From the NCBI RefSeq assembly GCF_000152625.1, contig NZ_CH724156.1, forward strand, positions 2,534,602-2,598,601: 64,000 bases of DNA. The letters are read 5' to 3'. The position numbers and the translations under genes are program-made. Origin of the DNA: Roseovarius nubinhibens ISM (GTDB lineage: Bacteria > Pseudomonadota > Alphaproteobacteria > Rhodobacterales > Rhodobacteraceae). The notes under the pieces are model-generated. The model saw nothing but the letters and a program-made list of their open reading frames with translations. It did not search any database and was not told the origin of the DNA. Below, in pieces: positions 1 through 64,000 of this stretch (positions are counted from its first letter, which is position 1; the number at the start of each line of letters is the position of its first letter).

Positions 1-1938
<1,938 letters not shown>

Positions 1939-2023
1939 ATCCAGTAATAGCAAGACTATTACAGAACAAAATCAAAAGCATACACACAATGCGTACTTGA
2001 CTTGGTACTCAGGAACTTTCCTC

Positions 2024-2141
2024 GGTTTGGTGGTCATAGCACAAGCGAAACACCCGGTCCCATCCCGAACCCGGCCGTTAAGCGCTGTCGCGCCGATGGT
2101 ACTGCGACTTAAGTCGTGGGAGAGTAGGTCACCGCCAAACC
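2024..2141 (+). rRNA. rrf: 5S ribosomal RNA
   Basis: A 118-nt 5S rRNA lies about 85 nt after the 23S gene. Its ends, GGTTTGGTGGTCATAGC and CACCGCCAAACC, pair as helix I, and the internal loop block CACCCGGTCCCATCCCGAAC is the normal bacterial 5S signature. It is co-transcribed with 23S and followed by tRNA-fMet. Confidence 0.96.
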
Positions 2142-2197
2142 TAGAAAAGTTCCTCAAGTATCTCTCAATACAAACAAAATCGAACAAACACCCCTGT

Positions 2198-2274
<77 letters not shown>

Positions 2275-2282
2275 AAACACCG

Positions 2283-2318
2283 AAAAAGCCCCGCAAGCCG
2301 CGGGGCTTTCGGCGTTTG
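2283..2318 (+). terminator. rRNA operon terminator
   Basis: AAAGCCCCGC pairs with GCGGGGCTTT across an AAGCC-type loop just 8-10 nt after tRNA-fMet, followed by TTCGGCGTTT. A very similar hairpin recurs at 5859-5897. This is a Rho-independent terminator for the rRNA operon. Between it and the next gene at 2505 I see only a second weaker hairpin. Confidence 0.85.
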
Positions 2319-2380
2319 GGGGGGTATTCCTTCCATTGGATCACGCTGGTGCCTCCTCGATGACCTGATTTCAGGCCGTT

Positions 2381-2404
2381 AACTCCCCTGTTGGGGGTGT
2401 TTTG
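2381..2404 (+). terminator. second weak hairpin with T run
   Basis: ACTCCCC and GGGGGTGT pair across TGTT and are followed by TTT. It could be a back-up terminator of the rRNA operon or part of the leader of the next gene. Confidence 0.4.
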
Positions 2405-2504
2405 CAGGCGTGGGATCGGCGGTGGCGGCGCAGGCGGAAGCGGATTGACTGGTTGAAAGACCTGCGCATAGGCTGGAGAGGGTCATGCGGTAGGGGAATT
2501 TCTG

Positions 2505-3128
2505 ATGAAACTCGGTCGGTTTTTCGCAAGTGTTTTGGCGCTGTTCACCATGGTGGGGAGTGGCCAGGCGCAATCGCTGTCGGCGGCAGAGATTGCCGCG
2601 ATGGTGGATGAGCGCATGGGCAGCGTCGACGAATATGCTGAATTGCTCAACGATCCGGACCCGGATCGGTCGCTGGCGGCGATGCAGATCATGATCGGAT
2701 TGGATGATGCGCAGATCAGCCGCATGGCGTTGCAGCATGGGCTGACCAGCACCAGCCCGGGGGTCCGGAAGGCGGCGCTGAAAGCCTATCTGGACACCGG
2801 GCCGATCCTGAATATTTACATCGATGGCTCGTCCTTGGATCGGGAGAACCTGACCTCGGCAATCAACCAGCAAAGCGGCACGGTGGATACGTCTGGGACG
2901 GCGTTTTTATCCTATAAGGTCGGTGGCTTTGATGCGGAAAACGGCTGTTACGATTTCCACGTGAATGCGAGCTATTGCCTGCTCACCTTGAGCGAAAGCA
3001 ATGTGTCGATGAACCTGTGGAGCCGGTGGACCTCGATGACGTTGAATGCCGAGGGCAATCTTGTCGGCATGCTTCAGGTGGCCAATATCAGGCCGTCGGT
3101 GCCGGTGACGGTCCCGGTCAAACCGTGA
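2505..3128 (+). CDS. secreted protein of unknown function
   Basis: A 207-residue protein with a clear Sec signal peptide (KLGRFFASVLALFTMVGSGQA, cleavage predicted after about residue 23). The mature part begins with a short acidic helical region with the look of a HEAT-like repeat (residues about 45-85, LAAMQIMIGLDD...VRKAALKAY), then a beta-rich domain with one likely disulfide region (C-Y-D-F...Y-C). I do not recognise a family. It reads away from the rRNA operon and is convergent with the next gene, 16 nt away. The start is set by TAGGGGA upstream of the ATG. Base composition is less GC-rich than the neighbours. It is probably periplasmic. Confidence 0.7.
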   Translation: MKLGRFFASVLALFTMVGSGQAQSLSAAEIAAMVDERMGSVDEYAELLNDPDPDRSLAAMQIMIGLDDAQISRMALQHGLTSTSPGVRKAALKAYLDTGPILNIYIDGSSLDRENLTSAINQQSGTVDTSGTAFLSYKVGGFDAENGCYDFHVNASYCLLTLSESNVSMNLWSRWTSMTLNAEGNLVGMLQVANIRPSVPVTVPVKP

Positions 3129-3144
3129 GTCTGGGCGGTCCGGG

Positions 3145-4200
3145 TCAATAGACCTCGACGCTGTCGATCTGCACCGGCCCGGAGCCCTGAACGCTGTCGA
3201 TGGTCACGATCACCCGGCGGGCGAAGCGTTCGGATTTCTTGCCGCTGTCGAAACTGCCGGTCGGGGTCATTTCACCGCGGTCGAACCGCTGTGGGTTTCC
3301 GCCTGCTGCCGAAGGGTCGATCATCACGCGAATGGCCAGCGGTTTGGCCGCGTCGGCCTGCGACCGGATACGCACGCGGCTCACGCCGACCGCCTCGCCA
3401 TCGCCCACGCCAAAGACCAAGGTGGTGCGACCGGTAAATTCAAAGCGATAGGGGCCGCTGCGGGTCGCGAGGTTTTCCGGGCTGGCGTCGGGGGTGAGGG
3501 CCTGCGTCTGATAATCCAGTAGGCGCAATTCATGCTGGCCCTCTTCGGGCTGAGCCACGGTCTCAGTCGCGGCGCTTGTCACGGCGCGGGCGCGGCCGGC
3601 AAGCCAGCGGCGCGTCGCGAAACCCAGCTCTTCGATCCGGATGAAGCTCATGCGCTGGCTGCCGTCCGGGCTCTGGATCGCCATGCCGACGGGCAGCTCG
3701 TCGGCAAAGAGAAACGCGCCGGACAGGCCTTGGAAGGCGCGGTCATCGGGGTCTTCGAATTCGGCAACAAAGGTCTTGTGGTCGAGCGTGTCGACGATCC
3801 GCATCGGCCGCTGGGTGACGCCGCCGCCGGGCTCGACAAAGCGCAGATCGCCGCGCAGGACAGCGCCGGCGGTCTTGCGGGTCTGCATGATCATGCCGAG
3901 CTCTGCGGTGCAGGCGGTGCGTCCCGCCGCCTGACCCACAACGCCGATGGCGAAATCCATGCCCTCCCAGAAATCGGGATAGGCCTCGCCGCTGCCATAG
4001 ACGGAGGGCGCGGGCGAGGTCTCGACCTCGATCTGCCCAAAGGCGTCGAGCAAATGGCTTGGCATGAGAACCCAACAGATGCCATTATCCTTAACCATAA
4101 ACCCTTGGCCGTCGGAGGCTGCGTCGATTCTGACGGCCTGGGCCCAAGCACTGGTCGTGATGACGAAGGCAGCGAGGGGGACGAAGATGAATTTGATCAT
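3145..4200 (-). CDS. secreted trypsin-like (S1-fold) protein
   Basis: A 351-residue exported protein (signal peptide to about residue 20, SAWA-QA). No family label is obvious, but three spaced motifs match a chymotrypsin-fold protease: CWVLMPSHLL around His49, MDFAIGVV around Asp82, and GLSGAFLF around Ser160 followed by PVGMAI. The spacing (33 and 78 residues) fits a compact N-terminal protease domain of about 180 residues. The C-terminal half (about 235-351) looks like a separate beta-sandwich. The usual GDSGG is GLSGA, so activity is uncertain and a pseudo-protease is possible. Its ATG overlaps, on the opposite strand, the start region of the next gene. Confidence 0.65.
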   Translation of the reverse strand: MIKFIFVPLAAFVITTSAWAQAVRIDAASDGQGFMVKDNGICWVLMPSHLLDAFGQIEVETSPAPSVYGSGEAYPDFWEGMDFAIGVVGQAAGRTACTAELGMIMQTRKTAGAVLRGDLRFVEPGGGVTQRPMRIVDTLDHKTFVAEFEDPDDRAFQGLSGAFLFADELPVGMAIQSPDGSQRMSFIRIEELGFATRRWLAGRARAVTSAATETVAQPEEGQHELRLLDYQTQALTPDASPENLATRSGPYRFEFTGRTTLVFGVGDGEAVGVSRVRIRSQADAAKPLAIRVMIDPSAAGGNPQRFDRGEMTPTGSFDSGKKSERFARRVIVTIDSVQGSGPVQIDSVEVY

Positions 4201-4891
4201 GAAACCCTTGGCTTTGGCGCTGAGCGTGAGCGTCTTATTGTCACCTAGTTTCCCGGGCCAAGCAACTGCGGAGCAGGCCGAGCTGCTGTCGGAAGTCTTT
4301 CAGGAAAATCTACGCCCGGCGGCGAATACCGGCGGGGCGCGGGTCATGGGGCTGCAGGTGATCGGCAGTGATGCGGCGGCGGAGCTGCACGCCATTGTCC
4401 CGAGCGACTGGGCCGGCAAGGAGTTCTGCGTGCGCACCAGCAGCTCTGACGGGCTCTATGACAGCGAGAACACCTATCGCGCGCCGCAGAACACGTCGCA
4501 GCCGGTGACCGTGCCGCATGTGATGATGACCCGTTTTCCCGATAAGCTCGCCCAGACCGCGCCGGAAGGGTTTGGCATCCGCATTCTGCAAGCGCCCTGT
4601 GACGAGGTGACCGAGGAGACGGCGGCGGGGCTGGCGCTCTGGCGGGCGTCGGGCCGGGCGGAGAGCTTTACGCTGCTGGTGAACAGCTTTGACGCGGATC
4701 GGCTTGTCGCCATTCCCGGCACCGGCGCGCCGGTGGAATGCACCGAGATCAGCGCCGACATCACCGTGGCCTTTGACCGGATCTGTGTCGTGCCGAGACC
4801 GCCCGAGACGGGCAGGATGAAGATCCGGCTTGTCCCGGTGAAGGACGGGCGGCGCGGGCGGCCCGAAACCCTGTTTGTCGAGCTGCCATGA
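4187..4891 (+). CDS. exported protein of unknown function
   Basis: The reading frame is open from 4064, but the natural start is the ATG at 4187 (AGGGGG seven bases upstream) or the ATG at 4199. Either gives a signal peptide ending near GQATA-EQ. The mature protein is about 205 residues, with paired Cys (FCVRTS, APCDEV, ECTEI, ICVVP) that suggest disulfides in the periplasm. No family recognised. The start codon region is shared with the divergent trypsin-like gene (CAT 4198-4200 against ATG 4199-4201). The downstream gene overlaps its stop by 4 nt, so the two form an operon. Confidence 0.7.
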   Translation: MNLIMKPLALALSVSVLLSPSFPGQATAEQAELLSEVFQENLRPAANTGGARVMGLQVIGSDAAAELHAIVPSDWAGKEFCVRTSSSDGLYDSENTYRAPQNTSQPVTVPHVMMTRFPDKLAQTAPEGFGIRILQAPCDEVTEETAAGLALWRASGRAESFTLLVNSFDADRLVAIPGTGAPVECTEISADITVAFDRICVVPRPPETGRMKIRLVPVKDGRRGRPETLFVELP

Positions 4892-5835
4892 CGGCGTCTG
4901 GCAGCTACAGACCGTTGATCGCGGCGCTTCGGCGCAATTTCGGAAAGATGGTCGGGGGCAGTGCCACGGCGCGGAGCATGATCGCCTTCCTCGTTCTGGC
5001 GACGGTGCTCATTCTGGTGTCGCCCAGCCGCACGATCCAATTGCAGGCGCGCACCCTCTCGGCGCAGGTCGAACTGACGTCAGAGCCGCTGGCTTGGGAT
5101 CTGACCGGGGCGACGGTCTGTGTCCCGTCGGCGGATGTCGAGGCGGCGGCAACACCGCCCTGCGGCGATGGCGAGACAGTCGCGGGCACAATCGATGGGC
5201 CCGTCGTCTGGCCGCGCGATCAGCGGCTGGTTCTGAACTGGACCCCGGAGAGGATGAGCATTCGGCTTTTGACAGAGGCGGAGAGCTGGCCTGCGGGGAC
5301 AACCCTCCGGGTGAGCTGGGCGGATGCGGCGCGCAACGGGGCGCTCGCCTTTTCCGGCTATCTCTTGCTCGGGCAGGAGATGAGCGCGGGCGCGACGGGC
5401 TATGTGCTCGACGGGTCCTATGCGATTTATGAACAAGGGCTGGTCAGCGGCTGGATTGGCTGGTCCCCGGAAATCACCCGCGATGGCGAGATCCGGCGCG
5501 GCGATCAGCTCCAGATCATTTGCAGCCCGTTGTTTTTCCAGACCTGCGAGGGGGCGCGGATCGACGGGCGGTCGGATCAATACCGCAACACGGTGATGGC
5601 CTCGATCTCGGTCGATCATGACGAGATGGCCGGGCTGCATGTGGTGGCCACGGGGGCGGAGGCCAACAGCCGGTTGGAGCTGGCCTATGCTGGGCGGGAC
5701 AGGGTGTTGCTGATCAAGCCGTCCTGGGTCGAGCGGGCCGCGGCGAGTTCAAGCCTACTGGCGCTGTCGCTGCTGTTTTCGCTGCTGGCGCCGCTATTGC
5801 TGCCCTTGCTGGAACGGGCAACGCGAAAGAGTTGA
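4888..5835 (+). CDS. bitopic membrane protein of unknown function
   Basis: A 315-residue protein overlapping the previous gene by ATGA. It has an N-terminal membrane segment (about 30-48, MIAFLVLATVLILV) and a C-terminal one (about 289-311, LLALSLLFSLLAPLLLPLL), with roughly 240 residues between them that would lie in the periplasm. That domain has two Cys pairs (VCVPS/PPCGD and IICSP/QTCEG). I find no recognisable family. Together with the exported 4187-4891 product it probably forms an envelope pair. A terminator follows 25 nt after the stop. Confidence 0.7.
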   Translation: MTASGSYRPLIAALRRNFGKMVGGSATARSMIAFLVLATVLILVSPSRTIQLQARTLSAQVELTSEPLAWDLTGATVCVPSADVEAAATPPCGDGETVAGTIDGPVVWPRDQRLVLNWTPERMSIRLLTEAESWPAGTTLRVSWADAARNGALAFSGYLLLGQEMSAGATGYVLDGSYAIYEQGLVSGWIGWSPEITRDGEIRRGDQLQIICSPLFFQTCEGARIDGRSDQYRNTVMASISVDHDEMAGLHVVATGAEANSRLELAYAGRDRVLLIKPSWVERAAASSSLLALSLLFSLLAPLLLPLLERATRKS

Positions 5836-5858
5836 GGCGCTGATGGCAAGCCTGAGGT

Positions 5859-5897
5859 CGAAAGAGCCCCGCAGTCGCGGGGCTTTTGGCGTTTTTG
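5859..5897 (+). terminator. Rho-independent terminator
   Basis: AAAGAGCCCCGC and GCGGGGCTTTT pair across AGTC, followed by GGCGTTTTT. It ends the 4187-5835 operon and also sits between convergent genes. The design is nearly the same as the rRNA terminator. Confidence 0.85.
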
Positions 5898-5931
5898 GGG
5901 CAGGGGGTATTCCAGCCAGAACGTACCAGCC

Positions 5932-7965
5932 TCAGAGATCCTTGCAGAGGCGCAGGGCGTCATAGAGCGCCGCATGGATGTTGCGACCCGCGATGGCATC
6001 GCCGAGGCGGGCGAGCAGGTAGCTGCCCCCGTCCTGCAGCGGGATGAGCGGCGCGCGGCCCTCGAGCAGCGCGTCCTGATCCACTTGGCCCAAGTTACGC
6101 GCCTGCGGTTTGAGATCATGGTAAAGCGCATCCATCGGGACGGTGCCCTGTTCGATCACCACATGATCGACGAGCCGCGTGCTCGTGTCCCCGGTCAGCA
6201 CATGGCGCAGGGTGACCTCTTTGCGATTGCCCTCTTGGCGGATGGCGGTGATGTCTTGCAAACAGTGAAATGTCACGCCTTGTCGGGCCAGATCGCGCAG
6301 GGCGACGGCGGAATTGGTGGGGCCGAGATCCTGCGCGGTGGCGCGGTCGGGGGTGACATGGGACACGGTGCAGCCTTTACGGGCGAGCACATCGGCGCAG
6401 GTGAGGGCGGGGTGATCGCCCAGCTCGTCAAAGAGTAGGACCTCGCCGCTGAGCCGCGCCTCGCCGGAGAGGACGTCCCAGCTCGAGACGCTGAGCGCGG
6501 CACCGTCGAAATGCGGCGTGTCGGGCCAGCCGCCGGTGGCGAGGAGCACCACATCCGGGGTCTCGGCGAGGATGTCATCGGCTTCCGCATAGTGGTTTAA
6601 CCGCAGCGCGACGCCGAGATGAGTCACCTCCTCGATGAGCCAATCGGCGACGCCCCAGATCTGACGGCGGGTCATGCCGCTGCTGGCGAGCTTGAGCTGG
6701 CCGCCGAGACGGTCGCTCGCCTCAAAGAGCACCACCTGATGGCCGCGTAGGGCGCAGAGACGCGCCGCCTCGAGCCCGCCGGGGCCGCCGCCGACCACCA
6801 CGATCTTGCGGGGCGCGGGCGCGGGGGCGATCACATGCGGCATCAAGGCCTCGCGCCCGGTGGCGGGGTTGTGGCCGCAGACGGCGGCCTTGCCCTGATT
6901 CACACGGTCGACGCAATAGCCCAAGCCCACACAGGGGCGAATGCGGGTCTCGTCGCCGCGGGCGAGTTTCGCGACCAGATAGGGATCGGCCATATGGGCG
7001 CGGGTCATGCCGATGAGATCGACATGGCCTTCGGCGACGGCGTGGCGGGCGGTGGCGATGTCGGCGATGCCGCCAGCGTGGAAAATGGGCAGATCGACGG
7101 CGCGGCGGATGCGGCTTGCGACGCTCAGATGGGCGGCGGCGGGCAGGCCCATGGGCGGCACCCAACCCGCGAGGCCGAGGTCGTCATAGGGGGCGCCGGC
7201 GAGGATGTTGAGGAAATCCACCGCGCCGGTGGCCGAGATTTGCTGGGCGATGGTCACGCAATCATCAGCCGTCAGCCCGCCTGCGGTGAGCTCATCCCCG
7301 GTCACACGCATGCCGAGGATCATATCCGGGCCGACGGCCTCGCGCACCGCCTCGATCACCTGCAGGGTCAGACGCAGGCGGTTCTCCAAAGAGCCGCCGT
7401 AGTCATCGTCGCGCTGGTTCACCAGGGGCGACAGGAACTGCCCCAGAAGATGCGAATGGGACAGCAGCTCGATCCCGTCGAACCCGCCTTGCTGACAGCG
7501 TCTGGCGGCCGCGGCGAACTGGGCGATGATGCGGCGGATGTCTTCGGCTTCCATGGCCTTGGGGATCGAGCGATGGGCGCGTTCGCGTGTCACCGAAGGC
7601 CCCGCGACCGGGAGCCAGTGGCCATCGTCCCAAGCGGTGCGACGGCCCATATGGGTGATCTGGCACATCACCGCCGCGCCATGCGAATGCACGCCATCGG
7701 TGAGCTTTTGAAACCACGGGATGATGCTGTCATCGCCGGCATAGAGTTGACCAAAGACCGAGGGGCTGTCGGGGGCGATGTTGGTCGAGCCGCCGATGAT
7801 GGTGAGGCCGATTCCGCCCTTGGCCTTTTCCTCGTGATAGAGGCGGTAGCGGTCGCGCGGGTGGCCGCCTTCTTCGTAAGACGGCGCGTGGGCGGTGCTC
7901 ATGATCCGGTTGCGCAGGGTCAGGTGGCGCAGTTGGAAGGGCGTCAGCAGCGGATCGGGTTTCAT
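5932..7965 (-). CDS. NADH:flavin oxidoreductase, N-demethylase-like (DgcA/StcD/TMADH group)
   Basis: A 677-residue two-domain flavoenzyme. Residues about 1-375 form an old-yellow-enzyme TIM barrel (FMN). The Rossmann motif VVVGGGPGGLEAARL near 389-403 starts an FAD/NAD domain, as in trimethylamine dehydrogenase and 2,4-dienoyl-CoA reductase. The iron-sulfur region reads CVGLGYC...C (Cys345, Cys351, Cys363) followed by HNPATGREALMPHV, a pattern I associate with dimethylglycine and N-methylproline demethylases rather than dienoyl-CoA reductases. Leu348 sits where a fourth ligand Cys is expected. The frame is open upstream, but family length selects the ATG at 7965. Likely role: oxidative removal of an N-methyl group, in keeping with the betaine-type ABC importer nearby. 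The substrate is not known. Confidence 0.8.
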   Translation of the reverse strand: MKPDPLLTPFQLRHLTLRNRIMSTAHAPSYEEGGHPRDRYRLYHEEKAKGGIGLTIIGGSTNIAPDSPSVFGQLYAGDDSIIPWFQKLTDGVHSHGAAVMCQITHMGRRTAWDDGHWLPVAGPSVTRERAHRSIPKAMEAEDIRRIIAQFAAAARRCQQGGFDGIELLSHSHLLGQFLSPLVNQRDDDYGGSLENRLRLTLQVIEAVREAVGPDMILGMRVTGDELTAGGLTADDCVTIAQQISATGAVDFLNILAGAPYDDLGLAGWVPPMGLPAAAHLSVASRIRRAVDLPIFHAGGIADIATARHAVAEGHVDLIGMTRAHMADPYLVAKLARGDETRIRPCVGLGYCVDRVNQGKAAVCGHNPATGREALMPHVIAPAPAPRKIVVVGGGPGGLEAARLCALRGHQVVLFEASDRLGGQLKLASSGMTRRQIWGVADWLIEEVTHLGVALRLNHYAEADDILAETPDVVLLATGGWPDTPHFDGAALSVSSWDVLSGEARLSGEVLLFDELGDHPALTCADVLARKGCTVSHVTPDRATAQDLGPTNSAVALRDLARQGVTFHCLQDITAIRQEGNRKEVTLRHVLTGDTSTRLVDHVVIEQGTVPMDALYHDLKPQARNLGQVDQDALLEGRAPLIPLQDGGSYLLARLGDAIAGRNIHAALYDALRLCKDL

Positions 7966-8139
7966 GCGCGGTCTCTTGGCCAATCTTTTGGGCGGTTGTT
8001 CGGTCGGTGTCTTGGTCGGTGCGGGATCACTCTGTCCGAGAATGTGGCCGATGTCTCGCCGAACACTCTTCAGACCTGGCCCATGAGATCGGCAAACGGG
8101 GGGGCGCACCTCTGTGGCCGCGACATCCAGAGAGGGTTT

Positions 8140-8167
8140 CGCGACGCGCTACGTGGCGCGCGTCGCG
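8140..8167. other. hairpin in the 263-nt amidase-demethylase gap
   Basis: A perfect 9-bp inverted repeat, CGCGACGCG and CGCGTCGCG, with a 10-nt loop lies in the 263-nt space between two minus-strand genes. It has no T run. It may limit read-through from the amidase gene into the demethylase gene, or be a leader structure. Nothing else is evident in 7966-8228 apart from an irregular GGTCGGT-rich stretch. Confidence 0.5.
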
Positions 8168-8228
8168 GGTTGGTCTTGTCGATCCTGCGCCATGGCATGT
8201 CCGGCGCAGGGTCCGTGATGGGGTTGGA

Positions 8229-9659
8229 TCAGGCGCCTTTGGCGCGCGGGTTGATCGGCAGCTGTTTGGCGATGCCCAAGGCCTCTTCGAACCGGCGGGC
8301 GGCGCGGAGCAAGGCCGCCTCGCCGCGTGGTTTGCCGACGATCTGCACGCCGACCGGCAGGCCGGAGGCGGTAAAGCCGCAGGGCACGCTGATGGTGGGG
8401 CAGGCGGTCATGGTCAGAGCGAAGGTGATGGAGAACCAATCGATATAGGTCTCGCAGGGCTTGCCGTCGATTTCTGTGACATAGCGCTGTTCGACCGGGA
8501 AGGGCGCGATGGAGGCCGCCGGACAGATCAAGAGATCATGGGTGTCAAAGAAGGCGACCATCTTTTTGTAGAGCTCGGCGCGCACCCGCTCGGCCTCGAA
8601 AATCTGCGAGGGGGTGATGTTCAGGCCGCGTTCGATATTGCCGATGATTTCCGGCGCGATCCGGTCGCGGTGCTGGGCGAGAATCGGCTCCATCAGCGTG
8701 GCGAAGAGCACCGCGCGATGGGTCTGAAACGCCTCGAGGACACCGGTGAAATCGGGGATGTCATCGGTGACATCGGCGCCAAGATCGCCAAAGGTCGTGG
8801 CCGCGCCGCCGCAGATTTCGGCGATTTCCTTTTCCATGGAGACGATGGAGAGGTCCGGGCTGAAGGCCACGCGCTCGGGCATGCCGGTCTCGGTGAGGGC
8901 CGCGACAAAGGAGGTGCCGGTCTGGTCGAAGGAAAGCGGGTCATCCGCCTGCTGGCCGATCCCGGCATCGAGCATCAGCGCGAGGTCATCGACATTGCGC
9001 GCCATCGGGCCTTCGACCCAGAGCGTGTCCATCGGGGGCAGGCGCGAGCCGCGCGGCACGCGGCCCGGGCCGGGGCGCAGGCCGACGATGCCGTTGAAGG
9101 CCGCGGGTGTGCGCAGGCTGCCGCCGAGGTCATTGCCGGTGGCGAGCCAGACCGAGCCGCTGGCCAAGGCCGCCGCCGAGCCGCCGGAAGAGCCGCCGAC
9201 GCTCATCCGCAGGTCCCAAGGGTTGCGCGAGGCGCCGAAGACCGGGTTGAACGTGTTGCCGCCCGCCCATTCGGGCACGTTGGATTTGGCCACGGTGATG
9301 GCGCCGTTCTCCTCGAGCTGCCGGACCGTGGCATCGGATTTTTCGGCGACATTATCGGCAAAGATCGGCGAGCCATAGGTGGTCACGGCACCGCGAACAT
9401 CATTGTAATCCTTGACGGCAATGGGCAGGCCATGCAGCGATTTGGGATTGTCCTTATGGGCGTCGGCATCAAAGTTGCGCGCCTCTTCGCGGGCTTGGTC
9501 AAAGCAATGGATCGGCAGCGCGTTAACCTCGGTGTCAACGGTTTCGATCCGCTCGATCGAGGCTTCGACCAGCTCCAGCGGGCTCAGCTCGCGACGGCGC
9601 AACCGCGCGACAGCTTCGGTCGCGGTCATACGGCAAAGTTCATTCATTTTATCTGTCAC
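8229..9659 (-). CDS. amidase (amidase-signature family)
   Basis: A 476-residue cytoplasmic hydrolase of the amidase-signature family, which cleaves amide bonds with a Ser-cisSer-Lys triad. All three residues are in place: Lys83 (LPIAVKD), cis-Ser158 in GGSSGGSAAA, and Ser181 in DLGGSLR. The start is taken as GTG at 9659 because AGGAG lies eight bases upstream; the in-frame ATG at 9647 is too far from it. Subfamily motifs resemble Asp/Glu-tRNA amidotransferase subunit A-like catabolic amidases, not GatA itself, and no GatB/C is present. The neighbouring demethylase suggests a role in opening an amide or lactam intermediate, which is an inference. Confidence 0.88.
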   Translation of the reverse strand: MTDKMNELCRMTATEAVARLRRRELSPLELVEASIERIETVDTEVNALPIHCFDQAREEARNFDADAHKDNPKSLHGLPIAVKDYNDVRGAVTTYGSPIFADNVAEKSDATVRQLEENGAITVAKSNVPEWAGGNTFNPVFGASRNPWDLRMSVGGSSGGSAAALASGSVWLATGNDLGGSLRTPAAFNGIVGLRPGPGRVPRGSRLPPMDTLWVEGPMARNVDDLALMLDAGIGQQADDPLSFDQTGTSFVAALTETGMPERVAFSPDLSIVSMEKEIAEICGGAATTFGDLGADVTDDIPDFTGVLEAFQTHRAVLFATLMEPILAQHRDRIAPEIIGNIERGLNITPSQIFEAERVRAELYKKMVAFFDTHDLLICPAASIAPFPVEQRYVTEIDGKPCETYIDWFSITFALTMTACPTISVPCGFTASGLPVGVQIVGKPRGEAALLRAARRFEEALGIAKQLPINPRAKGA

Positions 9660-9890
9660 GGGGGCACTCCTATGGGTTTGAGGTGTCAGATGGGGCGGCA
9701 TGGGGATCACGCAGCCCCGTGTTCGGGTCCGTGTTTGGGCCTGTGTGAGAGGGGCAGGGCGATGGGGGAGGAGGCCGCCGCGCGCTGCGGGCCGCATGTG
9801 GGGGAGATGTCATTCGGTCGGGTCAAAGGTTTCCCCACGGCGCTATTGGCAACAGAATCTTTCATGGCAGTAAAACATATTTCGCCCACC

Positions 9891-9948
9891 TTGTATACAA
9901 TGGCTTTTGCATTGAATACATTTGGGCGATTGTTGCATGTGGACATGC
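9891..9948. promoter_or_regulatory. candidate operator/promoter region upstream of the amidase
   Basis: The 405-nt gap 9660-10064 has no credible gene. Its AT-richer core holds the palindrome TTGTATACAA (9891-9900), a related ATTGAATACA (9911-9920), and the inverted repeat GCATGT-GG-ACATGC (9935-9948). TTGTATACAA is the shape bound by many GntR/FCD regulators. The region would be the 5' leader or promoter of the amidase-demethylase pair on the minus strand. Confidence 0.45.
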
Positions 9949-10064
9949 TTTGGTAGGCGCATATTCTGTGGTGGGGTAGGTCGTTAAAACAGGCGTTCTC
10001 GGTGCCCGGCCGCAGAACAATGCCCGCCATCAGGGCGCGTGTGCCAAGCGCGCAGGTCGAGCGG

Positions 10065-11006
10065 TCAGCCGTCGGCCTGCGCCGCGAGGGGGATCGGGGC
10101 CGGTCGGGTGAGGCGCGACAGGGTCTTGATACATTTATGGGTCAGCTTCTTTTCGCGGCCATTGGGGGAGGCCACGGCATAGAGCGTGGCGCCGCTCTTG
10201 ACCCAATGCGCGCTGAGCGGGACCAATTGCCCGGTGCGCAGGTAGCCATCCGCAAAGCCGCGCCAGGCGAGGACCGTGCCTTCGCCCCGTGTCGCGGCCT
10301 CGAGCGCGTAGACGTAATTGTCGAACTGCTGTTCGGGCGCGTCGGGCAGGGCGAGGGAGCGGGCGTCGAACCAGTCCTGCCAGGTGGCCCAGCCGGAATT
10401 GGCCTTGGTCAGGCAGAGCCGGGGCAGGTGTTGCCAGCGGCTGAGGTCATCATGGTCGACGAGCCCGTGTTCGGCGATAAAATCCGGCGCGGCGGCGGGC
10501 AGGATTTCCTCCACCGCGATCTGCGCGGCGAGCCCTGCGGGGCGGCGGCGGCTATAGTGAAAGACGATGTCGGCCCCGGCATCGATCATCGCGGGAATGG
10601 CCGGGTATTCGCAGGTCACCACCCGGATATGGGCCTGTGGCCCGAGCGCTTTGCGCAGCTCTCCATAGCGCGGCATCAATATCAAATGTGATACTTCATG
10701 GGTGCAGGCGATGACCAGCTCGTTGCGATTGGCCGAAACGGTTTCCCCGGCGCGGCGCAGGCGGGCCAGGACCTGTGCGACCTCATCGGCATAAACGGCC
10801 CCGGCAGCGGTGAGCGAAATACCTCTGCCACTGCGCCCCAGAAGCGCCACGCCTAGATCGGCCTCCAGCCGCCGGATATGGCGGCTAACGGCGGCTTGGG
10901 AGGTGTTCAGCTCTTCGGCGGCGCGGGTGACATTGCCCAGCTGCGCCACCCGTTCAAAGGCCGCGAGCGCGCTGATGGAGGGGAGGTTTCGGCCAGATTT
11001 ATCCAT
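10065..11006 (-). CDS. LysR-family regulator (GcvA-like)
   Basis: A 313-residue LysR-type transcription factor. The winged helix-turn-helix occupies residues about 5-64 (SALAAFERVAQLGNVTRAAE...QAAVSRHIRRLE), followed by a periplasmic-binding-like effector domain. The start is the ATG at 11006, which gives the standard LysR N terminus. The gene sits between the minus-strand amidase and demethylase genes and the plus-strand metallo-beta-lactamase and ABC genes, so it is the natural regulator of both arms. A perfect inverted repeat overlaps its own start codon, which points to autoregulation. Confidence 0.88.
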   Translation of the reverse strand: MDKSGRNLPSISALAAFERVAQLGNVTRAAEELNTSQAAVSRHIRRLEADLGVALLGRSGRGISLTAAGAVYADEVAQVLARLRRAGETVSANRNELVIACTHEVSHLILMPRYGELRKALGPQAHIRVVTCEYPAIPAMIDAGADIVFHYSRRRPAGLAAQIAVEEILPAAAPDFIAEHGLVDHDDLSRWQHLPRLCLTKANSGWATWQDWFDARSLALPDAPEQQFDNYVYALEAATRGEGTVLAWRGFADGYLRTGQLVPLSAHWVKSGATLYAVASPNGREKKLTHKCIKTLSRLTRPAPIPLAAQADG

Positions 11007-11021
11007 ATCAGAATTGATATG
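11004..11021. promoter_or_regulatory. inverted repeat at the LysR start, probable operator
   Basis: CATATCA-GAAT-TGATATG is a perfect 7-bp inverted repeat that includes the start codon of the LysR gene and lies 60 nt before the divergent gene at 11081. It contains a T-N(11-12)-A core as expected for LysR binding. Its position suggests steric autorepression. Confidence 0.55.
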
Positions 11022-11080
11022 AAAATCCACGCAAAAGGCAATGGAGTTTTTGCCGTGCCGCCCTGACAAATGAGCCAGAA

Positions 11081-11842
11081 ATGGCAAATGCGCCGGGGGC
11101 AAGAATGTTGAGACATGTGAGGGACGACCTCTACCAGATTGGTGAGAGCGTGGCGGGCCGCGATGGCTGGCACGAGGCGGTGAGGGTCTATGTGCTGCTG
11201 AATGACGGCTGCCCGCTGCTGTTCGATTCCGGGTCGCATATCCACCGCGGGGCGATCATGGAGGAGCTCAAGACGCTGCTCGGGGATGTCGCGCCGGGCT
11301 ATGTCTTTCTCACCCATACCGAGCTGCCCCATACCGGCAATATCCAAGCCATTCTCGAGGCCTGGCCCGAGACCAAGCTTGTCGCGTCGAGCGCGATCCT
11401 GCCGCATGTCGAATTGCCCTGGTGGGTGCGCGAAGAGCAGGTGCTCTATGGCTATGCCGGCACCGACGAGATCTATGGCGGGCGGCATATCTCCTTTCTC
11501 GACGGGATCCTGAAGGATCAGCCGGGCACCCATTGGATGTATGACGCCCAAAGCGGCACGCTCTTCACCGCAGATGCCTTTGGCTATCTCTATCCCGGTG
11601 AGGCCGATCTCAAATTCGATGACGAGTTGCGGGTCGAGGTGGAATGGCTGCGACGCTACCACGAGAGCGCCTTTCGCTTTTTGCCGCAGGTGAGCGGGGC
11701 CAAGCTTCTCGCCGAGATAGATCAGGTCTTCGACAAGCGCGATGTGCGGGTCATCGCCCCCACCCATGGCAATGCGATGCGGCAGGACATTGACCGCTGC
11801 CGCGACCGTTTCAGCCAAGCCATCAAGGAGACCTGCCAATGA
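11081..11842 (+). CDS. metallo-beta-lactamase-fold protein, flavodiiron-like domain (1)
   Basis: A 253-residue protein with the metallo-beta-lactamase fold as found in the oxygen-reducing domain of flavodiiron proteins (His-x-Glu type). Visible ligands are His79 and Glu81 and His84 in THTELPHTGN, Asp165 in LFTADAFG, and His229 in APTHGN. The Asp normal in HxExDH is Pro83, so the second metal site is likely altered or lost. There is no flavodoxin domain. The start could also be the ATG at 11105 (GGGGGC upstream); 11081 is the longer choice. It overlaps the next, paralogous gene by ATGA. Substrate unknown; a hydrolase or redox role in betaine breakdown is inference from context. Confidence 0.75.
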   Translation: MANAPGARMLRHVRDDLYQIGESVAGRDGWHEAVRVYVLLNDGCPLLFDSGSHIHRGAIMEELKTLLGDVAPGYVFLTHTELPHTGNIQAILEAWPETKLVASSAILPHVELPWWVREEQVLYGYAGTDEIYGGRHISFLDGILKDQPGTHWMYDAQSGTLFTADAFGYLYPGEADLKFDDELRVEVEWLRRYHESAFRFLPQVSGAKLLAEIDQVFDKRDVRVIAPTHGNAMRQDIDRCRDRFSQAIKETCQ

Positions 11843-12705
11843 GCACGAAAGTCTATGGAAGCGGTGCCGACCGCGTGGGCGTGCGTCAGATCACGCCGAA
11901 TATCTACTGGATCTGCCATTGTGCCGGGGCCGAGGCGGCGCGGCTCAACCGGGGTTTTGCCAGCGATTTCGCGCGGGTGAACCCCAAGTTCGATCCCGAG
12001 GCCAATGACATCATCTACAGCTCTTACCTGTTCCTAGATGACAAGACATTTCTGATCGACACGCTCGGCCCGGCCCAGCACAAGACGGTGCTCGAGGCCT
12101 TGGCCGATCTCTTGGGCGACCGGCGGCTCGATTACCTCTGGATCAGCCATACCGAGCTGCCCCATGCGGCAAATACCGCCGCCATCCGCCGCGCCTATCC
12201 GGAGGTCGAGGTGCTCACCGTGGGCGGGCATGACCATTACGAGGTGCATGGGCTGGGCGATGCCAAACAGCTCGACTATGGCGACCGGGTCGAGCTTGGC
12301 CAGCACAGTATCGAGATCATCGAACCGCTCTTTGTCGATCACGCGCTGACGCAATGGATCTATGAGCATAACACCGGGTTTCTGTGCCCGGTGGATTGGG
12401 CCCTCAATGCCCATAACGAGCATCAGTGCTTCCGCTTCATGGATGAGATGGAAGAGGTCGGTTACTCGGCCGAGCGGTTCGGGCATGACGTCTCGATCAC
12501 CAATTGCGTGGTCTTTGCCTGGCTGCGTTGGGCCGATCCCGATCAGGTCGTCGCCGCCATCGACCGGTTCTACGACAAATATGACATCCGGATTTTCGCG
12601 CCGAGTCACACCAATGTGATCCGCGAGAACCTGCCCCAATATCTCGGCGCATTGCGCGAAGCGATGCGCGTGGCGGTCACTCGCGACTATGGGATCGTCC
12701 ACTGA
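11839..12705 (+). CDS. metallo-beta-lactamase-fold protein, flavodiiron-like domain (2)
   Basis: A 288-residue paralogue of the preceding product, translationally coupled to it. It carries the same altered motif, HTELPHAAN (His104, Glu106, Pro108, His109), then DLTVGGHDHY-type His residues near 131-133, Asp186 (CPVDWAL) and a late His in APSHTNV. The N terminus aligns with the paralogue (QITPNIYWI against RDDLYQIG). Co-occurrence of two such proteins with identical HTELPH blocks suggests a heterodimer. No signal peptide, so cytoplasmic. A strong hairpin at 12711-12732 separates it from the transporter genes. Confidence 0.75.
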   Translation: MSTKVYGSGADRVGVRQITPNIYWICHCAGAEAARLNRGFASDFARVNPKFDPEANDIIYSSYLFLDDKTFLIDTLGPAQHKTVLEALADLLGDRRLDYLWISHTELPHAANTAAIRRAYPEVEVLTVGGHDHYEVHGLGDAKQLDYGDRVELGQHSIEIIEPLFVDHALTQWIYEHNTGFLCPVDWALNAHNEHQCFRFMDEMEEVGYSAERFGHDVSITNCVVFAWLRWADPDQVVAAIDRFYDKYDIRIFAPSHTNVIRENLPQYLGALREAMRVAVTRDYGIVH

Positions 12706-12710
12706 TACCG

Positions 12711-12732
12711 GGCGCTGCCCCCGGGCGGCGCC
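12711..12732 (+). other. intercistronic hairpin
   Basis: GGCGCTGCCC and GGGCGGCGCC fold back over a CC turn with one mismatch. No T run follows. It lies six bases after the second metallo-beta-lactamase gene and may act as an mRNA stability element or partial attenuator before the importer genes. Confidence 0.5.
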
Positions 12733-12787
12733 TCCCCAAAGAAACCGCGCCGCAAGGGGCGGAAAACACACCACCAGGGAGTAAGAC

Positions 12788-13756
12788 ATGACCAAGATCA
12801 ATCTAGCGACTTTGAGTGTAATTGGTTTTCTCGGTTCGGCCTCGATCGCGCAGGCCGAGTGTGGCGAGGTTTCGATCACCGAGATGAACTGGGCCTCGGC
12901 CTCGGTCGTCACCACCGTGGCGACCTTTCTCATGGAGCAGGGCTATGGCTGCGCGGTGACAGTTGTGCCCTCGTCGACGGTGCCGGCTGTCACCTCGGTC
13001 TCCGAGACCGGAGAGCCCGACATCCTGACCGAGCTTTGGCTCTCGAGCCTGCCGAACTATGCCAAGCTCGAGGCGCAAGGCACGGTGCGCACACTGACAG
13101 AGGTGCTCTCGGATGGCGGGCAAGAGGGCTGGTGGGTGCCGCAATACCTCGCCGAGGCGCATCCCGAAGTGACCACCATCGAGGGCATTCTCGCCAATCC
13201 CGATCTGGTGGGCGGGCGGTTTCACCGGTCTCCCGATGGCTGGGCGGCGGCGATTGTCGACAGCTCGCTCGCCAAGGCCTGGGATCTCGAGGGCAACGGG
13301 ATCGAGGTCTTTGCCCATGGTTCGGGCGAGACGCTCGCCACCTCCATCGCCGCCGCCTATGCGGATAGGGAACCGTGGTTCGGCTATTACTGGGCGCCGA
13401 CCTCGGTGCTGGGCAAGTTTCCCATGGTGATGGTCGATCTGGGCGAGTTTGACGCCGATATCCATGCCTGCAACTCCAAGGCCGATTGTGCAAACGTCGG
13501 CAAATCGCCCTATCCGCGGGCGCGGGTGATCACCGCGGTGACGCCCGGCTTTGCCGAGGAAAACCCCGAGATCATCGAGATGCTGAGCAATCTGAGTTTC
13601 ACCAATGATCAGATGGGCGCGATCCTCGCCTGGCAGGAAGAAAATGGCGCGTCGAGCGAAGAGGCGGCCGTCTGGTTCCTGTCCAACAATTCCGACATCT
13701 GGGCGGGTTGGGTGAATGACGCGGCACGCGAAAACCTCGCGGCCCTGATTCCCTGA
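12788..13756 (+). CDS. glycine betaine/proline betaine ABC transporter, substrate-binding protein
   Basis: A 322-residue periplasmic binding protein of the OpuAC/ProX family, with a signal peptide cut after SIAQA. Characteristic elements are SITEMNWASA at the mature N terminus, the EPDILTELWL block and several Trp residues (for instance GGWWVPQ-like EGWWVPQ and WFGYYWAP) that usually build the aromatic cage for a quaternary ammonium group. CNSKADCANVG carries a likely disulfide. RBS CAGGGAG precedes the ATG. First gene of a canonical binding protein-permease-ATPase set. The ligand is probably a betaine; which one cannot be told from sequence. Confidence 0.88.
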   Translation: MTKINLATLSVIGFLGSASIAQAECGEVSITEMNWASASVVTTVATFLMEQGYGCAVTVVPSSTVPAVTSVSETGEPDILTELWLSSLPNYAKLEAQGTVRTLTEVLSDGGQEGWWVPQYLAEAHPEVTTIEGILANPDLVGGRFHRSPDGWAAAIVDSSLAKAWDLEGNGIEVFAHGSGETLATSIAAAYADREPWFGYYWAPTSVLGKFPMVMVDLGEFDADIHACNSKADCANVGKSPYPRARVITAVTPGFAEENPEIIEMLSNLSFTNDQMGAILAWQEENGASSEEAAVWFLSNNSDIWAGWVNDAARENLAALIP

Positions 13757-13773
13757 TAGGGGGCTGACGGGGG

Positions 13774-13809
13774 ACCGGCGGGCGCGGGGGCAACCCGTCG
13801 CCCGCCGGT
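13774..13809 (+). other. intercistronic hairpin after the binding-protein gene
   Basis: An 11-bp perfect stem, ACCGGCGGGCG with CGCCCGCCGGT, 14-nt loop. No T tract. Such hairpins after a binding-protein gene usually protect the upstream mRNA so that the binding protein is made in excess over the permease. Confidence 0.7.
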
Positions 13810-13848
13810 GCGCCACAGGTGAACGGCAACAGAAATTGAGGAAATGGC

Positions 13849-14889
13849 ATGGCCTATTACGATGCGATGTTCGACAAGGTCGGGCTGCGCGACTGGTGCG
13901 GAGAGACGGGCGGCAGCGGCGGGCCGATGACCATGGCCGAACTGCTGGCCAAGAAGGGCGGCGGCACGGCGGCCGATGCGCCGGTCCCGTTTCTGGCGAC
14001 GCCCTTTCCCTCGCTCGACAATCTGCATGAGGCCTGCCAGAGCATCCCGCGCACCCGCGAGATGACCGCCGGGGTGGAACAGCTCTTTCTCGGCGTCAAG
14101 GACAGTCTCAAGCTTGTGCTCGACCCGCTGACCCAACCGCTCAGCTGGGCGCTCGACGGCGCGCTGGCCCTGTTTCAGGCGGTGCCCTGGTTCATCATGA
14201 TCCCACTTCTGCTGCTCGGGACATGGTTGCTCAGCCGTCAGTGGCGGATGGTGCTTCTGGTCGCCATCAGCTTTCTCTTTCTGGGCTTCATCGACCATTA
14301 CAGCTATTCGGTGCAGACCCTGTCGATCATCTTTGTCTGCACCGCGATCTGTGTCTGTCTCGGCGTGCCGATCGGCATTCTCATGTCCAAGAGCGACCGG
14401 TTTCAGAAATGGACGATCCCGGTGCTCGACATGCTGCAGACCTTGCCGACTTTCGTCTATCTGATCCCGCTCATCTTTCTGTTTTCCGTCACGGAATCTA
14501 AGCTCTACGGGATTGCCATCATCCTTTATGCCATCGTGCCGGTGATCCGGCTCACCGATCTCGGCATTCGTTTGGTTGACCGCGATGTGATCGAGGCGGC
14601 CGATGCCTTTGGCATGACGCGGCGGCAAAAGCTCTTTGGCGTCGAGATCCCGCTGGCGCTGCCCAATATCATGGCCGGGATCAACCAGACCATCATGATG
14701 TCGCTGGCGATGGTGGTGATCGCCTCGCTCGTCTCGGCGCCGGGGCTCGGCGTGCTCGTGCTGCGCGGCATCCGCAATCTGGAGCTCGGGGTGGGGCTGG
14801 TCTCGGGCTTCTGTATCGTGCTCATCGCGATCATTCTGGACCGGGTCAGCAAGTCTGCCCTGTCTCGCATCAACGAAGCTCAGAAATGA
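13849..14889 (+). CDS. glycine betaine-type ABC transporter permease
   Basis: A 346-residue ProW/OpuAB-type inner-membrane subunit. About 105 N-terminal residues precede the membrane part, followed by at least six hydrophobic segments from PWFIMIPLLLLGTWLL onward. The cytoplasmic EAA loop is EAADAFGMTRRQKLFGVEIPL-like near residues 240-260, which contacts the ATPase. It lies 92 nt after the binding protein and 10 nt before the ATPase gene. A short GC-rich prefix (GGSGGPMTMAELLAKKGGG) has no counterpart I know. Confidence 0.88.
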   Translation: MAYYDAMFDKVGLRDWCGETGGSGGPMTMAELLAKKGGGTAADAPVPFLATPFPSLDNLHEACQSIPRTREMTAGVEQLFLGVKDSLKLVLDPLTQPLSWALDGALALFQAVPWFIMIPLLLLGTWLLSRQWRMVLLVAISFLFLGFIDHYSYSVQTLSIIFVCTAICVCLGVPIGILMSKSDRFQKWTIPVLDMLQTLPTFVYLIPLIFLFSVTESKLYGIAIILYAIVPVIRLTDLGIRLVDRDVIEAADAFGMTRRQKLFGVEIPLALPNIMAGINQTIMMSLAMVVIASLVSAPGLGVLVLRGIRNLELGVGLVSGFCIVLIAIILDRVSKSALSRINEAQK

Positions 14890-14899
14890 AGAGGCAGGC

Positions 14900-15979
14900 A
14901 TGACACAGGCCCCCAGGATACAGGCCTCCAACACACAGGCCCCCAAGGTTTCGATCCGAAACCTCTACAAGATCTTCGGCCCGCGTCCGGCCCATGCGCT
15001 GCAACAGGTGCTGGGCGGGGTGGGCAAAACGGACCTGCTCAAATGCCATGGCCATGTGCTCGGCTTGCAGGACATCAACATCGATATGCAACCCGGCGAA
15101 ATCACGGTGATCATGGGCCTGTCGGGATCGGGGAAATCGACCCTGATCCGCCATCTCAACCGGCTCATCGAACCGAGTGCCGGCGAGGTTTGGGTGAATG
15201 GCGAAAACGTGCTCGGCTATGGCGAGCGAAAGCTGCGCAGGCTGCGCCAGACCACCATGTCGATGGTGTTTCAGAAATTCGCCCTGCTGCCCCATCGCAC
15301 CGTGGCCGAGAACGCCGGAACCGCGCTCACCGTGCGGGGGGCGGCGCGGCCCGAAATCCTCGCGGCGGGGCGCAAGTGGTTGGCGCGGGTCGGGCTCGCG
15401 GGCTATGAGGATCATTATCCGCATCAACTCTCGGGCGGGATGCAGCAGCGCGTCGGCATTGCCCGCGCCCTGGCCTCAGATTCCGAGATCATGCTCATGG
15501 ACGAGGCGTTTTCGGCGCTCGATCCGCTCATCCGGACGGATATGCAGGATCTGCTGCTCGAGCTACAGCAGGATTTGAAGAAGACCATCATCTTCATCAC
15601 CCATGACCTCGACGAGGCGCTGAAACTGGCCGATCATCTGGTGATCCTCAAGGATGGCTATGTCGTCCAGCAGGGCGAGCCGCAGCATATCCTGCTCAAC
15701 CCGAGCGACCCCTATATCGAGGACTTCGTGAGCGATATTAACCGCGCCCGGGTGCTGCGGGTGCGGTCGATCATGGCGGATGTGGCACGCCATGACGGGC
15801 CCTTCGACGGCGATGTGCGCGCCGATGACACTCTTGAGAGCCTGATCAGCCTCTCTGGCGGCGAGACCTGCAAAGTGTACCGGGTGATGGAGGGCGACAG
15901 ACAGCTGGGCGTGCTCGACATGACAGAGCTGCTCCCTGCGCTGGTGCCGGCACGCACGGGCAAGCGGGCGATGGGATAG
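14900..15979 (+). CDS. glycine betaine-type ABC transporter ATP-binding protein
   Basis: A 359-residue ProV/OpuAA-type ATPase. It has Walker A GLSGSGKST, the signature LSGGMQQR, Walker B IMLMDEAFSALD, and H-loop ITHD. The N-terminal extension with KCHGHVLGLQDIN is typical of the betaine-uptake ATPases. The C-terminal 80 residues after the H-loop resemble a shortened CBS-like regulatory tail (one repeat rather than two). It energises the import of the binding-protein ligand and closes the operon. Confidence 0.9.
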   Translation: MTQAPRIQASNTQAPKVSIRNLYKIFGPRPAHALQQVLGGVGKTDLLKCHGHVLGLQDINIDMQPGEITVIMGLSGSGKSTLIRHLNRLIEPSAGEVWVNGENVLGYGERKLRRLRQTTMSMVFQKFALLPHRTVAENAGTALTVRGAARPEILAAGRKWLARVGLAGYEDHYPHQLSGGMQQRVGIARALASDSEIMLMDEAFSALDPLIRTDMQDLLLELQQDLKKTIIFITHDLDEALKLADHLVILKDGYVVQQGEPQHILLNPSDPYIEDFVSDINRARVLRVRSIMADVARHDGPFDGDVRADDTLESLISLSGGETCKVYRVMEGDRQLGVLDMTELLPALVPARTGKRAMG

Positions 15980-16045
15980 GGCCGTCGTCTGTGGCGCGAA
16001 ACCGAGCCTTCGCGCGTCAATTGCTCTTGCAGAGCGCGGTGGGCG

Positions 16046-16327
16046 GTGGATAGTGGCCGGGAAACATCGCAGCGGAAAGGGCGGCAGGTGTCGACAGGTC
16101 AACCGCAGCCCGTTTTGCGTCATCTCAGGCTCTTGGCCATCTGGTTCGTGGTGATCACCGTGATCATCCTGCTCTATGCGGAGGAGACCGAGCCGATGCC
16201 GGTGAGCATCATGGGGCGGCTCTTGATCGCGGCGGGGATCGTGGTCTTTGTAAACCTGCCTTTTGTCCGGGCGATTGGTCGGATCTATCTCAACACCACG
16301 CCGGACGAGCCGGACCTCGACGACTGA
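16046..16327 (+). CDS. small membrane protein of unknown function
   Basis: Up to 93 residues with two hydrophobic segments (LLAIWFVVITVIILLYA and LLIAAGIVVFVNLPF) and an acidic tail DEPDLDD. A GTG at 16088 with GGAAAGGG upstream is a good alternative start and would give 79 residues. It lies between the ABC operon and a convergent TauE gene. No family recognised. Confidence 0.55.
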   Translation: MDSGRETSQRKGRQVSTGQPQPVLRHLRLLAIWFVVITVIILLYAEETEPMPVSIMGRLLIAAGIVVFVNLPFVRAIGRIYLNTTPDEPDLDD

Positions 16328-16333
16328 GCCGCG

Positions 16334-17092
16334 TCAGCCCGCCCCGAGCGCCCAGAGCTCGCGCGCCATCAGGATCGAGCCCGAAACAAAGGTGAGCCCG
16401 ATCAAGAAGCGGCGGAAGAGATCGGTCGAAAGCCTGCCGAAGACATGCAGCCCGATCTGTGCCGCGATCATGGTCGAGGGCAGGGCGATGAGGATCATCA
16501 AGAGCGTCGTACGGTCGTAGGCGCCGCGCCAGGCCAGCAGCAGTGCGGTGATGCCGAGGATGGCCACGTTAAAGCTTTGCAAGACGGCGCGGGTTTCTGT
16601 CTTGGGCCAGGGCTTCATCGAGCACCACATGGTCGGTAGCGCCCCAGAGAGCGAGGCCGCGCCGCCGAGGATGCCGCCGATAAAGCCCACGGTGGCGTCG
16701 GTCTTGCGGGTCTGGTCCGCATAGACGGGCAGCGTCTTGCGAAAGCTGAAATAGCCGCCGTAGAGGATGAGGAACCCGGCGATTACCAGTTTCAGCGTCT
16801 GGGCGTCGATCATCGCCAGAAGCCCCACGCCGAGCGGCACGCCGATCACGCCCGGCAAAAGGAAACGCAGCACGCGGGCGGGCTGTTGGTGGATGTCGTG
16901 GCGCACCCGCCAGAGGCCTTGCAGCCCGCTGGCGACCGAAAGGATGACCACCACCGCCACGGCCTGCACCGGGGGCATGACATTGAGGAAAAAGCCCAGC
17001 GCGAAGAGCGCGGTGCCAAAGCCCGCGAGCCCGTTGATAAACCCGCCGGCGAAGGCCCCGCAGAGCAGCATGGCGATGGTCCAGCCTGTCAT
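16334..17092 (-). CDS. TauE/SafE-family membrane transporter
   Basis: A 252-residue permease with about seven to eight membrane helices and the family motifs GFINGLAGFGTALFAL near residue 18 and FIGGILGGAASLSGALP near 147, where the family's GGxxG-x-P signature is expected. TauE/SafE proteins export sulfite or organic anions. The gene overlaps the LysR gene upstream by 4 nt, so both are transcribed together, away from the dicarboxylate operon. Its substrate is therefore possibly an acid from that pathway, which is inference. Confidence 0.85.
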   Translation of the reverse strand: MTGWTIAMLLCGAFAGGFINGLAGFGTALFALGFFLNVMPPVQAVAVVVILSVASGLQGLWRVRHDIHQQPARVLRFLLPGVIGVPLGVGLLAMIDAQTLKLVIAGFLILYGGYFSFRKTLPVYADQTRKTDATVGFIGGILGGAASLSGALPTMWCSMKPWPKTETRAVLQSFNVAILGITALLLAWRGAYDRTTLLMILIALPSTMIAAQIGLHVFGRLSTDLFRRFLIGLTFVSGSILMARELWALGAG

Positions 17093-18003
17093 GTCTTGTC
17101 CTTTTCAACATTGCGCAGCGGATCGAACGAGCCGGTTTCGACGGCTTCGCACAGCGCCGAGAGCACTTCTTCGATCACGCGTTTCTTTGGGCTGTCGGCG
17201 CGCCAGCACAGGCCGAGCGTGCGGGTCGGCCCATCAGGGCCGAGCGACAGGCGTTTGACGGGCAGCACCACCGGGGACGACACACAGCGCCGCGGCGCGA
17301 TGGAGACGCCGAGATTGGCGAGCACCATGCTCGAAATGGCCTCGAGCCCTTCGAGCTCCATGGTTTCCTTGACGCTGATGCCTTGGCTTTGCAGCCAATG
17401 TTCGATGATCTGACCGACCACGGCGTCGCGGCTGAACCGGATGAATGGCTCGGTCCGCAGGAGGTGTATGGGATCGTCGGAGAGCGTGCCGGGTGCGGCC
17501 AGCAGCACCATCTTTTCCTCGGCGATGGCGGCGAACTCCATTCCGGGTGGCAGCACCACGGGCCGGGTGACCACGGAGGCATCGATCGTGCCGCGCTGGG
17601 TGGCGGACATCAACTGGCGGGTGAGGGCAGGCTCGACCGCGATATGCAGGCTCGTCCAGCGCAGTTTCAGGTTGGACACGGTGAGCGGGATCAGCCCGGC
17701 GAGCGCGGTGGGCACCGTGCCGAGCAGCAGATCGCCGGTGAGCCCGCCATCCTCGGTCACGGAAGGCACGAGATTGTCATAGGCCGCGACCACCTCGCGC
17801 GCCTTGGCCACAAAGGCGCGGCCCGTCGGGGTGAGCTCGGGCGGGCGGCGATTGCGGTCGAAGAGTTGCAGCCCCAGCTCGGCCTCGAGCGCCTTCATCT
17901 GCTGGCTGACGGCGGCGTGCGAGATGAACACGGCGTCGGCGGCGGCGCTGAACGTGTCATGTTCGGCCACGGCGATGAGGGTGCGAAGCATTCGGATGGA
18001 CAT
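17089..18003 (-). CDS. LysR-family regulator divergent from the Tct/Frd-like operon
   Basis: A 304-residue LysR regulator: helix-turn-helix at about 1-60 (MLRTLIAVAEHDTFSAAA...AAVSQQMKALE) and effector domain beyond residue 90. It is transcribed away from tctC-like 18203 across a 199-nt AT-rich gap, the standard arrangement for LysR control of the divergent operon. Expected effector: the imported dicarboxylate or a pathway intermediate. Confidence 0.9.
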   Translation of the reverse strand: MSIRMLRTLIAVAEHDTFSAAADAVFISHAAVSQQMKALEAELGLQLFDRNRRPPELTPTGRAFVAKAREVVAAYDNLVPSVTEDGGLTGDLLLGTVPTALAGLIPLTVSNLKLRWTSLHIAVEPALTRQLMSATQRGTIDASVVTRPVVLPPGMEFAAIAEEKMVLLAAPGTLSDDPIHLLRTEPFIRFSRDAVVGQIIEHWLQSQGISVKETMELEGLEAISSMVLANLGVSIAPRRCVSSPVVLPVKRLSLGPDGPTRTLGLCWRADSPKKRVIEEVLSALCEAVETGSFDPLRNVEKDKT

Positions 18004-18202
18004 GGGGCGGAGGGACTTTGCGGTGAGAGGGCGGGCAACCTAAAGCTGTGTAAGTAAAGCTTTCAGTAAAGTTAAAGATAATTCATTTTTGTTTAGGATT
18101 TCTTTCGCATAGGATTTTGTCAAGGTTTTTCTACCGTCGGGAGATGAGGGCGGGAGGAGGGCCGTACAGCCAAAAGGCGCGAGAGTCGCCAAGGGAGGAC
18201 GA
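18004..18202. promoter_or_regulatory. divergent promoter region, LysR / dicarboxylate operon
   Basis: A 199-nt gap with an AT-rich core (about 18040-18130, for instance AAAGTTAAAGATAATTCATT) that stands out from the GC-rich surroundings. It must hold both promoters and the LysR sites. I cannot define -35/-10 boxes with confidence. GGGAGGA before 18203 is the ribosome binding site of the first operon gene. Confidence 0.6.
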
Positions 18203-19183
18203 ATGAAACTGAATGCATTTAAAACGGCCGTGGCCTGTGCTGCCGCACTGGTCACCGGCACAGCCGCACTGGCGGAATATCCGGATCGGCCGATCAACAT
18301 GATTATTCCTTACGGGGCCGGCGGCGCGACCGACATTTCGGCCCGCACCATTGCCGAGCCGCTGGGCGATGCGGTGGGTCAGGCCCTGGTCATGACCAAT
18401 GTCACCGGCGCGGGCGGCGCGACCGGTTCGGTCGTGGTGCAGAACGCGGCGCCCGATGGCTATTCGATGCTGTTTGCGCGGGTCGGCTCGCATTCGGTGA
18501 GCCCGGCGATGAAGGCGACCTTGCCCTATACGCTCGATGATTTCCGCTTTGTCGCGGTCTATGAGATCAACCCGGTGGCCTGTGTGGTCGCGGAAGGCTC
18601 GGACATCAAATCGATGGAGGATCTCATCGCCAAGGCCAATGAGGGCGGCGTGAGCTATTCCTCCTCTGGCGTCGGTTCGATGCTGCATTTGGCGGGCGCG
18701 ATGGTGCTCAACGCTTTCGGGATCGAGAACCCGCTCGAAGTGGCGACCCATATCCCGCAGCGTGGCGGTGGCGCGGCGGCGACCGCGGTGCTCAACGGCA
18801 CGGCGACCTTTGTCTGCACCAACACTTCGGCGCTGGCGAGCTTTGTCGCCAACAAGCAGCTGCGCCCGCTGATGGTCACCACGGATGAACCGGTGCCGGG
18901 CTTTGACGCGCCGACGGCGGCCTCGCTGGGGCATCCCGAGCTCAACCAGCTGGTGGGTTGGACCGGTCTCGCCGGTCCCAAGGACCTCGGTGATGATGTT
19001 GCGGCCAAATGGGGCGAGTGGATGGCCACGGCCGTGGCGGATGAGACCTTTTTGAAGTCGATGGAAGAGCGTGGCTCGGTCATTCGTCTGATGTCGCCGG
19101 AAGAGACCGGCGAGTTCATCGAAGGCCAGTACAACACGTTCCGCGCGTTGGTCGATAAGCTTGGGATGCGCGTCGAGGGCTAA
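18203..19183 (+). CDS. tripartite tricarboxylate transporter substrate-binding protein
   Basis: A 326-residue TctC/Bug-family periplasmic receptor with a signal peptide ending TAALA-EY. The mature N terminus, YPDRPINMIIPYGAGGATDISART, is the family hallmark and forms the loop that clamps a carboxylate. The P-loop-like GAGGATGSVVVQNAAPDGYSML also matches. First gene of a nine-gene operon. Bug proteins bind many di- and tricarboxylates, so the ligand is not fixed by family. Confidence 0.92.
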   Translation: MKLNAFKTAVACAAALVTGTAALAEYPDRPINMIIPYGAGGATDISARTIAEPLGDAVGQALVMTNVTGAGGATGSVVVQNAAPDGYSMLFARVGSHSVSPAMKATLPYTLDDFRFVAVYEINPVACVVAEGSDIKSMEDLIAKANEGGVSYSSSGVGSMLHLAGAMVLNAFGIENPLEVATHIPQRGGGAAATAVLNGTATFVCTNTSALASFVANKQLRPLMVTTDEPVPGFDAPTAASLGHPELNQLVGWTGLAGPKDLGDDVAAKWGEWMATAVADETFLKSMEERGSVIRLMSPEETGEFIEGQYNTFRALVDKLGMRVEG

Positions 19184-19214
19184 GCCCCGCTGCGCGACCT
19201 GCCTGAAAAGGCCC

Positions 19215-19237
19215 GGCCGGGCAGAGAATGCCCGGCC
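19215..19237 (+). other. intercistronic hairpin after the TctC-like gene
   Basis: GGCCGGGCA and TGCCCGGCC form a perfect 9-bp stem with a GAGAA loop, 32 nt after the stop. No T tract. A probable 3' stabiliser that raises receptor output over the membrane subunits. Confidence 0.65.
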
Positions 19238-19275
19238 ACCACCACAGCTATGCCCATAAGGGAGGGGGCAGAGCC

Positions 19276-19800
19276 ATGACAGATAAAGTCCTGCAAATGA
19301 GATTGGGAATTACCGCGCTTCTGGCGGCGATCATCCTTCTCGTCTATGGCATCCCGAACTGGGTTTCCGCACCCAGCAACGTGCCGAAAATCGTGCTCTC
19401 ACCCCTGTTCTGGCCCGAAGTTCTGGCCTGGCTCACCGGGCTCGCCGGTCTTGGCCTCATCCTGTTTTCCTGGCGCGACAAGGGCGTGGCCACTGAGGAC
19501 CGCGATCCGGCGGCCCCCGACAGTGGCGCCCGCGGCCGCAGCGGCGACACGCCGCGCCATGCCTATCTGCGCCTTGCCGCAATGGCGGTTCTGATGATCG
19601 TGATGATGTGGCTGATGCCCCGTCTCGGCATGGTCTGGACCGCGATGATCGGCTTTTTGGTGACCGCGCTGCTCATGCAGCCGCGCATCCCGATCTCAAC
19701 CCTGGTGGCCGCGATTGCCGTGCCGCTCGTTCTCTATGCCTTTTTCGCGCATGTGGCCGGTGTGGCCATTCCGCAGGGCCAATTCGTGAGGCTGCCATGA
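19276..19800 (+). CDS. tripartite tricarboxylate transporter, small membrane subunit TctB
   Basis: A 174-residue protein with four predicted membrane helices (LGITALLAAIILLVYGI, VLAWLTGLAGLGLILF, LAAMAVLMIVMMWLMP, and a last pair LVAAIAVPLVLYAFFAHV). The start is the ATG at 19276, behind GGAGGGGG. TctB is the poorly conserved small subunit that pairs with TctA. Overlaps the next gene by 4 nt. Confidence 0.88.
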   Translation: MTDKVLQMRLGITALLAAIILLVYGIPNWVSAPSNVPKIVLSPLFWPEVLAWLTGLAGLGLILFSWRDKGVATEDRDPAAPDSGARGRSGDTPRHAYLRLAAMAVLMIVMMWLMPRLGMVWTAMIGFLVTALLMQPRIPISTLVAAIAVPLVLYAFFAHVAGVAIPQGQFVRLP

Positions 19801-21329
19801 GTTTCCTAGACAGTCTGATGGCCGGGCTGGCCCTGGTCGGCAATGTAGAGGCCTTTCTGGCATTGGGTATCGGCGTGGCGATTGGCGTCGTTGGCGGGGC
19901 GATCCCCGGCATGTCGGCGACGATGGCCGTGGCGCTGACGCTGCCGTTTACCTTCACCATGACGCCGATCACCGGCATCCTGCTGCTGCTCGGCGTCTAT
20001 AAGGGCGGCATTTTCGGCGGCTCGATCCCGGCGATCCTGATCAAGACACCGGGCACGCCCGCCTCCTCGGCGACGGTGCTCGACGGCTATCCGATGGCCG
20101 AAAAGGGCGAGGCGGGCCGGGCGCTTGGCATGGCGCTCTGGGCGAGCTGCACGGCGGATCTGATCTCCAACCTTGCGCTCATTCTCTTTGCCGGGTGGCT
20201 GGCCAGTTTCGCGCTGAGCTTTCGCCCGCCCGAATTCTTCACCCTTATCCTCTTTTCGCTGACCATCATCGCCGGTGTCTCGGGCAACAGCCTGCTGCGC
20301 GGCGCGCTTTCGGCGCTCTTGGGGTTGTTGCTGGCCACCGTGGGGCTCGACCTCATCTATGGCACGAACCGCTTTACCTTTGGCGATCCCAACCTGATGG
20401 GCGGGCTCAACTTCATCGCAGTTCTCATCGGTCTCTTTGCGATCCCCGAGATCCTGTCGATGGTCTGGAACCCCGGGGCCCATGACGGGCAGGCGCGGTC
20501 GCTCGGCAAGAACTGGGTCACCTTTGCCGATTACCGCAAATCGTTCAAATCCATTGTGCGCGGCTCGATGATCGGGGTGTTCCTCGGCTCGATCCCCGGC
20601 ATCGGCGCGGCGCCCTCGGCCTTTCTCAGCTATTCCGAAGCGCGCCGCAAATCGCCGGACCGCGACAATTTCGGCAAGGGCGAGGTCGAAGGTGTGGCCG
20701 CGGCGGAAGCGGGCAACAATGGTGTGGCAGGTGCGACGCTCATCCCGCTCTTGGCGCTTGGCGTGCCGGGGGACGTGATCACCGCGATCATCGTGGGCGC
20801 TTTCATGATCCACGGGCTGCAGCCGGGGCCGATGATGTTCGTGATGAATGTGGACATCATCTATGGGCTCTTCATCGGGCTGATCGTGAGCTCGGTCTTT
20901 CTGTTTCTCGTCGGGTCGGTTGCGATCCGGGGCTTTCGGCTGGTGGCCGATATCCCGCGGGCGGTGCTGTTTCCGGCGGTGCTGATCCTGTGCGTCTATG
21001 GCGTCTATGCGGTCAACAACAACCTCTTTGACGTGGGCGTGATGTTCGCGATGGGCTGGGTCGGGTTCATGATGGCGCGCTATGACGTGCCGGCGGCCCC
21101 CTTCCTTATCGCCTTCATTCTCGGCCCGCTTCTCGAAGACAATTTCCGGCAGGCCATGCTGATGTCCGGCGGCTCGCCCGCCATCCTGTTCAGCAGCCCG
21201 ATCACCTGGTTCTTCTGGGCGCTCACCGGGATCACCGTGGCGGCGATCATCCGCGCAGGCCTGCGGGCCGCGCGCGGCGAGACCCTCCCGGGCCTGCCTG
21301 CCAAGCCGGTACAGACAAGTGAGGACTAA
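19797..21329 (+). CDS. tripartite tricarboxylate transporter, large permease TctA
   Basis: A 510-residue polytopic permease of the TctA family. The N-terminal family block VVGGAIPGMSATMAVALTLP and GGIFGGSIPAILIKTPGTP are intact, and the second inverted half repeats the theme (GSIPGIGAAPSAFLSY and ALGVPGDVITAI). The ATG at 19797 overlaps the TctB stop. It carries solute across the inner membrane using the ion gradient. The next gene starts directly after its stop. Confidence 0.92.
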   Translation: MSFLDSLMAGLALVGNVEAFLALGIGVAIGVVGGAIPGMSATMAVALTLPFTFTMTPITGILLLLGVYKGGIFGGSIPAILIKTPGTPASSATVLDGYPMAEKGEAGRALGMALWASCTADLISNLALILFAGWLASFALSFRPPEFFTLILFSLTIIAGVSGNSLLRGALSALLGLLLATVGLDLIYGTNRFTFGDPNLMGGLNFIAVLIGLFAIPEILSMVWNPGAHDGQARSLGKNWVTFADYRKSFKSIVRGSMIGVFLGSIPGIGAAPSAFLSYSEARRKSPDRDNFGKGEVEGVAAAEAGNNGVAGATLIPLLALGVPGDVITAIIVGAFMIHGLQPGPMMFVMNVDIIYGLFIGLIVSSVFLFLVGSVAIRGFRLVADIPRAVLFPAVLILCVYGVYAVNNNLFDVGVMFAMGWVGFMMARYDVPAAPFLIAFILGPLLEDNFRQAMLMSGGSPAILFSSPITWFFWALTGITVAAIIRAGLRAARGETLPGLPAKPVQTSED

Positions 21330-22094
21330 ATGACCGCAATGCGTAAGATAACCCCGTCCGAGGACGCCACGGGTACCACACCGGTGCTGCGCGTGTCGGT
21401 CTGGCGCGGCACGGCTGAGGGCGGCGCCTATGAAGAGTTCGAGGTGCCACAGCAGGACAATCAGACCATTCTCGATGTGGTGTCCTGGATCCAGCAATAT
21501 GCCGATCCGACGCTCACCTATCGGTTTGCCTGCCGGGTGGGGATGTGTGGCTCTTGCGCGATGATGGTCAATGGCAAGCCGCGCTGGACCTGCCGGACCC
21601 ATGTGAAAAAGGTGACCGAAGGCGGTGCCCTCACCATCGCGCCGCTGCGCAACCTGCCGGTGATCAAGGATCTCGCCGCCGATATGGACCCGTTTTTCGA
21701 CAAATGGGTCAAAGCGGGCGGGCACCATCACCCAAGCGCCAGCCGCCATGATCCGATGCCGGTCATCACCTCGGAGACCCCGGGCCGGGTCGAGGCCAAT
21801 GCGGGCATTGAATGCATCAACTGCTCGGTCTGCTACGCCTCCTGTGATACGGTGGCGGGCAATCCCGATTACCTTGGCCCGGCGGCGCTGCAACGGGCCT
21901 GGACGCTCTATAATGACGCGAAAGAGGCCGACCGCGAGGCGGTGCTCGACCGGGTGTCGGGGGCGGGGGGCTGTCACAATTGCCACAGCCAGGGAAGCTG
22001 TACGCTCTATTGCCCGAACGAGCTCGATCCGCTGTCGGCGATTGCCGGGCTGAAACGGGCCAGCGCCAAGCGCTTCTTTAAAGGGGGCCGGTAA
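21330..22094 (+). CDS. fumarate reductase/succinate dehydrogenase-like iron-sulfur subunit
   Basis: A 254-residue FrdB/SdhB-type subunit. The [2Fe-2S] ligands are Cys68, Cys73, Cys76 and Cys88 in FACRVGMCGSCAM...C. The C-terminal ferredoxin part has CINCSVCYASC (Cys162/165/168/172) and GCHNCHSQGSCTLYCP (Cys215, 218, 224, 228) for two further clusters. The middle insert GGHHHPSASRH is unusual. It relays electrons between the flavoprotein encoded at 22775 and the membrane anchors in between. The ATG follows the TctA stop without a gap, tying uptake and oxidation together in one operon. Confidence 0.9.
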   Translation: MTAMRKITPSEDATGTTPVLRVSVWRGTAEGGAYEEFEVPQQDNQTILDVVSWIQQYADPTLTYRFACRVGMCGSCAMMVNGKPRWTCRTHVKKVTEGGALTIAPLRNLPVIKDLAADMDPFFDKWVKAGGHHHPSASRHDPMPVITSETPGRVEANAGIECINCSVCYASCDTVAGNPDYLGPAALQRAWTLYNDAKEADREAVLDRVSGAGGCHNCHSQGSCTLYCPNELDPLSAIAGLKRASAKRFFKGGR

Positions 22095-22095
22095 C

Positions 22096-22428
22096 ATGTT
22101 GGATATGCGGCTTTATATGGCGCAGCGCCTGTCGGCGATGGCGATGGGGCCTTTTGTTCTCGTGCATATCGCGGTGATGATCTACGCGATTCAGGGCGGG
22201 CTCTCGGCCAGTGAAATCCTGTCGCGCACCCAAGGATCGGTGTTCTGGTTTCTCTTTTACGGGCTGTTCGTCGTGGCGGCGGGCCTCCACGGGGCGATTG
22301 GCCTGCGGGTCATTGCCCATGAAATGCTCGGCCTCAAGGGCTGGTCGCTGGGCGCGATCACCTGGGGCTTTGGCATTGGCGTGATTTACATGGGGGCACG
22401 GGCCGTGATGGCCGTGACGGGGCTATGA
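22096..22428 (+). CDS. fumarate reductase/succinate dehydrogenase-like membrane anchor (1)
   Basis: A 110-residue protein with three membrane helices. QRLSAMAMGPFVLVHIAVMIY resembles the first helix of SdhC/FrdC, with His24 as a possible haem ligand, and GLHGAIGLRVIAHEM resembles the ligand helix of cytochrome b anchors. It would bind quinone and perhaps haem b with the second anchor. Start one base after the iron-sulfur gene stop; its stop overlaps the next gene by 4 nt. Confidence 0.82.
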   Translation: MLDMRLYMAQRLSAMAMGPFVLVHIAVMIYAIQGGLSASEILSRTQGSVFWFLFYGLFVVAAGLHGAIGLRVIAHEMLGLKGWSLGAITWGFGIGVIYMGARAVMAVTGL

Positions 22429-22772
22429 AGGGGATGAAGACGCATCGCGATCACCCGCTCTGGCTCGCCTATGCGCTGCATCGCTTTTCGGGGCTGGCGC
22501 TGGCGATCTTTCTGCCCGCGCATCTCTATGTGCTGTCGCTGGCGCTCACCGATCCGGCGCGGCTCGACGGGTTTCTCCACTGGGCCGATCTGCCTCTGGT
22601 GAAGCTGGCCGAGTTCGGCCTCGTCTTCCTGCTGGCGGCGCATATGCTGGGCGGTCTGCGCCTGCTCGCGCTCGAGTTTCTGCCGTGGTCCGGGCCGCAA
22701 AAGAGCCTCGCGGCCAGCGTTCTCGCCGGGGCGTTCCTGATCTCGGGCCTCTTCTTTCTCAGGGCGATTTGA
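22425..22772 (+). CDS. fumarate reductase/succinate dehydrogenase-like membrane anchor (2)
   Basis: A 115-residue protein with three membrane helices. The SdhC signature is clear: HRFSGLALAIFLPAHLYVL near the N terminus, and AAHMLGGLRLLALEF in the third region, with conserved His residues for haem b. Both anchors have SdhC-like features, so the complex is likely a diheme or haem-bearing quinone-linked type. It is followed two bases later by the flavoprotein gene. Confidence 0.82.
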   Translation: MKGMKTHRDHPLWLAYALHRFSGLALAIFLPAHLYVLSLALTDPARLDGFLHWADLPLVKLAEFGLVFLLAAHMLGGLRLLALEFLPWSGPQKSLAASVLAGAFLISGLFFLRAI

Positions 22773-22774
22773 CC

Positions 22775-24538
22775 ATGACACACGCGACCGACATCGAAAT
22801 GATGGACACCGATATCCTCATCCTCGGGACCGGCGGGGCGGGGCTTTTTGCGGCGCTGCACGCGTTGCAATCGGCACCGATGGGCACGCGGGTGACGCTC
22901 GCCGTTAAGGGGCTTATCGGGAAATGCGGCTGTACGCGGATGGTGCAGGGCGGCTATAACGTGGCGCTTGGCAATGGCGACAGCGTCGAGCGGCATTTCA
23001 TGGACACGATCCAGGGCGGCAAATGGCTTCCCGATCAGGATATGGCGTGGAAGCTCTGCGAACAGGCGGTGGTGCGTATCCACGAGCTTGAGAACGAGAT
23101 CGGCTGTTTCTTTGACCGCAACCCCGATGGCAGCGTCCATCAAAAGGCCTTTGCCGGTCAGACCGCCGACCGCACGGTCCACAAGGGCGATCTTACAGGC
23201 ATCGAGATCATCAGCCGGTTGATGGAGCAGGTGCTCGCCCGGCCGGTGCAGAAACTGCAGGAACATCGCGCCATTGCGCTCATCCCGACCAAGGACGGAT
23301 CGGCGCTCTCAGGCGTGTTGTTCATCGACATGCGGACCGGCAAGTTCCGTTTCGTGCGCGCCAAGACGGTGATGATGGGGACGGGCGGCGGCCCGACCAT
23401 GTATAAATATCACACGCCCTCGGGCGACAAGACGATGGATGGCCTTGCCATGGCGCTGCGCATCGGCTTGCCGCTGCGCGATATGGAGATGGTGCAATTC
23501 CACCCCACCGGCCTCTTGGCGGGGGACCATACGCGGATGACCGGCACGGTTCTCGAAGAGGGGCTGCGCGGCGCGGGCGGCCAGCTCATCAACCATCATG
23601 ATCAACGGTTCATGTTCGATTACGACCAGCGCGGCGAACGGGCCACCCGCGATGTGGTGAGCCGCGGCATCTATGCCGAGATGCGCAAGAACAACAATCC
23701 CGAGCAGGAAGGCGTCTTCATCTCGATGAGCCATCTTGGCCCAGAGAATGTCCGCAAGAAATTCGCGGGCATGGTCAAACGCTGTGCTGACAGCGGTTTT
23801 GACCTCGCAGGCGGCAAGGTCGAGGTGGTGCCGACGGCGCATTACTTCATGGGTGGCGTGGTCGTCGATACCGAGACCCGGACCGAGCTCGAAGGGCTCT
23901 ATGTGGCGGGTGAGGACGCGGGCGGGGCGCATGGCTCGAACCGGTTGGGCGGCAATGGCGTGGCCAATTCCACCGTCTATGGCGGGGTCGCGGGCGATGT
24001 GATGGGGATGGATATCCGCCGCATGGGCGCGCTGCGCGATCCGGACCGCAACATCCTCGACCGCGAGATCGAACGGGCCAGGGCGCCGCTCTCAAAGAAG
24101 CCCGGCAACATCCTAGAGCTGCGCAAGAAATTGCAAAATGTCATGTGGGATGATGTGGGCGTCATGCGCACCGAGACCGGCATCAATCGCGGGCTATCCC
24201 AGCTCTCGGAAATCGAGGCCGAGCTGATGGAGACCGGGGTCGATGGCAGCAATCTCGCCTTCAACCTGACCTGGCATGACTGGCTCAACATGGCGTCGCT
24301 CACCGAGATTTCCGAGGTGATCGCGCGCGCCGGGCTGGCACGGGAAAATTCGCGCGGGGCGCATTTCCGCGAGGATTTCCCCGAACCCGGCGCGATGGAA
24401 GCATCGTATTTCACCGTGGCGCGCAAGGCAGGTGAGACGCTGTCGGTCAGCCGCGAGCCGGTCAAATTCACCATTGTGCGCCCCGGCGAGACGATCTTGC
24501 CCGAGGGCGAACCTGAAACACTTGTGGGAGCGAATTGA
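22775..24538 (+). CDS. fumarate reductase/succinate dehydrogenase-like flavoprotein subunit with Cys at the flavinylation site
   Basis: A 587-residue FrdA/SdhA-type flavoprotein. FAD-binding GTGGAGLFAALHA is at 18-30. Substrate-site residues are kept: His243 (QFHPTGL), Arg265 (EEGLRGAGG), the proton-shuttling Arg292 (ATRDVVSR), His356 (TAHYFMGG) and Arg390 (HGSNRLGGN). The His that carries covalent FAD in SHTVxAQGG is Cys53 here (GCTRMVQGG), and SDH-type RGEGG is RGAGG. So the enzyme either holds FAD non-covalently or uses a cysteinyl link, and its substrate is likely not plain succinate. The start is the ATG at 22775. Gene order B-C-D-A differs from usual SDH and FRD operons. It overlaps the hydratase gene by one base. 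Confidence 0.88.
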   Translation: MTHATDIEMMDTDILILGTGGAGLFAALHALQSAPMGTRVTLAVKGLIGKCGCTRMVQGGYNVALGNGDSVERHFMDTIQGGKWLPDQDMAWKLCEQAVVRIHELENEIGCFFDRNPDGSVHQKAFAGQTADRTVHKGDLTGIEIISRLMEQVLARPVQKLQEHRAIALIPTKDGSALSGVLFIDMRTGKFRFVRAKTVMMGTGGGPTMYKYHTPSGDKTMDGLAMALRIGLPLRDMEMVQFHPTGLLAGDHTRMTGTVLEEGLRGAGGQLINHHDQRFMFDYDQRGERATRDVVSRGIYAEMRKNNNPEQEGVFISMSHLGPENVRKKFAGMVKRCADSGFDLAGGKVEVVPTAHYFMGGVVVDTETRTELEGLYVAGEDAGGAHGSNRLGGNGVANSTVYGGVAGDVMGMDIRRMGALRDPDRNILDREIERARAPLSKKPGNILELRKKLQNVMWDDVGVMRTETGINRGLSQLSEIEAELMETGVDGSNLAFNLTWHDWLNMASLTEISEVIARAGLARENSRGAHFREDFPEPGAMEASYFTVARKAGETLSVSREPVKFTIVRPGETILPEGEPETLVGAN

Positions 24539-25497
24539 TGATCCCGATCGACCTGATCCAGAAAACCGCAGAAACGCTGATGGACAAGGCGGCCATCGAA
24601 ATCCCCGAGGATTACCTGCAAGGGCTGCAGGCCGCCGCCAAGACCGAGGATGGCGATCTGTCCTCCTTTGTGCTGGAGGCGATGCTCGAGAATTACAAGG
24701 CCGCCAAAGAGGATGGCCGCGCCATGTGCGGCGATACTGGCACCCCGCGCTGGTATGTGAAAATGGGCAATGACACCCGGATCGAGGGTGGTCCCATCGC
24801 GCTCGAGGCGGCGCTGCGGCGGGCCACGGCGAACCGCACGGATGGCGTGCCGCTCCGGCCCAACCGGGTGCATCCGCTGTGGCGGACCGACCACAACAAC
24901 AACGTCGGCATTGGCGCGCCCGAGATCGAATATGGCTATGAGCCAGGCGGCGAATGGATCGACCTGATCACCGTGCACAAGGGCGGGCTTTTTGGGACAG
25001 ACTACCGGATGCTCTTTCCCTCGGACGGGATCGAAGGCATCAAGCGGTTCTACCTCGACAGCCTCGTGGCCTTTGGCAAGCGCGGCCTCGCCTGTCAGCC
25101 GGCAATCATCGGTATCGGCCTTGGCGGCTGCAAGGACACCTGCATGGTGCTCGGCAAGCGCGCCGCCTGTCTGCGCACCGTCGGCAGCAAGAACAGCGAT
25201 CCCAAGATTGCCGCGCTGGAAGACGAGTTCAAAGAGCTCGGAAATTCCATCGGCATGGGCGCCATGGGCTTTGTCGGCAAGAACATGGTGATCGATTGCA
25301 ACATCGAGGTGGGCTATTGCCACACCGGCGGCATGCAGATGTCGGTTCATGCCTTCTGTCTCAGCTCGCGCCGTGCCGTGGCCCGGGTCTTTGCCGATGG
25401 CCGGGTCGAATATCGCACCGATCCCGACTGGTTCACCGATTATCAGCGCCGCGAGACGGTGGACTGGCTCGAAGGGGCGGAAGAGGTGATGGCATGA
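24538..25497 (+). CDS. class I fumarase-type hydratase, alpha subunit
   Basis: A 319-residue protein of the iron-sulfur hydro-lyase family (class I fumarase, L-tartrate dehydratase, mesaconase), N-terminal half as a separate alpha subunit. MCGDTGTP (Cys64) and GLGGCKDTC (Cys198) and GYCHTGGMQ (Cys261) are the likely [4Fe-4S] ligands. The ATG at 24538 shares its A with the flavoprotein stop (TGATG). A class II fumarase is encoded elsewhere in the window, so this hydratase is probably devoted to a fumarate analogue such as mesaconate. The beta subunit follows after an inserted CoA-transferase gene. Confidence 0.85.
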   Translation: MIPIDLIQKTAETLMDKAAIEIPEDYLQGLQAAAKTEDGDLSSFVLEAMLENYKAAKEDGRAMCGDTGTPRWYVKMGNDTRIEGGPIALEAALRRATANRTDGVPLRPNRVHPLWRTDHNNNVGIGAPEIEYGYEPGGEWIDLITVHKGGLFGTDYRMLFPSDGIEGIKRFYLDSLVAFGKRGLACQPAIIGIGLGGCKDTCMVLGKRAACLRTVGSKNSDPKIAALEDEFKELGNSIGMGAMGFVGKNMVIDCNIEVGYCHTGGMQMSVHAFCLSSRRAVARVFADGRVEYRTDPDWFTDYQRRETVDWLEGAEEVMA

Positions 25498-26666
25498 CGC
25501 CAGCCCCCGGATCCACGGCCGCGGGCGAAGGTCCGCTGGCGGGCCTCCGGGTGCTCGACCTGACCCATGTGCTCGCCGGGCCCTATGCCACCGGGCAGCT
25601 GGCGCTCATGGGGGCCGAGGTGATCCGGGTGGAACGGCCTGCGGGCGATGATTTCGTGCGCGGCCATGGCGGCACCGAAGAGATGCGCGCCGCCGGGCTG
25701 GGGGCGAGTTTTCTCAGCCAAAACAGTGGCAAACGCTCGATCACGCTCGATCTCAAGGGGGCGGGCGACCGCGCGCGTCTGCTCGATCTGGCCCGCAGCG
25801 CCGATATCATGGTCGAGAATTTCCGCCCCGGTGTCGTCGACCGTCTCGGCGTGGGCTATGACCAGATCCGCGCGGTGAAACCCGATATTCTCTACGCCAG
25901 CCTGAGCGGTTATGGCCCCGATGGGCCGCTCGCCGGGCGACCGGCCTATGACCATATCCTGCAAGGGATCAGCGGCCTCATGGCGATGACCGGCGAGGCG
26001 GCCAGCGGCCCGATGCGCGTCGGCCTGCCCATTGTCGACTATGTGGCGGGTCAGGCGTTGGTGGCGGCGCTGCTGGCGGGGCTCTTGCAGCGCGCGAGGG
26101 TGCCCGGAGAGCCGCAGCACCTGCAGATCTCGATGCTCGATGCGATGACGACGCTGATGGGGGCCTATGCGCTGCACCATGAAACCACGGGTCAGCTGCG
26201 GGGGCTGGAGGGCAACCGCGCCTTTGCCGATACGCCCTATTCAGGGCGGTTCGACTGTGCCGAGGGGGCCATCGTGATCACCGCCAACACGCCCGCCCAG
26301 GCCACCCGGCTCTGTGCGGCGCTGGGGCGCGAGGACCTGCTCGATCAGGGCGCGCCGGGGCAGGTGGCCGACAGCCTGCGAGAGATTTTCCTCGCCCGTG
26401 ACGCCGATCACTGGGAGGCGCATCTCTCCGAGGCGAATGTCCCCGCCGCGCGGGTCCGGAGCCTCGCCGAGGCGCTCGACCATCCGCAGATGAAACACAG
26501 CCCCGCCTGGCGCGATTTGCCGGTGCCGCAGCTCGGTCTGACGCTGCGCGCCCCGGCGCTGCCCTTTGCCGCGCCCTGGGGCCCCAAGACGCTGGCGCCC
26601 GTACCGACATTGGGCCAGCACACAAGTGAAATCCTAGCCGACTTGCCGAAGGAGGCCGCCTCATGA
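25494..26666 (+). CDS. family III CoA-transferase (CaiB/BaiF)
   Basis: A 390-residue CaiB/BaiF-type CoA-transferase. N-terminal LAGLRVLDLTHVLAGPYATGQLALMGAEVIRVERP and LSGYGPDGPLAGRPAYDHILQGISGLM are family blocks; the catalytic Asp is Asp182 in GLPIVDYVAGQ. The ATG at 25494 overlaps the alpha-subunit stop. Such enzymes move CoA from a donor such as succinyl-CoA to a carboxylate. Placed between the two hydratase subunits, it probably activates the hydroxy-dicarboxylate product (a malate or citramalate analogue) for cleavage by a lyase. No lyase gene is visible in the window. Confidence 0.88.
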   Translation: MTPAPGSTAAGEGPLAGLRVLDLTHVLAGPYATGQLALMGAEVIRVERPAGDDFVRGHGGTEEMRAAGLGASFLSQNSGKRSITLDLKGAGDRARLLDLARSADIMVENFRPGVVDRLGVGYDQIRAVKPDILYASLSGYGPDGPLAGRPAYDHILQGISGLMAMTGEAASGPMRVGLPIVDYVAGQALVAALLAGLLQRARVPGEPQHLQISMLDAMTTLMGAYALHHETTGQLRGLEGNRAFADTPYSGRFDCAEGAIVITANTPAQATRLCAALGREDLLDQGAPGQVADSLREIFLARDADHWEAHLSEANVPAARVRSLAEALDHPQMKHSPAWRDLPVPQLGLTLRAPALPFAAPWGPKTLAPVPTLGQHTSEILADLPKEAAS

Positions 26667-27331
26667 AACCGCGTGAAATCCGACTGTCCACCACCCCGAG
26701 CGCCGAAGATATTGCGGCGCTGCGCCTTGGCGATATCGTCTATCTCGACGGGCTGATCTACACCGCCCGCGAAGGCGTCTACATGCGCGCGCTCGAGAAA
26801 AACGCCAATATTCCCATGGAGTTGCCATCCGAGTCTGCGGCAAACTTCCACTGCTCGCCAGCCGCCACGATCCGCTCGGACGGCACCTTCGACATGGGGG
26901 CGGTGACCGCCACCGCCTCGTTCCGCTTTGCCAAATGGCTGCCCGAATGGATGGCCAAGACCGGCGCCCGTTTGATCATCGGCAAGGGGGGGATGTCGTC
27001 GAAGGATTACAAGGAATATTTCGTCCCCAATGGGGCGGTCTACCTGTCGACCGTGGGCTATGGCACCGGGGCGCTTTTGGGCCGTGGGGTGGAAAAGGTC
27101 GAGGCGGTGCATTGGAACGAAGAGCTTGGCCTCGCGCAGGCGATGTGGGTGATCCGCTGCAACAAGATGGGGCCGTTCATCGTGGCCTCTGACCTCGAAG
27201 GGAACTGCCTCTTTGAGCGTGAGAACGCCAAGATCGCCGGCAATCTGGCCCGGGTCTATGAGGGCACGCGCCCGGCGGTTCTCAAACGCTATGGCGAGAC
27301 CGATGACCGCTCGGATGAGGTGATCGGCTAG
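26663..27331 (+). CDS. class I fumarase-type hydratase, beta subunit
   Basis: A 222-residue beta subunit (fumarase C-terminal domain, TtdB-like). Typical blocks are LRLGDIVYLDGLIYTARE, CSPAATIRSDGTF, the swivelling-domain KGGMSS turn, and ELGLAQAMWVI. With the alpha subunit it completes the hydro-lyase. It overlaps the CoA-transferase stop by 4 nt and is the last gene before a terminator. Confidence 0.87.
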   Translation: MKPREIRLSTTPSAEDIAALRLGDIVYLDGLIYTAREGVYMRALEKNANIPMELPSESAANFHCSPAATIRSDGTFDMGAVTATASFRFAKWLPEWMAKTGARLIIGKGGMSSKDYKEYFVPNGAVYLSTVGYGTGALLGRGVEKVEAVHWNEELGLAQAMWVIRCNKMGPFIVASDLEGNCLFERENAKIAGNLARVYEGTRPAVLKRYGETDDRSDEVIG

Positions 27332-27360
27332 CGTCACCACGCGAGAGTTTCACCCGGCCA

Positions 27361-27396
27361 CACCCGCCCTCTGACAGGGGGGCGGGTGCTGTGTTT
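27361..27396 (+). terminator. operon terminator
   Basis: CACCCGCCC and GGGCGGGTG pair across a 10-nt loop and are followed by CTGTGTTTTG, 30 nt after the hydratase beta stop. It ends the nine-gene operon. From here to 27540 (on the plus strand) I see only short CGTCGGCAT-like direct repeats near 27426-27460. Confidence 0.7.
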
Positions 27397-27547
27397 TGAA
27401 GGGGGGCTAGATCGCCAAAATGCCATGTCGGCAACACGTCGGTATGACGTCGGCATCACGACTGCGCGCATTTTTGTAGAGAACCCATCGCAACATCGCT
27501 GCTTTGTGCAAACATGCGGCGCGAGTGTCTCTGAGAAGAGGGGAAAG

Positions 27548-27630
27548 TGGTGGGCGACCCTGGAATCGAACCAGGCGTGCGTCTCCGCGAGGGAGCCGCA
27601 GGCGGGCCCTGCCATCTGGCCGTATCGCGC
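27548..27630 (-). pseudogene. tRNA-Tyr-like degenerate copy 3 (distal)
   Basis: An 83-nt tRNA-like element with CCA. The T arm, long variable arm and 3' acceptor strand equal tRNA-Tyr; the 5' strand GCGCGAT can still pair at six of seven positions. The D loop is too short and the anticodon loop is replaced by a GC-rich sequence with no GTA. It carries CATCTG where the other two copies have CACTTG. Confidence 0.75.
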
Positions 27631-27710
27631 AGGATCGATCCGGGGGATCGATCGGCGGCCACGAGCACAGCGCTTGCGGGGTCGAAAAGGTCATGAAAAG
27701 GAGGGGAAAG

Positions 27711-27793
27711 TGGTGGGCGACCCTGGAATCGAACCAGGCGTGCGTCTCCGCGAGGGAGCCGCAGGCGGGCCCTGCCACTTGGCCGTATCGCGC
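27711..27793 (-). pseudogene. tRNA-Tyr-like degenerate copy 2
   Basis: Same structure as the other two copies, 83 nt. From tRNA position 37 to CCA it is identical to the functional tRNA-Tyr; positions before that are diverged in the same way in all three copies. It cannot decode Tyr. Confidence 0.75.
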
Positions 27794-27874
27794 AGGATCG
27801 ATCCGGGGGATCGATCGGCGGCCACGAGCACAGCGCTTGCGGGGTCGAGATTGGTCGTGAGAAGGAGGGGAAAG

Positions 27875-27957
27875 TGGTGGGCGACCCTGGAATCGAACCA
27901 GGCGTGCGTCTCCGCGAGGGAGCCGCAGGCGGGCCCTGCCACTTGGCCGTATCGCGC
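27875..27957 (-). pseudogene. tRNA-Tyr-like degenerate copy 1 (proximal)
   Basis: The copy nearest the functional gene, 83 nt, identical to copy 2 across the tRNA-like part. The break of identity with the true tRNA falls inside the anticodon loop, just after the anticodon. Confidence 0.75.
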
Positions 27958-28038
27958 AGGATCGATCCGGGGGATCGATCGGCGGCCACGAGCACCGCGC
28001 TTGCGGGGTCGAAATAGGTCAAGAAGAGGAAGGGAAAG

Positions 28039-28122
28039 TGGTGGGCGACCCTGGAATCGAACCAGGCGTGCGTCTCCGCGAGGGAGTTACAGTCCCCTGC
28101 CACACCTTGCGGCCTGTCGCCC
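28039..28122 (-). tRNA. tRNA-Tyr (GTA anticodon)
   Basis: An 84-nt class II tRNA with encoded CCA on the minus strand. Acceptor GGGCGAC/GTCGCCC, anticodon GTA at 28088-28090, loop CTGTAAC, a long variable arm CGCGGAGACGC and T arm CCTGG-TTCGATT-CCAGG. It is divergent from rlmB, 135 nt away. Three tandem degenerate copies follow its 3' end. Confidence 0.95.
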
Positions 28123-28257
28123 ACTTTCCCGGCACAAAAGCGCCGGATGTGGGGGGCTGATTACCGCCGCGACCGGGGGGCGTCAACAGGAAAATCGCTT
28201 GCGCCCGGACAATCGGCAGTGCACGGAGGGGGCCAGTTGAGAAAGGGGCATCTTGCC

Positions 28258-29037
28258 ATGAAGAAACCGCGCTGGGTCATCGACAAGGAACAGGCCAAAA
28301 AGGCCTCGGCCGCCGAAACCGTCTGGCTTTTCGGGCTGCATGCGGTGCGCGATGCGCTGATGAACCCGGCCCGCGACAAGCTGCGGCTGATCGTGACCAA
28401 GAACGCCTGTGACAAGCTCCAAGATGCCATCGACGCCGCCGGGATCACCCCCGAGATGGCCGACCCGCGCAAGTTTTCCGCCCCCATCGATCCGCAATCG
28501 GTGCATCAGGGCGCGGCGCTCGAGGTCAAGCCGCTGAACTGGGGCTCGCTCGAGGATGTGGCGCTGCGCGAGGGCGTGGGCGCACCGCGTCTGCTGCTGC
28601 TCGACCGGGTGACCGACCCGCATAACGTGGGGGCGATTCTGCGCTCGGCCGAGGTGTTCGGCGCGCAGGCGGTGATCGCGCCGCGCCATGGCTCGGCCCC
28701 CGAGACCGGCGCGCTGGCCAAGACGGCGAGCGGGGCGCTTGAACGGCAGCCCTATCTGCGGGTGCGCAACCTCGCCGATGCGATCAGCGAGTTGCAGGCG
28801 ATGGGGTTTCTGGTGCTTGGCCTGGCGGGCGAGGCGGAGGACACGATCGACGCCGCGCTCGACGGGATGCGCGACCGGCCGGTGGCGCTGGTGCTCGGGG
28901 CCGAAGGGCCGGGGCTGCGGCAGAAAACCCGCGAAACCTGCGACAAATTGGTCAAAATCCCCTTTGCCGGCGGCTTTGGCTCGCTCAACGTCTCGAATGC
29001 GGCGGCGGTCTCCCTATATGCCTCCCGAGAGCGGTAA
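28258..29037 (+). CDS. rlmB: 23S rRNA (guanosine-2'-O)-methyltransferase RlmB
   Basis: A 259-residue SpoU/TrmH-family (SPOUT knot) methyltransferase. An N-terminal RNA-binding part (WLFGLHAVRDALMNPARDKLRLIVT) precedes the knot motifs DPHNVGAILRSAEVFGA, LVLGAEGPGLRQ and IPFAGGFGSLNVSNAAAVSLY. Family function: 2'-O-methylation of G2251 in the 23S P loop using S-adenosylmethionine. Start: the ATG at 28258 with AAGGGG upstream; the longer open frame reads into the tRNA-Tyr leader. Close paralogues (TrmH, RlmB-like) cannot be ruled out completely. Confidence 0.85.
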   Translation: MKKPRWVIDKEQAKKASAAETVWLFGLHAVRDALMNPARDKLRLIVTKNACDKLQDAIDAAGITPEMADPRKFSAPIDPQSVHQGAALEVKPLNWGSLEDVALREGVGAPRLLLLDRVTDPHNVGAILRSAEVFGAQAVIAPRHGSAPETGALAKTASGALERQPYLRVRNLADAISELQAMGFLVLGLAGEAEDTIDAALDGMRDRPVALVLGAEGPGLRQKTRETCDKLVKIPFAGGFGSLNVSNAAAVSLYASRER

Positions 29038-29049
29038 ACCGGGCGAGGC

Positions 29050-29337
29050 ATGGCAGATAAAATCGCAACCTGTTGCTATTGCGGCGCGCGCAGCCTGTTG
29101 CGGCTGCGCGGCGCGGTGCAGCATGAGCTGAGCTGCGGCTCTTGCGGGGCGCCGATCCGGCAGATGAAACATATGCCGGCGCGGCCCACGGCCCGGCCTG
29201 CGCCCAAGCCCAGCCCAGCAAAACCCGCGCCAGAACAGCGCCAACGGCGCAAAAACCTGCGCAAGAAATCGCCGATCCGGGGGATGGCGCGGCTGATCGA
29301 CGACCTTTGGGATGAGATCGAAGATATTTTCGACTGA
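29050..29337 (+). CDS. small zinc-ribbon protein
   Basis: 95 residues. Two Cys pairs (CCYCGA at 8-13, CGSCGA at 29-34) form a probable zinc ribbon. A Pro/Lys-rich linker (PARPTARPAPKPSPAKPAP) and a basic stretch RQRRKNLRKK follow, and the C terminus is acidic and amphipathic (LIDDLWDEIEDIFD). It lies 12 nt after rlmB in the same operon. I know of no function; the layout suggests nucleic acid or ribosome contact. Confidence 0.75.
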   Translation: MADKIATCCYCGARSLLRLRGAVQHELSCGSCGAPIRQMKHMPARPTARPAPKPSPAKPAPEQRQRRKNLRKKSPIRGMARLIDDLWDEIEDIFD

Positions 29338-29429
29338 GATATCAGGCGGTTACATTCGTGACGCGCGAAAATCCGGCCGCCTGTTCACAGCTCTATTACA
29401 ATCCCTTTTTAACCTGAGATTGCGCCTTA

Positions 29430-29530
29430 CATAGAGTTCAGAGGCGCCGGTTCGGAACCCCGGCGTTTCACTTCACTGTCCCTCGTTCCGTGACTGCGCC
29501 CAGGGGGTTTCCCCTTGGGCGCTTTTTTTG
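29430..29530 (+). ncRNA. candidate small RNA or attenuated leader
   Basis: The 277-nt gap 29338-29614 contains CGCCGGTT...AACCCCGGCG (about 29440-29462) and then a strong terminator. A TTACATAGA box near 29423 could serve as a -10 element. No ORF with a ribosome binding site is present. It may be a ~100-nt independent sRNA or the leader of the CoA-binding protein gene. Only structure supports it. Confidence 0.35.
29496..29529 (+). terminator. strong Rho-independent terminator with triplicated tail
   Basis: GCGCCCAGGGGG pairs with CCCCTTGGGCGC across a TTT loop and runs into TTTTTTT. Two further GGGCGC(C)TTTTTT blocks follow at about 29534-29562, so the tail is present three times. It lies 86 nt before the next start codon. 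Confidence 0.85.
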
Positions 29531-29614
29531 CGGGCGCCTTTTTTTCGGGCGCTTTTTTATAGAACGGATCGCGGAAGGGCTTGCCGCACCTTGCAGGGCG
29601 GCTAGGATCGCCGG

Positions 29615-30085
29615 ATGGAGAGCTATAGCGATCAGTTTCTGAAAGACGTGCTGCGCCGCACCAAGCGCATTGCGGTGGTGGGGGTCTCGGCCAATGAGAT
29701 CCGCCCGAGCTATTACGTGGCGCGCTACCTGAGCCTCAAGGGCTATGAGGTGTTTCCGGTCAATCCGGGCCAGGCGGGCAAGAGGCTCTTTGGCCGCAAG
29801 GTTCATGCCAGCCTCGCCGAGATCGAGGCCGAGATCGACATGGTCGACATCTTTCGCCGCCCCGAACATGTGCCCGACGTGGTCGACGAGGCGCTCGCCG
29901 CCTTTCCGGCGCTGCGCACCATCTGGATGCAGATCGGCGTGGTGCATGAGGGCGCGGCCGAACGCGCGCGCGCGCGTGGCGTCGATGTGGTGATGGATCG
30001 CTGCCCCAAGATCGAATATCAGCGCCTCTTTGGCGAGCTGCGCATGGGCGGCTTTGCCACCGGCATCATCTCGTCCAAGCTCTGA
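29615..30085 (+). CDS. CoA-binding domain protein (YccU-like)
   Basis: A 156-residue Rossmann-fold protein of the CoA-binding family that resembles the N-terminal domain of succinyl-CoA synthetase alpha. Visible blocks: RIAVVGVSANEIRPSYYVARYLSLKGYEVFPVNP, DMVDIFRRPEHVPDVVDEAL and IWMQIGVVHEGAAERARARGVDVVMDRCPKIEYQRL. The last Cys (DRC) is typical of the family. Physiological role is not established. Its own promoter is unclear because a terminator lies just upstream. Confidence 0.88.
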   Translation: MESYSDQFLKDVLRRTKRIAVVGVSANEIRPSYYVARYLSLKGYEVFPVNPGQAGKRLFGRKVHASLAEIEAEIDMVDIFRRPEHVPDVVDEALAAFPALRTIWMQIGVVHEGAAERARARGVDVVMDRCPKIEYQRLFGELRMGGFATGIISSKL

Positions 30086-30128
30086 AACGTCTCCTAAGGC
30101 TTCTTCTGGCGGAAAATATCCCGGGGGT

Positions 30129-30147
30129 CCGGGGGCAGCGCCCCCGG
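30129..30147. terminator. bidirectional GC hairpin between convergent genes
   Basis: CCGGGGGC-AGC-GCCCCCGG is a perfect 8-bp stem preceded by CCCGGGGGT, located between the CoA-binding and Dabb genes that end facing each other. It probably ends transcription from both sides, although neither side has a T run. The sequence type is common as an intergenic repeat in Rhodobacteraceae. Confidence 0.5.
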
Positions 30148-30164
30148 CTCAGCCACTCGTGCCC

Positions 30165-30455
30165 TTAGCTCGCGGTGAAATCCGCAGCGATGCGCTGATC
30201 GCGCAGCGGGCGGACGCGGCGGATCGATTCCTCGTAGAGCGGATGCGCTTTATAGGCGGCCAGCGCCGCCTCGTCTTCGAACTCGGCATAGACCACGATA
30301 TCGACGGGGGCGTCGCTGATCATGTCGCCCTGCAGGTTGCGACCAAGTTCGAAATGGCGGTGATGGGGGATCTGCGCCAGAAGCGACAGCCCGTCATGAA
30401 TGCGGTCGTAATCGGCGCGGTCGCGGGCCGAGAAAAACACGACATGGCGGATCAT
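30165..30455 (-). CDS. Dabb (stress-responsive A/B barrel) domain protein
   Basis: A 96-residue dimeric alpha-beta barrel protein: [26 protein letters not shown], then [23 protein letters not shown], the standard Dabb ending. Biochemical role unknown in bacteria. It is translationally coupled (ATGA) to hisE and so belongs to the histidine operon transcript. Confidence 0.85.
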
Positions 30456-30760
30456 CTGCGCGCGGCCTTTTCCGCGAGGCCGGATTGCGCCTGGCGCGCG
30501 TCGAGCACGGCCATGACCTCGGCCAGCGACACGTCGCGGGCGCGCAGCATCACCAGCAGGTGAAAGAGCACATCCGCCGCCTCGGAGGCGAGCGCCGCGC
30601 GGTCGCCCTTGACCGCCTCGATCAGCGCCTCGATGGATTCTTCGCCGAATTTCTCGGCCACTTTCTCGGGGCCTTTGGCGAGAAGTTTTGCGGTCCAGCT
30701 GTCGTCGGGGCTGGCTTCGGCGCGGCGGGCGACGATCTGTTCGAGCTCTTCGAGGGTCAT
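30452..30760 (-). CDS. hisE: phosphoribosyl-ATP pyrophosphatase
   Basis: A 102-residue HisE of the all-alpha NTP pyrophosphatase fold. It converts phosphoribosyl-ATP to phosphoribosyl-AMP, step two of histidine synthesis. The metal-binding helix motif is [34 protein letters not shown] (E-E-x-x-E...E-x-x-D). The cyclohydrolase HisI is separate and not in this window. It overlaps hisF by 4 nt. Confidence 0.93.
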
Positions 30761-31521
30761 GCGCCGAGCCTCACCGGGATGCCAGCCGCCGCCATATGGG
30801 ATTTGGCCTGGGCGATGGTGTAATCGCCGAAGTGAAAGATCGAGGCCGCGAGCACCGCCGCCGCGCCGCCGCGGGTCACCCCGTCGACGAGATGGTCGAG
30901 CGTGCCGACCCCGCCCGAGGCGATGACCGGCACCGGCACCGCGTCCGAGATGGCGCGGGTGAGCGGCAGGTTATAGCCGTCGCGGGTGCCGTCGCGGTCC
31001 ATCGAGGTCAGGAGGATTTCGCCGGCGCCGAGTTCGGCCACTTTGCGGGCGAATTGCACCGCGTCGATGCCGGTGGGCTTGCGGCCGCCATGGGTGAAGA
31101 TTTCCCATTTGCCGGGGGCCACGGTCTTGGCGTCGATGGCCACCACGATACATTGGCTGCCGAATTGCGCGGCAGCCTCGCGGACCACCTGCGGGTTGGC
31201 CACAGCGGCGGAGTTGAAGCTCACCTTGTCGGCCCCGGCCAGAAGCAGGGCGCGCACGTCTTCGGGGGTGCGCACGCCGCCGCCCACGGTCAGCGGGATA
31301 TAGCATTGCTCGGCGGTGCGGCGCACCACGTCGAACATGGTGCCGCGATTCTCGTGGGTGGCGTTGATGTCGAGAAAGCAGAGCTCGTCCGCGCCCGCCG
31401 CGTCATAGGCGCGGGCGGCATCGACGGGATCGCCCGCATCGACGAGATCGACGAAGTTCACGCCTTTGACCACGCGGCCGTCGGCCACGTCGAGGCAGGG
31501 GATGATGCGTGTCTTGAGCAT
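30757..31521 (-). CDS. hisF: imidazole glycerol phosphate synthase, cyclase subunit
   Basis: A 254-residue (beta/alpha)8 barrel. The catalytic Asp11 lies in [16 protein letters not shown] and the second catalytic Asp in [22 protein letters not shown]. It uses ammonia from HisH to turn PRFAR into IGP and AICAR. The partner HisH is encoded 2.6 kb upstream in the same orientation. Between them lie hisA and three unrelated genes. Confidence 0.96.
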
Positions 31522-31625
31522 ATTTGTGCCGGGTCCAGTTTGTCACGAAGCTGTTTATGGCTAAATCCTTCAACATGCCAGAGGCTGTGCCCATGAGATA
31601 TCGATCAAGATGAGGAGTTTGGAAC

Positions 31626-32084
31626 ATGAAGAAGATTATGGCCGGGATTATGATTGCGCTTGCCGGGGCGGCCGGCAGCGCCATGGCGGATGAGGATGAC
31701 ATCACGCGGGTCAAGGCCGAGGGGGCCGTGGACGAGGTGATGAACGCGCTGGAGATGGCGGTCGAAGGGGCGGGGGCCACGGTCTTTGCCCGGGTCGATC
31801 ACGCAGGCGGGGCGGAACAGGCCGGCATGTATATGGAGCCTTCGCAGCTCTTGATCTTTGGCAATCCCAAGCTCGGCACGCCGGCGATGCAGGACAATAT
31901 GCTGGCGGGGCTCTACCTGCCGCTCAAAGTGCTGGTCTATCGCGACAAGGACAATCAGGTCTGGCTCGCCTATGAGGACCCCGATGAGACGCTCGATCTC
32001 GACGGGATCGACGATGATGCCGAGTATATCAAGCAGATGACCGGCGCGCTTGAAAAGCTGGTGGCGAAAGCCTCGGGGATGTGA
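31626..32084 (+). CDS. exported DUF302 protein
   Basis: A 152-residue protein with a signal peptide (KKIMAGIMIALAGAAGSAMA-DE) and a DUF302 domain: ATVFARVDHAGGAEQAGMYMEPSQLLIFGNPKLGTPAMQ and AGLYLPLKVLVYRDKDNQVWLAYEDP. DUF302 has no settled function; links to sulfur and redox stress are reported for relatives. RBS AGGAG. It is on the opposite strand from the his genes that flank it, so it has its own promoter in 31522-31625. Confidence 0.85.
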   Translation: MKKIMAGIMIALAGAAGSAMADEDDITRVKAEGAVDEVMNALEMAVEGAGATVFARVDHAGGAEQAGMYMEPSQLLIFGNPKLGTPAMQDNMLAGLYLPLKVLVYRDKDNQVWLAYEDPDETLDLDGIDDDAEYIKQMTGALEKLVAKASGM

Positions 32085-32113
32085 TCCCCGGCCCGGGATG
32101 CTCAGCGGGGCGC

Positions 32114-32662
32114 TCAGCCGGGCGCTTGGCCGGGTGCTGGGCGGTCCGCCGGGCGTCCGGCATGGCGGTGGAGCCGGGCCAGCATCTGTTTGGCGATGAG
32201 GATATGAAACGGCATAATCGCCGCGAGGTACAACCGGCCAAACCGGTTGTGCCGCCGCACCCATGTGCCACTGTGGATATAGCCATCGCGGGCGAAAAAG
32301 CTGATGCGGAAATCGAGATGGTGATCGTCAAAGCCGAGCACCAGTTCCTGCGCGCATTCATGGGTGACCGGGAAGATGGCGATGCTGTCGCCGCCCGTGT
32401 CCTGTGGTGACATGTCCTGTGATGTAGTGTCCTGTGATGTCAGGCCCTGTGATTTGAGGTCGAAAGGCGACAGGAGCAGCCCGCGCAGCCGCAACAAGAG
32501 CCGCACCCAAGCCGGAAAGCGCAGCGCGATCTCCGCCGCGTGGCGCGGGGCATAGGCCGCCCGGACCCGGTAGCCATCGATGAAATCGCCCGGCGCGTGG
32601 AGGGACCAAAGCAGGCTCTCCTTGGGCAGCGGGGCCGTTTCGATGCTGCGAAAGAGCCCCAT
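32114..32662 (-). CDS. DUF2867 family protein with SQDT repeats
   Basis: A 182-residue protein. DFIDGYRVRAAYAPRHAAEIALRFPAWVRLLLRLRGLLLSPFDLK is the DUF2867 start, and HECAQELVLGFDDHHLDFRISFFARDG...LAAIMPFHILIAKQML the end. Between them four 5-residue repeats (SQGLT, SQDTT, SQDMS, PQDTG) come from a 15-bp tandem repeat. It probably lies at the membrane or binds a lipid-like ligand; function unknown. Six bases after hisA in the same direction. Confidence 0.78.
   Translation of the reverse strand: MGLFRSIETAPLPKESLLWSLHAPGDFIDGYRVRAAYAPRHAAEIALRFPAWVRLLLRLRGLLLSPFDLKSQGLTSQDTTSQDMSPQDTGGDSIAIFPVTHECAQELVLGFDDHHLDFRISFFARDGYIHSGTWVRRHNRFGRLYLAAIMPFHILIAKQMLARLHRHAGRPADRPAPGQAPG
32399..32458 (-). 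repeat. 15-bp tandem repeat (4 copies) in the DUF2867 gene
   Basis: Units at 32399, 32414, 32429 and 32444 follow GTCCTGTGATGTxxT. The length is a multiple of three, so the reading frame is kept and copy number can vary without loss of the protein. They sit in a surface loop between two conserved parts of the domain. Confidence 0.85.
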
Positions 32663-32667
32663 CCGAC

Positions 32668-33390
32668 TCAGCCCTTGAGCGCCGCCAGCGCCTCGCGCAG
32701 GTCGATCGCCCCATCATAGAGGGCGCGGCCCGAGATCGCCCCGTCGAGCGCCGCGCCGCAGTCGCGCAGCGCGATCAGGTCCTCGATGGAGGAGACACCG
32801 CCCGAGGCGATGACCGGGATCGACACGGCGCGGGCGAGCGCGGCGGTGGCCTCGATATTGGGGCCCTGCATCGCGCCATCGCGGTTGATGTCGGTGTAGA
32901 TGATCGCGGCGACGCCCGCGTCCTCAAAGCTCTGGGCCAGGTCTGTCACCATCACATCGGTCTCTTCGGCCCAGCCCTTGGTCGCCACGCGGCCATTGCG
33001 GGCGTCGATGCCGACGGCCACCTGACCGGGGAAAGCGCGGGCGGCTTCGCGCACCAGGCCCGGGTTTTCCACCGCCACGGTGCCGAGGATGACCCGGGCG
33101 AGCCCTTTGCCGAGCCAGGTCTCGATGGTTTTCATGTCGCGGATGCCGCCGCCGAGCTGGGCCGGGGTCTTGGTCTGGGCGAGGATCGCCTCGACCGGGG
33201 CGGCGTTGACCGGCTCGCCCTCGAAGGCGCCGTTGAGATCGACCAGATGCAGCCATTCGCAGCCCGCCTCGACAAAGGCCATGGCCTGTGCCGCCGGGTC
33301 GTCATTGAAGACGGTCGCCGCCTCCATATCGCCGCGCAGAAGGCGCACGGCCTGGCCGTCCTTGAGGTCGATGGCGGGGTAGAGGATCAT
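32668..33390 (-). CDS. hisA: ProFAR isomerase
   Basis: A 240-residue (beta/alpha)8 barrel that isomerises ProFAR to PRFAR in histidine synthesis. Catalytic Asp8 is in [14 protein letters not shown], and the second Asp in [22 protein letters not shown] and SGGVSS phosphate-binding loops are present. The open frame extends far upstream, but the ATG at 33390 gives the family's exact N terminus. Confidence 0.96.
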
Positions 33391-33543
33391 GGCGGGCTCC
33401 GGCGTGGCTTGGGTCTTGCGATCTAGGTGGTTTCCCGGGCTTTGGCATGGAGACGCCGGAAATGCAACGCGACCCAACGTCATTCTTGATCGGCGCGCCG
33501 GGGGCGGGCCATGCTGCGGCCATATCTCAGGGAGGAGATCGAC

Positions 33544-33936
33544 ATGAAAAGATTTGCATTGGCCGTGGCCGCAGTCTGTCTGAGCGCGGGGGCGGCGCTG
33601 GCCGCCGATCCGCTCGAAGGCTATTGGCGCACTGCCAAGGATGACAATGGCAATTCCGGCATGATCCATGTGGCGCCTTGTGGCGCCCAGCTCTGCGGGA
33701 CGCTGGTCAAGGCCTATGACGCCAATGGCAAGGAAATGAAGAGCCCCAATATCGGCCGCAAGATCATTTCCGAGACCGTGCCCAAGGGCGGCGGCGCCTA
33801 TACCGGCAAGGTCTATTCGCCGGACCGGGGCAAGACCTACAAGAGCAAGCTTCAGATGTCGGGCAAAAGCCTCAAGGTGAGCGGCTGTGTGCTGGGCATC
33901 TGCCGCGATGGGGGCGCTTGGGTCAAAGTTAAATGA
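33544..33936 (+). CDS. exported DUF2147 protein
   Basis: A 130-residue secreted protein; signal peptide [21 protein letters not shown]. The domain begins DPLEGYWRT and ends [11 protein letters not shown], with two Cys pairs ([12 protein letters not shown] and [11 protein letters not shown]) that likely form disulfides. DUF2147 proteins are small periplasmic beta-barrels of unknown role. RBS GGGAGGAG sets the start at 33544. It sits on the opposite strand between hisA and hisH. Confidence 0.87.
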
Positions 33937-33977
33937 CCTTACGTCAATGTTGTCTCTAGGTAATCTTTTGTTAACCA

Positions 33978-34052
33978 AACACCACCTATAGGTGTTGCGT
34001 GCGAGTGTTCACAGAGTAAGACCACCCCGGGAGCGAACGCCTGGGGTGGTCT
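33978..34052 (+). terminator. two hairpins between DUF2147 and hisH
   Basis: AACACC-ACCTATA-GGTGTT (33978-33996) and a longer stem GACCACCCC...GGGGTGGTC (34019-34052) followed by TCTGTTT. The second is a good terminator for the DUF2147 gene 80 nt upstream. A third dyad, CCCGGGCG...CGCCCGGG, at about 34102-34134 may serve hisH on the other strand. Confidence 0.6.
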
Positions 34053-34165
34053 CTGTTTAAGTTCTTGATTTTACAAGCGTAATTATCACTACGGTTAGCC
34101 CCGGGCGTGTGCCTTTTGGCCCGCCCGGGATGCCCGTATAGGGCGATCCGAGTGGTTAACCTGTG

Positions 34166-34804
34166 TTAAGGTTTCCAGCGCAGGAAGTTGGCGATGATGC
34201 GCAGCCCGGTGGCCTGGGATTTTTCCGGGTGGAACTGGGTGCCGACGATCGTGTCGCGGCCGACGACGGCGGTGATGTCGCCCGCGTAATCCACATGCGC
34301 CAGCCGGTCCGGCCCGTTCGCCACCTGAAAATGGTAGGAATGCACGAAATAGGCGTGATCGCCGGTGTTGATCCCGTCGAGCACCGGGTGCGGATCGCCG
34401 AGGATCAGATCGTTCCAGCCCATATGCGGCACTTTGAGCGTCGGATCGCCGGGGTCGATCGGCGTCACCGTGCCCTCGATCCAGCCAAAGCCCGGGGTTT
34501 CGCCATGCTCCAACCCGCGCGAGGCGAGCATCTGCATGCCGATGCAAATGCCCATGAAGGGGCGGCCTTGGGTGATCACCGCCTCCTCGATGGCGTCAAA
34601 GAGCCCCGAGCGTTCGAACAGCGCCGCGCGGCAGGCCGGGAAGGCGCCGTCGCCGGGCAGCACGATCCGGTCGGCGCGGCGCACCGCGTCGGGATCGGTG
34701 GTGACGAAAACCTCGCCGCTGCCGGTCTCGGCGGCGACGCGCTGAAACGCCTTTTCCGCCGAGTGCAGATTGCCCGACTCGTAATCAATGATCGCAGTGC
34801 TCAT
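34166..34804 (-). CDS. hisH: imidazole glycerol phosphate synthase, glutaminase subunit
   Basis: A 212-residue class I glutamine amidotransferase. The nucleophile is Cys87 in MGICIGMQML; His192 and Glu194 in GTQFHPEKS complete the triad. The oxyanion strand region LPGDGAF is present. It supplies ammonia to HisF. Start codon lies four bases after the hisB stop. Confidence 0.96.
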   Translation of the reverse strand: MSTAIIDYESGNLHSAEKAFQRVAAETGSGEVFVTTDPDAVRRADRIVLPGDGAFPACRAALFERSGLFDAIEEAVITQGRPFMGICIGMQMLASRGLEHGETPGFGWIEGTVTPIDPGDPTLKVPHMGWNDLILGDPHPVLDGINTGDHAYFVHSYHFQVANGPDRLAHVDYAGDITAVVGRDTIVGTQFHPEKSQATGLRIIANFLRWKP

Positions 34805-34808
34805 GGGA

Positions 34809-35396
34809 TCACAGCGCCCCTTTGGTCGAGGGGATGGCGTCGGATTTGCGCGGGTCGGTGTCGACCGCGTCGCGCAGCGCCCGGGCGACGGATTTGAACG
34901 CCGCCTCGGCGATGTGGTGGCTGTTCACCCCGTGCAGCATGTCGACATGGAGCGTGATGCCGCCATGGGTCGACAGCGCCTGAAAAAACTCGCGCACGAG
35001 TTCGGTGTCGAACGTGCCGATTTTTTGGGTCGGCAGATCGAGATTCCACACCAGAAACGGCCGGCCCGAGAGATCGAGAGCCGTGCGCACGAGCGCGTCA
35101 TCCATCGGCAGCAGGCAGGCGCCATAGCGGCGGATGCCGCGCTTGTCGCCGAGCGCCTCGGCCAGCGCCTGACCGAGGGCGATGCCCACGTCCTCGACCG
35201 TGTGGTGGTCGTCGATATGCAGATCGCCCGTGCAGCGCAGCGTCATGTCGATCAGCGAATGGCGGGCCAGCTGATCGAGCATGTGGTCGAAGAAGCCGAC
35301 GCCGGTCTCGTTGTCGTAGCGACCGGTGCCGTCGAGGTTGATCTCGACCGAAATATCGGTTTCCGCGGTCTTGCGGGTGATGGTTGCGCGGCGCAT
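34809..35396 (-). CDS. hisB: imidazoleglycerol-phosphate dehydratase
   Basis: A 195-residue monofunctional HisB. Conserved metal-binding histidine motifs include [33 protein letters not shown], and [17 protein letters not shown] near the C terminus. It dehydrates IGP to imidazole-acetol phosphate. First his gene of the local cluster; the promoter would lie in 35397-35544, shared with a divergent GGDEF gene. Confidence 0.96.
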
Positions 35397-35544
35397 GGGC
35401 GGCCCCTTTCGTCTTGGTCCCGTCCTTATAGGGGGGAAGCGTCACCGCGCCAAGAGAAGAGGGGGCTGCGCGGGCCTCGGGTGCCGCGAACACTTTGTTA
35501 ACGCCGGGGGGCTAGGGTGGTGGGTGGAGAGTGGAAGGTGTCGC

Positions 35545-36417
35545 ATGCAGCTGCGGTTGAAAAATATGGCACAGGTGCGCCTGTTTGCGGTGGTCGTCAC
35601 CGCCTGCGCGCTCACCGGGGTGCATCTGATGCAGCTGGTGATCTACCCGCCCGATCTGTGGCGGCAGATCCTCGTGACCAGCACGGTGATCACGATCAGC
35701 ATGGCGATGCCGATTGCCTATTTCGTGGGCCTGCAGATGGCGGCGGTGGAACGGCTGACTGCGCAGCTCGAACATGCGGTCAATCACGATGCGCTCACCG
35801 CGACCTGTTCGCGGCTGCGGTTTTATGAGGAGGTGGGCAAGGCGCGGAACTGGCCCTTGATGCTCATCGCGACGGATATCGACCATTTCAAAGGGGTGAA
35901 TGATCAATATGGCCATCAGGCGGGCGATGCGGCCTTGCGCCAATTCGCCCAATGCCTTGTGCGCAATTGCCGCGAGGATGACATCGTGGCGCGGTTTGGC
36001 GGCGAAGAGTTCATCATCCTGCTGCGCGCCGAGACCGAGCCAGAGGCGCTCGCCACGGCAGAGCGGCTGCGGTCCTGGGTCGCGGCGCGGGAGTTCGTGC
36101 TCGACGGGCATGTGGTGCATATCACCGCGAGTTTCGGCGTGGCGCGGGCCGAGGATGCGGCGTCGATTGACCGGGCGATGCATGCCTCCGATCTGGCGCT
36201 CTATCGGGCCAAGGAGGCCGGGCGCAACCGGGTCTGCGCCTATGATGCGGAGATCGATGGCGTGGCGGGGGTGTCGCGGCCGTCGGGCGGCATCGCGCCG
36301 CGTCTCTCCGGCCCATCGGAGAGCAAAGCGCCGGGGCGGCGGCTCGGGGATCAGTCGGGCGATGTGCCGGGAGATTTGCCGGGAGATTTACCGGGATCAG
36401 CCGCCGCCGCGCGGTAA
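35545..36417 (+). CDS. membrane diguanylate cyclase (GGDEF)
   Basis: A 290-residue protein with two membrane helices (about 11-33 and 42-64) and a GGDEF domain from residue 75. The active-site motif is GGEEF at 152-156; metal-binding Asp111 is in IATDIDHFK, and an RxxD inhibitory site (Arg143-Asp146) is present. It should therefore make cyclic di-GMP under product inhibition. There is no separate sensory domain, so the sensor is the membrane part. The C-terminal tail has GDVPGDLPGDLPG repeats, and its last 67 bases overlap a convergent gene. Start: ATG at 35545. Confidence 0.9.
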   Translation: MQLRLKNMAQVRLFAVVVTACALTGVHLMQLVIYPPDLWRQILVTSTVITISMAMPIAYFVGLQMAAVERLTAQLEHAVNHDALTATCSRLRFYEEVGKARNWPLMLIATDIDHFKGVNDQYGHQAGDAALRQFAQCLVRNCREDDIVARFGGEEFIILLRAETEPEALATAERLRSWVAAREFVLDGHVVHITASFGVARAEDAASIDRAMHASDLALYRAKEAGRNRVCAYDAEIDGVAGVSRPSGGIAPRLSGPSESKAPGRRLGDQSGDVPGDLPGDLPGSAAAAR

Positions 36418-36641
36418 TGGTCGAGCACATAGACCCGGATCGCCGAGGCGAGCCCCATGTCGGTGCCATCCGCGCCAAGGCTGGCGGCGCGGGCGTCGTC
36501 GATCTCATTGGCGAGCTGGTTGAGCGGGATGCCACGTTCGGCGGCGATGGCGCGAAAGGCCTCCCAGAAAGGGGCCTCTAGGGAGACGCTGGTGCGGTGA
36601 CCGCGGAGCGTCAGCGAATGTTTGACCGGCCGGCCCGTCAT
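36351..36641 (-). CDS. ribbon-helix-helix protein (RHH_4 type)
   Basis: A 96-residue protein: HSLTLRGHRTSVSLEAPFWEAFRAIAAERGIPLNQLANEID is a ribbon-helix-helix DNA-binding domain of the type found downstream of fumC/DUF4169 genes in Rhodobacteraceae. The tail (PGKSPGKSPGTSPD) comes from the same 12-bp repeats that encode the GDLP tail of the convergent cyclase. It overlaps DUF4169 by 4 nt. Target unknown. Confidence 0.82.
   Translation of the reverse strand: MTGRPVKHSLTLRGHRTSVSLEAPFWEAFRAIAAERGIPLNQLANEIDDARAASLGADGTDMGLASAIRVYVLDHYRAAAADPGKSPGKSPGTSPD
36361..36396. repeat. 12-bp tandem repeat read on both strands
   Basis: GCCGGGAGATTT is repeated about 2.5 times and encodes GDLP on the plus strand and GKSP on the minus strand, in the 3' overlap of the GGDEF and RHH genes. 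Confidence 0.75.
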
Positions 36642-36886
36642 GGATCGCGCTCGCCCTCATCCGAAGGCGCGTCGCTCGTGTCGTCACCCTTATCGGCGCT
36701 CTTCGCCACGGGCGCGCGGCGGTGGGCGTCGAGGATCTGCGCGGCGCGGGATGTGCGGGCCTGATCAAGGCTGATCTCAGCCTTGCTGCGCCCGAATTTG
36801 AGAGAGTTTTCTTCGGCGCGGGCCTTTTTGGCAGCCCGCGCCTTGTCCTTGCGGACCCGGTTCAGATTGACCGGCTTGTCGCTCAT
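36638..36886 (-). CDS. DUF4169 family protein
   Basis: A small 82-residue, very basic then acidic protein. The family core is [40 protein letters not shown]. It is strictly found beside fumC in related genomes as far as I recall; function unknown. Coupled by ATGA overlaps on both sides (fumC and RHH). Confidence 0.83.
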
Positions 36887-38274
36887 TTGGGTCCGATCAT
36901 GTCCTGCGGGCGCACCACGCGATCGAAGGTCTCTTCATCGACAAAGCCGAGCTTGACCGCCTCTTCGCGCAAGGTGGTGCCGTTCTTATGCGCGGTCTTG
37001 GCGACCTTGGTGGCATTGTCATAGCCGATGGTCGGTGCGAGCGCGGTGACCAGCATCAGCGATTCGCGCATCAGCTTGTCGATGCGGGCCTCATTGGCCT
37101 CGATCCCGTCGAGCATCCGCTCGGTAAAGCTGTCGGCGGCATCGCCCAGAAGCTGGATCGATTGCAGCAGGTTATAGGCCATCATCGGGTTGTAGACATT
37201 GAGCTCGAAATGCCCTTGCGAGCCGGCGAATTTGATCGCCGCGTCATTGCCCATCACATGCGCCGCCACCTGGGTCAGCGCCTCGGCCTGGGTCGGGTTG
37301 ACCTTGCCGGGCATGATCGACGAGCCGGGTTCGTTTTCCGGCAGGATCAACTCGCCCAGACCGGAACGCGGGCCGGAGCCGAGGAAGCGGATGTCATTGG
37401 CGATCTTGTAGCAGCTGCCCGCCACGGTCGCGAGCGCACCCGACAGGAACACCATCGCGTCATGGGCGGCCAGGGCTTCGAATTTATTGGGGGCGGTGAC
37501 GAAGGGCAGGCCGGTGATCTCGGCCATATTGGCGGCAACCTCTTCGCCCCAGCCCTTTGTGGTGTTGAGCCCGGTGCCGACGGCGGTGCCGCCCTGCGCC
37601 AGCTCATAAATGCCGGGCATGGCCGCCTCGACCCGCGCGATGCCTTGGCGGATCTGATGGGCATAGCCCGAGAATTCCTGACCCAAAGTCAGCGGCGTCG
37701 CGTCCTGAGTGTGGGTGCGGCCGATCTTGATGATGTCCTTGAAGGCCTCCGACTTGCGCTCGAGCGCCTCGGCGAGGCGGGTGAGACCGGGCATGAACAC
37801 ATCGCGCACCATCATCGCCGTGGCGATATGCATCGCGGTGGGGAAGGTGTCGTTCGACGATTGGCCCATGTTGCAATGGTCGTTCGGATGCACCGGATCC
37901 TTGGAGCCGATCTCGCCGCCGAGCATTTCGATGGCCCGGTTGGCGATCACCTCATTGGCGTTCATGTTGGACTGCGTGCCCGAGCCGGTCTGCCAGACCA
38001 CCAGCGGGAAATTGTCGTCGAGCCGACCGTCGATCACCTCGCCCGCCGCCGCGATGATCGCATCGGCCAGTTTCGCATCCAGCGCACCCGACGCCTTGTT
38101 GGCCTGAGCGCAGGCCTGTTTGATCACGCCCAGCGCGCGCACGATGGCGACGGGTTGTTTTTCCCAGCCGATGGGGAAGTTCATGATCGAGCGCTGGGTC
38201 TGCGCGCCCCAGTATTTGTCGGCAGGCACCTCGAGCGGGCCGAAACTGTCGGATTCGGTACGGGTAGCGGTCAT
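36883..38274 (-). CDS. fumC: class II fumarate hydratase
   Basis: A 463-residue fumarase C of the aspartase/fumarase superfamily; it interconverts fumarate and malate in the TCA cycle without iron-sulfur. The signature loop [17 protein letters not shown] is intact, as are [17 protein letters not shown] and the [21 protein letters not shown] block with its substrate-binding residues. First gene of a fumC-DUF4169-RHH operon. A perfect 22-bp dyad lies 60-81 nt upstream of the start. Confidence 0.97.
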
Positions 38275-38333
38275 GGGTCGGACACTCCTGATTGGGTTGT
38301 GCCTGTCATAGCGTCTGGGGCGGAAAGATCAAC

Positions 38334-38355
38334 GCTGTATGCCGTGGCATACAGC
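38334..38355. promoter_or_regulatory. 22-bp palindrome upstream of fumC
   Basis: GCTGTATGCC and its exact complement GGCATACAGC are separated by GT. It sits 60-81 nt before the fumC ATG and 9 nt after the sspB stop. The core TGTATGC...GCATACA has the shape of a GntR/FCD-family operator. No T run follows on the minus strand, so an operator is more likely than a terminator. Confidence 0.6.
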
Positions 38356-38363
38356 GGGATGGA

Positions 38364-38876
38364 TCACTTGCGGAAGCTGTCGAGACTGACCACTTCGGCC
38401 TCGGTCCGAGGGGCGTCGCCATGCCGGTCCTCAGAGGCGTCCTCCATGTCCTCGTCGTCGAGCGATCCGTCCTCGTCGAGCAGATCCTCGTCATCCTCGT
38501 CCTCGTCCTCTTCGTCGTCATCGCTTTGCTGTTCAAAGCGCAGGCCGAATTCGACGGAGGGGTCGACGAAGGTCTGAATCGCGTCATAGGGGATGTAGAG
38601 ATTTTCCGGCGCATCGCCGAAATTCAATGTGATCCCAAAGCCTTCGTCGGTCACGTTGAGGTTGTCGTACCAGTGCTGCACGACGACGGTCATCTCGGCC
38701 GGGTAGCGATCGCGCAGCCAGTCGGCCATGGTCGCCTCGGGGTGGGTGGTGTCGAAGGTGATGAAGAAGTGATGCGCGCCGGGCAGCCCGTCCTTTTGCA
38801 CACCCATCAGCACGTCCTGAATGAGCCGCCGCATGGCAGCGTGCATGAGTTTCCCGTAATCGATCATGCGCGACAT
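38364..38876 (-). CDS. sspB: alpha-type SspB, ClpXP adaptor
   Basis: A 170-residue adaptor that tethers ssrA-tagged proteins to ClpXP. The beta-barrel domain spans about 1-120 (FFITFDTTHPEATMADWLRDRYPAEMTVVVQHWYDNLNV, LNFGDAPENLYIPYDAIQTFVDPSVEFGL). A long Asp/Glu-rich linker follows, and the C-terminal VVSLDSFRK is the ClpX-binding tail. The start was set at ATG 38876; the next Met, three codons on, is also possible. The tmRNA gene that makes its ligand is 2.4 kb upstream. Confidence 0.9.
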   Translation of the reverse strand: MSRMIDYGKLMHAAMRRLIQDVLMGVQKDGLPGAHHFFITFDTTHPEATMADWLRDRYPAEMTVVVQHWYDNLNVTDEGFGITLNFGDAPENLYIPYDAIQTFVDPSVEFGLRFEQQSDDDEEDEDEDDEDLLDEDGSLDDEDMEDASEDRHGDAPRTEAEVVSLDSFRK

Positions 38877-38960
38877 GTATGGCCCCAAGGTTGTTGCCCC
38901 ATAAGCATACGGGATTCGGGCGGAAACGAAAGCCCTGTTGCGCATATCTGCAGAGGTGGA

Positions 38961-40202
38961 TCAGGCCAGAATGTGCAGGGTCAGCGCCGCAAGTGACGTA
39001 AGGGCAAGTGTGAGGGGAATCGACCGGCGCAGCACCAGTAGAAACAGGGCTGACAAGAGGGTGAGCCCGAGCGCGGTGAGCGACAGGCTCGGCCAGTCGG
39101 GGCGCGGGCCGAGGGGCGAATCATGCACCCTCTCAAAGAGCACATGCAGCGCGAACCAGAGCCCAAGGTTGAGAATCACACCGACCACGGCGGCCGAGAT
39201 CCCCGCCAGCGCGCCGCGCAGCCGGGGTTTGGACAAGAGCCAATCGACATAGGGTGCGCCGGCAAAAATCCACAGGAAGCAGGGCACGAAAGTGACCCAG
39301 AGCGTCATGCCACCGGCGAGCAATGCGAGGCTCAGCCCGCCTTGCAGCCAACCTGCGAGAAGGCCCACGAATTCGGTCACGAGGATGAGCGGGCCGGGGG
39401 TGGTTTCGGCCAGACCGAGCGCGTCGATCATCTGGGCGGTGTCGAGCCAGCCATGGGTTTCGACCACGGTCTGGGTCATATAGGCGAGCACCGCATAGGC
39501 GCCGCCAAAGGTGACCACGGCAAGCGTGCTGAAGAAAAGCCCAATCTCGGTGAGAAACGTCGCCCCCATGGCTGCGGCGAGCGCCAGAGGCGCGGCCCAA
39601 AGCGCCCCCCAGATCAGCAACGTGCGCGCCAGATGGGAATGGCCCGGATGCGGCACGGGATCGGCCGGGGCGGGGCTTTGGTGGAACGCGAGCCCGGCCA
39701 GCGCCGCGGCCGCGATGACCAGCGGAAAGGGCACCGAGCCCGCGTACATGGCGACAAAGGCCAGCGCTGCGAGGAGCCAATGGGCGCGGCGGCGCAGCGC
39801 CTTTTTCGCCAAGCTCCAGAGCGCGCGCAGCACGATCACGATCACCGCCGCCTTGATGCCCACGAAGCCGGCCTGCACGAGGCTCAGATCGGCGAATTGC
39901 GCATAGGCCAGCGCCAGCACCAGGATCACCGCCGCGCCGGGCAGCACGAAGAGCCCACCGGCGATGAGCCCGCCGGGTACGCCCCGCAGCCGCCAGCCGC
40001 AATAGGTCGCGAGCTGCATCGCCTCGGGGCCGGGCAGCAGCATGGCAAAGGAGAGCGCGCCGAGAAACCGCTCTTCGCTCATCCAGCCGCGGCGGGTGAC
40101 GATCTCGTCATGCATGAGAGAAATCTGGGCCGCCGGGCCGCCGAAGGATAGCAGACCGATGCGGCCAAAGCTGCGCAAGAGGTCGGAATAGCTCTGGCTC
40201 AT
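38961..40202 (-). CDS. chrA: chromate transporter ChrA
   Basis: A 413-residue long-chain CHR protein, two homologous halves of about 190 residues with around ten to twelve helices. FGGPAAQISLMHDEIVTRRGWMSEERFLGALSFAMLLPGPEAMQLATY is the N-half signature, and TFGGAYAVLAYMTQ...TPGPLILVTEFVG the C-half counterpart. Exports chromate from the cytoplasm. Overlaps the ChrB-like gene by 4 nt. Confidence 0.93.
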   Translation of the reverse strand: MSQSYSDLLRSFGRIGLLSFGGPAAQISLMHDEIVTRRGWMSEERFLGALSFAMLLPGPEAMQLATYCGWRLRGVPGGLIAGGLFVLPGAAVILVLALAYAQFADLSLVQAGFVGIKAAVIVIVLRALWSLAKKALRRRAHWLLAALAFVAMYAGSVPFPLVIAAAALAGLAFHQSPAPADPVPHPGHSHLARTLLIWGALWAAPLALAAAMGATFLTEIGLFFSTLAVVTFGGAYAVLAYMTQTVVETHGWLDTAQMIDALGLAETTPGPLILVTEFVGLLAGWLQGGLSLALLAGGMTLWVTFVPCFLWIFAGAPYVDWLLSKPRLRGALAGISAAVVGVILNLGLWFALHVLFERVHDSPLGPRPDWPSLSLTALGLTLLSALFLLVLRRSIPLTLALTSLAALTLHILA

Positions 40203-41056
40203 GCGCGGTCTCCGGCCTTGGTTGGTGCCGGGGTTGGTACCTGTGCCGGGGCGGTGCCGGGCCAGTCATGGGCCTCGTCATAGCCGTCGCGGGCCCAGCG
40301 GTAGAGCGCATCATAGAGCGCCAACCCCGCCGTGAGCTGATCCTGATCATTGCGATATTGCCGCGAGAGCCCGACCGAGATCGCCAGCAGCCCAGCGGCG
40401 GCGGGGTGCAGATCATGGCGGTTGGTGTCCGCCGCGCGGATAACGAGGGCGAGACGGCGCAGCGGCTCGGAGCCCAGCCCGAAGAGATCAAGCATCGTGT
40501 CAAAGCTGCAGGCTTCGCCCCGGTGGCTGAACGGCACGCCGTCGATGTCGAACGGGGTGGCGTCAAAGCGGGAGGCGACCTCCGCGACCTGATCGGGGGC
40601 GACAAAGAGAAAGCGGGCGCGGCGATCGACAAAGCGCCGGATGAGCCAGGGACAGGCGATGCGGTCGATCTTGGGCCGGTGCCGGGTGACCCAGAGCGTT
40701 GCGCCATCGTGCAGCGGTGGGCGGGCGGCGGCGGTCAGGCGGATCGTGCCGGGCGTGTCGCGCCAGCCGAGGTTGCCGCCCTGCAGATACATCGCGTCGA
40801 TCCCGTCGCCCGCGAGCCAAGCGGCGGCGCCTTGGCTGAGCTTGGCGCCTTTTTGGCAGATGAGCACGGCGCGTTGGCCCTGCAGGTCCTGTGCCAGGGC
40901 GGGCAGATCCCGGTGGCTGTGCCGTTCGGCGCCGGGGATGAGATAGGGGTCTTGGGCGAAATCCTCGTCGAGGGTGAGATCAATGAGCCGCGGGCAATCC
41001 GGGGTGCCGATCAGGCGGGAGAGCTGTGCTGGGGTGAGTTCATTGGGGGCGGGCAT
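40199..41056 (-). CDS. rhodanese-ChrB domain fusion
   Basis: A 285-residue protein. Residues about 5-105 form a rhodanese domain with probable active Cys67 (VLICQKGAKLSQGAA). Residues about 120-265 are the ChrB C-terminal domain (WVTRHRPKIDRIACPWLIRRFVDRRARFLFV, GVPFSHRGEACSFDTML). Such fusions accompany chrA and may sense or reduce chromate; direct evidence for this fusion is limited. It lies between the tmRNA gene and chrA in the same orientation. The 169 nt upstream, to the tmRNA end, hold nothing I recognise. Confidence 0.85.
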   Translation of the reverse strand: MPAPNELTPAQLSRLIGTPDCPRLIDLTLDEDFAQDPYLIPGAERHSHRDLPALAQDLQGQRAVLICQKGAKLSQGAAAWLAGDGIDAMYLQGGNLGWRDTPGTIRLTAAARPPLHDGATLWVTRHRPKIDRIACPWLIRRFVDRRARFLFVAPDQVAEVASRFDATPFDIDGVPFSHRGEACSFDTMLDLFGLGSEPLRRLALVIRAADTNRHDLHPAAAGLLAISVGLSRQYRNDQDQLTAGLALYDALYRWARDGYDEAHDWPGTAPAQVPTPAPTKAGDRA

Positions 41057-41225
41057 GACAAAGCATCCTCTGTGAAAGGTCAGTGGATGCGACTTTGGGC
41101 CAAAGCCTCACGGGGCAGTCGCGGCGGCCCCATGCCGAGCAGAATGAAAGGCGCGGCGCGCGCTGTCAATCCCGGTGCGGTGCAGGACCGGGTGCGAATT
41201 GGGTGGGGGGAATGGGGGGGAAGAT

Positions 41226-41537
41226 AAGTGCAGGCTTCTGTTGCCAGGTGCCTGCGAACCCCGCCTTACCTGGCTAGAGGCAAGGGCTTAAGTTTCGGTT
41301 ACTCCGACTGCTTACGCAGCCATTGCGACCGGAGCACGATTGTCATTTGCAATTGTACTGTTCGGGCCGATACGGTGGCACCCCGCCGAGACAAAGCTAA
41401 CCCCTTTAGACGTTCGTCGATCCTATTTCGTCCCCATGATCCCCAAATGAAGGATGGTTGGTGGAGACGCCGGGTACCGCCCCCGGGTCCGATCCGCTTA
41501 TTACGAGCGCGTTTATGTCCATAGTCCCCAAGGGGAC
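41226..41537 (-). ncRNA. ssrA: tmRNA, circularly permuted two-piece (alphaproteobacterial) form
   Basis: Read on the minus strand, the acceptor piece comes first and ends GGCGTCTCCACCA (near 41458-41470). After a short intervening loop the coding piece starts GGGGATCATGGGGACG. The reading frame at 41350-41312 encodes the tag ANDNRAPVAMAA followed by TAA. A pseudoknot (GCCAGGT/ACCTGGC interleaved with GCAGGC/GCCTGC) ends the coding piece near 41230. The 5' GGGGATC strand pairs with the acceptor 3' strand. tmRNA frees stalled ribosomes and tags the peptide for ClpXP. Ends are approximate; short ORFs over it are spurious. Confidence 0.92.
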
Positions 41538-41544
41538 AGGGAGG

Positions 41545-41572
41545 AATATAGGCGCGGGCGCGGGCAAAGCAA
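41545..41572 (-). promoter_or_regulatory. promoter of the tmRNA gene
   Basis: On the minus strand TTGCTT (41572-41567) and TATATT (41550-41545) are separated by 16 nt, a good sigma-70 match. Transcription would start near 41537 and enter a GTCCCC-TT-GGGGAC hairpin. Confidence 0.65.
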
Positions 41573-41583
41573 AGGGGGCGCAA

Positions 41584-41613
41584 GAAAAAATCCCCGGCGC
41601 GGGCACCGGGGAT
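41584..41613 (-). terminator. terminator of the 41636-43735 gene
   Basis: On the minus strand ATCCCCGG pairs with CCGGGGAT across an 8-nt loop and ends in TTTTTT, 22 nt past the stop codon. Confidence 0.9.
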
Positions 41614-41635
41614 TTGTCGTTGTTGCGGCTGGCGA

Positions 41636-43735
41636 TCAGCCGGCGCGGCGGAAATCCGTCACATCGGTCACGGTAAAGCGGCCGCCTTTGACCTTTTGCA
41701 GCTTGCCCTGACGCAGGAGCTGACCAAAAGAGCGCAGCCCATCTTCGCGCGAGAAGCCGCTGTCGTCCACTTCGCGCAGCTTGTGCATCAGCATCGGGCG
41801 CGAGAATTGTTCGCGGCCTTCCACATCCGAGATATAGGCGGCGGCGGCTTCGAGCAGCTCGGTCAGGTTGTCGGCCCCGACCTTTTCGGCGTAATCGGCA
41901 AAGCCGCCATCGGTCGAGGGGACGGGCCCGTCGAGCGTGTCGCTTACCAGTTCGGCCTGCGAGACGCGGCGCGGGCGCACCGGCTCGGACGGGGTGTCGA
42001 CGCGCTGTTCGGCGACGAGACGCAGCGGCGCCGGGCGCGAGACCTCGGGGCGGTCGGTGCGGGCTTCGCCATCGGCACGGGGACGGCGCGGGCGCACGGC
42101 CTGCTCCAGATCCATGTGATAGGGCGCGGCATCGGTGCGCGGAGTGATGTCGATCCCGGCGCTTTTCTCGGCCTTGGTGGCGGCGACGGCGGCGCGCAGA
42201 TGCTGGATCGCGCTGCGGCGCTTGCTACCTTCGCTGTCGTCGAGTTGGGTGTCCGCTTCGCGGAACATCCGGTCGGTTTCGGCGGTGTCGGCCTGGGCGG
42301 CGAGACGCGAGGGACGGGGCGCGGCGATGTCGTTTTCGCTGACGTCTTGTGCCTCGTCTTCTGCGGTCTCGTCTTCTGCGGCGGCGCTGGCGGCCTCGGC
42401 CGTGTCCTCGTCGTCGAGATCATCCTCGAGATCATCGTCCAAGTCGTCCATGGCCAGCGCATCGGCGCTCTCGTCATGACCGTTGAATTCGGCCTCGACC
42501 GCGGCGAGTTCGCGCAGCAATTCGGCCTCGGCATCGGGGTCGAGATCTTCGGCGCTGTCTTCTGCATTGTCTTCGGCGGTCTCGTCGGTCGCGACCTCTT
42601 CGGCATCCTCGAAAACGCTGTCGAACTCCGAACGCTTGACCTTGACCACGCGCACGGGGCTCACGTCTTCCAAGGTCTCGGCGGCGTCGTCGGCGGCCTC
42701 GTCGGCCTTATCGTCGGCCAGAAGCGAGGCGAGGCTGTCGCCAAGCTCGACGCTGTCCTCCTCGGCACTGTCTCCGGCGGCACTGTCTTCGGCGGCGGTG
42801 ATGTCGTCCTGAGACGCGGCATCGGCCATCAGCTGCGCCAGCGTGTCCTCGGCCTCGGCGCCAGAGGTGTAAAGCGCGTCCTCGCCCTCTTCGTCATAGA
42901 GCTCAGCGGCCTTTTCGGCGCTGTCCTCTGCGGCGAGCGCGGCGAGCACATCCTCGGTGACATCGACCGGGGTCTCGTCCGCGAGGTCTTCGGCGGTGTC
43001 TTCTGCGAAGGCCTCAGAGATCTCTCCGGCGGTCTCCGGCTCGGCCACAGTCTCGGCCACAGTCTCGGCAGCGGGGGCCACCGATTCGGGGGCGGCATCA
43101 ACCTCTGCCTCTGGCGCGGCGGATTGCATGAAATCCTGCGCGTGCTCGTCCTCATTATAGGTCTCGGCGAAGGCCACGCTCTGCGGGCTGGCGACGGCGC
43201 GAATGCGGCGCAGCTTGTCGGCGACGCTCTCGGCCTCGGCGGGGGCGGCACGGTCGATGTCGCGCGGCGTCGAGGCGACCGGTTCGGCCTCGTATTCGGG
43301 GGTGGGCTGCGCGGCGGTGAAAGGTTCCGGCGCGGGCGCAACAGGGGCGACCGGCGCAGGGGTTTCCATCGCAGCGGCAGGCGCCGGAGCGGGCGCGGGA
43401 GTGGGCTCAGCCGCAGGCGCAGAAGGGGTTTGCGAGGTCAGCTGGGGGGCCGGTTGGGCCGCAGCCTCGGCCTGCTCGGCCTGAGCCGCGCGCAGGTGAA
43501 TGCGCCCCTCGTCATCGCGGGCCTCGACCCGGCGGGAGATTTCACGCTCGGCGATACGGGCCAGCATTTCGGCATCCGGTGTCGGCGGTTCAGCCCCGAA
43601 ATAACGGTCGTCGGCGGCCAGATCACGGAAATATTCCGCGATGGCTTTCATCGTGTCGAAACTGTCGTCAAACCCTTCGAGGGTACAGGAAAATGTCCCG
43701 TAGGAGACCGTTAAAATCTTGCTTGTACTGACCAT
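41636..43735 (-). CDS. large acidic protein with conserved ends, unknown function
   Basis: A 699-residue protein. The N terminus (about 1-75, STSKILTVSYGTFSCTLEGFDDSFDTMKAIAEYFRDLAADDRYFGAEPP) and the C terminus (about 600-699, ending LLRQGKLQKVKGGRFTVTDVTDF) look like conserved folded domains; the C-terminal one resembles a winged helix. The roughly 450 residues between are rich in Asp, Glu and Ala and probably disordered. The start is the ATG at 43735, giving the N terminus MVSTSKIL. It has its own terminator. Homologues are, as I recall, widespread but uncharacterised in Rhodobacteraceae. Confidence 0.8.
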   Translation of the reverse strand: MVSTSKILTVSYGTFSCTLEGFDDSFDTMKAIAEYFRDLAADDRYFGAEPPTPDAEMLARIAEREISRRVEARDDEGRIHLRAAQAEQAEAAAQPAPQLTSQTPSAPAAEPTPAPAPAPAAAMETPAPVAPVAPAPEPFTAAQPTPEYEAEPVASTPRDIDRAAPAEAESVADKLRRIRAVASPQSVAFAETYNEDEHAQDFMQSAAPEAEVDAAPESVAPAAETVAETVAEPETAGEISEAFAEDTAEDLADETPVDVTEDVLAALAAEDSAEKAAELYDEEGEDALYTSGAEAEDTLAQLMADAASQDDITAAEDSAAGDSAEEDSVELGDSLASLLADDKADEAADDAAETLEDVSPVRVVKVKRSEFDSVFEDAEEVATDETAEDNAEDSAEDLDPDAEAELLRELAAVEAEFNGHDESADALAMDDLDDDLEDDLDDEDTAEAASAAAEDETAEDEAQDVSENDIAAPRPSRLAAQADTAETDRMFREADTQLDDSEGSKRRSAIQHLRAAVAATKAEKSAGIDITPRTDAAPYHMDLEQAVRPRRPRADGEARTDRPEVSRPAPLRLVAEQRVDTPSEPVRPRRVSQAELVSDTLDGPVPSTDGGFADYAEKVGADNLTELLEAAAAYISDVEGREQFSRPMLMHKLREVDDSGFSREDGLRSFGQLLRQGKLQKVKGGRFTVTDVTDFRRAG

Positions 43736-43882
43736 GTTATGCTCGCTTTGTGTTGCCCACAACGGAAGGGTTTACCATGGTGAGCCAGTCGAAAGAGGCC
43801 CGAATCTAGGATCATGAGCGTATCATTTCGTGACGAATTTGTGTTCTGTTTCCAATATCGGCAATAATGCGGGGTAGTATCT

Positions 43883-44548
43883 TTGATTGTTTCCAGCTTG
43901 TCACCAATCGCTCTGATCGGCGGTGGGGATATGGACCAGGGCGATCTCGCGGCGGCGCTGGCCCATGCCGAGTGCGTGGTCGCAGCCGATGGCGGCGCTG
44001 ATAAGGCGCTGGCGGCGGGGATCATGCCGGAGGCGGTCATCGGTGATTTCGACAGCCTGTCCGCGCGGGCGCGGCGCGAGATCCCGCAAGAGCGGCTCCA
44101 TCGGATCGACGAACAGGACAGCACCGATTTCGACAAGGCGCTGCGCCATATTGAGGCGCCCCTGATCCTTGGGGTCGGGTTTCTTGGCGCGCGGCTCGAT
44201 CATCAGCTGGCGGCCTGTAACACATTGGTACGCCACGCAGAGGCGCGGGTCATCCTGACCAGCCGCGACAGTATCGTGCTGCTCGCGCCGCCGTCGATTG
44301 TCCTCGATCTGGCGCCGGGGACGGTGGTTTCGCTGTTTCCGCTGGGGGCGGTCGAGGGCGTGTCGGATGGGCTCGAATGGCCGATTGCCGGGCTGAGCTT
44401 TTACCCCGATGGGGTGATCGGCACGTCGAACCGGGCGCTGGGACCGGTCGAGATGAGCTTTACCGCGCCCAAGATGCTGTTGATCCTGCCGGCGGACTGT
44501 CTGGACCGGGTGATCGAGGCGCTGGGGCGCACCGCATCGCATTGGTAA
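43883..44548 (+). CDS. thiamine diphosphokinase
   Basis: A 221-residue enzyme that transfers pyrophosphate from ATP to thiamine. Motifs: IALIGGGD at the N terminus, CVVAADGGADKALAAGIMPEAVIGDFDSL, and DSTDFDKAL, all normal for the family. It starts with TTG at 43883, supported by GGGG eight bases upstream and no usable ATG before residue 17. It is divergent from the large acidic protein gene, and the 147-nt space between holds both promoters. Confidence 0.88.
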   Translation: MIVSSLSPIALIGGGDMDQGDLAAALAHAECVVAADGGADKALAAGIMPEAVIGDFDSLSARARREIPQERLHRIDEQDSTDFDKALRHIEAPLILGVGFLGARLDHQLAACNTLVRHAEARVILTSRDSIVLLAPPSIVLDLAPGTVVSLFPLGAVEGVSDGLEWPIAGLSFYPDGVIGTSNRALGPVEMSFTAPKMLLILPADCLDRVIEALGRTASHW

Positions 44549-44600
44549 GATCAGGGCGGTAAGATCAGGGCGGTGAGATCAGGGCGGTGAGATCAGGGCG
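44547..44600. repeat. 14-bp tandem repeat between convergent genes
   Basis: RAGATCAGGGCGGT is repeated 3.9 times (44547, 44561, 44575, 44589). The first copy overlaps the end of the thiamine diphosphokinase gene and the last supplies the stop codon of the EamA gene on the other strand. Confidence 0.9.
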
Positions 44601-45522
44601 CGGGCGGCGGGCGGCGTTCGAGATGCTGTTCGCGCAGAAAGACAAAAAGCCCTGAGCCGACGATCAGCGCAATCCCCACCATGGCAAGCCCATCGGGCAG
44701 CGTGCCAAAGACATAGAACCCCATGACCGTGGCCGAGACAATCTCGAGATATTGCAGCGGTGCGATGGTCGAGGCGGGCGCGAGCGAGAGCGCGAAGCTC
44801 AGGCAGACATGGCTCAGCGTGGCGATCAGGCCGACCACCGCCAGAAGCCACACTTCGCGCGGACCGGGCCAGGAGGGGTCGAGCTCGGACAGGCCAGAGC
44901 CGTTGAACGCAGTCAGCAGCGGGAGGGCGATGAGCACGGCGGCAATGCCGGTATAGGCCTGCAATGTGATCGGGTGCATTCGCGTCGCCATGCGCCGGGT
45001 GAGGATCATGTAGAAGGCAAAGAGAAAGGCGGTGACCAGCGGCAAGAGCGCCACCGGGCCGACATCCTGAAAGGTTGGCCGGATGATCAGGAGCGCCCCG
45101 GCAAAGCCCACGGCACAGGCGATATAGCGGCGCGGGCCGATCGGCTCGCCCAGCATCCATGCGCCGAGAAGCGTCAGGATGAAGGGCTCGACAAAGAAGA
45201 TCGAGATCGCCTCGGCCACCGGCATGAAACGCAGCGAAAAGAAAAAGCACGAGGTCGCCACCAGCAAGAGCGCGGCGCGCATGAGATGCAGCCCCATTTC
45301 GCCGCGCCGGGGCCGGTGCAGCCAGCCCATCCAGGCCGCGAGCGGCAGGAGCAACGCGCTTTGAAAGACAAAGCGGGTGGCGGCCACCTGACCCACCGCC
45401 ACCTGATCGCCGATCAGCTTGGCGGCGGTGTCCATAACCGGCGCGAGGACGGAAAACCCCACCATGAAGAGGATGCCGAGCGTCGTCTCGCTCATCCCCG
45501 CGATGGTGGGCCGCCCGGTCAT
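44593..45522 (-). CDS. EamA/DMT-family transporter
   Basis: A 309-residue membrane protein with ten predicted helices in two EamA repeats (residues about 10-145 and 155-295). Members export metabolites or amino acids. Start: ATG at 45522 shares one base with the serine dehydratase stop; MSETTLGI at 45495 is a shorter option. Coupling to a serine-degrading enzyme hints at an amino acid or pyruvate-related substrate, but nothing more specific is supported. Confidence 0.85.
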   Translation of the reverse strand: MTGRPTIAGMSETTLGILFMVGFSVLAPVMDTAAKLIGDQVAVGQVAATRFVFQSALLLPLAAWMGWLHRPRRGEMGLHLMRAALLLVATSCFFFSLRFMPVAEAISIFFVEPFILTLLGAWMLGEPIGPRRYIACAVGFAGALLIIRPTFQDVGPVALLPLVTAFLFAFYMILTRRMATRMHPITLQAYTGIAAVLIALPLLTAFNGSGLSELDPSWPGPREVWLLAVVGLIATLSHVCLSFALSLAPASTIAPLQYLEIVSATVMGFYVFGTLPDGLAMVGIALIVGSGLFVFLREQHLERRPPPAP

Positions 45523-46895
45523 CAGCAGTTGGGCACGTTGACGGCGAGACCGCCGAGCGAGGTTTCCTTGTATTTCTCGCTCATATCCGCGCCGGTCTGG
45601 CGCATGGTTTCGATACAGGCGTCAAGCGGCACCAGATGCGTGCCATCGCCGCGCAGCGCGAGGCTCGCGGCCGAGACGGCCTTGATCGCGCCAAGCCCGT
45701 TGCGTTCGATGCAGGGCACCTGCACCAGCCCTTTGACCGGGTCGCATGTCATGCCGAGGTGATGTTCGAGCGCAATCTCGGCGGCGTTTTCGATCTGCTC
45801 CGGGGTGCCGCCCAGCACCGCGGCGAGACCGGCCGCGCCCATGGCGGCGGCGCTGCCCACCTCGGCCTGACAGCCCGCTTCGGCGCCAGAGATGGAGGCG
45901 TTGAACTTGACCAGCCCGCCGATGGCCGAGGCGGTGAGCAGGAAATCCTCGACGCGGTCGCTGCTTGCCCCCGGCACATGGTCGAGCCAGTAGCGGATGA
46001 CCGCAGGGACCACCCCCGCCGCGCCATTGGTGGGCGCGGTGACGACCTGACCGCCAGCGGCGTTTTCCTCGTTCACCGCCATGGCATAGACGCTCATCCA
46101 GTCGTTGATCTTATGCGGCGCGCTGAGGTTGGTGCCGCGCTCGGCCAAGAGCGCCTCGTGAATGCCCTTGGCGCGGCGTTTCACCTGCAGCCCGCCGGGC
46201 AGGATGCCGTCGGTGGCAAGGCCACGGTCGATGCAATCGCTCATCACCTGCCAGATCTTGGCCACCCCGGTGCGCAGGTTTTCCGCCCCGCCGCGCGCCT
46301 CTTCATTGGCGCGTTTCATCTGGGCGATGCTCTTGCCCGAGGTTTCCGCCATCTCGAGCATCTCGGCGGCGGATTTGAACGGGTAGGGGACCGGTGCGCC
46401 ATCATCGGTGTCGCGCCCTTGGGCGAGCTCGTCCTCGGTCAGCACAAAGCCACCGCCGATGGAATAATAGGTCTCTTGCAGGATCACGTCGCCCTGCGCG
46501 TCGGTGGCCATCAGGATCATGCCATTGGCGTGACCGGCGAGATTGGGGCCGAAATCAAAGATGAGATCATCCTTGGGGTGAAAGCGCAGCTCGGGCAGGC
46601 CCTCGGGGCGCAGCGTCTGGGTCTCGCGGATCTGGGCGAGGGTTTCCTCGGCCTTTTCATGATCGTAGCTCTCGGGCAGGAACCCTGCGAGCCCGAGGAT
46701 CGTGGCGCGGTCGGTGGCATGGCCGACGCCGGTGAAGGCGAGGCTGCCATGCAGCGAGCCCTTGACGCCTGCGGGGGCAAAGGGCGCGGCGCGTATCTTG
46801 TCCAGAAACCGGGCGGCGGCGACCATCGGCCCCATCGTGTGCGACGAGGACGGGCCTACGCCCACTTTGAACATATCGAACACCGAGAGAAACAT
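45522..46895 (-). CDS. L-serine ammonia-lyase (single-chain, iron-sulfur)
   Basis: A 457-residue L-serine dehydratase that makes pyruvate and ammonia. [24 protein letters not shown] opens the beta domain, [11 protein letters not shown] follows, and the alpha domain carries the [4Fe-4S] Cys residues in [32 protein letters not shown] and near the C terminus (DACIETM, final VPNC). The C-terminal Cys tail inserting in the active site is typical of this family. Leads an operon with the EamA gene. Confidence 0.95.
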
Positions 46896-46991
46896 CGGGA
46901 CACCTCTTTTGCTCTCACCGCGTGGCCCGACCGCGCGGGGCGGTGGGCTGCGGGGCGAGAATCGTCAATTGCGCTTTGGGCCACTCTCCAC

Positions 46992-48035
46992 TTATTTCGG
47001 CGGCGTGAACCTTGCGTCTGCGCCAGTCTTGGCGGTTTTGGCGACATCGTGAAATTTGTTCTCGCGCGCATCGCCAAAGAGCTGACGGCTTTCGAGAAAT
47101 TCCCGCTGGGCCGTGTAGAAATCGGTCAGGAACCGCCATTGATCGTTCGGATTGACCGTTTCGGGATAGTCGATCTTGGTCAGGATCGTCTTGGTCACCG
47201 AAGAGACATTGTTGCGCTGTTCCGGCGATTGCGGCGGGCTGCGCAGGATCTGCTCCAGCGTTTGCAGCTCGAACCGGCCATAGATGCCGAGATGGCTCGG
47301 ATCAAAGAGATAGCGCGGCTTGGCGCGGGTTTCGGTCGCGGTCTGCGCGAGATCGGGCAAGAGCAGCGTCAGCGGCTGATCCACCACCAGCGTTCCGGCG
47401 ATCATGTCGCCAAGCCGCTGACGGCGTTTGTTGAAGAACGGCACCAAGAGCACCACGACCACCCAGAGCATGAGGAGAGCGGTGGCGTAGCCGGGTTTGT
47501 CGGGGACGCTGAAGATCATTGCGATCGGGGTAAAGACCTCGATCTCTTTCATCAGGTTGCGGGCGGTGATCTGATAGGGGGTGAGCCGCGTGCCATCGGC
47601 GCTGATCACCCGGATCTTGACGAGGCGCTTGCCCAGGGTGCGGCCATTCCAGACCAGTTCGGACAGAACGTAATAGGGCACGCGCACAAAGAAAAAGAGC
47701 AGCGACAGCAGGATGAGAAAGGCGCTCCAGCCGAGGAGATTGCTCCAGAGCAGCAAAAACAGAAGGAGGATGACACCGCCGAAGGTGATCAGGATGTCGA
47801 GGAGCTGCGCGCCAAGCCGCGCGCCGCCGCCAGAGATGTCGAAGGCAATGGGGACGCCTTCGGGCGGCAGGTAATTCTCGAGCCGCCGGCCGCCTTGGGA
47901 TTTGTTGACCGTCGTGCCGCGCACCGGGGCGGGCTCGGTCGTATTGGTTTGGGCCTGTGCGGTCTGGGATTGTGTGGCCTGAGACTGGGGGCTCTGGGAC
48001 TGGGCGGCCCCGGTTTGCGCGCTGTTGATGCTCAT
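46992..48035 (-). CDS. RDD-family membrane protein
   Basis: A 347-residue protein. A Gln/Ser-rich N-terminal tail (about 8-32, alternating Q-S/Q-A-Q) precedes an RDD domain with helices at LLDILITFGGVILLLFLLL, AFLILLSLLFFFVRVPYYVL and ATALLMLWVVVVLLVPFF; the Asp and Arg of the RDD motif are in ARLGAQLLD and KRRQRLGDM. A soluble C-terminal domain of about 110 residues follows. Last gene of the MoxR cluster, overlapping the SpoIIM gene by 4 nt. Confidence 0.88.
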   Translation of the reverse strand: MSINSAQTGAAQSQSPQSQATQSQTAQAQTNTTEPAPVRGTTVNKSQGGRRLENYLPPEGVPIAFDISGGGARLGAQLLDILITFGGVILLLFLLLWSNLLGWSAFLILLSLLFFFVRVPYYVLSELVWNGRTLGKRLVKIRVISADGTRLTPYQITARNLMKEIEVFTPIAMIFSVPDKPGYATALLMLWVVVVLLVPFFNKRRQRLGDMIAGTLVVDQPLTLLLPDLAQTATETRAKPRYLFDPSHLGIYGRFELQTLEQILRSPPQSPEQRNNVSSVTKTILTKIDYPETVNPNDQWRFLTDFYTAQREFLESRQLFGDARENKFHDVAKTAKTGADARFTPPK

Positions 48036-49081
48036 GCCGGGCCACCTGTGCCGCTGCCGTCACCCGACCGGCCCGCCAGGATCAGCCACGCCAGCCAGCC
48101 AAGCCCGATGCCCCAGCCGATGGCGAGGCGCAGCTCGGTCGATTGCACGGTCTGGCGCAGGAAGCCTTCGATGAAGGCGGCGGCGATGAGCATGAGCGCG
48201 GCGAGGATGACCAGACAGACCGCATCGCGGCCCCGGGCGCGCAGCGCGGCGCGGCGGGTGAGCTGACCGGGCATCAGCACCGCGAGGCCAAGCTGTGCGC
48301 CACCGGCACAGGCGATGCAGATCGCCGAAAGCTCTGTCACCCCGTGAATCGACAGCCAGCCAAAGAGCTCATAGCCGAGCCCGGCCTTGGCAAACATGGC
48401 AAAGAACGCGCCCAGCACCAGACCGTTGTAGAAGGTCAGGGCAAAGCTCGGCAGGCTGACGAAAATGCCCAGCGCAAAGATCAGGATGGCGATCTGGGTG
48501 TTGTGCGAAAAGAGCTGGGCGGCAAAGGCCCCGAGCATTTCATGCGCCCTGGGGTTGTCGTCGAAGAGCGTGCTGCGCAGATAGCTGGCCGAGGCCTCGG
48601 GGGTGCGCCCGTCCGACAGGCCCGACGGCACGAAGCTGTAGAACCAGGACGGGTCGTCGAAAAACAGCATGTAGCCGGTGAAGGCGCCCAGCGCCATGGC
48701 GAGAAAACCGATCGCGAGCGCCAGCGCCGAATTGCGCACCGCCTGCGGGATGTACTGGGTGAAGAGCTTGACGAGCGCGTCGCGGACGCTTTCCTGTGGC
48801 GCGTAGATCACCAGATAGGCCCGCGCGCAGAGCGCCTCGAGATAGGCGAGCAGCGCCTGATCGAGCGAGATGGCGCGCGCCACGCTCAGCGAATTCATCG
48901 CCTGCCGATAGAGGCTCGGCAGGGCGAGCGTGTCCTGATAGCTCATGTTGCGGACGCCGCGTTTCTCGGCCTCGACCACCAGCGCGTCGAGCCGTTTCCA
49001 GCTCGTCTCGCGCTCCTTGCGGAACCGGGCCGAACGGATGGCGTCGCTGACAGGGGGCGGCGTGGCATGGGTGTCGGTCAT
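48032..49081 (-). CDS. SpoIIM-like (stage II sporulation protein M) membrane protein
   Basis: A 349-residue protein with a cytoplasmic N-terminal part (WKRLDALVVEAEKRGVRNMSYQDTLALPSLYRQ) and at least five helices. FSHNTQIAILIFALGIFVSLPSFALTFYNGLVLGAFFAMF and FGWLSIHGVTELSAICIAGG-like region are SpoIIM features. Despite the name it is not linked to sporulation here. It sits between RDD and DUF58 genes, its constant partners in MoxR clusters. Confidence 0.87.
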   Translation of the reverse strand: MTDTHATPPPVSDAIRSARFRKERETSWKRLDALVVEAEKRGVRNMSYQDTLALPSLYRQAMNSLSVARAISLDQALLAYLEALCARAYLVIYAPQESVRDALVKLFTQYIPQAVRNSALALAIGFLAMALGAFTGYMLFFDDPSWFYSFVPSGLSDGRTPEASASYLRSTLFDDNPRAHEMLGAFAAQLFSHNTQIAILIFALGIFVSLPSFALTFYNGLVLGAFFAMFAKAGLGYELFGWLSIHGVTELSAICIACAGGAQLGLAVLMPGQLTRRAALRARGRDAVCLVILAALMLIAAAFIEGFLRQTVQSTELRLAIGWGIGLGWLAWLILAGRSGDGSGTGGPA

Positions 49082-50391
49082 ATCAGCCCCTGCGATTTGA
49101 TATCCATATAGCGCGAGATGAGCTCGGGGGTGAGCGATTGCGGATCGCTGTCGAGGCAGAGCACGCCGAGCCGGCGCAGACGGTCGAGCACCCGCGCCCG
49201 TTCCTGTCGCAGCTGGCTCGCCGAGATGGCCCGCGCCACGCTGTCCATCGAGAGATCCTCGGGATGGGCCAGCGCGTCGAGCTCGCGGTCGCGCAGCGCG
49301 ACATAGAGCACGAGATGCTGGCGCGTCATCACCGCGAGGTTTTCGATCAGCAGCTCGGCGCTGGTGCTGTCGACGAAATCGGAAAAGATGATGACCAGAG
49401 AGCGCCGCGACAGCAGCCCGTGGAGATGGGTGAGGGCGAGGGTGTGGTTGCTCTCGGAATGGCTCTCCCGCAGATCGGCGGTCACCGCGCGGATGCGGCC
49501 AAAGGCGTTGCGCCCGGCGCGCGGCGGCACCACCTGACCGGGGCGCGCCCCAAAGGTGTAGAACCCCACATTGTCGCCGCCCAGTACCCCGGCCCAGGTC
49601 ATCGCCAGGGCGGCGTTGATCGCATGGTCGAGCTTGGAGAGCGTGTCGAGCTTCTGCGCCATGAGATGGCCGTGATCGACGCAGATCATGATCTGGTGAT
49701 TGCGTTCGGCGCGGGTCTCGCGGGCCACCATCGCGTTCATCCGGGCCGAGCGTTTCCAGTCAATGCTGCGCGGGTCCATGCCGGGCATATAGTCGCGCAA
49801 CTGATGAAATTCGGACCCTTCGCCCTTGAGCGTCGTGGTCTTGAGCCCGTCGAGAAGCGGCAGCATCTGGGTCTGGATCTCGCCCGAGAGGATCGGCTGA
49901 AGGTTGGGCTGGATCTTGATCTCGAGATCGAGCGGCCAGCGCGGCAGGATCTCGAAGAGGCCAAAGCGCGAGCCATAGCACAGCGTGATGTCGTCGACGC
50001 GCTGGGTGCCGCGTTCGACCGGGCGCAGACCGATGTCAAAGGTGATCTCTCCCGCGCCTTCCGAGGGGCTGAGATCGACCGTGTCCTGCACCACCAGCCC
50101 GGCGCTCTGGCCAAGCCGCGCGGCAATGACACGCGGCAGCGGCCCGGATTTGCGCGAAAGCGTGCCGCGCAGCCGGGTCTCGACCCCGTTATAGCCCTGC
50201 GAGGGCAGCAGCGCCTCGAGCGTGAGACTGCGGCTTGCCACCGACAGGAGGAGATCGGCACAGCCCACGAGCGCCAGCCCGCCCCACAACAGGAGCAGCG
50301 CCAGGCTCGCATCCGGCAAGAGCCCGGTGACCAGCACCGTGACCGCAGCCAGCGCCAGTGTCAGCGCAACAAGGCGACGCGACGGGCGCAT
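49078..50391 (-). CDS. DUF58 protein (MoxR partner)
   Basis: A 437-residue protein with two N-terminal helices (about 8-45) and a soluble part. The DUF58 signature is EFHQLRDYMPGMDPRSIDWKRSARMNAMVARE followed by a von Willebrand A-like strand (QIMICVDHGHLM). The MIDAS-type Asp is kept but the following Ser-x-Ser is not. MoxR ATPases and DUF58 proteins act together in maturation of other complexes. It directly follows the MoxR gene. Confidence 0.9.
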   Translation of the reverse strand: MRPSRRLVALTLALAAVTVLVTGLLPDASLALLLLWGGLALVGCADLLLSVASRSLTLEALLPSQGYNGVETRLRGTLSRKSGPLPRVIAARLGQSAGLVVQDTVDLSPSEGAGEITFDIGLRPVERGTQRVDDITLCYGSRFGLFEILPRWPLDLEIKIQPNLQPILSGEIQTQMLPLLDGLKTTTLKGEGSEFHQLRDYMPGMDPRSIDWKRSARMNAMVARETRAERNHQIMICVDHGHLMAQKLDTLSKLDHAINAALAMTWAGVLGGDNVGFYTFGARPGQVVPPRAGRNAFGRIRAVTADLRESHSESNHTLALTHLHGLLSRRSLVIIFSDFVDSTSAELLIENLAVMTRQHLVLYVALRDRELDALAHPEDLSMDSVARAISASQLRQERARVLDRLRRLGVLCLDSDPQSLTPELISRYMDIKSQGLI

Positions 50392-51348
<957 letters not shown>

Positions 51349-52631
51349 AGCGTTCCACAACCTGTTTCAAGAGCAATTTATACGTGCCGAGCAGCCGGTA
51401 GATCTCGGCCTGCGGCAAAGACGGGGCCTCGGAGATGAGCGCGCGCGCCGTCGCTTCGAACTCGCGGGCGAGGGTCGGGTCCTGCCGGGCGAGATGGGCA
51501 AAGAGCCGCTCTTGCCCGGCCGCGCCCTGATCGGGGCCAAAGACCTGACGGGTGATGTCGATGAGCTGGGCCTGCACGAAATCCGACACCAGATGCCCGT
51601 CATGACCCGACAGACGCAGCAGCCGCGCCTTGGCGGCAATCGATGCCTCGCGCGAGATCCCGTGGCCGTCACCCGGGTCGTCCAGCGGCCGCACCGGGCC
51701 GAAACGCCGGGTGCCGCGCCAATAGACCACCGCAATCACCAGCGCCAGCATCGCCCAGAGCACGTTGAACGGATAGTCGAACATCCGGCCAAAATCATCG
51801 GCGGTGCGCTCATAGTCGCGCCGCTCTACGTCGGTGGCCTCATATTCGGTGAGCAGGTCCGGGCTGGTGTCGACATAGATGTCGCGGGTGATATCGCCGC
51901 CGACCCGGCGGGCGAGGGCGGTGGCAAAACGCGCGTTGTCGCCAAGGCCGAGCCCGTGATTGTTCAGAAGATCGGGGTCGGTGACGATCCATGTGGCATG
52001 CTCTGGCTCGGGCAGATCACAGCTCAGGACAAAGACGCTCTCGCCGAGCGCCGCCTCGGGCCGGCAGTGTTCGGGCAGGGTGTCGCGCGGCAGGCTTTGC
52101 GCCTGAAAGAGCGCGACATCGGCCCCAAAGAGCGTCCCGCGCAGAAACTCCGGCCCGGCCCGGTTGATCCGCGCGTCTTTCAGCCCGATCTGCCGCAACA
52201 GCCGCGACAGGTTGCCGGAGCGGATCAGCGTCAGTTCATGCGCGATGCCGGTCTCGACAAATCCGGTGCGCCATTTCGGCAAGACGAGCACCGTTGGCAG
52301 CTCGATGAGCTTGGTCTCGAAGGCAAAGCGTTCCATGTCCTTCTGGGTCTGTTGATGAAACAGCTCATCCTTGGTGGTCGGACGCTGGGGAGGCTTTTCG
52401 AGGTCAATGTCATAGAGCGGCAGCAGCCGGAACGACAGATCCTCGCGATTGGGATGCAGCCGCCGGTTCGAGGCGCGGACCGGCAGATTGTCGGCCTCAT
52501 AGACCGGGATCAGCCCGTGTAGCCCGATGACAGACCGATCGATATAACCGCCCTCCTCGCCGCCGCGCAGCAAGAAGAGCCCCGCGAGACCGGCGAGGAT
52601 CAGCCCCGCCACCACCACCATGGGACCCTTG

Positions 52632-53387
52632 TTACCCATGACGCATCTCTCCGAGCCGCAGAATGGTCGCGCCTTGGCTCAGCGCCGCCTCAAACCCGTC
52701 ATCGCTCACCTCGCGGCCGCCGTAATGGGCCAGCTCGGCCGCTTTGAGGATATCGGCCAAAGTGCCGCGATATTTCCAGTCGCCGGGCAGCCGGGCAAAG
52801 GCCTCGCGTTCGGTGTCCGAGCGGGCAAAGCGCGTCTCGCAGGCGGTGCCCGCCGCCAGCAGCACATGGCGCAAGAGCCGCACCAGCGCCGCCCGCCGGT
52901 CGGGCATGGCCCGGAGCTGGGCAAGCAGGCTCTGCTGATCGGTGGCGGCCTCATCGGCGTCGATTTTCCAGCTCTCGGGGGCGTCGATGGTTTTGCCGTC
53001 CTTCTCCTTGGGCGCGCGCGACAAGATCGTGCCGGTGCCGCCAAAGCGCAGAAAGAGCAACAGCAGCGCCAGCAGCACCAGAACGACGATGATCGTGCCG
53101 GTGCCACCTTCGAGCTTAACGCCCGGATCGCGGCGGCGGACAGGCTCGATCCGGCGGGTGTCGCCGGTCAGGGTAAGGCTGCCCAGATCGGACACATATT
53201 CGGCCCGCGTCTCGAGACGCCGGGCGCGCGCCGCTTCGAGATAGCGCTCGGCCGTCTCGCCCCGCGGCGCCGTGGCCGCGCGCGCATCTTCGGGCAGGGC
53301 CAAGGGTTCTCTGGCAGAGGCAAGCCCCGCAGAGAGAAGTGCCCCGCACAACAAGAGCGCGGGGCACAGGAGGCGCAAGGCCTTCAT
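52632..53387 (-). CDS. DUF4129-type membrane protein
   Basis: A 251-residue protein with a signal peptide (to about 25, GLASA-RE), a short periplasmic part, one membrane helix (about 98-115) and a cytoplasmic DUF4129-like domain (ALVRLLRHVLLAAGTACETRFARSDTEREAFARLP...). Start set at the ATG at 53387, the first with a signal peptide. Four nt after the DUF805 stop and overlapping DUF4350 by 8 nt. Confidence 0.8.
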   Translation of the reverse strand: MKALRLLCPALLLCGALLSAGLASAREPLALPEDARAATAPRGETAERYLEAARARRLETRAEYVSDLGSLTLTGDTRRIEPVRRRDPGVKLEGGTGTIIVVLVLLALLLLFLRFGGTGTILSRAPKEKDGKTIDAPESWKIDADEAATDQQSLLAQLRAMPDRRAALVRLLRHVLLAAGTACETRFARSDTEREAFARLPGDWKYRGTLADILKAAELAHYGGREVSDDGFEAALSQGATILRLGEMRHG

Positions 53388-53391
53388 GAAA

Positions 53392-53841
53392 TCAGGCGAA
53401 GACGTCGGAATTGGCCGCGCCGCGCAGCGGATCAGGGCCAAATTTATTGTCGCCATCGGTGCCCTTGAGGACCAAGATCACGATCATGGCGATCGAGATG
53501 AGAGGCCCCACAAAGGGGATCATCCCGCCGACAAGAAAGCCGAGATACCACCAGCCCGACATGTTGCGGTCATGCAGGCGGCGCACGGTGACGGCGATGG
53601 TCGGGATCAGGATTGCCAGATAGAACAGGCCGTAAAGACCGAAGAAGATCATCGGCAGGGCCGAGGCGTTACGACCTTCCAGAAGGTCCATGCCGCCGGT
53701 GGCAAAGCCGAGGCCGACGCAGGCGATCCCCACCAGCGTGGTAAACAGCATGAAATACCAAAACTCCGACCGCGACGCGCGGCCTTTGAATGTGGCGTAT
53801 TTTTCCTTGAGAACTGTGCGAATTGCTTCTTTAAAACCCAT
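53392..53841 (-). CDS. DUF805 membrane protein (1)
   Basis: A 149-residue protein with four predicted helices. FKGRASRSEFWYFMLFTTLV, TVRRLHDRNMSGWWYLGFLV and VLKGTDGDNKFGPDPL are the DUF805 hallmarks. Small inner-membrane proteins of unknown function. It begins the MoxR operon or is its immediate neighbour, and is paralogous to the product of 53959-54492. Confidence 0.88.
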   Translation of the reverse strand: MGFKEAIRTVLKEKYATFKGRASRSEFWYFMLFTTLVGIACVGLGFATGGMDLLEGRNASALPMIFFGLYGLFYLAILIPTIAVTVRRLHDRNMSGWWYLGFLVGGMIPFVGPLISIAMIVILVLKGTDGDNKFGPDPLRGAANSDVFA

Positions 53842-53958
53842 GGTTTCTGTCCCTTTCTAAGGTTTATGGTTGGAATGCTAGGGGGGAGGGGAGCGCCGAT
53901 CAAGCTGGGCGCGCGTGGCGGGGCGTGCTAATTTCTAGCTGGGTCGGAATTGTCACCT

Positions 53959-54492
53959 TCATGCAAAGATCTCTTCCCTAGCGCGGGTCGCGAGCGGATC
54001 GGGGCCAAAGCGGTTCCGGCCCTCGGTGCCTTTGAGAATGGTGACAATGAAGATGGCAAGCATGGCGAGGCTCACCGCAACGTCGAAAAATTGAGGAAGC
54101 ATCCTGTCCAATGCGGGGAGGAACAGGGCGACCGTCGGAATGTAATTGAGGATCATATAGAACAGGAAGTACCAGCCCGAGATGTTGCGATCATGCAGCC
54201 TGCGGGTGGTTACTGCGCTATATGGCAGAATGGATATGAGCTGATAGGCGAGGTAAAGTCCCGCAATCGCCCAAACCGCCGCCGGGGCGCCATCCGGGGA
54301 CCCCTGAAGATAACCTATATAGGCGTATTGAAGGGCCACCAACGTGTCGGTGGCGACCGCCAGGCCAAGCCAGCATAGCAAGACCAAGACGTGCAAAAGC
54401 ATGAAATACCAATATTCAGACCGTGCGGCGCGGCCGCTGAACCGGGCGTAATTAGGCCCATAGCAGGTCTTGACTGCTTCGACGAAACCCAT
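53959..54492 (-). CDS. DUF805 membrane protein (2)
   Basis: A 177-residue paralogue of the preceding protein: FSGRAARSEYWYFMLLHVLV, TTRRLHDRNISGWYFLFYMI, ILKGTEGRNRFGPDPLATRAREEIFA. The ATG at 54492 is preferred over the GTG at 54504 because it aligns with the paralogue (MGFVEAV against MGFKEAI). The gene and its flanks are noticeably less GC-rich than the rest of the region. A 117-nt gap separates the two copies. Confidence 0.85.
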   Translation of the reverse strand: MGFVEAVKTCYGPNYARFSGRAARSEYWYFMLLHVLVLLCWLGLAVATDTLVALQYAYIGYLQGSPDGAPAAVWAIAGLYLAYQLISILPYSAVTTRRLHDRNISGWYFLFYMILNYIPTVALFLPALDRMLPQFFDVAVSLAMLAIFIVTILKGTEGRNRFGPDPLATRAREEIFA

Positions 54493-54565
54493 GTCGGTAT
54501 GCACTCACTCAAACAAAACTGATGCGACCGTAGCCAGCCAATTTCGCAGGTGCAAGCGGTTCTTG

Positions 54566-55666
54566 TCAGGCGCGGCTCACCTTGTAGGCCGACCGCGCGA
54601 GCCACTCGGGGCAGATCTCGACACCCCAGCCGGGGGCCTCGGTGACGCGGGCATGGCCGTCTTCGATCCGGTAAGGGTCTTCGACGAAAAGACCGTCTTG
54701 CCACGGGTAGTAATCCTCGCCCTCGATGGAAAACTCGAGATATTTCCCGGCATTGGGAATGGCGCGCAGCAGATGCATGGTGAAAAGCGTCACCAGCGAC
54801 AGGTTGGCGCAATGCGGGGTCACTGGAAGCGCTGCCGCCTCGGCCATCCGCGCCACCCGCAGCGTCCGGCAGATGCCGCCGAGATAGAGGATGTCAGGCT
54901 GCACCACATCGACCGCGCGCATGTCGATCATCCGCCGCCATGTCGTCAGGTCGCAATCCTGCTCGCCCCCCGTCACATCGATGTCGAGCGCCTCGCTGAC
55001 CTCTTTGGTCTGCTCCAGCTCCCAATAGGGGCAGGGCTCTTCAAAATGGGAAAACCCGTGATCTTGCAGGAGCTTACCAAGCTCAATCGCCTGCGCCGGC
55101 GCATAGCAGCTGTTGGCGTCGATGAGCAGCGCGGCGCTGTCGCCCATCTCGCGGCGCATGGTCGGCACGATCTCTTCGGTGCGGCCCGGCCATTCGTCGC
55201 GGCCCCGGCCGACCTCGGCCCCGGCGCGCACCTTGAAGGCGTCGAACCCATGGGCGTCGCGCAGCCGCTTCATGCGTTCGGCCTCGTCGTGGGGGGTGAT
55301 GTCGCGCTTCATCGAGCTGGCATAGGCGCGGATCGTGCCGGCCGAGCCGCCGAGAAGTTCGGCCACCGGTTTGCCCGCCTGTTTGCCGCGCAGATCCCAG
55401 ATCGCGGTGTCGACCCCGGCCATGGCGCGGCGCAGGTAGGAGCCGGGAAACTTGTGCTCGCGCTCGGTGACAAGATCGAGCAGATCGTCGAGATCGCTGC
55501 AGTCCTGACCAAGCATCCAAGGGGCCACCTGCCGGTGCAGGACCTCGCAGGTGATGTCGGAATGATAGGTCGAGACCTGCCCCCAGCCCCGTGCGCCATC
55601 CTCAGAGGTGACCCGGACAAAGCCCACAAATTCATTGGTGAAGGTTTCGATGGCGGTGAGTTTCAT
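54566..55666 (-). CDS. enolase-superfamily enzyme (mandelate racemase group)
   Basis: A 366-residue enzyme. Catalytic Lys145 in AFKVR, metal ligands Asp183 (LLIDANS), Glu209 (FEEP) and Glu235 (TGGEQ), and the Asp258-His285 dyad (QPDILY, TPHCAN) identify the mandelate racemase subgroup. The second Lys of the KxK motif is Arg147. Such enzymes dehydrate sugar acids or racemise hydroxy acids; the substrate is not evident. The start is the ATG at 55666; the frame is open further upstream. A GTCGGT-rich irregular repeat of about 80 nt lies just upstream. Confidence 0.85.
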   Translation of the reverse strand: MKLTAIETFTNEFVGFVRVTSEDGARGWGQVSTYHSDITCEVLHRQVAPWMLGQDCSDLDDLLDLVTEREHKFPGSYLRRAMAGVDTAIWDLRGKQAGKPVAELLGGSAGTIRAYASSMKRDITPHDEAERMKRLRDAHGFDAFKVRAGAEVGRGRDEWPGRTEEIVPTMRREMGDSAALLIDANSCYAPAQAIELGKLLQDHGFSHFEEPCPYWELEQTKEVSEALDIDVTGGEQDCDLTTWRRMIDMRAVDVVQPDILYLGGICRTLRVARMAEAAALPVTPHCANLSLVTLFTMHLLRAIPNAGKYLEFSIEGEDYYPWQDGLFVEDPYRIEDGHARVTEAPGWGVEICPEWLARSAYKVSRA

Positions 55667-55808
55667 GGCGGCGGTCCCTGTCAGTCTCGTGGTCGATTTG
55701 GCGGTCGATCTTGCGGTCGGTGTTGCGTCGGTCCGGCGTCGGTATCGCGTCGGTGTGACTTTTGGCGGTGTCATCTGCGCGGATGAGGGCCGCAAAGCCG
55801 TTGAAATG

Positions 55809-56876
55809 TCAATCATCCGATCCGGAAACGGGCAGGGATATGGGCGGCGGGCTGCTCTGTTCTTCCCAGCGGGGGGCGGCCTCGATGCTGGCCAGGAGAT
55901 CATAGAGATGGGTCATCCAGCCGCTGCGCAGTTTCTGCGCCACCTGCGACAGCGGCCGGTAGCGCGGCGACAGGATCGCGTAATCATAGCGGATGGGCTG
56001 GGCGAGCGGGCGGAACACGACCCGGCTGTCATGGCCGGTCTGCGGGCGGTCATTGATCACGCTGAGCGGGTCGACCACGGCGAGACATTTGCCGGTGCGG
56101 ATGAATTGCAACAGCGGCAGGAAGGTCTGGCTCTCGATCACCTGCCGGAACCGCGCGCCCGATTGCGCAAAGGCCGCGAGGGTGCGTTTTTGATGCATGT
56201 GCCGGGCCTGCAACGCGCCCATCGGCGCGCCGTCGAGCGCCGCGATCGGCACGATGTCAAACCGGCAGAGCGGGTGATCCTCGGGCAGGGCGAGAAAGCA
56301 ATCGGCGCTGATCCGGTCGAGCAGATAGGATTGTTCGGCCTCGGCGGCGGGTTTGGCCTCGCCAGCCTCGCCGGTTTGGCCGGTTTGGGGGATGGGGGCA
56401 GGGGCCGCGTCGCCCTGAAGGGGCCCGAGCGGCGCATCGCAAAAGCCGAAATCGATGCTTTGGCTGCGCACCAGCTCGGCAATCTGTTCCGAGCTGCGCG
56501 AGGTGATCGACAGGCTCACCTGATCGAGCGTGTCGATGGCATTGGCGATGAAATGCGGAAACACATAGGCCGCGGGCCCCGGCATGGCCGAGACGCTGAG
56601 CACCCCCGCCGTGCCGCCCGCGAGGCTCTGCATGGTGCGGGTGACCCCGGCCAGCCGGTCGAGGATCGCACCGGACTCGGCATGCAGGTAATGCGCCTCG
56701 GGCACCGGGATGAGCTGTCGGCCCTGCCGTTCAAAGAGCTTGAGCCCGAGCGCCTCTTCGAGGGCGCGGATCGACAGGCTGATCGCGGGCTGGGTGCGGC
56801 CCAGCTTGCGCGCCGCCGCCGAGAGCGAGGCCGAGTCCATGACAGCCCGAAAGGCGGTGATCTGGGTGAGGTTCAT
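55809..56876 (-). CDS. LysR-family regulator with an effector-domain insert
   Basis: A 355-residue LysR protein, about 50 longer than usual. Helix-turn-helix at 1-60 (MNLTQITAFRAVMDSASLSAAARKLGRTQPAISLSIRALEE). The extra length is a Gln/Gly/Ala/Pro-rich stretch at about 155-190 (GPLQGDAAPAPIPQTGQTGEAGEA), placed between two strands of the effector domain. Divergent from the TAXI-TRAP operon across 159 nt, which it likely controls together with the enolase gene downstream. Confidence 0.87.
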   Translation of the reverse strand: MNLTQITAFRAVMDSASLSAAARKLGRTQPAISLSIRALEEALGLKLFERQGRQLIPVPEAHYLHAESGAILDRLAGVTRTMQSLAGGTAGVLSVSAMPGPAAYVFPHFIANAIDTLDQVSLSITSRSSEQIAELVRSQSIDFGFCDAPLGPLQGDAAPAPIPQTGQTGEAGEAKPAAEAEQSYLLDRISADCFLALPEDHPLCRFDIVPIAALDGAPMGALQARHMHQKRTLAAFAQSGARFRQVIESQTFLPLLQFIRTGKCLAVVDPLSVINDRPQTGHDSRVVFRPLAQPIRYDYAILSPRYRPLSQVAQKLRSGWMTHLYDLLASIEAAPRWEEQSSPPPISLPVSGSDD

Positions 56877-57035
56877 GATGAATTACCAAGCAGCGTCTGC
56901 CTGTATCTATAAGCGGAACTTTAAACATTAAAAGTAATTCAAATTTGCATTTATTGCCAGTGCGCCTAATCTCGGCCATCTCTACACGAGGAATCCCCGC
57001 GCAACGGGGGTCCGTATGTCCAATGGGAGTCACAT
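56877..57035. promoter_or_regulatory. divergent promoter region, LysR / TAXI-TRAP operon
   Basis: A 159-nt gap with an AT-rich core around 56918-56955 (AACATTAAAAGTAATTCAAA, then TTTGCATTTATTG). It must carry both promoters and the LysR sites. GGGAG eight bases before 57036 is the ribosome binding site of the operon's first gene. Confidence 0.55.
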
Positions 57036-58049
57036 ATGACCTATTTTTCCAAGCTCGCAGGCGTCGCCCTGGCCGCGACCCTGGCCTCGACCCTCGCGGT
57101 TGAAGCCCAAAGCCCGACCTTTTTCCGAATCGGTACAGGCAGCGCGGGTGGCACCTATTTCCCGATCGGCGGCACCATCGCCAACGGCATCTCGTCGCCT
57201 CCGGGCTCGCGCCCCTGCGAAGAGGGTGGCCAATGCGGCGTGCCCGGTCTGATCGCCATCGCGCAATCGACCACCGCTTCGGTGTTCAACAACATCGCCG
57301 TGCAGAACGGCGAGCTCGAGGCCGGCCTTGCCGCCGCCGACGTGACCCGCTCGATGTATCTCGGCGAGGACAAGTTCGAAGGCAAGCCGCATGACAAGCT
57401 GCGCATCGTCGCCAACCTCTATCCCGAAGACGTGCATCTGGTGCTGCCCAAAGGCCAGAAAATCAACGGTCTCGGCGATCTGAAGGGCAAGCGCGTGGGC
57501 ATCGCCCAGGCCGGGTCCGGCACCCAGGTGGCCGTGCTGCAGATGATGGAAATGTGGGGCGTGAACCGCGACAATATCGACGAGGCCGAGCTCAACAACA
57601 GCCAGTCCGCCGAACGTCTCGCCGATGGTCAGCTCGACGGCTATTTCTACGCAGCCGGCTGGCCGGTTTCGGCCATGGTGCAGCTTGCCACCACCAAAGG
57701 CATGGAGCTGCACAGCTTCAGCGAAGAAGATCTCAACAAGATCATCGAAGCCATGCCCGCCTATATCGCCTCGACCATCCCCGCCAATGTCTATGAGGGT
57801 GTCGATTACGAGGTGAAGACCCCGGCGGTGTCGGCCCTGCTCAACGTGTCGGCCGATCTTGACGAAGAGCTGGTCTATGGCATCACCAAGGCGCTGTGGA
57901 ACGACAACACGCGGACGCTGCTCGACAATGGCCATGCCAAGGGCAAGCAGATCACCCTCGACACCGCGCTCGACGGCGTTCTCAACCTCGGTGTGCCGCT
58001 GCACCCGGGCGCCGAGCGTTTCTATCGCGAGCAAGGCCTGATCCAATAA
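57036..58049 (+). CDS. TAXI-family TRAP transporter substrate-binding protein
   Basis: A 337-residue periplasmic receptor; signal peptide cut near STLAVEA-QS. The TAXI signature is FFRIGTGSAGGTYFPIGGTIANGIS. Residues such as GVPGLIAIAQSTTASVFNN and KGKRVGIAQAGSGTQVAV are family typical. TAXI receptors work with fused TRAP permeases, as encoded next. Ligand unknown; many bind acidic amino acids or 2-oxo acids. Confidence 0.9.
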   Translation: MTYFSKLAGVALAATLASTLAVEAQSPTFFRIGTGSAGGTYFPIGGTIANGISSPPGSRPCEEGGQCGVPGLIAIAQSTTASVFNNIAVQNGELEAGLAAADVTRSMYLGEDKFEGKPHDKLRIVANLYPEDVHLVLPKGQKINGLGDLKGKRVGIAQAGSGTQVAVLQMMEMWGVNRDNIDEAELNNSQSAERLADGQLDGYFYAAGWPVSAMVQLATTKGMELHSFSEEDLNKIIEAMPAYIASTIPANVYEGVDYEVKTPAVSALLNVSADLDEELVYGITKALWNDNTRTLLDNGHAKGKQITLDTALDGVLNLGVPLHPGAERFYREQGLIQ

Positions 58050-58154
58050 GATCAGCGCTACGCTGAGTGTGAGTCAGGGCCGGCCCGGAACCGTCTCGGG
58101 GGGGGCCCGGTTGAAGAGACCACCAATAAAACAAGCGAAGACGGGGGACAGGTG

Positions 58155-60371
58155 ATGAGTGATGCGCGCACCGACGACGATCGCGAACTGACAGCCGAAG
58201 AGCTGGCGGCCATCGAAGAGAAATATGATGAAGGTGCCGCGACGCGGGATGTGACGCCGGGGTTCGCGAAATTCCTGCGCTACGTGTCGCTGACCTTTGC
58301 GATGTACCATTACCTCACCGCCGGCTTCGCCCTGCCGCCCGATTTCTGGCATATGGGCTGGCACCTGTCGGGGCTCTTTATCCTGACCTATGCGCTGTTT
58401 CCGCTGGTCAAGACGCCCACCGCCTTTGACCTCAAGACCGGGGCGATGCGGCTTGGCGGGGTGCCCTATCTCGATGTGATCTTGATGGTTCTGGGCGTGG
58501 CCTCGGCGCTCTATCTCGGGCTGGCCTGGCGCGGCATCCCGATGCTCGGCATCGAGGAACAGACCTTCCGCATGGGCAATCCCAACACCTTTGACATGTT
58601 CTTTGGCATCGTGCTCATCGTGCTGGTGCTCGACATCGCGCGGCGCACGCTGGGCTGGATCCTGCCGCTGATCATCTGCATCTTCATGTCCTATGCGCTC
58701 TTTGGGCCGATCTTTCCGGGCATCCTTCAGCATCCGGGCGTGAATTTCAAAACCTTCGTCTCGTCGATGTATTTCCCCTCGGAAGGCATCTTTGGCGTGA
58801 CGCTCTGGGTGGTGTCGACCATCGTTTTCCACTTCGTGCTCTTTGGCGTCATCGCCCAGCGCACCGGGCTGGGACAGCTTTTCATCGACAATGCGACGAT
58901 CCTCGCGGGCCGCTACACCGGGGGTCCGGCCAAGGTCTCGGTCGTGTCCTCGGCCTTTTTCGGCACCATCTCGGGCAGCTCGGTGGCCAACACCGTGTCG
59001 ACCGGCGCGCTGACCATCCCCAATATGAAACGTCTGGGTTATCCCGGCCATTTCGCCGGTGGCGTCGAAGCCGCCGCCTCGGCGGGCGGGCAGATCACAC
59101 CGCCGATCATGGGGGCCGCGGCCTTTATCATGGCCGAGTTTCTAGAACTGCCCTACACGACCATCGTGATTGCGGCGATCTTCCCGGCGCTGCTGCATTA
59201 TGTCGGCGTCTTTACCGTCGTGCATCTGATGGCGCGCCGTCTCGGCCTCAAGGGCCTGAGCAGCGAGGCGCTGCCGCAGCTTGGCGCGGTCTGGCGTCAT
59301 GGCTGGGCCAATATCGTGCCTCTGGTCGGTCTGCTGGTGGTGCTTTTTTCAGGCTACACGCCCTATATGTCGGCCTTTTGCGGGATTTCGCTGTCGATCA
59401 TCGCCGGGATGAGCCGGGCGCGGCAGCCGGTAACCCTGCTCTATGCGGCGGCCTTCATCGCCTTCGTCATCTGGAAATACACCGGCGGCGGCTTTGACCT
59501 CATCATGTCGCTGATCCTGATCGGTGGCGCGGTGCTGGCCACGTTCAACCCGCAGGACCGGATCAGCCTCAAGGAAATGGGCGACACCTTCGAGACCGGC
59601 GTGAAATACGCGCTGGCGGTGGGCGCGGCCTCGGCGGCGGTGGGCATCGTGATCGGGGTGATCAACACCACCGGCATCGGGTTCCGCATCGGCTTTATGG
59701 TGACCCAGGCCGCGTCGAACCTTGGCGGCGATCTGCACGGGCTCTTTGCCTTTGGCAGCTGGGAGCTCTTCTCGGTCGAGGATCTCACGCTCTTCATCAG
59801 CCTCGTGTTCATCGCGCTGGCCTGTATCCTGATGGGCGCGGGCGTGCCGACCACGGCGCTCTACATCATGCTCGTCTCGGTGGCGCAGCCGGCGCTGGCT
59901 CAGCTCGGCATCCCGCCGATCGCGAGCCATATGTTCGTGCTCTACTACGGGGTGGTGGCCGAAATCACGCCGCCGGTCTGTACCTCCGCCTATGCGGCGG
60001 CGGCGATTGCCAATTCGAACCCGTTCCGCACCGGGATCTCGGCCTTCACGCTGGGGCTCGGCAAGGTGGTGGCGCCGATGGCCTTCGTCTATGCGCCGGT
60101 GCTTCTCTTCGTGAGCTCGACGGGCTTTGATCTGTGGGAATTCTCCTACACCGCGACAAGCTGTATCGCCGGGGTCGTGGCCCTGTCGGCGGCGGTGGTG
60201 GGCTATTGGCTGGCGCCGATGGGGGTGATCTATCGCATCCTCATGGCCTTTGCCGGGCTGGTGTTCATCGCACCGTCGCTGCAGGCCGATCTGGTGGCGC
60301 TGATCATCGCGTCGCCCGCCATCATCAGCCAGCTCATCGCGCGGCGGAACCGCAAAGCAGAGGCTGCCTGA
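58155..60371 (+). CDS. TRAP transporter fused permease (DctQ-DctM type)
   Basis: A 738-residue membrane protein in which the small four-helix subunit is fused to the large TRAP permease. The N-terminal cytoplasmic part is acidic (TDDDRELTAEELAAIEEKYDEG). The DctM part has GTISGSSVANTVSTGALTIPNMKRLGYPGHFAGGVEAAASAGGQITPPIMGAAAF, the family's ion/substrate motif, and its second-half copy GAGVPTTALYIMLV...GVVAEITPPVCTSAYAAA. Start ATG 58155, with GTG at 58152 as an alternative. 105 nt after the receptor. Confidence 0.92.
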   Translation: MSDARTDDDRELTAEELAAIEEKYDEGAATRDVTPGFAKFLRYVSLTFAMYHYLTAGFALPPDFWHMGWHLSGLFILTYALFPLVKTPTAFDLKTGAMRLGGVPYLDVILMVLGVASALYLGLAWRGIPMLGIEEQTFRMGNPNTFDMFFGIVLIVLVLDIARRTLGWILPLIICIFMSYALFGPIFPGILQHPGVNFKTFVSSMYFPSEGIFGVTLWVVSTIVFHFVLFGVIAQRTGLGQLFIDNATILAGRYTGGPAKVSVVSSAFFGTISGSSVANTVSTGALTIPNMKRLGYPGHFAGGVEAAASAGGQITPPIMGAAAFIMAEFLELPYTTIVIAAIFPALLHYVGVFTVVHLMARRLGLKGLSSEALPQLGAVWRHGWANIVPLVGLLVVLFSGYTPYMSAFCGISLSIIAGMSRARQPVTLLYAAAFIAFVIWKYTGGGFDLIMSLILIGGAVLATFNPQDRISLKEMGDTFETGVKYALAVGAASAAVGIVIGVINTTGIGFRIGFMVTQAASNLGGDLHGLFAFGSWELFSVEDLTLFISLVFIALACILMGAGVPTTALYIMLVSVAQPALAQLGIPPIASHMFVLYYGVVAEITPPVCTSAYAAAAIANSNPFRTGISAFTLGLGKVVAPMAFVYAPVLLFVSSTGFDLWEFSYTATSCIAGVVALSAAVVGYWLAPMGVIYRILMAFAGLVFIAPSLQADLVALIIASPAIISQLIARRNRKAEAA

Positions 60372-60374
60372 CAG

Positions 60375-61622
60375 ATGCCGGAGACGACGACCGAAGTGAC
60401 CGTGCTCGGCGCAGGCGCGGTGGGGATCTGCTGCGCGCTGTCGCTGGCCGAACGCGGGGCCAAGGTGCGGCTCATCGACCGCGGTGATCCGGGGCAAGAG
60501 ACCTCCTACGGCAATGCCGGGGTGATCTCGCCCTGGTCGGTCATCCCGCAGACCATGCCGGGCCTGTGGAAGAAGCTGCCGTCGCTCATGTTCGGGCAAT
60601 TCCGCCCGCTGAGCGTACGCGCCGCGACCTGGCCGCGCATGGTGCCTTGGGGGCTGAGCCTGCTACGTCAGGGCACCGAGGCGCGGGTGCGCGAGATCGC
60701 CGACGGGATGGAGCTGCTCTGCGCGCCCTCGGTCGATCTCTACCGCCGTCACCTGCAGGGCACCGGCCACGAACATCTGGTGCGCGACAGCGTCTATGTC
60801 CACGCCTTCCGCGATGCGAGCCGCGCCTCGCTCAGCTCGCTCGATTGCACCATCCGCCGCGAGAAAGGCGCGCAGCTCGAACTCATCGGGGCGGATGGGT
60901 TGCGGGCGCTGGAACCGGCGCTCTCGTCCGATTTCAAGGCCGCCGTGGTGATCCATGGTCAGGCGCGGGCGCTGGCCCCGGGGCGCATCCATACCGTGCT
61001 CGCCCAGAAGGCCGAAAAGCTTGGCGTCGAGATCCTGCGTAGCGAGGTGCGGGCGGTGATCCCCGACGGCAGCCGCTGGGCCATCGAGACCGACCAGGGC
61101 CGCCGCAGCACCGACAAGGTGGTCGTGGCGCTGGGGGCCTGGTCGAAACCGCTGCTCGACGCGCTGGGGATCAAGCTGCCCTTGATGGCCGAGCGCGGCT
61201 ATCACGTCGAATTCCCCGAGCCGGGCGTCACGCTCAACAATTCGGTGACGGATACCGATGCGAAATTCGTCATGTCCTCGATGGAGGGCGGGCTGCGCGT
61301 CGCCGGTCAGGCCGAGTTCGGCCCGGTCGACGCGCCCCCCGATCCGCGCGTCAAGACCCGGCTCAGCCGGCTCGCCCATGCCGCCTTGCCCGATCTCGCC
61401 GAGGTCGAGCCGCGGTTCTGGATGGGCCGCCGTCCGAGCTTTGCCGACAGCCTGCCGGTCATCGACCGGCTCGGCGTGCGCGATGGGCTCTATGGCTGTT
61501 TTGGCCATTCCCACTATGGGCTGATGATGGCGCCGAAATCCGGTGACATCCTTGCCGATCTGGTGCTGGGACAGCCCATCAACCATGATCTGAGCGCCTA
61601 TAGCGCGGCGCGCTTCGGCTAG
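60375..61622 (+). CDS. D-amino-acid dehydrogenase-like FAD oxidoreductase
   Basis: A 415-residue DAO-family enzyme related to DadA. The FAD-binding motif is VTVLGAGAVGICCALSLAERGAKVRLID, and ETSYGNAGVISPWSVIP is the DadA-type second block. FWMGRRPSFADSLPVIDRLG and GCFGHSHYGLMMAP are close to the C-terminal substrate/flavin region. It likely oxidises an amine or D-amino acid imported by the TRAP system. It starts 3 nt after the permease stop. Confidence 0.88.
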   Translation: MPETTTEVTVLGAGAVGICCALSLAERGAKVRLIDRGDPGQETSYGNAGVISPWSVIPQTMPGLWKKLPSLMFGQFRPLSVRAATWPRMVPWGLSLLRQGTEARVREIADGMELLCAPSVDLYRRHLQGTGHEHLVRDSVYVHAFRDASRASLSSLDCTIRREKGAQLELIGADGLRALEPALSSDFKAAVVIHGQARALAPGRIHTVLAQKAEKLGVEILRSEVRAVIPDGSRWAIETDQGRRSTDKVVVALGAWSKPLLDALGIKLPLMAERGYHVEFPEPGVTLNNSVTDTDAKFVMSSMEGGLRVAGQAEFGPVDAPPDPRVKTRLSRLAHAALPDLAEVEPRFWMGRRPSFADSLPVIDRLGVRDGLYGCFGHSHYGLMMAPKSGDILADLVLGQPINHDLSAYSAARFG

Positions 61623-61714
61623 CGACGGGGCGGCAAAACCGGCAAATCACAAGGGGTGGAAGGGGCGGTTCAAATCAGCTACGGCTTGGTCATTCGATCA
61701 CGAAAGGACACGCC

Positions 61715-63088
61715 ATGCTGAAGAATGATCAACTGGATCAGTGGGACCGCGACAATTTTTTCCACCCCTCGACCCATCTGGCGCAGCATGCGCGCGGCGA
61801 GGCTGCGAACCGCGTGATCAAGACCGCCTCGGGCGTGTTCATCGAGGACCGCGACGGCACCAAGCTGCTCGACGCCTTTGCCGGGCTCTACTGTGTCAAC
61901 GTGGGCTATGGCCGTCAGGAGATCGCCGAAGCCATCGCCGATCAGGCCCGCGAACTGGCCTATTACCACGCCTATGTGGGCCATGGCACCGAGGCCAGCA
62001 TCACGCTCTCGAAAATGATCCTCGACCGCGCGCCCAAAGGCATGTCCAAGGTCTATTTCGGGCTTGGCGGCTCGGACGCCAATGAAACCAATGTCAAGCT
62101 GATCTGGTATTACAACAACATCCTTGGCCGCCCCGAGAAGAAGAAGATCATCTCGCGCTGGCGCGGCTATCACGGCTCGGGGCTGGTCACCGGCTCGCTC
62201 ACCGGGCTGGAGCTCTTTCACAAGAAATTCGACCTGCCGGTCGAGCAGGTGATCCACACCGAAGCGCCCTATTACTACCGCCGCAAGGACCTCGGCCAGA
62301 GCGAGGCCGAGTTCGTCGCCCATTGCGTGGCCGAGCTCGAGGCGCTCATCGCCCGCGAAGGGGCCGACACGATTGCCGCCTTCATCGGCGAGCCGGTGCT
62401 CGGCACCGGGGGGATCGTGCCGCCGCCGTCGGGCTATTGGGAGGCGATTCAGGCGGTGCTCGAAAAACATGACATCCTGCTGGTCGCGGATGAGGTGGTG
62501 ACGGGCTTTGGCCGTCTCGGCACGATGTTCGGCTCGGACCATTACGGGATGCGCCCCGATCTCATCACCATCGCCAAGGGGCTGACATCGGCCTATGCGC
62601 CGCTGTCGGGCTCGATCGTTGGTGACAAGATGTGGAAAGTGCTCGAACAGGGCACCGACGAAAACGGCCCCATCGGCCATGGCTGGACCTATTCCGCCCA
62701 TCCCATCGGCGCGGCGGCGGGTGTCGCCAATCTCAAGCTCATCGACGATCTGGGCCTCGTGCAGAACGCGGGCGCGGTCGGCACCTATCTGCGCGACCAG
62801 ATGCAGGCGGCGCTTGGCGATCATGCCCATGTCGGCGAGGTGCGCGGCGAGGGCATGATGTGCGCCGTGGAATTTGTGCGCGACCGCGACGACCGGGTGT
62901 TTTTCGACGCCGCCGAGAAGATCGGGCCGCAGGTCTCGGCCAAGCTGCTCGAGCAGGACAAGGTCATCGCCCGCGCCATGCCGCAGGGCGATATCCTGGG
63001 CTTTGCGCCGCCCTTCTGCCTGAGCCGCGAGGAGGCCGACCAGGTGGTCGCCGCCACCATGCGCGCGGTCAAGACCGTGCTCGGCTAA
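61715..63088 (+). CDS. class III PLP aminotransferase
   Basis: A 457-residue omega-aminotransferase of the beta-alanine/putrescine-pyruvate group. PLP Lys288 is in LITIAKGLTSAYAPLSG and Asp259 in LLVADEVVTGFGRLG. SRWRGYHGSG and VGEP-type FIGEPVLGTGGIVPPPSGYW are group markers. It moves a terminal amino group to pyruvate or a similar acceptor. With the deacetylase next to it, an amine such as a diamine or polyamine is a sensible substrate (inference). A 92-nt gap precedes it. Confidence 0.9.
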   Translation: MLKNDQLDQWDRDNFFHPSTHLAQHARGEAANRVIKTASGVFIEDRDGTKLLDAFAGLYCVNVGYGRQEIAEAIADQARELAYYHAYVGHGTEASITLSKMILDRAPKGMSKVYFGLGGSDANETNVKLIWYYNNILGRPEKKKIISRWRGYHGSGLVTGSLTGLELFHKKFDLPVEQVIHTEAPYYYRRKDLGQSEAEFVAHCVAELEALIAREGADTIAAFIGEPVLGTGGIVPPPSGYWEAIQAVLEKHDILLVADEVVTGFGRLGTMFGSDHYGMRPDLITIAKGLTSAYAPLSGSIVGDKMWKVLEQGTDENGPIGHGWTYSAHPIGAAAGVANLKLIDDLGLVQNAGAVGTYLRDQMQAALGDHAHVGEVRGEGMMCAVEFVRDRDDRVFFDAAEKIGPQVSAKLLEQDKVIARAMPQGDILGFAPPFCLSREEADQVVAATMRAVKTVLG

Positions 63089-63109
63089 CCGAGGGGGCAA
63101 GGTGCTGCG

Positions 63110-64000
63110 ATGAAAGCGTTTTTCGACGACCGTCAGTGGAAACACGACCCCAAGAACTTTATGGCGGCGGGGGTCAAACGCGCCTGCCCGGAACAGCCCG
63201 AACGCATCGCCCGGCTCCATGCCGGGGCCGAGGCGGCGGGCTGTGTTTTCGAGGCGCCGCAAGACGCAGGGATCGGGCCGATTGCGGCTGTGCACAGCTC
63301 ACAATACCTGACCTTCCTGCAGACGATCCATGCCCGCTGGAGCGCGATCGAAGGTGCCGCGCCCGAGGTCATCCCCAATGTCCACCCGCGCCGCCGCGAT
63401 GACAGCTATCCCAGCTCGCCGGTGGGGCAGGCGGGCTACCATCAGGGCGACACCGCCTGTCCCATCGCCGCGCATACATGGGAGGCCGCCTATTGGTCGG
63501 CGCAATCCGCCATCGCCGGCGCCGATCACCTGGCGCAGAGCGGCACCCCGGCCTATGTGCTGTCGCGGCCGCCGGGGCATCACGCCTATGGCGATATGGC
63601 GGCGGGCTTCTGTTTTCTCAACAATTCCGCCATCGCGGCGCAGCGCCTTCTGGCCCAGGGCGCGCGTCCGGCGGTGCTCGACATTGATGTGCATCACGGC
63701 AATGGCACGCAGGATATTTTCTACGCCCGCGCCGATGTGCTGACCCTGTCGATCCATGCCGATCCCACCGGGTTTTACCCGTTCTTCTTTGGCCATGCCC
63801 ATGAACATGGCGCAGGCGCGGGGATCGGGGCCAATCTCAACCTGCCGCTGCCGCAGGGGCAGGGCGATGCCGAATTCCTCGCAGCCCTCGAGGTGGCGCT
63901 CGACCGCATCGAGAGCTTCGGCTGCGATGCGCTGGTGGTGGCAACCGGGCTCGACGCCCATGAGGGCGACCCGTTCCGCGCCCTGCGCGTGACGACCCAA
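63110..64000 (+). CDS. acetylpolyamine amidohydrolase-type deacetylase (3' end outside window)
   Basis: The first 297 residues of a histone-deacetylase-family enzyme, still open at the window end. Catalytic His157-His158 (RPPGHHAY), Zn ligands Asp193 and His195 (DIDVHHGNGTQDIFY) and Asp282 (GLDAHEGDP) are all present, with spacing close to acetylpolyamine amidohydrolase from Mycoplana. The family removes acetyl groups from acetylated polyamines. The N-terminal FFDDRQWKHDPKNFM and CPEQPERI also fit this group. Starts 22 nt after the aminotransferase stop and continues past 64000. Confidence 0.9.
   Translation, partial: MKAFFDDRQWKHDPKNFMAAGVKRACPEQPERIARLHAGAEAAGCVFEAPQDAGIGPIAAVHSSQYLTFLQTIHARWSAIEGAAPEVIPNVHPRRRDDSYPSSPVGQAGYHQGDTACPIAAHTWEAAYWSAQSAIAGADHLAQSGTPAYVLSRPPGHHAYGDMAAGFCFLNNSAIAAQRLLAQGARPAVLDIDVHHGNGTQDIFYARADVLTLSIHADPTGFYPFFFGHAHEHGAGAGIGANLNLPLPQGQGDAEFLAALEVALDRIESFGCDALVVATGLDAHEGDPFRALRVTTQ

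Follow-up and report, generated by a model that had tools for sequence, protein, structure and literature searches.

Tandem repeats behind tRNA-Tyr in a Roseovarius genome share the layout of the E. coli rtT repeats and may form a 3'-trailer RNA module

The stretch of DNA analysed here (the window, 64,000 nucleotides of Roseovarius nubinhibens ISM, contig NZ_CH724156.1, positions 2,534,602 to 2,598,601) carries on its minus strand a tRNA-Tyr(GTA) gene with an encoded CCA end and, directly behind it, three direct repeats of 164, 164 and 163 bp (Table 1). A first-pass annotation made from the letters of the sequence had described three 163-164-bp units 3' of tRNA-Tyr, and repeat searches and TRF agree with it: 74-nt copies recur at spacings of 163, 164 and 164 in a direct-repeat search, the three 164-nt repeat copies show 93%, 100% (the reference itself) and 97% identity, and TRF gives a period of 164 with 3.4 copies and 95% matches over an array at 27538-28086. 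A search of the 3.68 Mb host genome places the array at a single genomic position.

Every unit has the same order of parts, a spacer of 57-58 nt, a hairpin, a link of ~37-38 nt with the core TGGCAGGGCCCGCCTGCGG and, at its end, the copied 3' half of tRNA-Tyr. The gene and all three copies are identical over the final 48 nt, from anticodon-loop base C38 to the CCA, as the annotation had stated. The hairpin, GATCGATCC-CCC-GGATCGATC, is a perfect 9-bp stem with a CCC loop; this palindrome is present in every unit and had been overlooked. Its core GATCCCCCGGATC occurs exactly three times in the whole genome, once per unit; when one mismatch is allowed, the window contains five occurrences, the three units among them, where 0.43 would be expected. 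The spacers of the units differ mainly in their first 28 nt, and the hairpin and link are near-identical across the three units, which bears out the remark that the part ahead of the copied half is "diverged in the same way in all three". We rejected a decayed tRNA 5' half as the nature of this part, as relatives have the hairpin and link there instead.

A promoter-like element upstream of tRNA-Tyr was recognised by eye, and several relatives show TTGACG together with TAATCA or TAAATA at roughly this position; a strict sigma-70 scan returned no promoter within 27300-28300. Within the same interval there is no T-tailed terminator-like site on the strand of the array, the sole one there lying on the opposite strand. 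Minus-strand ORFs starting MAGPACGSLAETHAWF at the cores are 83-123 aa long; the unit length is not divisible by 3, and the frame of these ORFs contains TGA in the cores of Lentibacter and genome G228. Elsewhere in the window, at 41221-41551 on the minus strand, lies a tmRNA (ARAGORN mark tmRNA*) with the tag ANDNRAPVAMAA.

Table 1. Features of the tRNA-Tyr locus, in window coordinates
Feature	Position	Strand	Remarks
Promoter-like TTGACG-17-TAATCA	28158..28186	-	by eye; end 35 bp before tRNA-Tyr
tRNA-Tyr(GTA)	28039..28122	-	ARAGORN; best Rfam match tRNA-Sec, 38.1 bits, gathering score 47
Unit 1 spacer, 58 nt	27981..28038	-	
Unit 1 hairpin GATCGATCC-CCC-GGATCGATC, 9/9 pairs	27960..27980	-	covariation in relatives
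Unit 1 link, with TGGCAGGGCCCGCCTGCGG	27923..27959	-	
Unit 1 copy of the last 48 nt of tRNA-Tyr	27875..27922	-	
Unit 2 spacer, 58 nt	27817..27874	-	
Unit 2 hairpin	27796..27816	-	
Unit 2 link	27759..27795	-	
Unit 2 copy of the tRNA-Tyr 3' half	27711..27758	-	
Unit 3 spacer, 57 nt	27654..27710	-	
Unit 3 hairpin	27633..27653	-	
Unit 3 link	27596..27632	-	
Unit 3 copy of the tRNA-Tyr 3' half	27548..27595	-	
Array end, short partial start of a further spacer	27535..27547	-	
Terminator-like hairpin with T tail, strand of the fumarase gene	27361..27388	+	1 found against 0.8 expected in shuffles, weak alone
SpoU-family rRNA methylase gene, divergent from tRNA-Tyr	28258..29037	+	start is an internal ATG of the listed ORF

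The copies had been proposed to be tRNA mimics without an anticodon, which would fold like tRNAs and act as decoys for CCA enzymes, RNase P or a synthetase. The T arm, the variable arm and the CCA are intact in the window copies, and six of the seven acceptor pairs noted earlier are possible there, one of them G-T. This pairing is a property of the window and is not conserved across relatives: in 13 other units the acceptor 5' strand pairs at 3-5 of seven positions in the best of seven registers, in a test that took the 3' strand by position and is off by indels in four of the 13 (S. maritimus, EhC04, DFL14 and Marinovum). ARAGORN calls no copy a tRNA, its sole call being the true gene, and no copy matches an Rfam tRNA model at E<=1, a weak test because the sole match to the true tRNA is tRNA-Sec below the gathering score; the Rfam tRNA models fit true tRNA-Tyr poorly and miss it at locus L053. 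The predicted fold of the window unit keeps, as far as can be recognised, the T arm alone of the cloverleaf. We consider it very unlikely that the copies are tRNA mimics.

One common module, composed of the hairpin, a link of 34-38 nt and the tRNA-Tyr 3' half and preceded by a spacer that is species-specific, was found behind tRNA-Tyr at related loci in carriers scattered through the Rhodobacteraceae, including Roseovarius, Sulfitobacter, Marinovum, Aestuariivita and others. The core pattern CCTGNGGNTCCCTCGCGGARACGC occurs at 13 loci among GTDB genomes, assigned to Sulfitobacter, Aestuariivita, Thalassorhabdomicrobium, Lentibacter, Marinovum, Roseovarius and Rhodobacteraceae without a genus name; conservation inside the pattern is by construction because it came from the first carriers, and the hairpin, TGGCAGGG and the spacer lie outside it. 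At nine of the 13 loci the 3'-half copy (0-13 mismatches, ungapped) stands 138-313 bp, mostly ~160 bp, behind the tRNA's own 3' half. The copy is decayed at locus L052 (at 160 bp) and truncated at L044 (at 133 bp), no tRNA is present within L048, and at L055 the unit lies at the locus end, a further stretch of that genome showing the tRNA with the usual spacing. Copy number ranges from 0 to 3, and three-unit arrays are present in the window and in G500, a Sulfitobacter with three identical 205-bp units. In Sulfitobacter delicatus (L047 / L247), where the spacing is 313 bp, tRNA-Tyr and the copy are separated by a run of N with room for about two units, and the run may conceal a two-unit array that the draft genome did not resolve.

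R1, a covariance model of hairpin, link and core, matched three of 84 genomes of the window's genus and did not find the module in the other 81 (69 of 72 when counting genomes of at least 90% completeness), and it matched 13 of 62 Sulfitobacter at E<=0.01, decayed and hairpin-only cases included. In a draw of 394 genomes, one per genus, R1 and the core pattern each matched four, the latter with G228 instead of G141, which makes five different genomes across both searches; in about 99% of the genera drawn the module was not found. In a further sample of 110 family tRNA-Tyr loci, chosen for the best tRNA match or for two matches and including one locus (L106) with only 5 nt downstream, three show a copy no more than 900 nt away, two of these with the hairpin. 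These carriers were identified by patterns and a model derived from the first carriers, and the R1 searches of the genus and family used stricter filters. As the module was not found in most relatives, it is dispensable.

The presence of the module was mapped on a tree of rlmB with 96 rows, 23 of them carriers, comprising 59 of the 62 Sulfitobacter, 30 of the 84 genomes of the window's genus and seven rows chosen for carrying the core. At least 12 state changes are needed, and within Sulfitobacter six for 13 carriers among 59, on a tree of modest support in which two Sulfitobacter with the unit away from the tRNA were scored manually as carriers. This pattern could reflect losses on several occasions, acquisition by recombination more than once, or a combination of the two. 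The small number of carriers in each of the searches and the number of state changes both favour the strongest rival to a trailer module kept by selection, namely that a single duplication of the tRNA 3' half and the sequence following it spread or persisted through recombination, its products growing, contracting and decaying with no function. Decay is indeed seen, in the copies of G496, G532, S. maritimus and UBA7951, in the hairpin that stands without a copy in G504 and in the decayed hairpin without a copy in G494.

What speaks against neutrality is the hairpin. It is fully paired in 12 of 12 units of a first alignment (A3), with both-sided changes in three of its nine pairs, and slid controls on that alignment reach at most 56% of cells paired. 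An alignment of 18 units (A4), two of them decayed, has 98.8% of hairpin cells paired and four pairs with both-sided changes; this count was reached by 43 of 500 shuffles and the covariation score by none, and several of the compensated hairpin sequences are near relatives. The core contains a three-pair stem around a TGC loop, the outer pair of which (columns 56/64) is A-T in 11 of the 18 units and G-C in seven, never mixed. Mean pairwise identity among 11 thinned carriers is 0.93 in the hairpin, 0.67 in the link and 0.37 in the last 60 nt of the spacer, as compared to 0.28, 0.30 and 0.26 (sd 0.025) in shuffles, the spacer too being somewhat above its shuffles. From hairpin start to copy the distance is 55-59 nt in the 15 genomes that have both, and the spacer measures 52-102 nt in 14. 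Compared to the window's own, hairpin plus link are 81-98% identical in 13 carriers, the rlmB side is 74-81% identical, and the spacers are 66-85% identical by the same gap-tolerant measure. On the other side, the stretches from hairpin to copy have fold energies that are only mildly low (10 sequences, z +0.8 to -2.9).

In all 15 genomes in which the core comes after it the hairpin is perfect, and it is imperfect at four of four sites where none follows (G496, G532, G504 and the terminal repeat of S. mediterraneus), giving a Fisher p=0.00026, or 0.0027 after thinning, values that come from a hand-made site table and ignore the way in which the sites were found. Two further sites without an intact copy, G494 and the last repeat of G500, were left out of the test and are imperfect by eye. 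Four core-bearing loci are without the canonical hairpin: Lentibacter has another, and none was seen in Thalassorhabdomicrobium, G228 and UBA7951. The copies in G030, G078 and Marinovum carry the T-arm variant of their own tRNA, and the truncated copy of UBA7951 is without the GGAAACGC variant of its own. Two roles for these parts were considered and rejected. Pairing of the link with the tRNA 5' half is not consistently better than in shuffles, 27 to 157 of 300 of which paired as well for the five links tested, and a general tRNA-Tyr terminator would not be confined to two of 110 family tRNA-Tyr loci, both with copies, nor does the hairpin have a T tail.

The first-pass annotation had reasoned that the lack of a transcript past the tRNA 3' end, together with relatives that have no repeats or randomly decayed copies, would mean a neutral local duplication. 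Such relatives exist, and to that extent the expectation was borne out; yet the hairpin stays perfect and acquires compensatory changes while the adjoining spacer drops to 0.37 identity, and hairpins without an intact copy behind them do drift. The conserved, covarying hairpin therefore argues against pure neutrality, and we regard duplication without function as a serious possibility, though less likely than not.

A different origin is suggested by the use of tRNA-Tyr as an integration site in the genus, which agrees in part with the suggestion in the annotation of scars of insertion at the anticodon loop. According to this alternative, the unit is a remnant of an integrative element or is itself a tiny non-autonomous one, with the tRNA-Tyr 3' half as attachment site and the link as its end. 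Stretches of ~1.1, 1.7 and 4.3 kb lie between tRNA-Tyr and a second 3' part in G041, G035 and G061, respectively, and these second parts start within the anticodon arm, near the start of the copies' identity. A large serine recombinase gene, with Resolvase and Recombinase domains, lies ~190 nt behind tRNA-Tyr in G069, and a similar ORF of 561 aa stands at the same distance behind the Aestuariivita copy. By eye, the units of G030 and Aestuariivita sit exactly between the tRNA and the sequence that adjoins the tRNA in other genomes. A direct repeat of the tRNA 3' part that starts in the anticodon arm is common to tRNA-targeted integrative elements and the present units, and such a repeat of the tRNA 3' end as boundary is found in the window.

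The likeness does not extend further, as the ~160-bp unit holds no recognised gene, and the three true att ends examined (G041, G035 and G061) have other sequence before the 3' half, with neither hairpin nor link. No recombinase was recognised in or beside the window units, whose neighbours are fumarase parts and the SpoU methylase (three ORFs compared with Pfam). The three genomes of the genus in which R1 found the module do not include G069, nor G020 and G004, which have similar sequence behind tRNA-Tyr, and the unit was on this ground rejected as the end of serine-recombinase elements. A viral or phage carrier was likewise discarded: the core pattern has no exact match in IMG/VR, the unit has none in phages, and a plasmid search gave two matches, both short. 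There is also no further 3'-half copy within ~95 kb behind that of G030. We judge it improbable that the unit is an integrative element or its remnant; an integration origin of the first unit is possible, given that relatives use tRNA-Tyr for integration.

The analysis also documents the tRNA-Tyr of Rhodobacteraceae as an integration site in use; tRNA-Tyr is an unusual target for large serine recombinases. The recombinase gene of L224 (324-2009, minus) and the similar ORF of L045 (2323-4008, minus) both lie near tRNA-Tyr or its copy, and so does a recombinase zinc-ribbon fragment in L039 (3379-4284, minus). The 4.3-kb stretch of G061 (L038, G061:C59:144500-151500) encodes at 1211-4336 on the minus strand a protein of 1041 aa with a calcineurin-like phosphoesterase domain and a sub-threshold nSTAND NTPase match, and is possibly a small defence-type cargo at tRNA-Tyr. 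In G496 ~18.7 kb separate the tRNA from the unit, and in S. mediterraneus the two are on different contigs, with recombinase-like sequence behind the tRNA by eye. Partial tRNA-Tyr 3' copies were seen in the Sulfitobacter set ~32 kb from the gene in G501 (C14:439945-440002) and on another contig than the gene in G533 (C17:68108-68160), and these could mark where other islands end, as att sites.

The closest known case is the E. coli tyrT/tyrV locus with its rtT RNA (rttR; Rfam RF00391, RtT). Behind tyrV of E. coli MG1655 there are three repeats of 178 bp, all of which close with the final 19 nt of the tRNA, and a repeat copy of 66% lies between tyrV and tyrT. Both systems have a tRNA-Tyr (GUA) with three direct repeats directly behind it, of 178 bp in E. 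coli and 163-164 bp here, and in both every repeat closes with a copied tRNA 3' end, CCA included, and the parts follow in the same order, with an E. coli hairpin, GTTGCC-GCA-GGCAAC, seen by eye ~31 nt before the copy. They differ in the length of the copied stretch, 48 nt here as against 19 nt, and in the hairpin, the sequence of which in E. coli is unlike the one described here. The RF00391 model gives four matches of 133-138 bits at the E. coli locus used as control, and none at E<=1 in window positions 26500-29000 or at loci L093, L095, L045, L084, L053 and L096; nor was a gene like tpr, the protamine-like frame annotated at the E. coli locus, recognised here. The parallel with tyrT/rtT drawn in the first-pass annotation is thus well supported in layout and does not extend to the RtT model. 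As the model matches E. coli but not the window and carriers, the array is like rtT as far as layout tells and yet, by this comparison, not a member of the RtT family.

A table of variable-number tandem repeats in Salmonella includes one at 'rtT RNA' (PMC2658671), and from that entry the copy number of rtT seems to vary in Salmonella too. A tRNA 3' trailer acting as RNA, a possible mode here, is exemplified by the 3' external transcribed spacer of glyW-cysT-leuZ, a sponge of small RNAs in E. coli, for which pairing of the leuZ spacer with RyhB is reported; tandem copies of a tRNA 3' end are not mentioned in the parts of that report considered here (PMC6191717). Among the best-ranked matches of a literature search covering titles and the starts of abstracts, with few subscription journals, there was no work on tRNA-Tyr tail repeats in Rhodobacteraceae.

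Based on the layout and the conservation of its parts, we consider it an even call that the array constitutes a tandem 3'-trailer module of tRNA-Tyr, similar to rtT and under some selection, and it probably acts as a cotranscribed RNA. We propose that the tRNA-Tyr promoter would transcribe the array as a long 3' trailer, a suggestion based on the strand and position of the units and on the lack of a T-tailed terminator on their strand in the scanned stretch. With identical halves of 48 nt spaced 160 bp apart, the locus offers a good substrate for unequal recombination, which, to judge from the anatomy of the array, may add and delete units and keep them alike; this would explain copy numbers of 0-3, the identical units of G500 and the T-arm variants shared by copy and tRNA in G030, G078 and Marinovum. 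The hairpin and the tRNA 3' half with its T arm and CCA may be kept by selection because both act together, as their joint conservation suggests. In its simplest role the module would be cut out, in the manner of rtT or the leuZ spacer sponge, as a short CCA-ended RNA whose 5' end is protected by the hairpin, and such RNAs might compete for tRNA 3'-end enzymes or serve as trailer-derived regulatory RNA; as to the actual target of the trailer RNAs we can offer a guess at most.

A more far-reaching proposal, which we put forward tentatively and with less than even confidence, is that the array represents a hitherto undescribed roseobacter RNA module of hairpin, link and tRNA-Tyr 3' half, which is under selection, multiplies into tandem arrays 3' of the tRNA-Tyr gene and is, in Alphaproteobacteria, the independent counterpart to rtT of E. 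coli. If true, the production of small RNAs bearing a tRNA 3' end has drawn on tRNA-Tyr trailers on more than one occasion. To our knowledge the E. coli rtT repeats have had no clear role for decades, and a second case at this tRNA, identical in the order of its parts and unmatched by the RtT model, makes a comparison with rtT possible, which could show which part is kept (hairpin, link core or 3' half), where it is lost and what copy number does.

Stem-CCC-stem hairpins also occur apart from tRNA-Tyr. G141, one of the R1 matches of the one-per-genus draw, has a tandem pair of them behind a reading frame (L092, ~1500-1625), and others lie in the middle of L088 (G479), in both cases on the reverse strand and with no tRNA in the 3-kb locus, and the hairpin may be one member of a broader palindrome class.
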